Below are positions 1 to 64,000 of a stretch of 64,000 nucleotides of DNA, in pieces. The first letter of the stretch is position 1. Every line of letters begins with the position of its first letter. Origin of the DNA: Arabidopsis thaliana (lineage: Eukaryota > Streptophyta > Magnoliopsida > Brassicales > Brassicaceae); the NCBI RefSeq assembly GCF_000001735.4, contig NC_003070.9:8990001-9054000 (forward strand), given 5' to 3'. The notes under the pieces are model-generated. The model had not been told where the DNA came from and made no database searches. It was given only the letters and a program-made list of their open reading frames with translations. A program made the position numbers and the translations under genes.

Positions 1-2182
1 TTTAACGTATAAAAAGTTCAAATCACGTGAAAGATTTCAAAACCGAAGACCATATCAAGTTGGTTGTAGTAATTAAGACATGCATACTCATATCCGGTCA
101 TTAATTATGACCTTATAGAAAGACGAAATTTCATATATAAGTTTTGAGTTATTCAAATATATATATATATAGCATGGAAGAATTGAATACCCAATATATT
201 TGAGTTTCTTTCGAAATTCGAATGACTACTTGGAGCTCCGATAGATATATCATAAATTGATAACATAATCCATGCATGAGAGTGATTAATGTATTTTAAG
301 GAGTGTGAAGATAGCCATGGACGACGTGCATGGTTTTTTTACACAGGTAAACTGAAACATAGGTAAATGCATATATGGAAATAAGATTATTAGGGATAGG
401 CTTTAGTGTCCAAATCAGCATTATAGACGTAAACACTACACAACATAACACGCGGGACCTGCATGCAGTTATGCTCCAGGGTCAAATATTCAACATTTTC
501 CAATTGGCCACCGTCAAATATTCCAGTTTCAAGTGGAAACATAAAATCAAAAGAAAAGAAACTAATAGAAGAAGAAGAAGTGTGAATGGTACTTAATTTA
601 CAGAGGGAAATATATTATTAGTTACAACTTACAAGTCAAAGCTTCAAATGAGGAATTAAAAAAAAAAACGTTACAAGTCAAACGAGAGAGATGGATACAC
701 GAGCCAAGACTGCAGACATAACGAAACGTACACAACTTATAGTACGTATTATCGTTGATTTTCAAATAAAACATATATAAACAACATCGAGAAGGAGAAA
801 GATGTATTATGATAAGTATGAAAAGTCTCGAGGTCGTAAGATCGTAAACAAAAGTCAGAAAACATTATAATTAAAAACAACAAGTGAAATAAAAATAAAA
901 ATCCTCACGGGATCAATTGACAAACTTTGCAGCTCATCTTTGTCAGGAGATAATATTTGTTTTTTTTCCAAGTATTTTATGAAACGTTAGAGGTTGTTTC
1001 TTTCTTAATTTTGATGGTCAAACTTCATTTTGAGACCAGCAGACTGATATAGCTTAGCCACAAATTGTGGTTAAACCTCAAGATTCTTCTGATTTTATTT
1101 TGTTAAGAGAAGATTCTTATATTCACTCTTGATCGTAATATAATTTTCTTTGAGTTTCAGTGAACTATTAGGATATATGACACAATAAAATTTCTAGAAG
1201 TGAAGTCCCAGACACAATCCCGTGTTCCTGTCATTTATGTTGGGAGGACGAACACAAAATTATTATCTGTACCGTTATGGGCTGATCGGTGGCCCATCTA
1301 GAAATATGTATCACTGACTTTTTGAGTTTTTACCATTTTCAAAGCTCTTCCAACTATGGAAGAATCATCTCATCTGATGTTTCATTCACTCTTGTGGATG
1401 TCAATACTGTATTTACCTTCATACATATATATATATATATTGGGACTAATTTTGCCAAGGCCTACCATGTTATTAAGCACCGTCACACCGACATGACCTT
1501 TTCAATACATAAATATTTCCAGTTTCTTATTATTTCTTTAATTCTTTATAGAAAAGTCGATAAAAGACTCTTAAATAGGAAATAAGAAATGAAGAAAATA
1601 TACTCCCAAACTGAAGATTTTTTTTATCAACACAAAAATGTCAATCATAGTTTTTAAGTCAGAAAATAACAAAATTGGACTTTTCTTCCCAGTAAATATA
1701 GTAATACAGAGCATACTTTACTTGTTGAGAAAAGAAGAGTATTACTTAGACGAAACTAGAACTAAATTCCAACCCCAAAAAGGAAAAGAAACTAGAACAT
1801 AAATATTTCATTATAGAGACAAGTTTGGTTAATCCATCCATTAAACTCAAAAAACAAAAGTGAACAATAATGTGTATGCTACATTGCAGCAGAGATACGT
1901 GGGAGAGGGCGTAAGTAAGAATGTTTTATCAATTAATAATATCATATCATATATCTATGAGAGACCCAAAAAAAAATGAAATTACAATGAAAGGAAGATC
2001 GAGTTCTTACTTCTTTGGTGAATATTTGCACACTCTTTTGATCCATTGCCCTTCTTTTATGTTATCTGTGGTCTTCTCGAGGAGTAATGCTTCGTATACT
2101 AATTACACATAACAAACCTCTAATCCTCATCTCATTTCCTTGCTCTGTCCAAGTCAAATCTCTTCCTATTTCTCTTTCTCGG
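1..2182. other. intergenic, no gene seen
   Basis: AT-rich spacer with short TA runs near 157-170 and 1427-1440. The ORFs here are short, have no recognisable domain and no splice-linked partners. The last 100 bases or so are probably the 3' UTR and polyadenylation region of the minus-strand gene that ends at 2183. Confidence 0.6.
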
Positions 2183-5100
2183 CTATTGCGAATTCAGTGG
2201 AAGAGTGGGCATTCCTTTCGCGTGTTGGCTCTCCATTTCCAGTAGCATCAACGACTTTTGCCTCTGGTATCTGTTTCTCTTTGCTGCTAGCGCTGCGCCA
2301 CACATACAAAGAGAGATATCAAGATTCGAGAATGTCCTTAAATCTTCTTCAACTATGACTAAGTTGGGTAATTTTACTCACATGTTAAATCGTGAGGAGG
2401 GGCAAAGTCATAATCATGTCTTCCTCTCCAGATGCAACACAAGTAAATGACCAAGAAAACCAGAATAAGAAACACCACACATGATATGGCTATGGCTATT
2501 TTACCCCCTTTGGATAAGTGGCCATTCTCCCATAATAGTGGACATGTCGGAAGAGATGGTACACCGCATAGTCCTTTGTTTCCAGAAAGACTGTAAAAAG
2601 ATGCAGATTATTGAGATAATGGATCAAAGAACAAAGCCATGGATAATGAGAAGGAAGGTAAAATTTTATCACTTATAAAAGAAAAAAGATTATTATCATA
2701 TGTGGACATTCGACATTAACGTACTCGATAATTCCACCATGAACACCAACTGAGTAGACCTCCTCTGGTACCTTTCCTTGCAATTCATTGCCATTCAAAA
2801 GCCTATCAACACATCATAGATAAACCAATCAGAGTTTGAGTTAAAGTCAATAAAGTTGGGTGTCATTAAAACCTTGTTAGGCATACTCTACTGATTAATC
2901 ATCTAATACATCAACATGTATTAATATTTATCATTATTTCCTAGTCAATTGAATAAAAAGTGGTTGTTTATGAAGCATCTTCTTACACGAGCTTTAGGCT
3001 TGACAAGGTCAGACTTTCAGGTATTGGTCCTGTGAGCTGATTGTTTGACAAGTCACTGCAATCCAAATAGGCAAACAATGAGCACAAATGCACAGAGCCA
3101 GAATTCTATATTAAGTTTCTCTAAGCCATCCCCACACTCCAATATCATTGTTTTATCGTCATCTTAAAGGCATGCATTTATAAGAAATATCTACAATTTA
3201 TAGACGCAACAAGGTAGAAAGATTCCCAGTCATGATAAAATTTGGCAACTGATCATGAACCGAGGTGTGTTAACTTACAGACTCACAAGGGATTTATGAC
3301 CAAGACCCAAAGGTAGTTGACCACTTAAGGTATTTGAACTCAAGTTCCTGCAAGAAAACAAAAGAAAATTTCATAATTGCCTTTGCGTCTTTCTAGTGAA
3401 ATCACTATGCCAACACATGCATCCAGTTGCATTATAATGAGCTATGAAGTCTGAGATAAATAAGCAAAGTCAATAGTTGATACTTACAGGCTATTCAAAT
3501 TTGTCAGGAGACTTATTTGCTCACTGATAAATCCTTTCAAGCCTTGGCTTCCAAGGTCTCTGAAACAGGAAAAAGACAATAACAAACTCCTATCTTAAGC
3601 ATTACATAATAAAACATTAATAGTAGGAAACCACAATGCATGCATAAGAAATAATAAGCATCATATAGAGTAATATTATGTATGTAGTTACTATCTATAG
3701 TTAACATTATTCGAGATAATGCCGAGATACATGTTTGCAACCCTTAATCCACAGTAAAGGAAGAAAGATGCATGTTTATAAACCACCCGCTCCCATATGA
3801 GTTTCCAAATCAAGTTCTTTGCTCTTTCTGATAATATTTGTCTAATCAACTTTACTAATTTTCAGCTTGCATACACAATGTGAAAGTGAATAAGACAAGC
3901 CAGGTCGGTTTACTGTATGCAACCGTGAGACTCACATTTGAAATATCACAAGGGCAGATCCTTGGGAATTTGGCCGGCATGAGACTCCCTCCCAAGCGTC
4001 CCAGCTAGTAGGAGCACAAGGATCACCATTCCAACCCATTCTATCAGGAACACGTAGTGAATCCTTCAATGCTTTCATAGCAGTCACTGTAAAACAAACA
4101 GAGAGTCAAAAATATGCCACAGACCAGTTTTTCTCAAAGCTATTATCAGAACTCCAATCAAATCAAGAAACCCATGATGTTGCAATCCATCAAACAACAG
4201 TGAGTATCCTTAACTTGACGTACCTTGTTCAGGTACTGTAGCCATATCAGCAGGAACAATAGCGTAATTTTCAAGCCCACTGATAATCGGTGCACCGGAA
4301 ACAGACGACAATTTCACTGTCACAATAGTACTACTCAGATTCTTCACAGTATAGTTTAAACTATAAGCTGCAAATCCTCCAACCTCATGGAACACATCAA
4401 CTCTGCTCACATTGTTATCATTCACCACCAAATCAAACACTCTTTGACCAGCCTTCTTCACCGTAGAATCAATCTCAGAAAAATGAAACCAAAGCAAGTA
4501 ATCAAGTTTCGCATCAACCTCAAGCTCATAAACCAACGAACCACCACCAGAAACTGTAACCGCCGTTTGATAAAGCTTCATCGGGAAATAATTCGGCGCC
4601 TGATCCACTCCTTTGATTTTCTCCAACGTAGACAACGACCTAGCCACCGATCTCGAATCTTCCGATCGAAAATCTTCGTCCGATTGCCACGACCGCCCGA
4701 AATTATCGGTGTGGTTAGTGAATCCAGGTCCCCACTGATCTGAACCACAAGAGAGCCTCCCATAGTTAACCAACAAAACATTCTGACCAGTCCCATCGGC
4801 GTCGTACGAAGAAGGATCAACTTGTAAGACTTCTAAGGAACCAACAATGGGAGGATCAGTAGCGATGCTATAAAAGCACAAATCGAGCTCACCGTCACCG
4901 ATAAAAGCAAAGAGATCAGAATAAGAGCCATCGCGGAGAAGACTCTCCGGCCAAGGAGATCTCCAAGAGAAAACAAGAGTGCCTTCGACGGAGACATCGA
5001 AAGACGGGGAATGAGATTTACCGTCGTAGTTATCATAAACGGTGAAAGTTCTGAGATAGTAACGACCAGGAGGGAGAGGAACGACGTAGCAATTCTTCTT

Positions 5101-5430
5101 TCCGAAGGAAAGAGGGAAGTACCTGATGGTTTTCTCGGCGATTAGATGGAATCGAAGAGGCTCGGAGACAACGGCGGTGCTTCCGCCGGAGTAGAATTGA
5201 TCAGGAAGCCATGTACGGTTGAATACGTCTGTAGAAGTTTCGGGACTTCCACAGTCAATGAAGAAAGAAGTATCTGCAAAACAGAGGAAGAATTCAGTTT
5301 CAGTTCATAGTCAGATCTAGACGGAGAGGAGAAAGAGAGAAGGAGACGTACTGAATGGAGAGGATAAGGAGAGGTGGAGGAGGAGGAAGAAGGAGGAGAG
5401 GAAGAGGAAGAAGGAAGGAGAGAAGGGCAT
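2183..5430 (-). CDS. malectin-like/LRR single-pass membrane protein (At1g25570-like)
   Basis: Nine exons: 5352-5430, 4224-5273, 3936-4086, 3488-3559, 3279-3347, 2987-3055, 2725-2802, 2382-2590, 2183-2292. All junctions are GT-AG, phases agree and the product is 628 aa. Order: a hydrophobic signal peptide, a malectin-like carbohydrate-binding domain (about 25-375), an LRR N-cap (WNGDPCAP, then W-x-G-V-S-C), four short exons of 69-78 bp each carrying about one leucine-rich repeat, one transmembrane helix near 550-574 (IAIAISCVVFLILVF), and a short basic tail with no kinase domain. It is therefore built like the ectodomain of a malectin-LRR receptor kinase with only a stub inside the cell. Ligand and partners are unknown; acting as a co-receptor or cell-wall sensor is inference. 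The start is chosen because it begins the signal peptide; a longer ORF over the same region (5142-5591) is another frame. Confidence 0.92.
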
Positions 5431-7063
5431 TTTGGGAATTTAGGATTTGATAGAGTTGCAGAGTAATGTATGTAATGGGCACTCACTACTGTGATTGAAG
5501 AAGGAAGAAACCAAAATTTGTTTGTCAAAAAAATGAAGGAAAAAGGCGAGATTAGCGGGTGGGAGGACTGAGTTGAGTCATTTAAGGACATTTACACACT
5601 TCTGGCTGACTTTTAATTTCGCTTTTATTTTCCCTATATTTATGGGTCACTTTTTTACTACTTTTTGATATTCTGTTTTTGACTAATTTTTCCTGTAATA
5701 ATGCAAATTATGCAATGGAATTATACAAGAAAAAAAAGAAACAAAAATAGAGGTATATTACATTGATTGTTGAATGAAGGGTGCACACGGGATACGAGTA
5801 GATAGTGTTACAATTGTAGTAAAAATGAGAGAGTGTGTCTCGCGAGAAGAGGCAATAAAAAAAAAAAGAGTTACTACGTCGTCAGTGAAAGAAGTAAATA
5901 GTTATCGTGACGTGGCCACCATACTGGACAAATATTCTCTCATTCACACTAGTCACTACCTAAATATTCACCATAAATCTAACTAAATCCCAACCAAAAC
6001 TTTTAACTTTATTTTCAGTACACACTTGCTACATCTGAAAATTCAGTTCTAGTTGGCAGCCAATAAAGTCAAACCGATATAGTATAGTTACAACCAAAAT
6101 AAAAACTCTCTTTTTCTTTTGACGAGATAATTAAGCCGGATTTGTGATCATGGTGCCCACTTTGTTGTTAAATGGGTTTTGGATTAACTATTAAGTGTAT
6201 ATTGGTCAACCCAATGATAAATTGCTACTAGTTTGATTTATACTAATGAACAATGGAATGAAGAACAAAAGAGCAACGTGGTTAGTGGTTTGTTACAGAG
6301 TGATTGTGTAACCATCATACAACGCCACCGGAGTAAATGTTAAATACTAAAAGCTCTGAGAATCCGTGACTCCGTCTACTTGTCGTTTTCCTTCACAGAC
6401 ACTACAATAAGAATGGACAAAATCCGGTTTAGCTCACCAACTACCCGGTATTATCTGAGGACCATCGGTTTATCTTATGGCCTCTGATTCAATGGGTTTT
6501 AAAAAAAGGCCAGCCTATTACTCTGAGACATACGTTTCCAGGCTTCAACGAGCCCAACAAGTTTCTGAACAAACTCATCATATTCATTCAGCTATGAATT
6601 TTGATCTTTCCCCCTCTTGCCGCAGAATTTCACTGCAGCGACGACAAAACACTGATAACTAGAGCCATGATTGTTTCCTAACGGTTTGTGTGATTATTAC
6701 AGTACAATAAACATTTAAAATGGCCTAGGTTGTAGTTGGTGTTAGTTGAGCAAGGAACGAGAGTTTTGTAAGAAAGTTTCATAGTGAAATTCTGAATATA
6801 ATCCATACATCCAGATTCCACATTTTTGGACTAATAAAACCCATCAAAAGCATCATATTTACATACGGACATTGCATCTAAGATCAGAAACACGTTCCAA
6901 AAGTAGTTCTTCTAAATCCCAAAACAAAAAACCAAAAAAACAGTTTGAATCAAGCCCTTGATGCGCAAAGGAAACTACCATATTACAGCAGCGTGGCAGT
7001 GTGTTGCCAACCAAAAAGAATCAATGAGTTCCAAGGTCTTAAGCTCGTGGTAGTTTTGTTTAG
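5431..7063. other. intergenic between malectin-like gene and SOG1
   Basis: Promoter and 5' UTR of the malectin-like gene on the left, 3' UTR of SOG1 on the right (about 6850-7063). A 61-codon plus-strand ORF at 6477-6662 has no recognisable domain and is not called. No RNA gene or repeat seen. Confidence 0.5.
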
Positions 7064-9600
7064 TCAATCAGTCTTTCCAGTCCCCCAAGCGAGAAAGCTG
7101 TCCTGTGATCCAAATTCCTAAACACAGACATAACAAAATCCATTTGGCTTTTGTACCTGATTGCATTCAAAATGTTTTAAGAGAAAGAAAGGGGTCTAAG
7201 CTTACCAGCTGGCTCAGACGAAACTCAGGTGGAGTATCAAGCTCTATGTTAGAGGGATCAAGAACGATTTTCTGACATTCCTCCAGATCACGTTTGAAGT
7301 CTTCTGGTCCTAGGTGTGCGTAATCCGCAATACATGGTTGTTTATCCTTTAAGCTTCCACTGTTTGTGTTTTCCTCCCTGTCCTGTGATCCCAAGAGATC
7401 GTCGCAAAGAGACAAGGCTTCCACAAGCTGTTGCGAATTCAAGATAAACTGAGATCCACTGTCAAACCACGTCGGATCTTCCTCACCTTGGTTTTCATTG
7501 TCTCTATCCTTCTCTTGCTCCTCTTTATCATCTAACATTTCTTTTGCTCCGTTTTCAAGTCCGTGCTCCAGCTCAGGCCCAGAACTTGGTCTTTCATGAT
7601 TAGGTTGAATACTCTGAACCTCATCTTCCATACACATTACCTCGGATGTCTTAGGTACCGGAAACAAAGCAAAAAGTGCCAATTAGTGCAATTTCAATAA
7701 GTTGTTAGATAATCCAAGTCGAGGGCAAACTACTTTATTCAATTCAGTAAGAGCTTATACTAGATTAATGAGTAAATCTCCACCCTCGACCCCAATCTCA
7801 GTCCTAAACCTTAGAAAGATCCTGAATACGCAACTCTCTCCGCCTAAACTTCCATTTCATCAGTTAACTCTGTAGCTAACCATCTCTACAATAGCTACTG
7901 AACTGTCACCACAGCTATAATCCAGTACAAACCACCTACGGTAATCACAATGCTCTTGCACTAGACTACCACAAGGACTTATCAATAGAAAGCAACCACA
8001 AAGATTCTTACCTCGGCAAGAGAAACCTCATGGGCAGATACATAGTCACTGGGAGTAACATAGTCACTGGCAATGTGAGAATCAGAGCAAATTCGCACAG
8101 CATTTCGAGGCTCAGGTGTAGCTAATTTTGGAGTGACAGGATCCGCTGTTGGAGTCACTGCAGCAAAGATATCCTCAGAGACTTCCTGTTCAGCTTTATC
8201 ACCTCGCTTGACTACTAGCTGTTGTGGCTGCTGGTAGAAAATCTTAGAAACAACATAATCACCTTCCTTCTCGTCTTCTTCTATTCCCAAATGGTATTGG
8301 TGCATCACCCAGTTGGTTTTCACAGCTTTTCCGCCATAGAGAACCATTATCTTCTTGCAACCTCTTTGAACACCATCCAACACAACCGGTTTCGTTCTTC
8401 CTGTCTTATGCCAGCGCACATCGCCAAAATCATCGTCGTGAATCTTTCTACGCTTTCGAGTTCCTGTGCTATAAGCTTTGATTGCTTTATGGAAGAAGTG
8501 AGACACCGTCCCATCACTCTTAACACCTAAAAATAGTCAATTTAAGTGAGATCAAATAATTTTTGGAACTTCTTTGATGACTGAAAACAGAAAGAAGAAA
8601 CCTGTATTGCCTGACCTGGTAAATTCTTAGGATGAGTGTAACAGATTCCATCATCTTGATTGACGGTTGGGATGAACTCATCAATGAAAGGGTGTGAGCT
8701 TAACCCTGACAAACCAGATTTGGCTAGCAAATGCCATATGATCTCAGGATCAGATGGATCAAATTTCACACCTCGAGGCAATCCTGGCCAATCATCAACA
8801 ACCTGGAAATGTAAAAAACTTGTGTTTACAACAACAACATAGAAATATAATATGAGAGACTAGACATCAAATGAAACGAAAGAGCAGACATACATCACTG
8901 TTGTCAATGACATGTTGACACTTGGGACAATGTCTTGACGGGTTGCTCTTCCACACCACTTGGCGAGGATCGGAACTAGCCGATGCACTCATAATCTTCG
9001 TTGCAATCCGGTTGCTATCGATCAGCCATGATCGCCTGCATACAGCAAGAAAATCATCCATTAGTCAAGACACAAGTTTCATATATACTCTACACAAAGC
9101 AGAATTATCAGAAAGATGATATCAAACACATATATCTACAGTTCAGAATCAATTTACAGTGACATTCCCAAATACAGGTTAAAGAAAGAAAACAAAACTA
9201 AATCTCCAGTTTCTTGAAAGACCAAACATGTTTGTCTGCAGAACATAGAGTCAGCATAATACTTGTAAATGTCATAAGAAAGCGAAATTCAAGCACATTT
9301 CTGGGAGAAAAAGTATCATAGGACTGGAAACTTCAAAAACCCCAACCTAGCAGTGAAAGACCCAAATGCAGATTTTCAAATTAACCCCTTTCGCGCTTAA
9401 CTTTCACATCGGAGAAATTGAAATCACAAAGCTCAATTTTGATATATAAACGCAAACAAAAAAAGATTGAAACTTTAGTTTGTACTTCGGAATTGAAATC
9501 GGCAGGAATCGTACTTAGGGTTTAGAGCCTCAACTAAAAACTCCATGACAGAGTCAAAATCCAGAACATGATAGAAGAAATAAAGTACTTACCCAGCCAT
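7064..9600 (-). CDS. SOG1: SOG1/ANAC008, NAC transcription factor of the DNA-damage response
   Basis: Six exons: 9593-9600 (only 8 nt: Met-Ala plus two bases), 8894-9035, 8616-8802, 8012-8526, 7206-7649, 7064-7117; 449 aa, the SOG1 length. A plant-specific N-terminal extension (MAGRSW, then a C-P-K-C pair) precedes the NAC domain (about 58-210), seen as [14 protein letters not shown] and [13 protein letters not shown]. The acidic C-terminal part holds the five SQ sites expected of SOG1: GSQ, NSQ and GSQ in exon 5, then LSQ and GSQ across the exon 5-6 junction. Family knowledge: ATM phosphorylates these SQ sites after double-strand breaks, and SOG1 then switches on repair, cell-cycle arrest and death genes, a role comparable to p53. 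All SQ sites are present and the frame is unbroken, so the gene looks functional. The 8-nt first exon is easily missed by gene finders. Confidence 0.97.
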
Positions 9601-10541
9601 TAGAGCTCGATGAAGAAAAGATCAGAGCAAAGGAGAAGCAGAATCTGAGAATAAACCCTAGACAAGTCTCTCTCGGCGCTAACAAAAAGTAAAATTGATA
9701 TTTCAAAGTAAGGATATTCTCAAAACTCGAGTCGAAATACTGTTTGCTTAGGTATGAAATTAAAGTTTTTATCTTTTTTATTGATTTTATATTTGGGTGG
9801 AGAAAAGAAAAAGATTTTGAGAGATAATAAAATCTCGTCCCGGAATAACTGGGAAGTGGAGAAGAAGAAGGAGAGAGAGAGAGAGAGGCGCCAGTTTATG
9901 TTTTGCATACATTCGACGACTTCTCGTTGACTTCCATCGTAACACGACGCTTGTTGTTAGTAAAGATCAACGGTTGTGATGATATCTTTTTCCGTGGGTC
10001 TAATTATTTAATAAAGTACCTTTTTTAATAATACAGTGATAAAGTATTATGGGTTAATGTCTTAATGATGATGATATAATAGTGTCTTTTTATGATATGC
10101 GACACACTTTGGTGGACTTTCCAGAGTGACTAAACTATGATTGTATGTATCCACAAAAAAAAAAAAAAGCAAAAGGCATTTAGCGTTTTATCATCTTCTC
10201 ACTATATAAAATACCTTATTCATTTCGACTACAAAAAAAGTAAAAAATATAAATGAAAAAATAAATACAAACTTGATTGTTCTATTATATTCTTAATATC
10301 ATTACAAATAATAAAAATATTACAAAAAAACTTAAAATTGATAATTTTGTATATTTTGGGATTGCTTGAAATATTGATTTTGTAATTGATAATTGATGCG
10401 ATATGGACAATTACTAGTACTTTAGTTTTTTTTTTCTTTTATATCTAAATTAAATGAACAAATCTTTATTTATAGTATGAGAAATGATGGATTTTGGTAT
10501 ATGTAAAATATTAAAAACAGAAATTACCTTTACTGCAAAAT

Positions 10542-10639
10542 TAAATTATTGTTCATGAGAGCAATTCTCAACCAACTTGATTCATTGCCCTAAATTATTG
10601 TTCATGAGAGCAATTCTCAACCAACTTGATTCATTGCCC
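10542..10639. repeat. 49-bp direct tandem repeat, two copies
   Basis: Bases 10542-10590 and 10591-10639 are identical as far as I can read, with a period of 49. Such identity in an AT-rich spacer suggests a recent slippage or unequal-exchange duplication. Confidence 0.9.
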
Positions 10640-11099
10640 ATAATTTGTTAAATTATTTACAAATTTTACAATTATTATTATATTCAAATATCTCAACAAG
10701 CTAAAAAATAAAAAACAATTTCCAATTAAAATTAGTAAATAATTAAAAACGAAATTCTAACTAAACTTAGCAACTAATATTTCAGAACTTAATTTATAAC
10801 TTCCTTCATTTTTTCTATATAAACATAAATTTATATGTTAACAAAGATATTAATATTAATCAATATATGATAATAATTATTTCTATGTAAAAAATCGTTG
10901 GTTCAGATAAAATGAAAAGGTATATTACATTACATTACATTACATTATACACAAGTAAATTTCAGATTTTAAATAATAATCCATAAACTTTGTAATTTAC
11001 TATAATACATTTATTTAATAATCATTTTATCTTGTACATAGTGCAAACAAACTATCTAGTTAAAGATAATCTTCATTCATTTTTTTCTTCTATACGAAG

Positions 11100-11357
11100 C
11101 TAATCATATCCCTGATTAGCTCCATTTTGTTGATTCCTAGAACGGTATTCAGTAAGCATCTTTCGGAAAAACGCGTGATGGCGATGTGAGCTCTTCAAAA
11201 ATCCAAAAGATCCTGGTTGGTTTACAAAGGAGTCCATCATCTCCCTTTTATCCTCCAACCCCTTTCTGGAAATTAGATGTGCCACCGTCTTGATAAGAAT
11301 TCTTATGGAATAAGATGCAAGTGACTCAATGAATTTGGTATTTGTGTCATCTTGGTA
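11100..11357 (-). other. possible coding relic, unassigned
   Basis: An open minus-strand frame of about 86 codons runs from just inside an upstream stop (11358-11360) to a stop at 11100. It has no ATG and ends ...NQQNGANQGYD. Composition (LISRKGLEDK, HRHHAFFRKML) looks more protein-like than the surrounding AT-rich frames, but I recognise no family, start or splice partner. It could be the tail of a degenerate gene or chance. Confidence 0.2.
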
Positions 11358-11459
11358 TTAAACGAGCTTTTGCTTATAGTATATGTGTAAAAGATCTTCT
11401 GAGCTCTTCAAAAAGTTGAAGTTGATTCTTTCATCTCGGGGTTTTCTAGAATTTAGTGA

Positions 11460-11850
11460 TATGATTAAGAACACAATATAAAGAATGACTCTTTATTTAT
11501 GCTTTACAAACTCTCTCAAAACTAAAGATCTCAAGTTCTCTCAAAACTCTAAAAAACTCATAAGTTGTATCACACCTTGATACACCCTTTTATAGAGAAC
11601 TCTCAAAACAAACCCTATTAGAACTATGATTAGATAACTCCTAATATAACTCTAAATAACTCCTAGAATTATTAGTTCAAATCTCTTTAATAAACTAATG
11701 ACTTATTACTCAAGTCAAGCTTAAATGTTCATGATACTCTTCTCAATCTCCGAGTCTCCGACCGGTGTCTCGAAACGAAACGTGCCGCCATCTCCCCGAG
11801 ATTTCTCATTTTCATATCTGGAGGTGTTAGGTTTTGCACATCCTTCCTAG
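11460..11850 (-). mobile_element. LTR-like remnant, possibly a solo Copia LTR
   Basis: Read on the minus strand, the stretch has the layout of a plant Copia LTR: a GC-richer U3 start (about 11740-11800), a TATA-like CTATAAAAG near 11590-11600, then a transcribed part with repeated GAGAGTTTTGAGAGA-like runs and an AATAAAG polyadenylation signal near 11490. No reverse transcriptase, integrase or second LTR is visible. I could not fix the TG...CA ends or a target-site duplication, so this is a layout-based suggestion. Confidence 0.4.
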
Positions 11851-12090
11851 ACATTTGTTTTCTACAAACAAAAACACAGAAAAAAAACCAAATCAGATTC
11901 TTCGTTATAAAAAGAAAATCAATATTTACTGGTGCCGCAACAAACTATCAAAATCTACCAGAAAAAAAAACAAGAAGTGGTCTATCCGTACCTCAGCCGG
12001 GAAGAAACAGCCCTGCCGTGACGTCGTGAAGAAGCGGACAAGTGAGAAACGATTCAAACGAACAAGATCCCTCCTGCGCTACGTCGCTAC

Positions 12091-12245
12091 CTAAACTCGT
12101 CGTTAGTGTTCAGGTTTTTCAACGGGCCTTTCTTATTTGGGCCTCTGATTTGGGTCCATCAATTCTCGTTGTATCTTTTTGGGCTATACGAAACACATTA
12201 ACCATTCCATTCTGAATCTCTGATTATGTCATTTGTTTTTTCAAA
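12091..12245. repeat. duplicated block B, copy 1
   Basis: About 155 bases match 30190-30345 almost base for base (shared AACGGGCCTTTCTTATTTGG and GTTGTATCTTTTTGGGC). It lies just downstream of the CWC16 gene; copy 2 lies just upstream of GET3d. It is one piece of the local duplication described under findings. Confidence 0.9.
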
Positions 12246-12531
12246 GTCTACGACGATATCCCCACATAAAACATTTCTTTCTTATACTCATAGATGCTCG
12301 TGTCGTGTGCTATTGAATGTAAAAACACTACAAGAAATGAATGTACACCTCGGCGAAAAAAAAGAAAAAAGAATGTACACCACTTGATTCGTTGTATGTG
12401 ACTGGCGACTATTATTATAAGACAAACTGACAAAGAACAAGACCAATTGCTACAAACATCTTCACTGATAAAAAAAACATCTTCACTGATAAACAACATC
12501 TTCTCAAACGATTCAAGTACATTTGCTACAA

Positions 12532-14550
12532 CTAGAGTTTCCTTACAGAAACTGATGAAACCTTGGGCTTGCTTGCTGATGGGTTTGTAGATAAAGATGA
12601 AGCTTTGAATCCTCCTCTCAATAGGCTTGATGCGGATGCTGCGCTTATTTTCCTTCTTTTTGCTTCCAGCTCCATTCTTTTCTTGCTCGATGAGTAAGAC
12701 GACTCGGGAAAAATGGAAGATGCATGGATCAGTGCTCGTTTGTCCTTTCGATTCTTATCAAACTTGCTCTTGAATTTCACGTTTGAGGCAGCTTTAATAT
12801 CTTCTTCACTCTTTGGAAGCAGTCTTATCCCCAAGCCTAGCTTCCTTGAAGCAGTCTCTTCCTCTGCTACACGTTTTCTGTGTCGCTGGTAAATGAGAAC
12901 AAAGTGAGAAAGGAGGATTCGAAAAATCGGATTGCAAACAGAGCAAAAAATTGCAAACTTGGAACGAACCCTAAGTTGTGCACGTAGAGCTTTGTTTAGG
13001 GAGTAATCATCAGCATGTCTTGCATCTGAGACTCGCTGAAGACGGACCAAAAGCGGTTCAGCTGCTTTCTTCTTCTGTAAATCTACTTCCTGGTGCTCTA
13101 GACGATAAAAGGGGTCTGCAAGCTTTCCCTTCTCTGCAAAAGTTATTATCCCAAAGCATGTCAAGATTGAAGAAATAACAAGAGTTGAAATACAAACAGC
13201 TATTGAGAGATCTATAGAGAATAAAATCGTAGAAGAAGGTAAAAGAAACCAACCTTGCTCAGCAGTGAGCTCCATGGTTTCTGCATCTTCTGCTTCATAT
13301 TCCTCAACCTTCTTCTGGGCACCACTAGTGATTACATACTCGCAGTTCTGAGGATCTGTCTGAATGACTATCTCATGTTTACAGCATGGTGATTTCATTG
13401 CAAAGCTCCATATCTGACCATGATAAGATATAAATCCTCAGCCACAGTTCCATAGGAAAGAGGAGAAAGAATGCAGAAACAGAAATTGAAGAAGTCATAC
13501 ATATTTTAAGTGATGATAGAGAAAGGAGAGACTCTCAATAGTACCTTTGTAGAATAATAGTTGCCAACTTGCTTCTTTTCTGCATTAAATCGAACACCCT
13601 TGGCGATCATAGAACTACAGCCACCACACCATATATTATAGGGCATCTCGAACCTGAAGAAAACAAAAGCACGTATGAAATTTAAACCAAACTGAGAGTA
13701 ACAAAAACAAAGCTTCTGATCGATCAACAAAATGTACACCAGGGGTAGACTTTAACATCGAGCACACTTTAATTACATTTGATCATCAAATAGGTTCTTT
13801 CATGTTATACTTAAGGTTTAGCCTCATCACTCTATTCATGGATCACAGTAGCAATCTAATGAACAACAACTAGTGTGAATCCAACCAAAAGTAGCATCTC
13901 CCTCACGATGTTACAACTAGAATGAGCTAATAATATAGTATATAATTTACCTTATGACCAAAATTCCCTCGCCAATTTTCTTTGCCCTCTCTCTGAGAGG
14001 ATGCTGTCCTTGAAACTTGTTCAAGGAACCTTGATCCGGAGTCCATTCTGGAGGATAGTAAAAGTTATCTGCCCTGGCAGCTGATAGAGTCGACTGCAAA
14101 ACAAAAGGTACAAATCGAAAAGAGTTAAAACAATGATGAAACTAAAATCAATGAACACAATTACCAGATAGGATCCTCAATAATCAAATACACAAGGCAA
14201 GCAATTGATTAGATTAGCCGAATCATAGAGAAAATTTTCGATAACAAGCTAAAACCTTGCAATTATCAAATTGTCAAAACGAATACAGAAAATTTTCAAA
14301 GTACCAACGAACCATATGAAAAATCGATTGAGACAATCACGAATAACTCTGAAAAAACAAACCCTAGAACCAAATCCTAGTATCGAAAACCATAATGAAA
14401 AAAAAATTTAGGGCTTCGAAGATTCATTACAACAAACAAACATGGTTTTATCCCCAATTTGCTACCACCTCAAGGAGCAGAAGATAAATCAAGCGATTGA
14501 CAAATAGAAGGAAATTAATTGAATACAAGGAGGACAATAAAACTAACCAT
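12532..14550 (-). CDS. CWC16/Yju2-family (DUF572) splicing-factor homologue (At1g25682-like)
   Basis: Six exons: 14548-14550 (only the ATG), 13951-14093, 13545-13653, 13254-13413, 12970-13133, 12532-12885; 310 aa. Exon 2 carries the family start (ADNFYYPPEWTPDQG). A zinc-binding module follows, with C-x2-C in exon 3 (IWCGGCSSMI) and a Cys pair in exon 4 (SPCCKHEI, then IQTDP). The C-terminal half is basic and rich in Lys, Arg and Ser. Family knowledge: Yju2/CWC16 (CCDC94, CCDC130) joins the spliceosome around the first catalytic step. The short exon 1 is a bare start codon, supported by ATG|GTTAG and a matching acceptor. Introns 4 (120 nt) and 5 (84 nt) are both multiples of three and stop-free, so unspliced RNA reads on in frame (see findings). 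A broken copy lies at 26173-27448. Confidence 0.93.
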
Positions 14551-14898
14551 CGAGATTAATCAAATCGATCTTCCTAGTCTCCTCCTTGATGTTCAATCGC
14601 ACAACTCTTGGCTCTTGGTGAAAAGACTTGTAACTAATCCCCAGGTAACGAAACGAATCTTCTTCTACCTCAGGAAAACGCCGCCGTATTGGTGATTAAT
14701 TTCCAACGCGGTCGCGGATCTCTATCATTTAATTGGTTCACACGGTTTAGGTTATTCATTTTATCTATGGTCAATGTCGGTACGGTAAATGTCTTATTTT
14801 ACAAGTTTGAAAAACGCGAAGGGCGTTTAAATTAAGGGTAAATTGCAGGCCACACCCGTTGACCATGTTTTATTTCCATGGATTGTCAAAGTCAAATG

Positions 14899-14921
14899 TG
14901 GTTTTCACCATTTGTCTTTTC
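14899..14921 (+). repeat. left subterminal inverted repeat of the MULE
   Basis: TGGTTTTCACCATTTGTCTT and the next three bases match the reverse complement of 25677-25699 at 21 of 23 positions. Weaker similarity continues outward (AAAGT followed by an A-rich stretch on both sides). A second subterminal theme rich in GGTTTAG lies at about 14973-15030 on the left, with its complement near 25540-25640. Confidence 0.75.
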
Positions 14922-15556
14922 GCCTGCAAAATGACGCTTCTGCCCTTGCGCTTCTCTCTTAGCAACTGTTGAAATGTACGGTTTAGTTTAGCAGGTTTAG
15001 TTACGTACACTGTTCCGGTTCAGTTGAAGATTTTTTGTTCACGTTGACGCGATTCGGTTCCGTTACAAGTGAGATTATTCCGAAGTGACATCAACATTTA
15101 ATGCCCCCAAAAAGTTTAGATGTGACTATTGTCATAATTAATGAAAAATCATCATTACATCAAATAATATTAAAAAAATTATTAATAATAATTAAAAAAT
15201 TTTTTGTTGAGATAAAGAAGATGAACCCAGGAACAAAGAATTATTGAGAACGTACATTGCTGCTGAAGAAGTGTTGATCTTGTTTTTGTACCAAGTTTGG
15301 AGCATTGCTCGTGTAAGTAATGAAGTTCTTTTAAGAAGTTTTTTTTATGTCATATTAGGATCTTGATTGTGTTCGAACTCCATTTTTTTATCAGAATATT
15401 TGCAAAATCTATATTTGTTTGTTTAAAATAGTCAAATGATAATTGGTATTTAGGTTTATAAATGTGTAGTATCGACATTCCATTTGTTTTTTATATGTAT
15501 AGTATTTTTCAGTTGCATTTAATGTGTGTCTCCTGAATTTATGATGCAGGTGGGTT

Positions 15557-18495
15557 ATGGATATTCCCGTATTTACCATGGTCGGTGAGTGGAAATGCAA
15601 AGAAGGAGAATGGAAATTTGAACCTGAGGAAGGCATCTTTGGTCGTTATGTACGCGTTCAGGAAACCATGACGTACACGGACTTTGTCCGTACACTCCGA
15701 GAGGCTTTCAGTTTGAAGTCCACCGAGATCAATCCCATAATTAGCTACTGGATGCCGGGTGAAATGTCAGTGCTGATAGATACTAAACGCCCTCCTGTAT
15801 ACATTGACAGTCAGATGGGTCTCGAGACGTTTTTTTTGGTTCGTGGTGGGTATCTTTCTCTCAACTTGTTCGTCTCTTTCAATAATACAGTGAAGGCGTT
15901 CGGGAATACTGTCTCTAGGTCTCATGGTGAAGTTTCTGAAAGTGACCGTGTGTTTGATAGTGCTACAAATGTTGATGAAAATAATGAGGATGCAGAGGAG
16001 CAAGCCGATGTTGAAGACGATACAACAGAAGAGGATGAATTGGAGGAGGGCAACGAAGATGATGATGGGTGTGATGATTATCTTGGTGTGGATGGATCTA
16101 TTGGGGGAAGTACCCTGTATCCTACCACAGACGGTAGTGAAGGTATTGGCGAAGAATACGATTACAACAAGTGGAACGATGTAATAGTAGAAGAATATGT
16201 ACAAGGAAATCTTGAGGAAGACGTCAGTCTCACTCAACAGACTGCTCAACATCCAGGGAAATTCAGTCGTTTATTGGAAACGTGTACGTACACGGGTGTT
16301 AGTGTACCTGGCGGAGATACAGGGGAATTCAGTCGTCTCTTGGAAACGTGTACGTACACTGGTCTTAGTGTACCTGGCGAAGAAACAATCTCTCAATTGG
16401 GTTACGGTACACGCTGCGAAGGGCAAAGGGATTCCAATCTTATTTGTATAGACGAAGTCACCGGGGATGAAGTGATCGAAGGTATTGGAGCTTCCTCAAC
16501 TGGGACACAAAATGATAATGGGGTAGTTACCGCAGCTGAGGCTTACCAAGTGTATAATGAATTTCCTAAGTTACATGGTGGCGAGTTGGCGAATCTCGGT
16601 AACGATGTTGCTCCTGTGTTCGATGACTTACTCAATTTTCGAGCTGATGAGACACAGGTTGAAATCAGCACCACAGGCGAAACTTTGTTTGTTGGAAGTG
16701 TTTTTAAGAATAGAAAAGTCCTGCAACAAACAATGTCTCTTCAAGCGATAAAGCAATGCTTTTGCTTCAAGCAACCTAAGTCATGTCCTAAAACATTGAA
16801 AATGGTGTGCGTTGATGAGACTTGTCCATGGCAATTGACTGCTCGCGTCGTGAAGGATTCAGAAAGTTTCAAAATCACTTCGTATGCTACGACACATACG
16901 TGTAACATCGACTCTCGGAAGTACTACAATAAACATGCTAATTATAAGCTCCTCGGAGAAGTTGTGAGGAGCAGATACAGTTCTACGCAGGGTGGGCCGC
17001 GAGCTGTCGACTTACCACAACTGCTCCTAAAGGATCTGAATGTGCGTATTTCATATTCTACCGCTTGGAGAGCAAAAGAGGTTGCAGTGGAAAATGTACG
17101 GGGGGATGAGATAGCAAATTACAGGTTTTTGCCGACCTATCTGTATCTTCTCCAATTAGCTAATCCGGGTACAATAACACACCTACACTATACACCAGAA
17201 GATGATGGTAAGCAGCGCTTCAAGTATGTCTTTGTCTCTCTTGGCGCTTCTATCAAAGGTCTGATATATATGAGGAAGGTAGTTGTGGTAGATGGAACGC
17301 AGCTAGTCGGACCTTACAAAGGATGTCTCCTTATTGCATGTGCCCAAGATGGGAACTTCCAAATATTCCCAATAGCTTTTGGTGTTGTTGATGGTGAGAC
17401 CGATGCTTCTTGGGCATGGTTTTTTGAAAAGTTAGCTGAGATTGTTCCAGACAGTGACGATTTAATGATTGTCTCGGACAGACATTCATCTATATACAAA
17501 GGCCTAAGTGTTGTTTACCCGAGAGCGCATCATGGAGCATGTGCTGTTCACCTTGAGCGAAACCTCTCCACCTATTATGGTAAGTTTGGTGTGTCTGCTT
17601 TATTTTTCAGCGCTGCCAAAGCTTATAGGGTCAGGGATTTCGAGAAATATTTTGAACTGTTAAGGGAAAAGAGTGCTAAATGCGCAAAATACCTAGAGGA
17701 CATAGGATTTGAGCATTGGACAAGAGCTCACTGTAGAGGAGAACGCTACAATATCATGTCGAGCAACAACTCTGAGTCCATGAATCATGTGTTAACAAAA
17801 GCAAAAACTTATCCGATTGTTTACATGATCGAGTTCATTCGGGATGTCCTAATGCGATGGTTCGCATCGAGGAGAAAGAAAGTTGCTAGGTGCAAATCTT
17901 CTGTGACACCTGAGGTTGATGAGAGATTTCTACAAGAGTTGCCTGCGTCAGGTAAATACGCTGTGAAGATGTCTGGACCGTGGAGCTATCAAGTGACAAG
18001 TAAATCCGGGGAGCATTTTCATGTCGTTCTGGACCAGTGTACATGTACGTGTCTTAGGTACACCAAGTTAAGAATCCCATGTGAACACGCTCTAGCAGCT
18101 GCAATCGAGCATGGAATTGATCCGAAGTCTTGTGTCGGATGGTGGTATGGCCTTCAAACGTTTTCTGATTCTTTCCAAGAACCAATTCTACCTATCGCGG
18201 ATCCGAAAGATGTTGTCATCCCACAACATATAGTGGATTTGATACTCATTCCTCCATACAGTAGACGGCCACCAGGAAGACCACTGTCCAAAAGGATCCC
18301 ATCTAGAGGTGAAAACCGGGTATGTACTAACATCGTTCATTCATCTACTTGTATTTTGAGTATTACCATGCGGAGATTTGTAACTTCCTGTCTTTGTCAC
18401 TTCAGAAAAAGAGACAGAAAAGACTTTTACCAAATCAGTGCTCACGCTGTCGACAAGCAGGTCATAACAAGAAGACGTGCAAAAATCCAATCTAG
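15557..18495 (+). CDS. mudrA: mudrA transposase of the MULE
   Basis: Exon 1 is 15557-18319 and exon 2 is 18406-18495, giving 950 aa. The intron is proposed because the spliced tail restores a CCHC zinc knuckle (C-S-R-C-x4-H-x4-C), while the unspliced frame runs into unlikely sequence. Order: a PB1-like N-terminal part (about 1-105), an acidic linker with a 22-codon tandem duplication, the MuDR zinc-finger DNA-binding region (about 390-470; C-x4-C then H-T-C), the MULE DDE domain and a SWIM finger (about 825-845, C-x-C...C-x-H). Candidate catalytic residues are D579 (VVVDGT), D641 (SDR) and E740 (NNSES), with C-x2-H in GACAVHLE between them. Every expected motif is present and no stop interrupts 920 codons, so this could still be an active transposase. 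Expression is probably silenced by the host, which sequence cannot show. Confidence 0.93.
16261..16392 (+). repeat. 66-bp in-frame duplication in mudrA, each copy with TGTACGTACA
   Basis: Two 66-bp units (22 codons) start at 16261 and 16327 and encode nearly the same peptide (FSRLLETCTYTG then a V-S-V-P or L-S-V-P ending). Each carries the palindrome, at 16283-16292 and 16349-16358, where it encodes the Thr-Tyr part. Confidence 0.9.
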
Positions 18496-19078
18496 TTCCG
18501 GTGACAAGTTTCTGAGCCGGCCAATATAGTGTACGCTTCTGTGTTTTCTCGGTGTACGTAAGTTTATATATAATCCACCTGTAACTATGTACGTTGTGTA
18601 CGTACGTTTAAACTCTACGTTCGTATAACTATGAACGTTTTTGTCTGTGTACGTGTTAAAGTTCATGTAATAAGGGTACACAGAGGTGGTTGCTCAATAT
18701 TTTGAGTAATTTGAAATAAGTTTTTTGAAAATCTAACTTATTCCCCCTCTTAAATGAACGGAGTTGGAGACATGGTTGGGTATATTGTGGTTGTGTTGGT
18801 ATTTCATGGAAAGGACGTAACTGTTGCTGTTTATTGTCAAATCAACGTTATGATTACCCTATATGACGGTTACCAGGCTATTACCAAAAATTTGAATCAA
18901 GTGTAGTTGTAACCGCATTAATAACTGTAGCCGTTCCAGATTTCCTCTATTTAAGTCTCCTCCCTTCCTTAATTTTATCCACAATCCTCATTCTAAACCC
19001 ATTTCTTGTGCCGGCAGTTATATCATTCACAAAAAAAAAATTTAGTCTTTCGAATCGATTGTTCTTGCTATCCGTGAG
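18496..19078. promoter_or_regulatory. GTAC-rich noncoding segment between mudrA and the OB-fold gene
   Basis: Between 18530 and 18665 there are at least five GTACG words, including GTGTACGTACG at about 18594-18604, a one-base variant of the element palindrome. The position fits the mudrA 3' UTR and spacer. Farther right (about 18940-19078) is the likely 5' leader of the OB-fold gene. A function as a binding-site cluster is inference from word density only. Confidence 0.5.
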
Positions 19079-20027
19079 ATGGAGGGGTTTCATACGGTCT
19101 CAGAATTGTGTCCTCTGATCACTGGGTGGCGAATTTATGTCTTTGTCGTGAGGGTCTTCAAGAAGGTTATATCGCCCAACGTCTTCGAACTCGGCCTTAT
19201 CCTGGCAGATTACGAGGTTATTTCCGTTAAATCATTATGTGTTTTTCTCGTTCATTCGCTTAACTTATATATTAAACTCTCTACTATCATGTTCTGTATG
19301 TAAAGAATAACCGTATTGAGGCCACCGTTGATCGTCGCCTTGCTCCGTTTTACGAAGACCGATTCGTTGAAAATGAGTGGAAGACGATCACCTCTTTCTT
19401 GGTCCGTAAGTCAACTGACTTAGTCAGAGCAACAAAGCATGAATACGGCATACTGTTTATGGATCGGACCGTCGTCGTTCATGCCCCACCGAGATCACCA
19501 CCAGTTCCAGATTTCGATTTCACTCCCTTCGACTACATTTTGGATAAATCTGCTTACAAGAACGTTTTAGTCGGTGAGGAGGAATAACTCTGACGCTTCA
19601 TTTATTACATTTTTGAAAATGTTTGTTTATTATCTTTGTTTCTCCATCATCTAGATGTCATTGGAGCGTTGGTTGATGTTGGCGCATTGACTACAGACTA
19701 TTACGGTCTCAAACTGAGTTTCAAGTTAAAAGATAGATAGTAAGTGTTCTTTTCATTTGTTTTATTTACAATGTCACTCTAAACGCTAACAGTCCTTATT
19801 TCTAACGTAGCAATGAAGTCTTGAAGTGCGAAGCCCGCAATCAACAGGCGGAGTACTTGAATGGTTACTTTTAGAGTTTGGGTAAGGGAAATTTTGTTGT
19901 CGCACTTAGCTTTTGGCGTCTAACCGAACTGTCTAACCCGAAGCTTGAGAGCCATGGTGCTATTTCAAAGGTGGTTGCCAATCCGGACAGAGAAGAAGTT
20001 GCGGATATCTCGATGGTGGTTTTTTAG
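19079..20027 (+). pseudogene. captured RPA1-like (DUF223) OB-fold gene with one in-frame stop
   Basis: Four exons: 19079-19216, 19306-19573, 19655-19739, 19811-20027, with consistent phases and GT-AG sites. The start (SELCPLITGWRIYVFVVRV) and the following ILADYE, NNRIEATV and YGILFMD match the first OB fold of plant RPA70-like/DUF223 proteins; the next part (DVIGALVDVG, then KLSFKLKDRYNEVLKC) resembles the second OB fold. The frame then meets TAG at 19872-19874 and, if read past it, stays open and protein-like (SLGKGNFVVALSFWRL) to a TAG at 20025. So a single stop cuts the second fold. Family knowledge: RPA1 OB folds bind single-stranded DNA in replication and repair. Here the gene lies between two transposon genes, so it is a captured copy. 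Alternatively the short product ending at 19874 is what is used. Confidence 0.75.
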
Positions 20028-20257
20028 CTAGAGGGAATGAACCATTATTCTCCGTTTTAATATAATATAAGACTACATTTCAATTAAGTTTTCTTTCCCA
20101 GTTGTTGTTGTTGTTGTTTCCATAAGAACCAAACTACATTTCAATCGTTGTTGTTTTTTGTTTCCGTTTAAATTTTAATCTAATTTGTTGTTTTATGTAC
20201 GTGCCTTGTTTTATTGTTCAAATCCTCTCGCAATGTACGTATAGTTTCTGGTGTACG
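20028..20257. promoter_or_regulatory. GTAC-rich spacer between convergent OB-fold and Ulp1-like genes
   Basis: Between about 20197 and 20265 are TATGTACGTG, CAATGTACGTATAG, a GTGTACGC word and CGTGTACGTATATT. Two more GTACG-type words fall just beyond, in the 3' end of the Ulp1-like gene (about 20322-20347). The segment probably holds the 3' UTRs of both genes. Confidence 0.45.
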
Positions 20258-23200
20258 CTATCGTGTACGTATATTAGTTTTGGTGCCTTCAACATCAAAA
20301 ACTGTTAGATTTATACTTATGTTGTGTACGCAATTTCCCAATGTACGATAAACGAAGTGCACAGTACCGGCCTCCCGCTTGCCGTGCTCGTAGATGTCAA
20401 CGGAGTATTTCTGACGGTAGAAGACCATATCTGCTTCTCGAATGGTTGCCAGATCCGAAAAAGGGTGTCCAAACGCAAGCAACTCCAGGAACTTCATCGT
20501 GTATGGCCCGCAATCTCCTGTAGTTGGGTTTTGAGCAACGGTAGGACAACGCACATACTCAAAAGGTTCAACTGAGTACGGAGAAATCAATACATCCTGG
20601 CACATCGCTCTGACTAAGTACGGCATCATTTCGCAAATAGGAGTCATTCTCGCCTTCACAGCCGACTCCCGCGTGTACGATATTAAAGCGTCATACACAG
20701 TTATTAGCCGTTCATTAAGGTTGATTCCCAAAGCAACCCAATGTTCACTCTTCCAGTTCATCGGAGCATACACAACATCGACATCCTTCATCCACTTCAT
20801 ATTGGGTTCACGGTTTATGTGAACTCCATTAGCAATGTCGGACAGTAATTTACCCCATTTGAACCCGTTCTTATTAATACACTTCTTGAAGTCGCCCACC
20901 CGCTTGGTAAGAAGATGCGTCAGCATCATGTCCAATACAATACATCTGTTTGCTATCATTTGTTCCCCGTTCTTGTGCCACATCAACATTGCCATCATTT
21001 CTAAATGCTGAAATGTTCAAAAAATATATCAGTGTACGTACACTTCCACGAAAAATTTAATCATCTATGTACAATTTATAACAAGGAATGTACGTATATA
21101 AATGCAACGTACCGTACTTTCGACCCATTCACCAAGTGTTAGAAGGTTCGCAAAAAAGTCGTTGGGCACTTTTCGAAACCCGAAAAGAGTGTGAATCCTG
21201 TAAAATCCAGAAGAATATTTGATAACAACCTTAAAAATGATGATTGAGGTATTAAATAATCCATTTTACTATAATGTACTTACACAGAGGGTCCTTTAAT
21301 GATATTGCTTAATTCCTCTATTTTTGAAGGGTCAACCACGTCCAGGGGGTTGTATGAGACATTTCCAGCCCTGATAACAACCTCTATCTGTTGAGCTGGT
21401 ACATCGGGCACCAATACTGTTTTTGCCTTAAAACCATGAGGATGGGCATCATCCAGTTCATAGACAAGTTGTTTCTTCACTTTCTTTGGGGACGATTTTT
21501 TTTCTTCTTTTGCTTCGACAGCAGCAGCATTGTCTGATTCATCCTGTTAACAAATATGATTGTCAACAACAGTTTCATACGTTTTCCTATGTTTAAAATA
21601 GGTACATACATTATTTTTAGGAATATCGGTCTTGTCTGCTTCATCTGACCCTGGGTTAGGATCCTCAGTTTCTACAGACCCCTCGATAATACACGGCTCT
21701 TCCATGACTACCTGTGCAAGTTAACGTACACAAGTATATATAATGTACACATATAATCCTATGTATGCTATTCCGAAAATAGGAATTGAAACACACAAAT
21801 TGTTACCTCCAAATCAGTGGCTGCAGCTAAATCACCAACGGCTTTGGTATCCAACTCCCGTATGACCTGCATAATATAAATTTTATACATTTGAACAGTA
21901 AATAGTACATTTTATTTGTTGCAAGAGTTAGCTTACATTGTTAACTACTTGAAATGGTGACGGGGGATCATTGTGGGTCTTCTTAGGTATTTCAACTTCC
22001 ATCACTGTCACTAATTTGGATTCTCCTGCCGCCTCAACCTGTAGAATTTAGCATCGGAAAGAAACTTTTTAGTAATGTATGAAACAATATATATGTACAC
22101 AGAACATAGTGACAAAAATGTACGTACACTTGTGGCAGGTACGTGAGCTGTGTCTCCATCAGAAGGCTCATAAGTTTCTTCTGACTCGCTGCCATTAGCT
22201 TCAGTCGATGCACTGGCATCTCTTGCTTCTTCCTGAAACAAAAATAATTTGCAAAGTCTTATGGGCGTACACATATGGAAAAAGAACAAGTGACTAACAC
22301 ATACCTGTGCAGATGTTGAAGGTAAACCTGATGGATTGTCTACCATCTCTATGTCAGCATCAGCTATTTCATCGGCCCCTGTATGGGTACCAACTAAGCC
22401 AGGTTCAACAACATCCTTTGGTCCATTATCCTGAAACATAGGCTACCATAGAGTTAAGCGTTAGATAAGTGAAGAAATTAATGTAACAGTTATGCATATA
22501 GTCATGGAAATCTGTATATAACGATTACCAGAAGATCTACCTCTGAAACTCTTGCAGACACATTAGATGGAACTTCTTCCATCTGGGTGTCAACAGTAGC
22601 TTCTTCCACAGGCCTCTCTTCCTGTGTTACAAAGACAGTCCCAGACATTGAACCTAAGCAGATAGTCTTACCAACAACAACATTTCCTCTATCCTGAAAC
22701 ATAGTTTAACTAACTTCTTAAGCGAATATGTACGTACACCATTTAAACAGATTGTTAAGAGTATTAGTAGACGACATACCAGATGGGATTGTGTGGATCC
22801 AGCATAAGGAACTATTAAAAATCCAGTGTCTAATATCTCTTCTTCAGCGGCAGAAGAATTCAATCCATCATTTGCAGTAAAATCACTTTCATTATTAGCG
22901 CCATCCTGTATCGAACCAGACAGTACAGTTATACATATGGATTATAAAATATTTAGCAATGTACGTACATGACTTACCTGTTCATCAATGAATCCTTGCA
23001 TATCTTCCTTATTGGAATCAGGTTCCTCAATAGTGTCAACAGCAAAAGAAAAATTTTTCTTCGGCTTTGAAGGTTTTCTTCTTCCGCCGAAAGCAGTGGT
23101 ATGTACTCCAGGGACATCCAAATCTTCCTCTTTGGAATTACAGCCAACAGAAAGTGCAGGAGTGTCCACATCATGAGAAACACGAGTCAGCCTTGAAGAC

Positions 23201-25226
23201 TTTCTCGTTCCAGTGCTTCCTTTTGTAGACATCCTTCTCGATGGCTTCTTCGCAGTAACCAGTGCCTTATCCATAGAAGTAGGTGGTTCCCGCGAATCAT
23301 GGGAATGTATGGTTTGTTCTGGCCTTTTGCCTTTTGGATCAAGGGCAGCACGTATCTGGTCACGGACAAAGTCTTTCATATCTTCATGCATTTGATACAT
23401 TTGGTCTTCCAGCTCCTTCAAAGACCTCCTCATTTCAACAATAAACCTCTCAGGCACAGGCTCTCCAAAACAATCCTCAGCAGTCTCTTCTTTATCACAG
23501 TCCATTTCAGATTTCTGTTTTTTCATAGCAGGTTCTTTAGGGCTCGGGCCCGGTGCATTTCGTTTCCTCTTAACATCTACAATAAACCAGTTGCTGCTAT
23601 TAATTGGTTTTCTTCTAGGTGCAATACCAAAAAAATTTGTAAAAACATTTATACTTATACTTACCTGTCTCTTCTAGTTGTGGTGGGCGCGACTGCTTTG
23701 GTACTCTAGCATAGCCTCCAACCCATTCATCCTCCTGCCACTGGTGCCCATCTATCAACAGTGCCTCAATGTAATCAACCCTTGGATCATCAACTTCATC
23801 ATCCCATGAAAGAGATGGAGGACAAACATTATCAGCTGGTTTCACAATATAGTTGACCTCAACCTACACAAATAAGTATGTTAACCATAGATAATGTACA
23901 TTTACTTATTATGTACGTACATACACAATTTAACACACCTCATCAGCAGCCTCTCACTCCAAAATGCGAGATGTCCGGATTGCTCGCAGAGAGGCAAGAC
24001 GATGGATAGACCTCTCAGCAAATGTCCTGTTAGGTACATCATCAGGTCCTAGCTTAGCAATTGATGGGATTGTTTCGAAAGCTAAAAGCTGGAGAGCTAA
24101 TGGGAAACCATGGAGTGCATAAGACCCTACAAGTATACCCCTTATTAGTTTCTGAGCATCGTAAGGAGTTTGGAAATTTGCTATCCTCCCCAAAGTACGG
24201 GTAAAGGACACCCTTCCCCATGGGTATTTACAGAAAAACTCCAGGTTCTTAGTCATCTCGACAGTCTTCGAAGTAGGCCTGTTGGGGTTACTGTGGGCCG
24301 CTACCACACCGTCAACCAAAATAATAAGAGATAGTGCCAGTTGCTTCCACCCCTCCATGCTTTCCTCCTCCTGCAGCCAGCTCACCAAATCAGCAATTGT
24401 TGGAACCGTGTCCCCAAACCTCTCATGAAACAGAGTATTCCAAACACTCTCACACTCAGGTTTCACACTGATAACATCATCAACGTCTTTCTTCTTGGGA
24501 TACTTCCCACATTCCAGCCCAGTTAAGATACTAAATTCTCTTAATCCAAATCTGATTGGATGACCGCCGAATACAATCCACATCTCATTCACCTTCTTTG
24601 TCACTAACTGACGGCATATTAGTCCAAGGACAAGCTTAGCATTGAAAGATGCCTTGTTTTTGGGTATTTTAAAAAGTTTCCCAAATGGAGAATCGAGAAG
24701 AAACTGCATCTCTGGTTTCCCCTTTAGTACTTTTGCTATGTCAGAAATGTACTCCGGTTTAGAGTACGCGTTCATCTTCGTCTCGGAAGGGTACCGGTCT
24801 AGAGCAAAGAGTCTTGGTGGTAACTCTTCAACTGTAAGATCTTCAGTCGGAGCAACACTTGGACTACCTGCAATTAAAAGTCATATACTGTTGAGCAAAC
24901 AGAAGTAGTGTACGTACACAGACATTTTCCAGATTATAACTTAAAATCATATTTTTGGCGGAAACAGAGATTTCCAATTCTACTTCTCAATTTTTCATCC
25001 TAAAGATATGCTAAATTCCGACAAATTCTAACACTTTAATCAAACAAGCTTTACAATTCTGATACACCCAAAGACAACAAACGGTAAATTAGAGATTCTA
25101 ACCCAGTTCCTCCGTTGCCTTTGTCGCAGAGCGTTTTCTTCGCGGGGAAACTCTTAATACACGCTTCTCCTTCCCTGGACCATGCTGTTTCCTCGGGACT
25201 TCGTCGTTAGCTTTATTTCCAGCCAT
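20258..25226 (-). pseudogene. DUF1985 / Ulp1 (C48) SUMO-protease-like gene of the MULE, one internal stop
   Basis: Fourteen exons can be joined with GT-AG sites and consistent phases: 25103-25226, 23939-24867, 23665-23863, 22978-23576, 22780-22905, 22529-22693, 22305-22430, 22128-22232, 21937-22038, 21807-21866, 21610-21711, 21284-21543, 21113-21197, 20258-21007. The product would be 1243 codons. Exon 2 carries DUF1985 (FGLREFSILTGLECG). Exons 4-12 form an acidic linker of small exons. Exon 14 is the C48 peptidase: catalytic His (codon 20741-20743, SEHWVAL), Asp (20690-20692, VYDAL), Gln (20531-20533) and Cys (20510-20512, GDCGPY) are all kept. One TGA (23954-23956) interrupts exon 2 after ...RTSRILE; the frame continues cleanly after it. 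Family knowledge: Ulp1 enzymes cut SUMO from proteins; transposon-borne copies have no proven substrate. A start after the stop, read-through or a sequencing error are alternatives. Confidence 0.82.
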
Positions 25227-25260
25227 AGCTAAAGATGCTATCTCGCCGGAGGTTCAAATT

Positions 25261-25356
25261 TCGCCGGAAAAAACAGTAACTTTCTCTTGGCTTCGCCGGG
25301 AAAAACAGTAACTTTCTCTTGGCTTCGCCGGGAAAAACAGTAACTTTCACTTCAGC
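25261..25356. repeat. 32-bp tandem repeat, three copies, in the leader/promoter of the Ulp1-like gene
   Basis: Units start at 25261, 25293 and 25325, each beginning TCGCCGG and containing AACAGTAACTTTC. They lie 35-130 bases upstream of the ATG at 25226, so they fall in the 5' UTR or core promoter of the minus-strand gene. The third unit diverges at its end. Confidence 0.9.
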
Positions 25357-25676
25357 GGATGTGGGAGTTCAGTGGCACAATTCAACTACCCAACAATTCG
25401 AAGTTATGTCGAATTTTGAAGCAATGGATACTGAATTTCGTTTCGCTTTCTGATTCTCTCTCAATCTCTCCGTTATTCTCTTTTTCGTTTTTTCTCGGTT
25501 TCTTCGTTTCAGTTTTTTTTTTTTTGTCTTTTTCAAAACTGAACCGCATCAACTAAACCGAAACCAACTGCTGTAGGGTTTGGTTTATGCCGTCAACTTA
25601 ACCGATACGAACTGCTGCACGGTTTGGTTTGTGCCATTATTAAGTTTTCCCAGGGTAATTTGGTCCGAAATTGAAT

Positions 25677-25708
25677 GAAAAGACAAAACGTGAAAACCAG
25701 TTTTCACT
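25677..25708 (-). repeat. right subterminal inverted repeat and terminal palindrome of the MULE
   Basis: 25677-25699 is the partner of 14899-14921. At its outer edge lies GTGAAAAC-CA-GTTTTCAC (25691-25708), a perfect 8-bp inverted repeat with a 2-base spacer. The left end has only the inner half. The element should end within about 15 bases to the right. Confidence 0.75.
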
Positions 25709-25723
25709 TTAATAATTCGGTGA

Positions 25724-25805
25724 GTAGAACGCAGACGTGATTTGTGTGTCAGCTCCCATCACTCCTTTTATCACAAGCGGCTATAGTTGAGCTCCGGCCA
25801 TCTGA
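25724..25805 (+). repeat. copy of the GET3d promoter/leader (block P')
   Basis: Near-identical to 30394-30475, directly upstream of the GET3d start (shared TGTGTCAGCTCC and ATCACTCCTTTTATCACAAG). Here no GET3d coding sequence follows; the sequence passes directly into a block resembling 10060-10135. Confidence 0.9.
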
Positions 25806-25875
25806 TGATGGATGATATTATTATGCGACAACATTTTGGTGGACTTTCCATAGACTGATTAGTGTTTACCATCAT
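25805..25875 (+). repeat. copy of the region upstream of SOG1 (block A2)
   Basis: Resembles 10060-10135, with shared TATGCGACA and TTTGGTGGACTTTCCA separated by small changes; roughly four bases in five match over the best 37. It abuts block P' with no gap, which suggests a tandem-duplication junction. The stretch from here to 26172 holds nothing else I can name apart from a CAT-trinucleotide run near 25870. Confidence 0.7.
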
Positions 25876-26172
25876 CATCATCATCATCATGATCTCCTCC
25901 CTCATGTGCTTTTCACATCTTAATCTGATTTCAACAAATTGTTTTTTTGAGATCCCAAATCATACTATCATTTCTTTTCACATCATTTGAGTCTTCACAC
26001 TAATATATAAATATTATGACACGACGACAACGGAGAAAAACACTATAACAGTACAAGAATTATATTTATACTACTAATTGATTTTGAATAGAGCTAATTA
26101 TTGTTTTGTCGGGATCAAGTTCAATTTTACAAACGTAGAACATCTGCACTTATGAATAAGTTGACTTTTTAA

Positions 26173-27448
26173 TTATTGTTTCTTACATTGATTCATTTCA
26201 AGCACAGTTGTTAAAACTACAGCTTCCTTACATTTGCTTGTTGATGGCGTTTTAGACAATGCTGAAGCTTTGAATCCTCCCCTCAGTAGATTTGATGCTG
26301 ATGCTGCGGTTATTTTCCTTCTCTTTCCTTCCAGCTCCATTCTTCTCTTGCTCGATGATGACACCGAGTAATCTGACTCGGGAAAAATGGAAGATGCATG
26401 GATCAGTGCTCGTTTGTCCTTTCGATTCTTATCAAACTTGGTCTTGGATTTCACGTTTGAGGCAGCCTTAATATCTTCTTCACTCTTTCGAAGAAGTCTG
26501 ACTTCTCCCCAAGCCTAGCTTCCTTGAAGCAGCCTCTTCTTCTGCTACATGTTTTCTGTGTCCCTGACAAATGAGAACAAAGTTAGAAAGTACGATCGAA
26601 AATCGGACTGCAAGCAGAGAATAATTTGCAAACTTGGAACTAACCCTAAGTTGTGCTGTTTAGGGAGAAACCATCAGCATGTCTTGCGTCTGAAACTCGC
26701 TGGAGGCGGACCAAAAACGGTTCTGCTGCTTTCTTCTTCTGTAAATCTACTTCCTGGTGCTCTAGACGATAAAAGGGGTCTGCAAGCTTTCCCTTCTCTG
26801 CAAAATTTCTTATCCCAAAGCATGTCAAGATTGAAGAAATAAGAAGAGTTAAAATACAAACAGCTATAGAGAGATCTATAGAGAATAAAATCGTAGAAGA
26901 AGGTAGAAGAAACCAACCTTGCTCAGCAGTGAGCTCCATGGTTTCTGCATCTTCTGCTTCATATTCCTCAACCTTCTTCTGGGCACCACTAGTGATGACA
27001 TACTCGCAGTTCTGAGGATCTGTCTGAATGACTATCTCATGTTTACAGCATGGTGATTTCATTGCAAAATGAGAGTAACAGAAACAAAGCTTCTGATCGA
27101 TCAACAAAATGAAAACCATGGGTAGACTTTAACATCGAGCCAAACCAACACACTGACACCAACTCAAGCAAAGTACACACTTTAGTTACTTTCGATCATC
27201 ATAATAGTTTCATGTTATACTTTGGTTTAGCCTCATCACTCTATTTATGGATCCCATAAGCAATCTAATTGTGTGAATCTAACCAAAAGTAGTATCTACC
27301 TCCCGATGTTACAACTTGGAAACTAGGGAATCACTGGAATGAACTAATATAGTATTTGACTATATTTACCTTATGACCAAAATTCCCTCGCCTATTTTCT
27401 TTACTTTGATTCGGAGTCCAGTCTGGGGGATAGTTAAAGTTATCTGCC
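26173..27448 (-). pseudogene. broken duplicate of the CWC16 gene (At1g25988-like)
   Basis: High similarity to 12532-14100 over exon 2 (partial), exons 4-6 and introns 4-5. Differences: exon 1 and the start of exon 2 are missing (similarity begins at GCAGATAAC near 27448); about 44 bp are lost inside exon 2; a deletion at about 27067 removes exon 3, hence the first zinc Cys pair, and the start of exon 4; 11 bp are lost near the end of exon 5; about 4 extra bases in exon 6 shift the frame near 26500; and the C-terminus differs. The two open pieces (26646-27119 and 26173-26454) are in different frames. A full CWC16 protein cannot be made, though a truncated transcript could exist. Confidence 0.92.
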
Positions 27449-27494
27449 ATATTACGAAGTTTTCTGCAGTCTTATTTGGAACCTACATATTACG

Positions 27495-28460
27495 AAGGGC
27501 TTGATGTTTTATCGATCGTTGAGTCAGCGACTATCACAGAGCAAAACGACAATGGCTATAAAAACTATCAAAGTAAAGCGACAGAGTTTTTGATTGTGGT
27601 TTGATTCATCTCATCTCTATATTTTGTTATAGTTACTATTTTTGTTATGTTGTTTTTATTGATATTCACTTGTGGATACTGTCGTTGTTTAATCAATTTT
27701 ACATTGAGCATCATTGTTATGTAGTTATTATTGATATTCAGTTGTGGATACTGTCGCAATTTAATCAATCTCACATTGAGCACCATTTGATATTCTAATA
27801 ATAACAATGTTTATGCTCATACTATTATCCTTTTAGAGCTGATCCTGTTAATGTTTTTGTTGTTACTCCTTTGTTGACATTGTTCATTTTTGTCCATGAC
27901 ATTGTAAGCTCACACTGATAAAAGGTGACACATTTCATGGCATTGTAAGCTCATACTGATTAAAGGATTTGCTACATGTTATTATGTTTATGTTTCTTTT
28001 ATAGTGTTTGGAGGTAAATCATTACCCGTCACTTTGTATTGAGTATGGTTTGTGGCAAACGTTGCCTAAAGAGGATGCAGATCCTTTTTTGCTAGCGGAT
28101 CCTCTCTTGCAACCTCGAATGGCCAATTTGGTAAGGAAATGGGAAGAACTCTATAAGGTGTAAAATCTAATTCTTCTACCTTTAAATATCTTTGTAGTTG
28201 TTAATTTGTCTTACTAAATAGTGAAATTATTCCACAACATTTTTCCTCGAAGGTGATTGACTTTGCTGATGATGTCGAAGAATTTGCTGATCGGCCATAT
28301 TGCATGTTTCATGAGCATTCCCGGCAAGGACTGAAGTGTGAGTGCTTGGACCGGGTGGTGTTTTGGATACTTCTGAAGCAAAGATCTTAGTAGAGAGATT
28401 GGCAGTCGAGGTTGCTCCTGAAGTTTTGCCTTCCGACATTGCTTCTGCTTTGGCCTTTTG
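27495..28460 (+). pseudogene. unassigned multi-exon gene relic
   Basis: Three protein-like plus-strand pieces can be seen: near 27500-27590 (IVESATITEQNDNGY), near 28010-28160 (LEVNHYPSLCIEYGLW, then KWEELYK, with a GT-type donor after it) and near 28250-28460 (VIDFADDVEEFADRP, then after a stop and in another frame LVERLAVEVAPEVLPSD to TGA). Composition is clearly not random, but frames do not join without a break and I recognise no family. The minus strand of the last part also has a 70-codon ORF (28227-28439), so the direction is not certain. Confidence 0.35.
27659..27800. repeat. 72-bp tandem repeat, two diverged copies
   Basis: Units start at 27659 and 27731 and share TTGATATTCA, TGTGGATACTGTCG and ACATTGAGCA. 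A second short repeat (GCATTGTAAGCTCA-type, two copies about 41 bases apart) lies at about 27900-27965. Both fall within the first gap of the unassigned relic. Confidence 0.8.
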
Positions 28461-28589
28461 AAGGTTGTTCTCATTGTTAAATGTCTTAGAAAATGTCTTT
28501 GTTGAGACGATTGTTTTTTTTAATGTTTTTGGGATGATGTCTTAGTTTTTATAGAAAATAAATGTTATATTAAATTTCTTCGTAATTCG

Positions 28590-29590
28590 TATGGTTGTAT
28601 TAAATCATAGGAAAAAAATTGTTAGCTATCGGAGAAATGCATGATCACATATGGCAAGTGTATTATTGTACCTTCATTTACACGAATTAGATGTATTACA
28701 TGATCAGATATCTGACGTCATGTAGTTAAAACCATAGACATGCAATTCCAGTACACTAATAAATTTACTTCGACGAATATCAATATTTACCGACATTGAC
28801 CCACAAAAATAATCAAAAAAATCTTATATTTATTTTTAATATTAAAAATATATATTTTTATTTGGTGTTGTATAATCAAAAACACTTAATGCATTAATTA
28901 TCATAATAGTTAGTTTTTCAATTTCAAAACTAAATTTTAAGTTTAATAAAAATAATTCATAAGTTTTTAAGATAATAAAATTTGTAAAAGCAGAAAATCT
29001 TATTATATTGGGTTTGATTCTAATGATTTTTATTGTAGAAAATAATTTTTGTGATTGAAAAAATTAAATAGAAACAAACTTTTTGTACATAAATAAACCA
29101 AACAAAAATGTAGTCTTTTCTTTTTAATTGACAATGTGAAGATAAGCAATTTACTTACTTAAAGGATCCTAATAAGATTTTTTGGTTTAAATTAAAAAAT
29201 TTATCTCTTTAAAATTTATTAAAAGTTTTTATTACACTTTTAGTTTAATTTTGAAAATGAAAAACTAACTATTATAAGAATTGATACATTAAAATGTATA
29301 TACAAAATGGAGAATGTGTTTTTTTGATTTTTTTTTTTTTTTTTAAAAATATATTTTATTAATATTTTTGCCCGTCAACGTTGCTTTTCGTTGGAGTCAA
29401 TCTATTGGTATACCAGAATTGTATGTCTATAATATTTATTACATGACATTATATAGTTTAGATTCGTGTTCATGTAATAAATCTATTTTGTGTAACTAGA
29501 AGACAATAGTATAGTTAATATTCTCAGATATTTTGTGTAGCTAGCAATCTTATTTCATAAATCATACATTTAATTCACTAGTCTGGTCAA
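28590..29590. repeat. about 1-kb imperfect inverted repeat (foldback element)
   Basis: Left arm about 28590-29010 and right arm about 29168-29590 are imperfect reverse complements around a centre near 29089. Clear pairs: ATAATAGTTAGTTTTTC at about 28903 with GAAAAACTAACTATTAT at 29260; TAGACATGCAATTCC near 28735 with its partner near 29425; TTACACGAATTAGATGTATT near 28680 with its partner near 29490. Arms are AT-rich and diverged (I estimate 65-75% identity), the loop is about 155 bases, and no ORF is present. This fits an old foldback or MITE-like element whose transcript would make a long hairpin. Confidence 0.75.
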
Positions 29591-30189
29591 AAGTAAACCG
29601 AATGAGACAGGCACTAATTTTGGAAACGACCAGAAGAGCATATGTATCTGTAACAGAATAAACCCGTTGGCCTCTTGGTTTAATCCTTAGATTTCTGGTT
29701 TACTTATCTGGTTCAATAATTTCATCTATCGCTACTATATGTAAGGCATATTTAGCCCTTTTCAGAAAGGTAATCAATCAAAACAAACAAAACTTCTCCC
29801 AATCTCTTTCTCTGTATCATCGTCACCTTCACTTCCACCATTGAATCTTTGTTCCTCGGGTCATCCTTCTTCCTTTCGTGGTCACCCCTAGACTTTGATT
29901 TACCCTTTCCTCGTACTGTTTCAATAACCCAGACATTTTCCTTTATAAATCCCGTCTTTACAAGTTGAATTTGCAAGTCTTAAAAGTAGGATTAAGTAAC
30001 ATTCAGTCACCTTTGTTACTTCCTCGTTTTGTTTCTTAAACAATATCAACAAATTTCAAAATAAATGAGAATCCTCGTAGCAAGACTAAGAAACAGTACC
30101 AAAATGACCATACGAGTATCACAATATAACTACTTTAAAAGACGCTATTAAGAGATTGCACATGACATGAGTATCCAAAACCAACATGT
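29591..30189. other. spacer, no gene supported
   Basis: A 74-codon minus-strand ORF (29752-29976) rich in Lys, Arg and Asp (GKSKSRGDHERKKDD) has no recognised family or splice partner and is not called. Otherwise AT-rich sequence. Confidence 0.4.
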
Positions 30190-30345
30190 ATCTAAACTCC
30201 TCGTTAGTGTTCAGATTTTCCAACGGGCCTTTCTTATTTGGGCCTCTGATTTGGGTCCATCAATTCTCGTTGTATCTTTTTGGGCTATACGAAATACATT
30301 AACCATTCCATTCTGAATCTCTGATTACGTCATTTGTTTAAGTGA
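30190..30345. repeat. duplicated block B, copy 2
   Basis: Near-identical to 12091-12245. It stands about 165 bases upstream of the GET3d start codon, so it may be part of that gene's upstream region; the first copy stands downstream of the CWC16 gene. Confidence 0.9.
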
Positions 30346-30393
30346 TCGATCGATGAGTAATAATTCAACTTTGGTCAATTTCAACTTGAATTG

Positions 30394-30508
30394 TGTAGAA
30401 CGCAAACGTGAATTGTGTGTCAGCTCCGATCACTCCTTTTATCACAAGCGGCTCTAGTGGAGCTCCGGCCAATCTGATCTTTTGAATTTTACACCAAAAA
30501 TAATAATA
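30394..30508 (+). promoter_or_regulatory. GET3d promoter-proximal region and 5' leader (block P)
   Basis: The 82 bases from 30394 match 25724-25805. An in-frame TTG-initiated extension into this leader is possible on paper but is rejected, because the ATG at 30509 begins a normal chloroplast transit peptide. Confidence 0.6.
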
Positions 30509-32619
30509 ATGGTGTCTTTGGTCAATTCTTCTCTAACATGCTCAAGCCTTACTCTGAATCTCCTTCCCATTCTGCGTACGGAAACACCTTCACTCTCCAG
30601 GAAGCGTCGAGCAGCTTATGTGGCGGCTACATCTTCTAGAGATGTTAACGATACCGCCGCTGATTCTTCTCAGAAACTCACCAAATTCGTCACCTTTCTC
30701 GGAAAAGGCGGCTCCGGCAAGACCACCGCCGCTGTTTTCGCCGCTCAGGTAAAGGAAAAAACACATTTTTCTGATTTCTTTCTCGTTGCATTAATCAATC
30801 TTGACTCAAGTCCTGAATTTTCCTCGACATTGAATTCTGAATCCTATAATGTTTAGAATTGAGTGTTGTATTGATCTCATCTCTGCTTAGATTGATGTTT
30901 CTTTTTGCTGTCTTCATAGATTGAATGTGTGGTTGCTAACTATTTGTCTTTAAAAATGGCTATGTACGTTAGCATTACGCATTGGCTGGGCTCAGTACAT
31001 GTTTGGTGATACATAATCAAGACCCTTCTGCTGAATTCCTCCTTGGAAGCAAGATTGGGACTTCTCCTACCTTGATCAACGACAATCTCTCTGTCATTAG
31101 GCTAGAAACCACAAAAGTATGTCCCTTATTTGTTTGTTTCGATCTTTGTATACTTTAGGTCTGGTTCAAGTTTTGAACTTACTTAACAATGGTTTCTGGA
31201 AACATTGCAGATGCTTCTAGAACCTCTTAAACAGCTGAAGCAAGCAGATGCTCGACTTAATATGACCCAAGGGGTTCTTGAAGGGGTGGGTATGTGACAC
31301 AACTTCGTATCTGTGAGTTTTGATAAAAAAAGGTTTGGAATTTTAAGTCCTAATTTGTTTTGGCTATTGTTGTGTAGTAGGTGGTTGGAGAAGAGCTAGG
31401 AGTACTTCCAGGGATGGATTCCATCTTTTCAATGCTTGAACTCGAGAGGCTTGTTGGTTTCTTTAGGCAAGCAACCCGAAAGAATCACAAGGGGAAGCCT
31501 TTTGACGTTATAATTTATGATGGCATTAGCACTGAGGAAACTCTTCGGATGATAGGTCTAAGCAGTAAAACAAGGTCTAGTTCATTGTGTTTTGCTATTC
31601 TTTCTGATTTATCTGGTGCTTCTTTCCCTTTTTGCAACTCTTAGAAAGTATGTTTCTTGTAGATTGTATGCGAAATATCTGAGAAGTTTGGCCGAGAAGA
31701 CAGATTTGGGGAGGCTAACAAGTCCGTCCATTATGAGATTTGTTGATGAGTCAATGAACATAAACAGTAATAAGTCGCCTTTCGATGGTATGACAAGTCC
31801 TGCCATGTGGGATACTTTGGAACGTTTCTTGGAGGTGATCTATTTATCCCATAACTCAGTGTCTTCAACTAATTTAGCTCTGAAATTACATATGGACTTT
31901 TGCATACTGTAGACTGGCGCTTCTGCTTGGAGAGATCCAGAGAGATTCAGGAGTTTTCTTGTAATGGACCCAAACAATCCTATGTCTGTTAAAGCTGCAT
32001 TACGGTATTGGGGTTGTACAGTACAAGCAGGATCTCATGTTTCTGGGGCGTTTGCTATTTCTTCTTCTCATCTGACCAGCCAAATCCCGAAAGCAGATTT
32101 TGTGCCACTGCCATTTGCTTCTGCATCAGTTCCATTTACTATAACTGGTCTGGATTGGGACAAAATTCTGCTGGACCAAGCGAATTCAAGTATCCGGGAA
32201 CTTCTCTCTGAAACTGTAAGCCATGGGACCAGCTTGACACAAACAGTAATGTTTGATACAGCAAAGAAATTGGTGACTCTTTTCATGCCGGGGTTTGAAA
32301 AATCAGAAATCAAACTGTATCAGGTAAAAAGGAACTTCTCATCTCCCTCATATTCGTCAGTTCTTGTAAAGCTCTCTCATTTCTTTTACTCATCTATGAT
32401 GGCATAATGTGATTGCTTGGAAAGATCTTCTGTTCATATGGAATTAAGAACTGCGAATGATTTTTTGTTTTCTTGATGAATCTGCAGTATAGAGGAGGTT
32501 CTGAGCTCTTAATAGAAGCTGGGGACCAAAGACGAGTGATTCATTTACCGTCTCAGATTCAAGGAAAAGTTGGAGGAGCAAAGTTTGTGGACAGAAGTCT
32601 CATCGTCACAATGCGGTAA
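30509..32619 (+). CDS. GET3D: GET3d: chloroplast ArsA/Get3-like P-loop ATPase with alpha-crystallin-like C-terminus (At1g26090-like)
   Basis: Seven exons: 30509-30748, 30973-31116, 31211-31285, 31381-31574, 31663-31834, 31913-32323, 32488-32619; 455 aa. A Ser/Thr/Arg-rich transit peptide (about 1-45) leads to the deviant Walker A loop of the ArsA/Get3 class (G65-K-G-G-S-G-K-T-T73). The switch-like VIYDGIS motif is in exon 4. The last 70 residues ([13 protein letters not shown], then [13 protein letters not shown], ending SLIVTMR) have the beta-sandwich pattern of an alpha-crystallin (small heat-shock) domain, the known hallmark of the Get3d branch. Family knowledge: Get3 proteins deliver tail-anchored membrane proteins; Get3d is confined to photosynthetic lineages and its client is unsettled. 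Its stop lies 97 bases from the stop of the convergent cytochrome b561-type gene. Confidence 0.93.
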
Positions 32620-32715
32620 TACATTTTCGAAGAACTAATTTGTTCTTTTTGTACACCAGAGATGTGTAGTTTGTCCCCAAACCAATACAAACTAAAAAGA
32701 ATGAAAATTAAAAAC

Positions 32716-33719
32716 TCAAGAAGACAAACATTTAGGACGATCTTGAGATGAATAAACGAGTTTCTCATCACGAGAATGGCTCTGATACTTTGGCAAAATA
32801 GCAGCAGTTATAACAATGCAACCGAGTAGAGCCAAGCCAAGCCCTAAACCATTGACAGTCATTGATTCAGAACCGCGTCTGGGGACATTCCTCTTGGTCT
32901 GAAGGAACGTCAGTTTCTCAAGCAGTCCGGTCTCAGCTGTGGCAATGGCTAAACCATAGGTATAGAGTCCGAGGAATACATGCCAGGGAAGAAACGTGGT
33001 TCTTGTAGTCCGTACTTCTCCTCTATGCCAGAAGCTCATGAACCCAGTCACCCACTGCAACACAACGTCATTTTACTAATCAATCTTCAAAACTAGTACA
33101 ACCCCAATAAAATATTTAGGACATAGAGCATAGGTTGAAGTGACAGTAATGAATGGGTCTAATTAATAAATCGTTTCATAGTCTCTTAAAGGGAATCTTG
33201 TCAGCTTTCAGCTTCCGTAAACAAATTAGAATCTAATCCCAAGTGGGTTACACAGTTTCTTCCTTTTGTCATTCTTTGCATTATTGTTGAGAAAACATTT
33301 TCTAAAGAGAGAGAAATCATAAAGACAGTAACGTGTAATCCGACCTTTTGAAATAATTTAAATCTTGGAAAGCATCTAGTTCTTTTTCGATGATGCATTA
33401 AAACTTTATCTCAGAGGCTTAGTGCTAGTATAATATAGAGATAAAAATAATATTGGTTGGTGGTGGAAAGAGGAAAAAGACGAACCTGGGCAGCGAAGAG
33501 AGAAACAGAGAGCAAACCCATCCAAGAATGGAGACTGTAGAAATTGGCGAAAACTCCACGTTGGTAATGGAACTTTGTCCAAATCCCAAACACTGCAGAG
33601 GCCAATGCCATTCCTTGTAGCCATAAATGAACAGCTTTCTTTGTTTTCCTTGAACCAGGCAACCATCTGTGTATCAGAATCGCTGCAGATCAAAACCCCA
33701 AGTTCTTGATAAAATATTC

Positions 33720-33779
<60 letters not shown>

Positions 33780-34081
33780 CTTCAAAAGGGGCATGAGGAG
33801 GGATCATCACTACCTTCTCCACTTACAAGAATGAAGCCAATCACCATCAGCAGAGGATGAAGAGTCTACAAGGGTATAAAAACTTTATTAGAGAGAGAAA
33901 GAGAGAGAGAGAGAGAGATCCAATTTGATATCAACGAGGAAGGGAGTGTGATAGTTACAGAGTAGCTGAGTCCTAGATTAGGCAGGAAGAGAGCCCAGTA
34001 CAGAACCGAAACTGCGACTACTAAACCGGACAGTCTCGCAAACAAGACCAATGATAGTCTTGAAGGATCTACACTTCCCAT
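32716..34081 (-). CDS. cytochrome b561/ferric-reductase transmembrane protein (At1g26100-like)
   Basis: Four exons: 33959-34081, 33814-33865, 33486-33682, 32716-33054; 236 aa. Exon 2 must run to 33814 (GAAG|GT), because the nearer GT donor breaks the frame. Six hydrophobic segments are visible, with the b561 pattern of histidines in the core helices: LHPLLMVIGF, then IHRW, LHSW and PWHVFLG, the haem-ligand candidates. Family knowledge: these proteins carry electrons across a membrane, usually from ascorbate to monodehydroascorbate or ferric chelates; plant members are often on the tonoplast. The short tail (KYQSHSRDEK) is cytosolic by inference. Confidence 0.92.
33725..33774. repeat. (AG)25 microsatellite in intron 2 of the b561-type gene
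   Basis: Fifty bases of uninterrupted AG. A second, shorter AG run lies in intron 1 (about 33896-33918). Length is likely to vary between accessions. Confidence 0.97.
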
Positions 34082-34615
34082 TTCTGTTTTCTCTCTTCAA
34101 AAGTTGAGTAAGTAGTGCTACTGTAGAGTACAGTGACTACAGTCTCTCAGACACTAGAGTTGCCGACAAAATGATAATTTGAGAAATAGAGAGGACATTT
34201 TATGGATCTTGTATAAAGAAGACCTCTCTATCTCTTAATAAGGCCCATTTGATTCAAGGCTGCTGGTACTGTATTGAAAGTCAAAATGTTTGACTTTTGA
34301 AATTTAGACAAGAAGCTACCAACAGTAAACAGCAACAAGCTATTGAGAGTAAATAGAAAATGCATTTCACACCAAATGTCGAGTATACAAAAGTTCAAAA
34401 TAACATTGGATATAAGAAGAACGACGCTATTACCAAGTCTTAAAAACAAAGATCAGAAATCAAATTAATACACTCCAAAACCACACAAGTGGGGTTTTAT
34501 AACAGAAAACATTACACGGGACTCGGTTTTTGTTTTATTGCCACATACCAAAAGCACTCAAGAGCTGAGCTCCCATTGGATTTTGAGTCTTTAGAGCCCT
34601 TTCTAGCAGAACAGT
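34082..34615. other. intergenic between b561-type gene and DCP5
   Basis: Promoter and 5' UTR of the b561-type gene on the left and DCP5 3' UTR on the right. No further gene or repeat seen. Confidence 0.5.
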
Positions 34616-37556
<2,941 letters not shown>

Positions 37557-38655
37557 ATCCGATCTATGTCTCTCTTCGCCGACGAAATCACAGCCAAAGA
37601 GAGAAAAAACTAAAAGACAAGAGAAGGCAAACACACACACACACACTTCGAGTTCCTTGATCTCCTTCTTCTTCTTCTTCTTCGCGAGAGAGAGAGAGAG
37701 AGAGAGAGAGAAAGCTACAGATACACAATTAGGGTTTACTCTAATTTGGGGAGATCGAGCATCTCTTTTTTATTATCCATTCCCATAAAAGCCCAATTCA
37801 GAAAATAATATCAATCTGACCATTATAGCCTAGTATGGCTCCATTGACTTCTCTCTAATCACTAACCGAAGTATGCCTCGTGTACACGCGAAGGGTTTAT
37901 TTCGTAATTCACCGCCAATGGTGTGTTTAGGCGAGTAGCTACGAGCCTACTCGAGCCATTCCAATCCCACGGCTCGTGTTCTGATTGCTTACTCTGGTTA
38001 GAGTTTATTATTTTATTTTGGTAGGATGGTTAGAGCTTATTATTTACATATTAATCCTAGTATCAAATCTAGTGTTATTCATAAATTAAAAGGCCTTTTA
38101 AAAAATGAATTTTGAGAAATATTTTTGGTGATTTCACCTACATTTTTAGTTGAAAATTGGGGTTAAGAAAATCACACCTTTTTTTGTCAAGAAAATCACA
38201 CCTTTTTTTCTCAAGAAAATCACACCTTTGGAGAGTTTTAATTATTAAAAAAAAAATCAGACCTACATTTCTTCCTTGTTAAATGACACTGGTTCGGCAC
38301 TTTGTATATAGGTAGAGAAGTCAACTGATGCCAAGAAAATAGTGCAACCAATGATTAATGATCAGAGAAGAAGAAGACCAAAGACAGTTTAATTAAGGTG
38401 ACAAAGTCAATGAAGCCTTGTTTCTTTAATGCACTTTCAGTGTTCTACAAAAACACAAACAGGCAATGACGAAATAATCAGTGTATTTGCAAACCGGGAT
38501 ACAATATCATCATCATCAAAGTTCAAAATCATCTGTATCGTCAAAGTATAGTGGGATCTGTTTTCCTTGTTAAGTAATATGCACATTGACCCGTCTGTAT
38601 CACTGGAAGAAGGAATGTACTTCCTTTGATCTTCTGGGAGATAAGAGTGTAGGAG
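37557..38655. other. DCP5 leader and spacer before the ICME-like gene
   Basis: The presumed DCP5 5' UTR has a CTT run (about 37664-37683) followed by a GA run (about 37685-37711), as is common in plant leaders, and a CA run near 37630-37646. A short three-copy AAAATCACACCTTT-type repeat lies at about 38168-38230. The right part is the 3' UTR of the ICME-like gene. No gene seen. Confidence 0.55.
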
Positions 38656-41402
38656 TTAGAACGGACTGACCCAGTGAGCCAACTTCAACATGAATTCAGG
38701 TACAAGACGCCTTCTATCTACGCTTTTACCAATCGCTTCTTGATCGTCTCCCAGAACCACTGTTACTATATCTTCAAACATCTCATCTATTCCACCTCTC
38801 ATTGGATCCTAACATAGATAACCAAGTTTCTAGATCAAAATTCAGGTTCTTGTCCGACAAGACATTCATACCTCAAAAAGACCGGCCATTTTACCTGAAG
38901 AAACAAATCCGTGTGTGTTTTCCCCTCGTAAAGGATCACTTTTGCTTTGGCCCCAAGCCTCTGGAGGGTTTCCGCAAAAGATTTACTGCAAAGATAGTGT
39001 AATAGAAGTTCAATCATCATCTTAACTTTCTGATATACATAAGACAGACAAATACACACAAAAGTTAAACCATACCTTGCATCTGACGGGATGGAGTAGT
39101 CATCAGTACCATGGAATAAAATAAAAGGTGGGAGACGAGCAATGATGTGTTTGAGATTCGGGTTTTGCACTACTAATTCAGGAGAGAACTGCCTTAATGA
39201 TTCCTCTCCTTCCATGATGCTGAGGAAAATCAAACGTCACACGTTAAACTGTAAAAATTTCAGGCTGCTCTACTGGCCAGGTGAGTAACGTAAGCTATAC
39301 CAAGATTCCAAAAGAGAAAATGCTATACCTCAGAAAGATGGAACGGTACAGCCCCCTGCTATGGAAGTGGTCCACAAGGTTCAAAAGGTTGTATCTGTAG
39401 ATCACGATCACAAAGTTTGTTAAGAATAGCCAAGCAGATGATGTGAGGCCTCATCAAAAAATTTGTTGCTTTAGTTGGGTAGAAGGCAGGAATCTACTTG
39501 CTACTTTGAGCTAATATTTGACCATTACTTCACCGTTCTACGAATTGCCTAGCATTTCTACAAAAGACCTTGGTGGCTAGATAAAAACTGGAGTTAACAC
39601 ATATATAAATACTCAGGCAATTAAAGAAACTTGTTTTTCTCAACTTCTTGACAGAAAAATTTACATTCCAATGTATCGTCTTATCCTTATAACTGGGAAG
39701 ACCAAAATAACAAGTTATTAATCTAGTCATTTGAACTCTGAGACCAAAAGAAAGGATTTTGCTTACCCTCCAGATAGACCAAAATAAGCATTTATTTGTG
39801 AACTACTCCAAGAGACACTGTCCCCCTCCCCTGACTCTTTAATGACCTGCTCTACAATGGTGCAAGCTGCGATATGTGCACCAGCAGACTGACCCATCAG
39901 ATAGATCCTACACAGCAAAAAGATCAGAAATCAGTGAGTAAGAAATCTAAAACTCGAGAACTTCCATGTCTAATAATTGTTGACAGGACTAGTACCTATC
40001 TGGATCACCTCCATACTCAGCAATATGATTGCAAACAAATGAGATGCCAGAAGAAGCATCCTTGACCATGTCACTAATAGATCCTTGCGGAAAATTCCTG
40101 TGTAAGAGGAGATATTGCCAATGAGATTGAGAAACTCTAAATGAATACTGAAGGAGGATGAGAGGAACCCACCACATTCAATGTGCCAGAACAAAGAAAA
40201 AAAACTCAAAGCACGCATAACTTACCTGTAATCAATGCATGCCACAATAATATCTCTTTCTGATAATTGCTGTCCTAAGAGAGAACCCCACGCCTTATAA
40301 CTGTATCAACACAAGACATTCTGTAAGATATTTGCAGTTCTTTCTCCTCGTCCTCAAATGCTTTAGAATGAAAATAGTGTCCATTGGGTATCATACTCAC
40401 CCAATAATCCAGGCTCCACCAGTCACAAACGCCACAACTGGTTTTGGTCCAGTAGAGTTCTTAGGTAGATACAAGTCAAGCCTGAAGAAACCAAAAACCA
40501 CTTATACCAACAAACAAAACACAAACCAACTACTAGTCTCTAGAGCAATAATCTACACATGATTAGAACGAATAATAAGCAGTAAACAATCATGACCTGT
40601 TTCTTGGTTGATCACCGTAAACTATACTTCTGCGAACGTAAGGAGAGAAGAAATAGTAGTATCCGACTGCAAAGTAAAGTCAAAACCTTTAGCAATGAAA
40701 CTTTTAGTAACTATCTCAAAAAAAGAGAGAGAAAGATCCCTAATTAGTAGATGTCAAACAAACCTTGAATAAAGCCTGGCATTAGTAGAAATGCATAACA
40801 CCCAAGTGCCATAAATCTTGTAATCCATCTATAACCTACCCTGAATAATAGTTTTTGATCAGTGATCGATCAAACCAAAGATCATCTTTTTATATATGCC
40901 TAAGAATATCGATGAGCCAATTTCGTCGGATTCAGCAAATGTAACAGATAACGGAGGAAATAGATAGATACCCAAGATAGCTTAGGAGCTTCAAACAAAG
41001 ACGGGTCAACAAGAATGTTTCTGCAGCGGCGTGGCCAACCTCCTGACCAATAGTAGTTTGACGGTCGCCGCTATTATTACCACCGTCGGCGGTTCCATTA
41101 GTATCATCGGAAAACGCAGAGAGACAGTTATCGCTGTTAGATCGTCGGCGTCTATTCTGATACCAACCAGTAAATCCACCAGCAGAAGAAGAAGAAGACG
41201 TCTTCATGGCCGTGCCGTTGTAGCTGGAAGAGCGGGAGAGGAGAGGCTTAACGGTAGAAGAAATGGTGTGGTGGTCATCACCAAATCGAGAGAGAAGGGT
41301 CGTAGAAGGATCATCGTAAATCAAAGACTTGAACATCATTTCCGTCGATGGTGAAGATTTAGGTGGAAGATGATGTGAGATTTGGAGAATCTGCGACGGC
41401 AT
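38656..41402 (-). CDS. ICME-LIKE1: ICME-like alpha/beta-hydrolase, prenylcysteine methylesterase family (At1g26120-like)
   Basis: Eleven exons: 40972-41402, 40764-40840, 40597-40666, 40401-40481, 40226-40300, 39996-40097, 39767-39907, 39329-39394, 39076-39219, 38895-38985, 38656-38808; 476 aa. The first 140 residues are a disordered Ser/Asn-rich cytosolic part, then hydrophobic segments ([16 protein letters not shown]). The catalytic domain shows the oxyanion-loop GGAWIIG, the nucleophile elbow G-Q-S286-A-G, Asp387/Asp388 in FHGTDDYS and His420 in GKTHTD, so the triad is complete. Family knowledge: ICME removes the methyl ester from the C-terminal prenylcysteine of farnesylated or geranylgeranylated proteins and affects ABA signalling, in ER or Golgi membranes. 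Activity of this paralogue is inferred. Confidence 0.93.
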
Positions 41403-41908
41403 TTTTTCTCACTTCCTCCTGATCCGTTTTTTCAGCTATTTTTAGGTTTTCAATTAAATTGGCGACGAAACCGGAACTGTATTTTGAGCACAAAAGTAAC
41501 TAGGAGGAGATGCAATTCAGAACAAAAAGTTACTGTGTCAGTCTTGTTCTCTTAACCACCAGGGAACCAATCGAATCCCCTTCAGCTGCTGATTTTTGTA
41601 TTACTAGAATCTAGTTTCTTTATATCTGGTTAGATGTTAACGTTAATGTTTATTCAGCTGCTGATTTTTGTTTTGGTTACTACGGTTTAAGTTATTTGTT
41701 GATGAGAATGTGTGAGGGTTTTAGTTTTAGTTGATAAGATTGTTAGGATTGGATTTAGCTACTTTGAGATTGATTTGACTCTACTTTCACTTTTAGACCC
41801 TGAAAGCAAGAGAGAGCTGAAATGATGGTCTTGTGGGGATTGAAGATTTGATTATGATTAGTTCATATCCTTTCCCTTATGGTAGCTTTTATTGAATAAC
41901 CTGTTCAG

Positions 41909-42390
41909 GAGGAACTTGATGAGAGTAAGCAGGCAGAGCAAAACCTACATGATGCTTCTTCTTCTAAGGAGAAAGCTCTTCTGAGGTCGTGTAGCAGCAA
42001 GCTTCCCCATCAAGGACCGTCTTTGTTGGGAATCTGCCAGTAATCCAACAAATTAATCCAGCTTTTATGTAAGTGCTAACATTATTGAGTTCACGCAAAC
42101 AAAAGTTTTCTTGAACTAACATTTTGTTTATATAATCTATATTTAGTGAGAGTATTCTTCAATAAAGTAGTTGGGGATGTTGTTGAGGTTCGAATGGCGC
42201 GTTTGGCTAATGGCAGATTCATGGGTTTTTGCCATGTTGTCTTTGATACTCCTCAACACGCTTTGAATGTGAGATTTATTTTCTTGTGATTAAAAATATT
42301 TAATAGTATAAATTTTGAATTTTGATATTTTCTACTTAGGCTCAAGCCTTTCAAGGACTTAAGCTACTCGATCGTCAAGTTTCCATATAA
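41909..42390 (+). pseudogene. RNA-recognition-motif (RRM) gene relic
   Basis: Three exon-like pieces: 41909-41985 (EELDESKQAEQNLHDASS), 42148-42270 (VFFNKVVGDVVEVRMARL, then the RNP1-like G-R-F-M-G-F-C-H-V-V-F) and 42341-42390 (AQAFQGLKLLDRQVSI, stop). The last two join in frame through a GT-AG intron. RNP2 and a start are not seen and the first piece does not join cleanly. It resembles the C-terminal half of one RRM in nucleolin-like proteins. A short expressed gene is possible but less likely. Confidence 0.6.
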
Positions 42391-42707
42391 ACATAAGAAA
42401 TATGGGATTAAGATCTAGAAGCATTACCATCGGTCCCTGATCATGTCGTTTTAGTTCAATATCTTACTACTGTCTTTTTGAGATTTACCATTAGCCTTCA
42501 AATCAGCATCCTACAATAAACACACAGGAACGTTATACCACAAAATTATTTATCTAAGCCTGAGCGAACATGCAGACAGAAGAAACAAACCAGTTCTGCT
42601 TCGACTTCAGCCAATTCTTCTGAACCCCTTGCAACAAATTTGATGAAGAATTGTTACCCTCCTCCTTCTTTGAAACCGTCCCACAAAGACATATTATATT
42701 CTTACAG

Positions 42708-42771
42708 GCATATTTAAGAATCTTGGACATCAAAAAGAACTGTAGTTGTTTAAGTTCTTGTTCCCTTTGAT
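42708..42771. repeat. 64-bp direct repeat, left copy, flanking ALA12
   Basis: Matches 49180-49242 in the same orientation with about seven differences (shared TCTTGGAC, AGAACTGTAG and TGTTTAAGTTCTTG). The second copy lies beyond the 118-residue gene. Confidence 0.85.
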
Positions 42772-43599
42772 ATTACTACTATCCATTCTCTTGACAAAAT
42801 TTAGTCATGCCACCACGAAATAAGTCTAGATTTTTTGGTTCATGTCCGCTTTAAATCTTTTAATTAAGAAATTGATTTGCAATATTGTCAAATGTTGATT
42901 ATGTCAAGAAAATCTTGGCATTTATTCGTTGTTTTTTTCTTCCTCGTTTGAGAAAAAATTCGATTCTAGAAAACGAAGTCTCCTTCGAAAGGTCAACCAA
43001 TCAGAAATTCAAAAAGTCTAGAAATGTTGATGGTAGATACTCTCTGGTTTCAAACATTTAGGTTCATGCATTAAAAAAACCCCAAGACTTTTGGTTCATA
43101 CATTTAAAAGTTAAAACCCCAGTTTCCCAATTTAGTGGATTGCAATTTTAATTCTTACAGATTTTTAGCATTCAGATTTCTTTCTGTTATAAATTTTGGA
43201 CAAAAATCTAAAACTCTGATATACCCCCACTAGATTCCTCACCAGATTTTTCCGAGAAAATTTGTCAGTTTCTCGGGAAATCAAAAGGTGGAGGACTCAT
43301 AAACTACAACGTCGGACTCTATCAAAGGTAAATGAATCGTCTCTTCTTCTCACTTTCTCCATTTCCCCACAAAGTTTTATCCTTTCAACAATTTGATTTT
43401 CTGGGTTTCTCTGTTTTCATATGTTCTCGTCGGTTTCGCAAATCAATCGGCATTTTATAGAAGAATAATCCAACTTTCGTCAGTGTAATGCTCTTGAGAC
43501 TTTACAAAATTTGGCCTTTCTTGTTCGTATAGACATTCAGGGTTTTAGAGATTCTGAAAGTCTGAATCTTTTTTCCGATCAGGTGTGAATTGAGAGACA

Positions 43600-46500
43600 A
43601 TGGCGACAGTGAGTGGAAGGAGACGCAAAAGGAAGATACAATTAAGCAAGCTTTTCACATTAACAGGTGCTAAAGCTTGTTTCAAGCCTGACCATTCGAA
43701 AATTGGACGATCTGGTTTCTCTCGTGTGGTTTTCTGCAACCAACCTGATTCCCCTGAAGCTGAATCAAGGAATTACTGTGACAATTATGTGAGGACCACT
43801 AAGTATACCCTCGCCACTTTCCTCCCTAAATCATTGTTTGAGCAGTTCAGGAGAGTTGCCAATTTCTACTTCCTTGTTGTTGGGATCTTGTCTTTTACTC
43901 CTCTGGCGCCATATACCGCTGTGAGCGCCATTGTTCCGCTGACGTTCGTCATTCTCGCTACTATGTTTAAAGAGGGTGTAGAAGATTGGCGCCGGAAACA
44001 GCAGGTACTTTGACTGATTGATTTTGTCTGAGTGGTTGTTGTTTGATTAGAGTTTGCTTAGATGATCTTAATAGGATGGTCTGTGTCTAGACATTGTTTG
44101 ATAACTTGTTACGAAATCTGGAGTTCTATGTTGGATTAAGCTACATTACACAGAACTGGATTAAGCTAAATTGTTACGAATAGTTGTCTTGCTTCTGCAT
44201 TCGGTTGGATCACTTTATTATTCATTTGTTGATCGAAAAACTTCTCATTATTTGGAAATTTTCATTCTTTTAGGATATTGAAGTGAATAACAGAAAAGTT
44301 AGAGTGCACCGAGGCAATGGGAATTTTGATCTTAGGGAATGGAAGACACTAAGAGTTGGGGATATATTGAAGGTAGAGAAAAACGAGTTTTTTCCGGCAG
44401 ACCTTGTCCTGCTTTCTTCTAGCTACGAGGATGCTGTTTGCTATGTAGAGACAATGAACCTTGACGGGGAAACAAATCTGAAACTTAAACAAGGACTAGA
44501 AGTAACATTGTCATTGCGTGAAGAGCTCAATTTCAGGGATTTTGAGGCTTTTATCAAATGTGAGGACCCGAATGCTAACTTATACTCGTTTGTTGGTACT
44601 ATGGACCTTAAGGGAGAAAAGTACCCTCTCTCACCACAGCAGCTTCTTCTGAGGGGCTCAAAACTCAGGAACACAGACTACATCTATGGGGTTGTTATCT
44701 TCACAGGACCTGATACAAAAGTTGTCCAGAATTCAACAGATCCCCCTTCTAAGAGAAGCATGATCGAGAGGAAGATGGATAAGATTATATACCTGATGTT
44801 CCTTATGGTATTTTCATTAGCATTTTTTGGTTCAGTTTTATTTGGAATATGGACGAGAGATGATTTCCAGAATGGCGTGATGGAAAGATGGTATCTGAAA
44901 CCGGATGATTCCAGCATCTTCTTTGACCCAAAGAGGGCGCCAATGGCTGCAATATATCACTTTCTAACGGCGCTAATGTTAAATAGTTATTTCATTCCTA
45001 TATCCTTGTATGTGTCGATAGAGATCGTTAAAGTTCTTCAGAGTATCTTCATCAATCAGGATATCCATATGTATTATGAGGAAGCTGACAAACCGGCACA
45101 TGCACGTACTTCCAATCTGAATGAAGAACTTGGGCAAGTGGGTACGATACTTTCAGATAAGACAGGAACATTGACTTGTAACTCCATGGAGTTCATTAAG
45201 TGTTCTATTGCTGGGACAGCCTATGGACGTGGTGTTACAGAGGTGGAGATGGCTATGGATAAGAGAAAAGGTTCTGCTTTGGTGAATCAGAGCAATGGAA
45301 ATAGTACCGAGGATGCTGTTGCTGCAGAACCGGCTGTGAAAGGATTCAACTTTAGAGATGAAAGGATAATGGATGGAAACTGGGTCACGGAAACGCATGC
45401 TGATGTCATTCAGAAATTCTTTCAATTACTGGCAGTATGTCATACAGTCATACCTGAAGTGGATGAAGATACAGGAAAGATCTCCTACGAGGCTGAATCA
45501 CCGGATGAGGCAGCATTTGTTATTGCAGCAAGGGAGCTTGGGTTTGAATTTTTCACTCGAACTCAAACAACAATATCCGTCAGAGAGCTAGACCTGGTGA
45601 CTGGGGAAAGAGTTGAAAGGTAGGTCCCTCGTTTCTTATATATTGTAGACCATCATAAGCTTCTGTGCCTTTCTTGCTTTAGTGAAAGTGGTCCCTTTGC
45701 AGGTTGTATAGTGTCCTGAACGTTCTTGAATTCAGTAGCTCAAAGAAGAGGATGTCAGTAATAGTGCAGGATCAAGATGGCAAACTACTTTTACTTTGTA
45801 AAGGGGCAGACAGGTGTGGATCCCGACTTTAGAAATTCAGATATAATATCTTTGCAAACTTATTTTTAACTTCTTTTATCATCCAGTGTCATGTTTGAAA
45901 GACTTTCCGAAAGTGGTAGAAAGTATGAAAAGGAAACCCGGGACCATGTGAACGAGTATGCTGATGCTGGATTGAGAACTTTGATACTTGCCTATCGTGA
46001 ACTCGACGAGAATGAATACGAGGTATTCACTGAGAGAATCAGTGAAGCAAAGAATTCAGTTAGTGCTGATCGAGAAGCACTGATAGATGAAGTAACAGAG
46101 AAGATTGAGAAAAACTTGGTTCTTCTTGGAGCTACTGCTGTTGAGGATAAACTTCAAAATGGGGTAAGCTAATTTATAGATTGGTGAATTTTCCAGAGTC
46201 GATCAAGAAGATTAAAATTCATTTTCTTTCTCTTACCTTTTAATCTTTTATTCAGGTTCCTGATTGCATTAATAAGCTTGCTCAAGCAGGAATAAAGATT
46301 TGGGTTTTGACTGGAGACAAGATGGAGACTGCCATCAATATTGGGTATTGATTTCTTGGAACAACCTGATTATTTTTACTCTTGACCCTTGTGCATGCAA
46401 TCTTAGTCACTCTCTAAACCCACCTATGTATGCATATCTTTCACAGCTTCGCTTGTAGTTTGCTCAGACGAGACATGAAGCAGATAATAATTAACTTGGA

Positions 46501-48246
46501 GACTCCTGAAATCCAGCAGTTGGAAAAATCCGGAGAGAAAGATGCCATTGCAGCGGTAATACAAATTTTCTAGAACACTGATATTACTAGTAATAGTATA
46601 AGTGATCATGTAGTAGTGTTACTAGTGATTATGTAGCTGAACGAATTCCATTTGACTATTTTTTGCAGGCTTTAAAGGAAAATGTACTGCATCAGATAAC
46701 TAGTGGAAAGGCTCAACTGAAAGCGTCTGGTGGAAACGCTAAGGCTTTTGCTTTAATCATTGATGGGAAATCACTTGCTTATGCATTGGAGGAAGATATG
46801 AAAGGCATCTTCCTTGAGCTGGCCATTGGTTGTGCTTCAGTGATTTGCTGCCGTTCATCACCAAAACAGAAGGCACTGGTCAGTTCTTACTTTATCTTAT
46901 TATCTTCCATCATAACTGTCATCTACTTAGAGGCTACCTAGCTTTTTCTCAATACTCATATTGCATAGGTAACAAGACTAGTCAAAACTGGAAGTGGTCA
47001 GACGACACTGGCAATTGGCGATGGCGCAAATGATGTTGGAATGCTTCAGGAAGCAGATATAGGAGTTGGGATCAGTGGCGTGGAAGGAATGCAGGTTCGA
47101 CAAAAGAATTACAAAACAACCATTTCGTCTATTGTTGTTGAGATTTTTCCTTGATGAATCCTAATAATTTTCCAGGCTGTAATGTCTAGCGATATTGCCA
47201 TTGCTCAATTCAGATACCTGGAGCGTTTGTTACTGGTCCATGGGCACTGGTGTTACAGACGGATCTCAAAAATGGTATAAGTCTAATCTACAAATTTAGA
47301 TTGACACTGACCTTCAGTCTCATTATCCTTTACTGACTAGTTTTATCAATATCTGTGTTCTTACATGCAGATTTGTTATTTCTTCTACAAGAACATCACA
47401 TTTGGTTTCACTCTGTTCTTATATGAGGCATACACATCATTTTCAGCGACACCGGCTTACAATGACTGGTATCTATCTCTATATAGTGTCTTTTTCACGT
47501 CTCTTCCTGTAATTTGTTTGGGCATCTTCGACCAGGATGTATCTGCACCGTTTTGTCTCAAGGTATATATTTATCAAATCAAAACAGCTGCTTAATCTTT
47601 CAGCGGTCAAGTGAATTTCTTAACCAAAGTTTTGCTTTGTTTGCTGTCACAGTTCCCCGTATTGTACCAAGAAGGTGTACAGAATCTCCTATTTAGTTGG
47701 CGCCGGATACTAAGCTGGATGTTCCATGGCTTCTGCAGCGCAATAATCATTTTCTTTCTGTGCAAAACCTCTCTTGAATCTCAAGCTTTCAACCACGAAG
47801 GGAAAACCGCAGGGAGAGATATTCTAGGGGGAACGATGTACACATGTGTGGTGTGGGTTGTGAGTTTGCAGATGGTCTTGACGATCAGTTACTTCACATT
47901 GATCCAACATGTTGTCGTTTGGGGATCCGTTGTTATATGGTACCTTTTCCTGATGGTGTACGGATCCCTTCCAATAAGAATGTCTACAGATGCCTATATG
48001 GTCTTCCTTGAAGCTCTTGCACCTGCGCCTTCGTACTGGATCACCACTCTCTTTGTAGTGCTATCGACAATGATGCCTTACTTCATCTTCTCTGCTATTC
48101 AGATGAGGTTTTTCCCAATGTCACATGGAACCGTACAGCTGCTTAGATACGAGGATCAGTGCAGCAACTCTGGGAACTTTGAAATGGGGAGGCAGGGATC
48201 AGTGAGGCCTACACTGGTCATGAGATCTCATCAGCCAGAATCTTGA
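43600..48246 (+). CDS. ALA12: ALA12, P4-type ATPase (aminophospholipid flippase)
   Basis: Eleven exons: 43600-44004, 44274-45619, 45703-45813, 45887-46163, 46256-46344, 46447-46555, 46669-46878, 46969-47094, 47176-47274, 47371-47562, 47653-48246; 1185 aa. P4 signatures in order: the LFEQFRR entry to the first membrane helices, D199-G-E-T in the actuator domain (DGET replaces TGES of other P-ATPases), the phosphorylated aspartate in D430-K-T-G-T, the nucleotide-binding KGAD loop, the hinge motif GDGANDV, and six C-terminal transmembrane segments. Family knowledge: P4-ATPases move phospholipids from the outer or lumenal leaflet to the cytosolic one and need an ALIS beta-subunit. No motif is missing. 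Neighbours are not functionally linked. Confidence 0.96.
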
Positions 48247-48707
48247 TAACTGATGAACGAATACCGATATTTATCTCGTCAGATGATTTGGGCTTTAGTT
48301 ACTTTGCAGGATGTAAATAAGCTAATCAAACTTTAGACTGGAGGAGATCCGGTACAAGACTGGAAGAACAGAGGCTCTTTAACTGGTTTGTATAGCATAA
48401 AAAAGAAAACAAGAGTTTATAGAGAGTTCTGATTATTGCGGCCTTGACCAGTAAAAATAAAACAAGAGTTTATAGAGTTTGTATGTTAAGAAACATCTAA
48501 TTATATTAGAAAATAGAGGAAGACTATACATCAGTTTAGATCAGAGCAGATAAAAGATATACAGTAACTTTGTCTTCGTTACATTTCTCTTCTTTTGATC
48601 ATTTGAGAAATGAGAATTGCTTTTGTTTGATTCTTGATTCTTGATTGAGTAACAACAACGAATGCGACGAGCAAATGCAAGGAGTACATAACCTTTGTTT
48701 TGTTTTG
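48247..48707. other. 3' regions of two convergent genes
   Basis: ALA12 3' UTR on the left and the 3' UTR of the small minus-strand gene on the right. The phrase AACAAGAGTTTATAGAG occurs twice (near 48410 and 48463). Confidence 0.5.
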
Positions 48708-49064
48708 TTATGATTTGAAATCGAAAATGTCAGAAGAATCTTCATGGCGCCAGAAGCTTCCAAACAAGAACCCTTTGTTCATGGACAGTTCCTGCAACAT
48801 TCTATCAATATCTTCGAAGCAAATTGATCTTGATGAGCCTTCTTCAAAGGGAAACCCATTTCCAGACCAATGCTCCTCTTTGACATCCTCCATTGTTGGT
48901 TGCAAGGTTTTTCCACATATTCTCTTCACAAACTTCTTCATCTTCTTGGCAAGTTTACGAGGGATCTTGAAGAAGATGAAGACACTGACTTGTAAGACAA
49001 GGCACTGGCAGCAACATGAGAGGACAACACAGTCTGCTGCAAATGCACCACAATCTTCTTCCAT
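48708..49064 (-). CDS. 118-residue plant protein of unknown function (At1g26140-like)
   Basis: Single open exon. The ATG at 49064 is chosen because the longer frame needs a GTG start. The N-terminus (MEEDCGAFAADC) runs into a hydrophobic Cys-rich stretch (VVLSCCCQCLVLQVSVFIFF, about 13-32), then a Lys-rich segment (KLAKKMKKFVKR) and an acidic tail with MLQELSMNKG and FGSFW. The Cys cluster plus basic flank resembles small plant proteins held at membranes, possibly by S-acylation. No enzymatic motif. It is convergent with ALA12 and 726 bases downstream of the PERK10 stop. Confidence 0.7.
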   Translation of the reverse strand: MEEDCGAFAADCVVLSCCCQCLVLQVSVFIFFKIPRKLAKKMKKFVKRICGKTLQPTMEDVKEEHWSGNGFPFEEGSSRSICFEDIDRMLQELSMNKGFLFGSFWRHEDSSDIFDFKS

Positions 49065-49789
49065 TACTCTGATATGCACAAAACTGCAAGGTTACAAAGA
49101 TAATATAGTCATATAGATAGATAGATGATATACATAGAAATGTATATCAGTATCACATGGGGTTCGAGACATATTTACCGGCATATTTAGGAATCTTGGA
49201 CGTCAAAAGAACTGTAGCTGTTTAAGTTCTTGTCCCTTTGAGACTATTCCCCAACATGAAGGTGGTTCGGAGAAGGGTGCATCGGTCTTTTCTATCTTAT
49301 ATTTGGCAAATCTAGTCCATTTGACCATATGTATCATGTGACAGAGACACACGTAATGAAAAGTTTGGTAATATAAAGAAGTTTGCTGATTTATTATTAG
49401 CATAACATTGAGAGGACGTGTAGTAACATCACAGCAGGAAGAAATAGAGGACGTGCAGTGTCCAACACAACATTTTGCTCGTCCCATTTCCTATCATGTT
49501 TACCCACAGATTCGGACAAGACGAAGCTGAGGACCGGCATTTTAAGGTTTGAATCTTTTTCGGTGATCGGAAATGGTTCTACTTTCAGATATGTTTTGTG
49601 GCAAAATCACTATGCCGCTTAAACTGTGCAAATATGTTCATCCACATAATATTCCAAAACCCGCTGTTTCTGCAATAGTATCGGCAGAGAGGAAACTGAG
49701 GATCCCAATTTGAAGTTAATCAAGAAAGGTTCTGCTTTGAGATCTCTTCCTCAGAAAAATCATTCTGCAATGTGTTTTGTTTCTCATAT
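49065..49789. other. spacer with the right copy of the 64-bp repeat
   Basis: 49180-49242 is the partner of 42708-42771. The right half is probably PERK10 3' UTR. No gene seen. Confidence 0.5.
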
Positions 49790-52700
49790 TTACAAGTTTT
49801 CATCTTTGCTTATATAACTATTACGAGTTAAAGAATCTGTACTGTAGTTTTGGCTGCCAAAAGCCATTCTTCTAAACAATCTGATTTCTGCAGACTGTTG
49901 AGCTGAGTTGATTATTTCGCTTTCGCCTAGTCTCATTCCATTGGTGAGGTCTTCCTCAGCTAGACTGTCGAAAGCTCTCACAATCTGTAAAAAATTGATG
50001 TGAGTTTCGATTTGGAAAGAAGAAAAAAATCTGGCTTATTAAGAGAAGGTCTGTACTTGACTCATTCGGGGTCTCTTTGTAGCTGAATGGCGAATACAAG
50101 CTGCCGCTGCTTCAATCATTCTAAACATTTCAACACCAACATAGTTTCTACCTAGCTTGGGATCTGCTAAAGCTGTAAACTCTTCGGTTTCAGTGGCATT
50201 ACTAAGCAAAGGACGAGCCTGAAACATTCAACACAAACATTGGATTGAAGAAACAGTTCCATTCTCAAAAGTTTAAATGCTTATTTATACCATACCCATT
50301 CAACAAGGCTCTCATCTCCCAGAGGTTGGGATGCATCCACAGGCTTACGTCCAGTGATTAACTCCAGTAGAACAACCCCAAAGGAGAATACGTCTGATTT
50401 CTCGGTTAATTTGCCACTTGATGCATATTCCGGAGCCATGTAGCTGAAAACATTTACCAATCGTTTATAAGATGGAACATATACAGAAAGAAGTTTTGCT
50501 CATGAGCAATGTCATATGGGACCTTAACCAGCACCTACCCGAATGTTCCCATGACCCGAGTTGTAATATGTGTGTTACAGTCGAGAGCTAGCTTTGCAAG
50601 GCCGAAGTCAGAAACCTACGAATAAGATTCTAACCAGTGTTAGAACCCATGATTTTTAATTAATCAGCAGCTTTGCAAATTCAGAAGAGCAGATGAATGT
50701 ATACCAGGGCATGGAAGTTATTTTCTAAGAGAATGTTGGATGATTTGATGTCCCTATGTATGATACGAGGGTGACCTGTAAATGTTTTACCATTAAAATC
50801 ATTCATCAAATAATATGTAGTCCCCAAGAACCAAAAGAATAACATAAAGAATTTGATTCTTTTATCCATAAATTTTTGAAGAGTTGTAGCAACCTACAAT
50901 CTTCATGGAGATAAGCTAGTCCACGAGCCGCACCAGCAGCAATTTTAACACGTGTTGCCCAGTCTAGACCCGGAGTTCCTGCGGCTAAAGACCATGGAAA
51001 GATAGTAATAAGTAAATGTGGTTTGGGTTTGTGCTTTTATGTCTAGAAATCTTACTTACCGTGAAGATGGAAGTAAAGGTTGTTGTTAGGGACATAATCA
51101 TAAATAAGCAATCTCCGGTTCTCGGAAATGCAGTATCCAACCATAGAAAGCAAATTCCGGTGATGTACCCTGCTTATGGTATCAACCTCGGCTTTGAACT
51201 CTCGGTCACCTTGTCCTCCACCTATTTTTAATTGTTTCACAGCAACCACTCTTTCATCTGGTAAAACTCCTTTATACACACGACCAAATCCACCTTCACC
51301 CAAGAGATTTTCATCAGAGAATCCATTTGTTGCTATGACAAGTTCTTCATATGAGAACAGTTCCCTCGATTGACCAAAACCACCAGGCTCTGATTGTGAT
51401 AAGTATGTACGATTGCTAGAACGATTTCCCACTAGAGGTGCGGATGACTGCGTCTTCAGAAGCGCTGAATCTGTATAATAACAAAGATATGGAGATGAAA
51501 ATCCAGAAATACTGATGATAATCAAAATATACATAGCAATATCCATACTTATGAACTCTTGACACAAACTATCTTAATCTCTGAATAACTATGAACTCTT
51601 CAGTTTAAAGTAACATGTCTTAATAAGATTCAAACAATCAATTATACAAGGAGACTTCTTTCTGCCATGCTTGCCAAGACATTTAAGGATGGCAAAGACT
51701 AACTGCCTTATAAAAGTAGACGAGATTAAGATTACCTGATCTTGGGGAGGAGGATTCCATAGGTGTTGGCATAACATAGCCACCACCAATGGTTGAGAGC
51801 CTCTTTTTCCGTTTCTTTAAGCAACAGACAACAACTCCAATGAGAGTAAGCAGCACAAGGGCCACTCCAATACTTACACCCACAACAGCCGCTATACTAA
51901 TACCAGAACTGCTGGAATTATCTGTCACAGGAGTGGGGTTGTTTGGAGATGGATTATCAGGACCTGACACAGATTTTCGAGGAGGCGAAGGCGGGGATAC
52001 AACTGACGATGGTGGAAGCAATGTTGGTGGTGAAGACGAATTAGAAGGTAAGGGATCTGGACTTGGCTTGGGAGGTGGGAGAGTTTCCTCTGGTGGAGAA
52101 GGAGGTGAAGGATGCACAGGACGTTTTGAGTCACTTGGAGAAGGAGGTGATGGAGTAGGACGTTTAGAACCCGGTGGAGGAGGTTGCTCACGACGTTTTG
52201 GATGCCCTGGAGGAGGAGGAGAAGGATGTTCTGAATCTGATGGAGGAGTTGAAGGACGTTCTGAGGCTGGTGGGGAAGGTAAATGACGTGGAGGAGGAGG
52301 AATTTCTGAGGCTGGCGGGGAAGGTAAATGACGTGGAGGTGAATGTGATGGTGGGACTAACTTAGGTGGTGGAAGTGGATTGCTTGGAGGGTCTGGTGCA
52401 GGTAGTGAAGGAGGGCTTTCCGGTGGTGGTGGTGGATTTGTTGGCGGGCTGGGTGATGTAATAGGAGTAGTAGGAGGAGCTTCAGTTGGTGGAGGTGGCG
52501 GGGGAGAAGATTCTGGTGGAGGTGATGATACTGGATTCGCTGGAGGAGGAGCTTCAGTTGGTAAAGGTGGTGGGGGAGAAGGTTCTGGTGGAGGAGATAC
52601 TGGAATCGTCGTCGGAGGAGGTCCAGTTAGTGAAGGTGATGGGGGAGAAGGTTCTGGTGGTGGTGATGATAGTGGAGTCTCAGGAGGAGGAGAAGACTGA

Positions 52701-52873
52701 GCTGGGGTGTTTGTGGTCTCTGGTGGATTGCCATTAGTGGGCTCTCTAGTTGGGGAAGTGGCATTATCACCGGGAAACGAAGGCTGCGGTGGAGGCAACG
52801 CCATTAGTGGAGGGGACGCCAATGATGGAGACAGTGACACCTCCTCCCTAGGAGCCTGTGCAGGTGTAGTCAT
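49790..52873 (-). CDS. PERK10: PERK10, proline-rich extensin-like receptor kinase
   Basis: Eight exons: 51736-52873, 51060-51470, 50898-50984, 50705-50775, 50539-50615, 50296-50443, 50057-50218, 49790-49984; 762 aa, the PERK10 length. The extracellular part (1-324) is very rich in Pro and Ser with many S-P-P-P/E-P repeats, no classical signal peptide, and a transmembrane helix at about 325-351 ([18 protein letters not shown]) followed by KKRKKR. The kinase has the glycine loop ([11 protein letters not shown]), Lys458 (VAVK), the catalytic H-R-D554, D572-F-G, the activation segment to GYMAPEY, and subdomain XI. Family knowledge: PERKs monitor cell-wall state by binding pectin or extensin and signal growth and wounding responses. 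No pseudokinase sign. Long glycine-rich ORFs on the plus strand (51789-52700) are its antisense shadow. Confidence 0.96.
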
Positions 52874-54783
52874 CTAAATCCCAAGACCAGATTCTAACAT
52901 CTTCTTCACCAACACTCTTCTGATCAAAAACTGAAATTGAACAAACACCGTCACTTACTTTACTAAGAGAAATTATTAAACAAAAAAGAAACAAAAATTC
53001 CCAGACTTGAGTATGACAGTAACCTCCAAGCACCAACTAAAAACCACACATCACTCAACACTGTACTATAATTTGAACCCTAAATACTCGGACAACAGGC
53101 TTCAACACTAAACAGATAAAACCCAGATCACCAATAATGCAAATTCCAGATAAGCGAGATTATCTGATTAGATGACAAAAATGCAAACTTGTTCGGATCT
53201 GTATAAAGAGCTTTTCCTTCGAGACCACACACTTCACCAAAAATTTCCTCTGCTAGTCAAAACCCAACTCTACAGTGAGCTATTAGAACCTAGCTAAGTA
53301 AATTGTCTCTCTCTGTCTATGAGATTGAGCAAAAATGGTTTCTGAAGGTTCAAACTTGTGTAAAGCTGTTAAAGAAAAAACCAAAAATTTGGAAAAAAGA
53401 TATTGTGCGCATCATCAAACAAACAAGCGCTAGGCAAATAAGAAAAATCTACAAGGGAAGTACTCAAGACAAATTTATGCATCATAAAAGGAAAAAGAAT
53501 GCTTTCCTTCAAAGTCAAAATCAATGGTCAAAATTAATACTAGTTTTTTCTTATTTTGCCAATTAAAAAAACACGAACACCTTACGATATCATTGGTGAA
53601 AATGGTAACTGGCGATTTCGATATGCAAATCTAGTTTTTTTTGTTTTGTTTAGTAGTATAGTGATTATACAGCTTCTTTACCAAATCTCAAATACTATGG
53701 CAATCGTAAAAATCACATAACTTTCAACCAATAACGTGTGATATTTCGACTAAGCTTGCTACGTAATACATTGACATAAACAACGAAAGAAAACAAAAGA
53801 TAATGCAAGTGAAAAAAGTATCATTTGTGGTATGGGGTAAATAGTTAACAATTGGAATATCTAGTGTGCATAACATATGGTACGTTTGGTCCAGAAAAAA
53901 TGTTATGTATAATAGAAAAATAATAGTTCACTCGTTGGTGGATATTAAATTCTGTGAAAGGGATATATTGACAACTTTGGGACCATCACTTACATGCCGA
54001 TAAAACAAGAAAAAGAGCAACAAACAAATAGGCAGTGGCACTGTGGAACCCATTTTTAATTATTCAGTCTTGACTTTTTATGTTCTTTGTTTTTCATTTT
54101 CAATTACCACCACCTTTTTTCTTGTAATTTTAATTTGTCACTCTCTATCTTCACAAAGTTGGGGCTAGTGGAGAGGATCTTGCTATGCAAAAACTTGTGT
54201 CGGTTGATTAAAATACATATCTTATATGCTCTTCATTATCTTTGTTAACAAAACCAGTCTGTGTGAAAAGGAAATTGCACGCATAATCATTGCCGAAGAA
54301 GAGGAAGGAATGTAAGTAATAATACACGTGACAACATTTGGTATCAAGATTCTGTAGCTGTTGACTCTCTCTTCTAAGTTCTAACATTGATTTCAATATT
54401 AACAGTGACAATGACAATGCACACGCGTTAAAGTGGGGTCAGAGAAATGCATATATATCATTTATGATAAACATTAACAACTACAAGAGTGTGTGATATG
54501 TTTCAATTGGGTTGTGACTACAACATAATCATATTAGGAACCTCGAACTTCAGATTTTCATAAGAAACTTTGATCACTTTTCTCAAAAAAAAAAGCATTT
54601 TCTACTTCAACTAGTAACCAAAAGGGGAAGTTAAAAAAACAAGGACTTTGTGTTCGTTGAACTACAAAACTGAAAATTTCACTAGAAGCTTGTACCTTTT
54701 GGTTCATGAGGAGTCTGCTTAGTTTCCGAGATTCTACTGTTGATAGTTGAGGAAGATTGAAGGTATGATGCAACTGGATTTTA
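52874..54783. other. spacer upstream of PERK10
   Basis: Near 52874-53300 lies the PERK10 leader with a possible 5' UTR intron. No tRNA, repeat or convincing small gene is seen in the rest. The 87-codon ORF at 53303-53566 has no support. Confidence 0.5.
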
Positions 54784-56945
54784 CTATCTCTGCCTGTTTG
54801 TCAATTGGCTTTTTCTCCTAGCGTTGATCTCAGCAGCCCAGCTTTTTCCAATTTCTGTTTGAAACTTGCCTGCATTTGAAATTGATGAAACCAAATGATT
54901 TCACGTTTAAAACTGTAAAGCAAAGAGAGTGTATGAGATGGGTTCTCTACCTGCTGTTGATATGAAAAACTCGTCGAGCACTTTCCCGTGTTCTGCAATG
55001 ATGTTCAAACGTCAAGTGAGATTTCTTGTGATGGGAGAGGAACAACAAGCACATGCGATTACAAAGTTTAAGATTGAGACTTACCAGCTTCATATTCTAG
55101 CGCCTGGAGAATCATCTCAACCTAAAACAGTAATAGAGACGAGAGTCAGTGTAACCCTTGTGTTGAGTAAGTTTTGACTCTTAACAGGAAACAGGAATTA
55201 ACGCCATCGATTGTTGCAAACTCGAAACCCATTAACCACCTTATCAAAGTCTTTTACAATATTTGCTTCTAAAGAAGCATTGTTCTCATACTCCAGCCAA
55301 AGTTCTGTGATCTCCTCCGCTGCACGTTGACATTAGGCTTATAAATAAGTGTTTTGGAAACCAAAACAATAGAAGATGACAGTGGCAAAGGCGTATATAC
55401 CTCTGAGGCCTCCACCAAGAACCTCACACATTTCTTTTAAAGCTGCTGTCTCCCTCCTACTCTTTTCTTCCTTAGGCACACCATCAGATGGGGTAATATC
55501 TCCAACAATAGCTATTCGGAAGCCAGTAAAGTGGTGAGGCTTTGAAAATTTCTACGCGTTAAGTTGCAGAAGAAGAGTATATATGAATTGAGAGAAAGAA
55601 ACCAAAGTAATCAGCTCTCAACACATGTTTAGTTCCATCTCCACAGCAAATTAAATTTTCATATACGAATCCAAGTGTATCTATTACATATACTACCCTA
55701 CTCAGGGTATAAATCTATACAAGTTTGTATCCTCCAAACCACCCAGTATTTTTTGAATGAAACTTAACTAACTAGTGAATATAGGAAATATAGTGAACCT
55801 CACAATTGAAAAGTAGGATCAAATGTTTATTTACCTTCAGCGATATCATGCACAATTGCCATTTTTATACACCTGTTTAAGATGCCAAGAAAAAAGGAAG
55901 ACAGAAAAATCCAGTAAGCAATAGCCAGAAAACAAGGAATTCACACTTAAAAATCAATTGTTCACGGATGGTCTCCCTATCTTATCCTTCATTCAACTTT
56001 CTGAACGTGTCTGATTCAAATCATACCTAAATCTTTAAGAGCACATGTTTTGTAATTCTGACTAGCTGCTCATATATTTCATTCAACTCCAGGAACATTT
56101 TCACTACATCCTGAGTTCCAGAATATGCCACTTCTCTAGAAGATAAAGTGCACAATAACTAACTAGCCCATCAACGATCTATCGGTTTCTCCTTAGATAC
56201 CCGCATTCTGATAGAACCAATCACTTTAGGAAGAGAAACGTACATACATCAGCCCTCACGGAGCTCTACAAGCTCGTTTATCAAAAACCTAAACAAATCA
56301 TATGTATACACCAGGCCTTCCAAAATGCATTGTACAATCAATATACAGTAGCCTTTCTCTATCATCTAAATAAAGGAAAAACATTTTGAGGCAAAACCGA
56401 ACCTTTCTCTGTCAACTCCAGTAAGATCACCAGCTATAAGTGCCATTAGAGCCATACGGTACATATGATCAGCAATTGATTCAGGTCCATTTATCCCCTG
56501 ATTAATCCACCCTTTTCTCTTTGTTGTCTACACAAGAAGGAAAAGTTCACTACTTGACAATGTTGACCAATGAATATAACTATGCAGATCTCCAATTCAA
56601 AAATTGAGAGCCACTCTCAAGTGTTGTTAACTCAATCCATTGTTTTGATTTCGGAATCGGTAGTAGTCTATATGGTTCAACACATACCTTGAGACGATGA
56701 CACAACGTTAGGAAATCGATCGAAGACGAAACTGAAGATGCAACGTGATTCATGGATTCCATAGAGCTAACCCCGTCGGAAACAGGTTTCTGGCACCGGA
56801 CGGAAACGATCGTCGAGCTCGGAGTGGGTTTTCCGAGGAAGAGGAAGTTCCTAGAGGAAGAATGAAACGAGGCAAGTATTGATCGGCGGTGAAAAGGCCG
56901 GTTCAGCGGCGGTGCGAAACGTGTAGCTGGACTAATCACCGCCAT
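54784..56945 (-). CDS. HD-domain metal-dependent phosphohydrolase, chloroplast-targeted (At1g26160-like)
   Basis: Eight exons: 56688-56945, 56403-56527, 55835-55872, 55401-55511, 55240-55319, 55085-55121, 54951-54992, 54784-54869; 258 aa. The first 65 residues are Arg/Ser/Pro-rich, typical of a transit peptide. The HD metal site is complete: His107 (ESIADHMYR), His136-Asp137 (AIVHDIAE) and Asp203 (DFDKVEM). Motifs and length match the YfbR/HDDC2 branch. Family knowledge: that branch contains 5'-deoxynucleotidases that remove phosphate from dNMPs. The plant enzyme's substrate is inferred, as is its place in the plastid. The minimal exons (38, 37 and 42 nt) explain why naive ORF scans miss most of it. 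Confidence 0.93.
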
Positions 56946-57538
56946 AGATGATCTCGATTCTATGCAAACAAAAAAAAGTAGAACTTGATTTTGTTTGTTT
57001 CAGTGTTTTTGCTTTTCCTTTGAGGAGCTGGTTGCTCGGTGTCGGGTCGGGTTTTTCTTACCCGTTTACATCAGCAACTAAGAGCCCAGCCCAATTACTC
57101 CCACGGGCTATAAATATATGGACAATTAGAAGGATTTAATTCCCCCACATCAATCTTTGCGACCAATATTATAGGCTACTAGCTTTTCTTCAATGTACTA
57201 ACGACTACACGAATCTCGTTCACCGTAACGTACGAAAAATATGAAGTTCATAAATTATATTTGTTTGGCTAAGATGGATATTATTAATCCGTCGGCCTTT
57301 AGTATTTGTTTCATTACTAGATGTTTAGTAATTCTACGATGTTTACTGTAAAGTTTAACATGAGACTAGAGGGATTTTCTTCAGTCTTTAAAGTTGCAAA
57401 GATATATTTTAATAGAGTACCTTGTGTAAAACTACACTTTTACAAAAGGGATGCTACCATTTCTTTACTCCCCAAAAATCAATCAACTGACAAAAAACAA
57501 CACTCAAGCCAAGAGTTGTGGATTATAACGGGCCAAGC
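56946..57538. other. spacer between the HD gene and the importin 3' end
   Basis: HD-gene promoter and importin 3' UTR. No other feature seen. Confidence 0.5.
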
Positions 57539-60500
57539 CTAGCGGTTCAGTGCCATATGGATCACGTTTCTTTGCGCATTTGTTAAGCCCTACAGATATT
57601 TGAAAACAAGCCGAGTGGTTCATATTAAGTTTCATGATGTTGATAGGTTATAAGAGAATAGAAACCAAACCTGGCAAAGATTATCAAAAAGAGGCCGATC
57701 TTCACTCGAAAACTTCAACAAAAAATCAGCCACATAACTTGCCAGATTAATCTGTTTGTTTCAGAGATAAAGAGAGTTGGTGAAACAGATCACGAGTTGG
57801 AGAATTAGGAGCAGATACAACACTTATGTAGAACACAAGAGTTCACCTCATTAAGGGGGTCGGTACCAAGTAGGTGGTCATCAACCTCATCGTCTTGGTT
57901 CTGTCAAATCAATCGGTAACTCTGATAAGATAAGGTTCAATGGTATAGTAGCCATGTAGGTAAAAGAGAAAAAAGGACCTCAAAACGAGCCATTGCTTCA
58001 AGTTGGTCATATGTGGGTTTGCTGAATTGGGAGGTACCAGCTGAACGTAGCAAGTCTTTCTCAGCTTTAGCGTCTCCTTCATGCACTTCTTCCCATTCGC
58101 TATCCTGCTACTCCGGAGAACAGAATTAGCCATCTCAAGTTCCACTCAATTCAACGATGGGAAAGGAAATAAAGAAGCTCAAGGAACTATAATCACCTCG
58201 TCTTCATTACTCAAAACTTGCTCTTGAATTTCAATCAATGTATCAGCTAGTAAAGCCAGTATCTGCAGAGCCAAAGAATGTAAAGTTTCTGAAAGCATAC
58301 ACCAGAATGATGAAAAGAAAGGAGGATATGACTGATTAAGAACATTTAGATACAGGATAGAACTGTATATATCCCCAACGAATACATATTCCGACTTGCA
58401 TCTTGTACATTGAGAACATTTAGATCAAGGAATCAAGGAATCAACCAATAACATACCTTCATGGGTAGAGGGATAATGGTCCATTGTTCAGGAGCAGATC
58501 TAGCTTTTGAGCGAGTAGTTATGCCACCATTGGACTATACCAGAAATTAACTCAAGTTTCTGTAAGGCTGAGAATAAACTGCGTTTTAAGAAAAAACAAA
58601 AAAAGATGGGTACAGCATAAGACCTGAATTGGACTGCCTGGGACATTGACCTTCGCAAATTCAGAATGTCTAGTGGACAGTAGCAAGGCCAGAGCTGAAG
58701 TTGTGACTTTGATTTGATATGCGGATTGTATCTCCCCTGAAAATAGATGCTTAACCAACAATAAGTTGAAATAGCCAGAAAAACCCTTACCGCATACGTT
58801 ATACAAATAGAGTTATACAACTAGACAACACGGATATAGATGCTTGCCTTGTTGTTTAGTCCATTCTGTCATAACATATGTAAAGGAATTTTCATGGCCA
58901 TCAGCGGGTATGCTAACAAGCAGATTGATAAACTGATCGACATTCGGATAACTCATATGAACCTGCAAAAATCAATGGTTACAGCGCAGGACTGATAAAA
59001 AATTTTTGTGAACTTTTGGAGCCTTGACAGCACCTTACAAAGAAGATAGGAACCATTAATATACTAAAACTATCCAACTGAAAGGTGAAGATTACCAATC
59101 TGGCAAAAATCAGTAGCAATGAGCCTTTTAAAGCCAAAATTTCAGCAGACTGCAACCGTCTTACAAGAGCAGCAACCAGATCCTGGACATGGGGTGCCAT
59201 CTCTGACGGAAGATGCAAGATAAGCTGCAGAATGTACTTCCCAGCAAAGAGAGATCCTGAACCTTCCAGATCAGGGTTGAGAAGCCTGCACGAACATTGA
59301 GAAATCGACTTTGTAAAGAAAGACAAGATGTACCCTTCAAAAGATACCAATTGGAAAACATTGAGGAACAAACAAACCAAATGATTCCAAGAAATGTAGA
59401 TATGTCACAGAAGGCTCTAAAAAGCAGAACAATTGCAGGTGATTCAGACTATTTTTTATGGTGCATAGATTTACTCACGTATACGCAAAAATCAACTGAA
59501 TTTGCATGCGCAAGTGTTGGCAACATATTAATAAATGCAAAAAGAAAACAAAAAACAGTAGGCCTCAGCTTTTGGTGGACGTGAAATAAACTAATCGAAA
59601 AAGTAAGTGAAGAACTATACCTAGAAGTCGCATCAAGCAAACTTCTCATAGTAAAACCGGGATCACCACTCCATGTGAGCAACTCTTGTCTACCACTAGA
59701 TATAAAAGCTGCCAGGCATTCTGTAGCATTCTGACCAATTAAAAGGCTAGTGATAAGTGACCTTCGTCGATATAAAGGTGAAGCAAACTAGAAATGGAAT
59801 ATTTTATCACCTGTAGTTCACCATGATCCTCACTGTGGAGTACGATACGAATGACAGCAGCAAAGCAAAAGTCATATGCAGTTTTCACTATATCACTTGG
59901 GGCACCCTATATATGACTAGAAAAATAGTCAGCAAAACACAAATACTGTCCATTTAGCATAAAAAATAATTGCGTACTACGAAAATCTAGCTAGTATAAC
60001 TTGCCTTAAGAAGCATAGTTAAAAGATCCAAGGATCCACTCGCTAGTCCTTCAGGCTGCTGATGTGGCTGATTCTCACCATTCACCACCGAGATGTCATT
60101 AAAAGGAAACCAGGGAAGAAAGATAGTAAAACTAGAGGAAACACAAGCTTGAAATAATGATTCCGCACAGCACCTTATTTAAAATTGGTCCAATGAATGG
60201 TAAAATCCTTGATGTCAATGGATGAAGGCAGCCAGGCGAATTCTTTATTGCCTGTGTGACAGCCATAGGAAAGAAATTAGCCGCAAACAAAGTATTTTTT
60301 ATTGTTCAGTTAAGAATGATATAAGCAGTGCTAAGTGTTAGCATAAACAAACTAGGCAAATTGCATTTCTAACAACAAAATGAATGATAACCACATTCAC
60401 TTTAATTACCTCCAGGACGTCAATTACATCGATACTCATAAAGGGATCTGAAATATGTGCCACCCACACATTAAGAATCACTGGAGAGATAATCGACTCT

Positions 60501-63500
60501 ATTGAAGCTGATGCTTCATGGCCTAGCAGATGATAAAGAAAATAAGATATAGGTGGGAACTACTGCATAACTAGATTCTGAAAGTTTTTTGCAAAGAGTA
60601 AAAATATGTATACTTACCAGCTTTAATTGCTTGTTGAAGAGTTTCAAGTACCAAAACCAAAGTTTCATCTGTAGCCTGAATAAAAGAATATAAATCTCGA
60701 GTGACACAAAAGTAAAATAGACGCATGTTGTATGCTAAAAGGCACTCAGTAGAAAAATTACCTGACGGAGAAGATCAGTGAGAGATGAGAATAAATTCAT
60801 GATCTGAGGCAGAATAACCGAACTGTTCATATCGGGTAGGAGCTGCAAAAGTGCCCGACATGCGCCTACTTTTACAGGTGGTGGCCTGTTTTATAATAGT
60901 ATCTAACTTTAATCTCTGAAAGATACTAAACAGCAGAATTGCAGAAGGGTAGAAAACATACACGTCCATGGTTATAGCTCTAACTGCAGCATTGAGGAAG
61001 TGCTCAAGGATTCCCGCGTTGATCTGATTAAAGTGAAAAAGATTCAATTCATGTCTTCCTGATTAGAGTTATTTAGGGAGAAAACAAAATAAAAATATTA
61101 CCACAGAAGAGAACTTAGCAACGGCTGTAAATATGCGGGCATAAAGGAAAGGACATTCATGATACCCTGTTAAATAAAGGCTCCAGTTATGTACAACAGT
61201 TTGAATACCAAATGAGAAGTAATGTTGGAGCAGTAAATCTTACAATACCTACCAATTCCAGTATCTTCCATTATCAATTGCTCAATAAATTTAGCTAAAT
61301 TGGCAGGGTCGATTCTCAAGTCCTGAAAAGATTATAATATAATATAACATGTTTCCCACCTTAAGTAATTTTTTCGTTTTTAAAATTGTCATGGGAAACA
61401 CAAACCTCAGCTTCAACAAGTTGATCAGAAAGAGAAGCCAAAGTAAAGAGCACAGCTTCTCTTAACTAACAAATGGAAAAATATGAAAGTAAGTTGTAAA
61501 GTTAAGAAAATAAAAACTGAACATGGGAGAAAAAAAAGGTTGAATTTCACGGAATTGGGGACAATGTTAAAATATCAGAGAAAAAATGGCTAGTCAAACC
61601 TTTCAAGAAATACAATAACAAAGAGAATTAGGTGCACTTACTCTCCACCAGGACAGAGAACTAGCTGAATTTTCACGTTGAGACTCTTGGAATCGTTTTC
61701 CGGCAGCATCTACAACAGCATTGATCCCTTCACTACCAAAAGTATTGATAACTTCCTCCAACAAAAGTATTCCTGTGGTGAAGCAGGTAGTTTTATAGTT
61801 ACACGGTCATAAATTTTGGATATTGATATATGCATACGACCTCCAAATCTTGTCTCAGTTATGCATATGAATTTGACTTAAGAAGAGTGAGAGACCGCTT
61901 ACCTGATATACGACAACTGTAGCTACCTTCATCTTCATCGGCTACAAACTGATTTACATCCATGGACCAAGTATGAACCTGAAGAGAAACTACATATGAG
62001 ATAAAGAATAAAGGGATGTCTTGTCTCCAATGTTAGACATATAAACCATATAATAATTAAACCAGATAAAGTGGATAAGCCTTCTGGTCATCTTTTATTC
62101 GTTAAGATAGCAAGAGATAAGTTCTATTGCACAACAAACAAATTACTTCGTCATATATATAAATAGGCTGTCTAGCTTCGTAAGACTTCCCTTGATAGAT
62201 TCATGTTATCATCCGAGATTTAAAAGAACAAATATGACCAATATATACTATCATGTCTGAGTAGCAGAAGATGCATGATTCATCTTTACCTGTTGTTCTG
62301 TAATCTGCAGGAAAGCGACGGTTTGATATACCAACTCTCTGACATTACCGGCAATGGTCTGATATAAAAGTATTTCCGTAAGAAACCAATTCCAAAGTAA
62401 CATACGACCAAAATGAAGGGGAAAAAAACTGAAGCGATTTTAGCCAAACCTTTGACAGTCTTCTACTGCTAACGATAGTTGACAGAAACTCAAATAGCTG
62501 CACAGAAACAAGTCTCACTTGGCCTCAAACTCATCAAAATACCACAATCTATGAGCCAAATGCCCCAGTTCTAACCAAAAAACCAAAAGACTAACTTCCA
62601 ATATTGAGACCTTGAAGGAAAACTGATCACTTAAAATTATAAAGTTACCTGGATGACAAAAGTGTCAAGACTCTTTTCTTCACCATCTGAATCATATCTT
62701 CCATCATATGAATCTTCAGCACCATCAATTGACGATCGAAGATAAACTTGTAGAGATGACTCAAATGTGTGCCACAATGGCCTCATAATAGCTGCACATA
62801 TATTATGTTTCAATAATGATGCTTCAGATGCATATGTTTGAATAAAAAAAGTACATGGGTAACACACGAGAACATACCCATCAATTCACTTTCGATGAGA
62901 GATGGGAAATTCTGTACAAACTGATTTAGGCACTTCAAGACCTAATGAGAGGAGGTAAAATCAATGCAAAGACAGGGGCCCGATATACAATTCCGGGAGT
63001 TCAATGGGAACAAAAGTAAGACAATTACAAGATGAGACGAACCTCCATTCTTAAACTCCAATCATCAGGATCCTCGCGTTGCACAGGATGCTCCAATATA
63101 AGTGAAAACTGATTCATCCAAACCTTAAGCACAGGCGTCACCAAAGTAGTAGTTTCCGTCTGAATATAAACACATTATATATGTAAACTGATAACAGAAG
63201 TAGCTGAAGCAAATCACATTCAAGATGTATGTATTATCAAAGAAAAAGTACCTTGTACACACCGCTCATTGCTCCAAGAACATATATACATGAATAAACA
63301 ATTGTAAGGGCTTTTCCTCGAATATACTTGTCATAGCTCTACATATACAAAGAAGTGAGCTCCATAAGGGCCTCTGTTACTAAAATTTTCACATAAGAGA
63401 CCTTGACATGCCATAAACGTGATTCAACATGAGTCTGATCGTATCAATATAAGAATACAATACCTGAGGAGAAGATACGACTGCATGCAAGCAGGGAAAC

Positions 63501-64000
63501 AACACAGGTACCAGCGTAGGAACCTCTTTGTCATCCAATTCACCAGAGAGAAGAGCCAAACACCTCAAAGCTCCATGAACTGTTGAATATGGAAATAAAT
63601 TCAGCCTCAGGAAACCTCGTAACTATTCTCATGAAAGAGTACAGAAATGGGTAGTAAAAAAAGAATTTGTCTCTAGAGCAAACAAAATTGATCGAAAATA
63701 TACCTCCATTAGTGTTACTTGGATCGCTAATCAACTTCAGGAGAAAAGGAACTAGCTCAGGCCACTCTTCTGGCCAATCATATGTGGCAATTGACGATAT
63801 GTCCATACTAATAGCCGTACAGATTTTTCTATGAGAGTCATCAAGTGAGCCCAACAGTTGTCCTCGAATAAGAGCCTAATAACATAACCAAAATAACTTC
63901 CTAAACTATCTCAGCTGGAAATCCAAAACAAACAATAAAAGAAGACAGTGAAAGTACCTTTTCCTCACTTGAGACAAGAGGATATTCAAAAGCCTCCTCG
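57539..64000 (-). CDS. importin-9-like (Kap114-type) nuclear transport receptor, 5' end outside the window
   Basis: About 25 exons can be recognised. The last four are 57979-58104, 57847-57900, 57671-57751 and 57539-57589 (ends HMALNR, stop); the first in the window is 63958-64000, open at the edge. The chain of short exons encodes paired alpha-helices of HEAT/ARM type: for example TYDWPEEWPELVPFLLKLI (the conserved W-P-E-E-W of importin-beta N-termini) near 63740-63790, LCLNQF-like repeats, an acidic segment (SYDGRYDSDGEE) near 62690, and another acidic segment near the C-terminus (QDDEVDDHLLGTDPLNE). This pattern and the acidic loops match importin-9. Family knowledge: importin-9 carries core histones, actin and ribosomal proteins into the nucleus. 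No in-frame break was seen. Confidence 0.9.

Follow-up and report, generated by a model that had tools for sequence, protein, structure and literature searches.

A palindromic word shared by VANDAL elements of Arabidopsis thaliana as the likely target of a KIU-type VANC anti-silencing system

Why should a ten-base palindrome recur throughout one damaged transposable element? The window analyzed here, a stretch of 64,000 nucleotides from contig C1 of Arabidopsis thaliana, contains eight exact copies of TGTACGTACA versus 0.02 expected, and none of 100 dinucleotide shuffles reached eight. These eight copies, and no other in the 64 kb, had been correctly recorded in a preliminary description of this DNA. 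When up to one mismatch was allowed, 14 matches were found in the window versus 0.99 expected, all within positions 15685-24918. The six one-mismatch forms are located at 15685, 18597, 20234, 20264, 21089 and 21275. The word TGTACGTACA is composed of two overlapping copies of the half-site TGTACG, which is the basic unit. The window has 47 copies of this half-site versus 11.5 expected (0 of 100 shuffles reached 47), and 39 of the 47 fall within the element (bounds 14860-25720).

The element is a damaged copy of a KIU-type VANDAL (MULE) at 14835..25724, corresponding to C1:9004835-9015724. Its left end is AGGGTAAATTG, its right end is truncated and an internal deletion is present. Identity with sister copies starts at 14825-14836 in most of the sisters fetched, and identity with sister A3 ends at 25724. 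The long first exon of the mudrA (VANA) transposase gene lies on the plus strand at 15557..18319, where an open reading frame starting at 15557 encodes a MULE domain (E 3.1e-17) as well as SWIM and Transposase_mut domains, which identifies a MULE-type transposase. A VANC-like gene on the minus strand includes a Ulp1-type (Peptidase_C48) exon at 20258..20998 and a DUF1985 exon at 23954..24865. The internal deletion junction was located at 20342..20358 by comparison with sisters A3 and A11 and with sequence L039; at this position A3 carries about 4.4 kb and A11 about 3.8 kb of extra DNA. The frame of the Ulp1-type exon continues across the junction. This extra DNA includes a 66-bp array of half-sites, which is absent from the window copy and was lost with this roughly 4-kb deletion.

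Two of the exact copies are found in mudrA coding sequence, at 16283..16292 (encoding ETCTYTG) and at 16349..16358. Their position in mudrA had been described before, but they belong to the first and the second copy of a single 66-bp tandem duplication, whose copies are 89% alike. Therefore, these two sites are neither independent nor noncoding. A cluster of five half-sites on the plus strand (18530..18653) lies at the 3' end of mudrA, and a plus-strand cluster of six (20196..20347) lies between mudrA and the VANC-like gene. Of the many one-base variants claimed earlier, those at 18597, 20234, 20264 and 21089 are one-mismatch forms, whereas the rest of the sites noted in 18530-18665 and 20197-20347 have TGTACG alone in common with the word. 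Each of the remaining six exact copies lies in a predicted intron of its own within the Ulp1-like gene, as had been proposed: 21033..21042, 22119..22128 (near the donor end), 22729..22738 (intron approximately 22695-22779), 22960..22969 (approximately 22907-22977), 23912..23921 (approximately 23865-23938) and 24909..24918 (first intron). The ends of these introns are predictions read from splice-like signals, and at least one more predicted intron of this gene, near 23600-23665, is without an exact TGTACGTACA.

The six copies that fall in predicted introns, together with the clusters close to the ends of genes, would also suit a binding site for a host factor, either a transcription protein driving the genes of the element or a splicing protein acting on its introns. 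However, the word is present in exons as well, and single genomic sites without a surrounding cluster exist (L001-L004, the four inspected of 12 single sites). Moreover, the densest arrays were found in the short elements described below, and the one short element inspected, L042, has no open frame of more than 112 codons. We consequently regard a host factor as highly improbable.

The exact word is found 494 times in the genome, compared with 408 times for a control, the word read backwards. Thus, the claimed confinement to the MULE is valid within the window but not for the genome. Since the reversed control is this frequent, the genome total alone says little, and therefore clustering was used. 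Among the first 50 of the 494 places listed, all on contig C1, 38 were found in six clusters and 12 were single, while 2000 uniform placements gave a mean of 4.3 clustered places and a maximum of 14. All 15 genome matches to TGTACGTTN{2,10}TGTACGTT lie at seven loci of the window element's family, which carry 1, 2 or 4 copies, versus 6 matches for the reversed control. The pattern TGTACGTACAN{8,13}TGTACG gave 68 genome matches versus 7 for the control; the matches lie at 17 loci which were also retrieved when one short element served as the query. For half-sites paired at 18-24 bp there was no genome-wide excess (277 versus 260 for the reversed control), which counts against the reading as a VANC target.

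All 15 sister copies fetched keep the word, with one or more exact TGTACGTACA in the mudrA region retrieved, where A2 and A3 have the same sequence. The count for sister A3 is 54 sites, including 10 exact ones. Each of the eight more distant relatives fetched has 1 to 3 exact copies. The family sizes are lower bounds, as 50 of the 563 first-look candidates were scored for mudrA, and relatives with a 36-52% identical mudrA lie outside the fetched mudrA set. A second family (B), whose mudrA is 66% identical to that of the window element's family (A), carries TGTACGTACA too. At C1:17.03 Mb, where one copy of this family lies, the 6.5 kb fetched downstream of mudrA contain 28 half-sites versus 4 reversed words. 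Two of the eight distant relatives, L029 and L030, are poor in half-sites (3 and 7 versus 3 and 4 reversed words), which again speaks against the target reading. Two other, more distant VANDAL VANC loci contained 0 half-sites in 5.0 kb and 1 in 6.0 kb (11.0 kb together).

Short, presumably non-autonomous elements carry the word at high density in 21-bp tandem arrays, yet show no DNA match to the window element in the alignment. Tandem repeats of variable copy number containing the word were found both in sisters and in these short relatives. The half-site spacing is 21 bp in the short elements and 12 bp in the arrays of the window element's family; spacing is thus not helical in general, which counts against the target reading. 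Pooled site distances gave a mean cosine of 0.02 at 10.5 bp and of 0.32 at 11 bp, a value to which recurring 66-bp units contributed. Once repeated distances had been dropped, a weak, nominal maximum of 0.15-0.19 at 10.5-11 bp was left. Because neither the pooled distances nor the 18-24 bp pairs, which were close to the control, give a general rule, helical phasing was rejected as such and retained only for the 21-bp units.

By eye, the short elements and the window element's family look alike at their termini. Such elements could use one transposase, and the word might accordingly be a binding site of MURA instead of VANC. Transposases of the MURA kind bind element ends. The words, however, are found throughout introns and in internal arrays, kilobases from the ends, which makes a MURA site extremely unlikely.

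Could the word simply have spread without function, carried along as the element's DNA was duplicated in tandem and inherited? One 66-bp duplication accounts for two of the eight copies, and the arrays are tandem repeats. An intron stretch with two sites (20956-21104) aligns between the two families at 77%, so that these two sites may be inherited. In addition, conservation among sisters is not significantly higher at the sites than in the DNA around them: noncoding sites showed 9 substitutions in 756 positions versus 577 in 27878 at other noncoding positions, which is fewer, but with p 0.12 counts against the target reading. The CpGs of coding sites even changed more often than other coding CpGs (11/194 versus 68/2801, p 0.016, with approximate coding limits), which likewise counts against it. 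Alignments below 93% identity or 200 bases were excluded from the substitution count, as was locus L006, which equals L007 over the element part (4983/4983 bases). Purifying selection on the sites among young sister copies was rejected as not significant. On the other hand, the six intron copies lie outside longer shared repeats (at least 25 bases). Families A and B are both enriched although, in the stretches compared, they align in small parts only outside mudrA, and the short elements reach their high density of the same word without matching the window element. Furthermore, mudrA coding sequence contains 9 half-sites versus a mean of 1.5 in synonymous shuffles (0 of 500), a value to which the 66-bp duplication contributes. 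Passive spread is thus very unlikely.

The protein encoded by the window element points to a VANC target. Its DUF1985 exon matches VANC21, solved on its target DNA (PDB 9lnj/9lnk), in sequence profile and in fold. In the fold search VANC21 alone stood out, with E 6.5e-9, and the next entries started from E 0.45 (best 50 of 194 rows). The identity to VANC21 is about 20% over the fold; the alignment for the structure work comprised 32 of the 38 homologues found, six being left out. DUF1985 and Peptidase_C48 are encoded in one minus-strand frame when stops are read as X, and the predicted introns suggest that both lie on one transcript. VANC21 is not known to carry a Ulp1 domain. VANC21 was also not found in exons, whereas some half-sites here are exonic, a difference that weakens the target reading.

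In summary of these observations, TGTACGTACA is very probably the target word of the KIU-type (DUF1985 plus Ulp1) VANC anti-silencing system of the window element's family. The preliminary description had proposed a VANC-like word of the element's own, spread through its noncoding DNA. The VANC-like character is upheld by retention in sisters, by the arrays, by near-absence from two distant VANC loci and by the kinship of DUF1985 with VANC21. The word is not the element's own, being shared by at least three families, and it is not purely noncoding, copies being present in mudrA coding sequence too.

An anti-silencing system of VANDAL1 and its relatives, VANC1, was reportedly described by Sasaki et al. 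2022, and the system seen here is, by analogy, probably the same one. The family B copy at C1:17.03 Mb is, by TE numbering, presumably AT1TE56425 (VANDAL1), the VANC1 donor. By the same numbering we take AT1TE68310 to lie near 20.7 Mb of C1; among the loci listed, no piece of the short family was found near that position. AT1TE68310 is given as a VANDAL2N1 in an excerpt of PMC5081565. According to PMC10398659, which also names DRA013178 as VANC1 bisulfite data, the families targeted by VANC1 include VANDAL1, 2, 22, 1N1 and 2N1, N-type ones among them; in the same pattern, the word here is common to two autonomous-type families and one short family. The likeness to VANC1, as far as this text describes it, thus concerns protein type, a KIU VANDAL with DUF1985 and Ulp1 in its VANC, and target pattern.

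The excerpted text of a review states that Ulp1-carrying (KIU) VANDALs recognize specific motifs in noncoding DNA of other KIU VANDALs (PMC13317346), so that the idea is largely in print and of a known kind. Published VANC targets are short, differ from family to family and lie in noncoding DNA, where they form part of tandem repeats (Hosaka et al. 2017, PMC5735166). The VANC6 system of VANDAL6 is of the same kind, with motifs in tandem repeats, but its motifs AGTTGTCC and AGTTGTAC differ from TGTACGTACA, as does the VANC21 word of VANDAL21, YAGTATTAY (PMC5735166). The distinctness of the word from other VANC words refers to these two systems as given there, a comparison that had been suggested at the outset. 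In a full-text literature search, neither TGTACGTACA nor TACGTACA/GTACGTAC was found as a VANDAL or VANC motif, matches to TGTACGTACA being judged by title and start of the abstract. A more far-reaching combined reading is rather unlikely: TGTACGTACA would be a palindromic VANC target new to the literature, centred on a CpG and recognized by a DUF1985-Ulp1 protein one half-site at a time; methylation of this CpG would affect the very binding through which methylation is removed; the presence of the word in three VANDAL families would let a single VANC free them all; and the target would reach into the coding sequence for the N-terminal part of the transposase.

If TGTACGTACA is a VANC target, the family's VANC would recognize it, possibly in a symmetric or dimeric manner, and would bind word-rich noncoding stretches (intergenic arrays, introns and ends) of any element with enough copies. 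Bound VANC may then recruit or enable loss of DNA methylation at the word, and the element's genes would be transcribed. Tandem duplication would keep and multiply the word, and short non-autonomous relatives carrying it might escape silencing too.

Thus, one raw copy of an element may suffice to read the word targeted by an anti-silencing system that acts sequence-specifically. The word found here is tied to three families of elements, and also to a protein of which the fold has been solved on DNA. Should it prove to be the VANC1 motif, that motif would have been recovered cleanly and independently; otherwise, a further word would be added. In the accessible text of PMC4413256, VANDAL22, VANDAL2N1 and VANDAL2 are among the families over-represented in temperature-variable methylation, and if these are the families found here, the shared word could help to explain that variation.

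The element, a KIU-type VANDAL copy, extends from 14835 to about 25724 of the window. Its plus strand encodes the mudrA transposase (MULE, SWIM and Transposase_mut domains), and its minus strand encodes DUF1985 and Peptidase_C48 (Ulp1), the domains of the VANC-like gene. This gene content is the KIU make-up as named in a gene-capture review (PMC13317346). A DUF223 fragment was detected between the two genes (19079–19300, plus strand, E 1.1e-14) and may have been captured from elsewhere. Just upstream of the presumed start of the VANC-like gene three tandem 32-bp units were found (25260–25355). Direct repeats of 89–97% identity lie on either side of the element (13000–14073 and 26664–27448) and look as if neighbouring sequence had been duplicated on both sides.

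The word under study is a self-complementary 10-mer made of two overlapping half-sites TGTACG. The eight exact copies reported in the preliminary description were all recovered at their stated positions; 0.02 are expected, and none of 100 shuffles reached eight. The one-mismatch variants, mentioned there as "many", come to six; sites with at most one mismatch total 14, compared to 0.99 expected, and all fall within 15685–24918. Six exact copies were correctly placed in predicted introns of the minus-strand Ulp1-like gene. The two assigned to mudrA are indeed located there, but they belong to one 66-bp tandem duplication and lie in coding rather than noncoding sequence. The half-site occurred 47 times in the window (11.5 expected), with 39 of the 47 inside the element and eight in the 53 kb outside. 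The five 6-mers most enriched in the element over the rest of the window (CGTACA, ACGTAC, GTACAC, TACGTA and ATGTAC) are all pieces of the word or its immediate flanks. The pattern is real and strong, as the preliminary description had rightly suspected.

The mudrA exon (15557–18319) contains nine half-sites compared to a mean of 1.5 in synonymous shuffles (0 of 500 reached nine), a count that overstates independence since four of the nine stem from two palindromes of the 66-bp duplication. Seven of them fall within the first 900 bases. A mudrA copy with one internal stop from a second family of relatives showed six half-sites versus 1.7 after shuffling (2 of 500 reached six), five of them within the first 900 bases. 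We infer that the word has spilled over into weakly constrained coding DNA.

Genome-wide counts covered 119,662,809 bases in seven contigs. A mudrA protein search yielded at least 56 matches (50 of 563 candidates scored). Grouping the fetched matches by position gave fifteen sisters besides the window copy, with mudrA 93–99% identical. Retention of the word in sister copies, a comparison proposed in the preliminary description, was observed throughout: all 15 fetched stretches carry at least one exact word. Two sisters, A2 and A3, are identical in the fetched stretch, so fourteen are distinct. The sisters at C5:14443855 and C5:14503155 (L006 and L007; A3 lies at C5:14.50 Mb) share 4983 identical element bases about 59 kb apart and, judged by position and identity, may represent a recent duplication. 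Sister A11 (C1:9.68 Mb; G000 C1:9676200-9692733) is near-identical but inverted and shares the contig with the window copy, at a distance of 0.67 Mb.

The second family (66% mudrA identity) contains 2, 2, 3 and 2 exact words at its four loci (L015–L018). For the C1:17.03 Mb copy another 6.5 kb was read, which holds five exact words and 28 half-sites. One site-bearing intron stretch aligns between both families; therefore, not every shared site is independent. The partial relatives L024, L027, L029 and L030 contain 3, 2, 1 and 1 exact words, with few half-sites in L029 (3) and L030 (7) compared to 3 and 4 for the reversed word. In VANDALs that are less closely related (DUF1985 identity 43% and 40%), two VANC loci showed no half-site in 5.0 kb and 1 in 6.0 kb, respectively.

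The window copy lacks about 4.4 kb present in A3 and about 3.8 kb present in A11, both at a gap at 20342–20358, where ~17 bases match both gap sides. Its Ulp1 reading frame continues across this junction. In A11 the segment absent here comprises the array of 66-bp units together with a gene that shares 67% identity with a second-family gene. Extra genes were seen in the sister element L039 (489–1283 and 3139–3774) and the second-family element L035 (1770–2465); the first and last of these are 67% identical, and their only match, a weak plant TPR-like one, did not reach its cut-off. A3 and A11 extend several dozen bases beyond the right end at 25724. By eye, A3 shows a 9-bp flanking duplication, TTAAGTATA, and none was seen for the window copy. 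Since this copy is damaged, the first inspection had met dispersed remnants of a more pronounced pattern.

A3, read at full length, contains 54 sites, 10 of them exact, with an array near the middle. In the A11 array (L039) the unit is 66 bp with half-sites 12 bp apart. Its signature TGTACGTTN{2,10}TGTACGTT matched 15 times in the genome compared to 6 for the reversed control, all 15 at seven element-family loci (4, 1, 1, 4, 2, 1 and 2 copies). In a third family, one of short elements, the repeated unit is 21 bp long, TGTACGTACACATTACTACCG, with seven or more consecutive copies at C5:16.909 Mb. The 21-bp pair pattern, palindromic and therefore scored on both strands, gave 34+34 matches versus 3+4 in the control, at 17 loci. 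A DNA search with one short-family copy recovered all 17 (98 matching pieces listed); one of them, L036, also contains a mudrA piece. The short-family copy L042 is ~2.3 kb long and is bounded by 9-bp repeats, AAAACATAA, at positions 972 and 3251. It is presumably non-autonomous, since it has no open frame longer than 112 codons. Its ends, compared by eye, have sequences in common with the element family (GGGTAAATTG at one end, AGAAATTTTCAC at the other).

Several results run counter to this picture. Genome-wide, the word is only modestly commoner than its reverse (494 versus 408 occurrences), although 38 of the first 50 sites listed fall in six clusters. Five clusters, those of the window, of the inverted sister and of L036, L037/L042 and L038, were read in whole or part; the sixth lies at C1:11.049 Mb. 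Half-site pairs at 18–24 bp showed no genome-wide excess (124+153 versus 130+130 for the reversed control), and no general helical period of the sites was established. With approximate coding limits, substitutions among sisters were not significantly fewer at noncoding sites than in other noncoding DNA (9/756 versus 577/27878 changed, p 0.12), nor at noncoding site CpGs (4/248 versus 59/1799, p 0.24). Coding-site CpGs changed more than other coding CpGs (11/194 versus 68/2801, p 0.016).

By the numbering of other elements on chromosome 1, AT1TE56425 would lie near 17.03 Mb, the place of the second-family copy, and AT1TE68310 near 20.7 Mb. None of the short-family pieces among the matches listed in the DNA search lies near 20.7 Mb of C1; therefore, the short family may not be VANDAL2N1. 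AT1TE68310 is assigned to VANDAL2N1 (PMC5081565) and AT1TE56425 to VANDAL1, and VANC1 acts on VANDAL1, 2, 22, 1N1 and 2N1 (PMC10398659). If this link to VANC1 is right, which is quite probable, the word is the VANC1-type word and already published. The idea that the word is the element's own did not hold, as it is common to at least three element families.

Anti-silencing systems of this kind reportedly number at least ten in Arabidopsis, and motif sequence, density and helical periodicity are said to matter (Sasaki et al. 2022). The review PMC13317346, with reference to Sasaki et al. 2022, states that specific motifs within the noncoding DNA of KIU VANDALs are recognised by other KIU VANDALs, which causes hypomethylation of the elements recognised. 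The VANC21 and VANC6 words are published, and their targets, as described in PMC5735166, are tandem repeats of short motifs whose number varies by copy; the arrays found here are alike. The pattern seen in the window stands in a damaged copy, and the system is of a kind already known, in which a VANC protein would bind the word, dimerise and bring about demethylation there.
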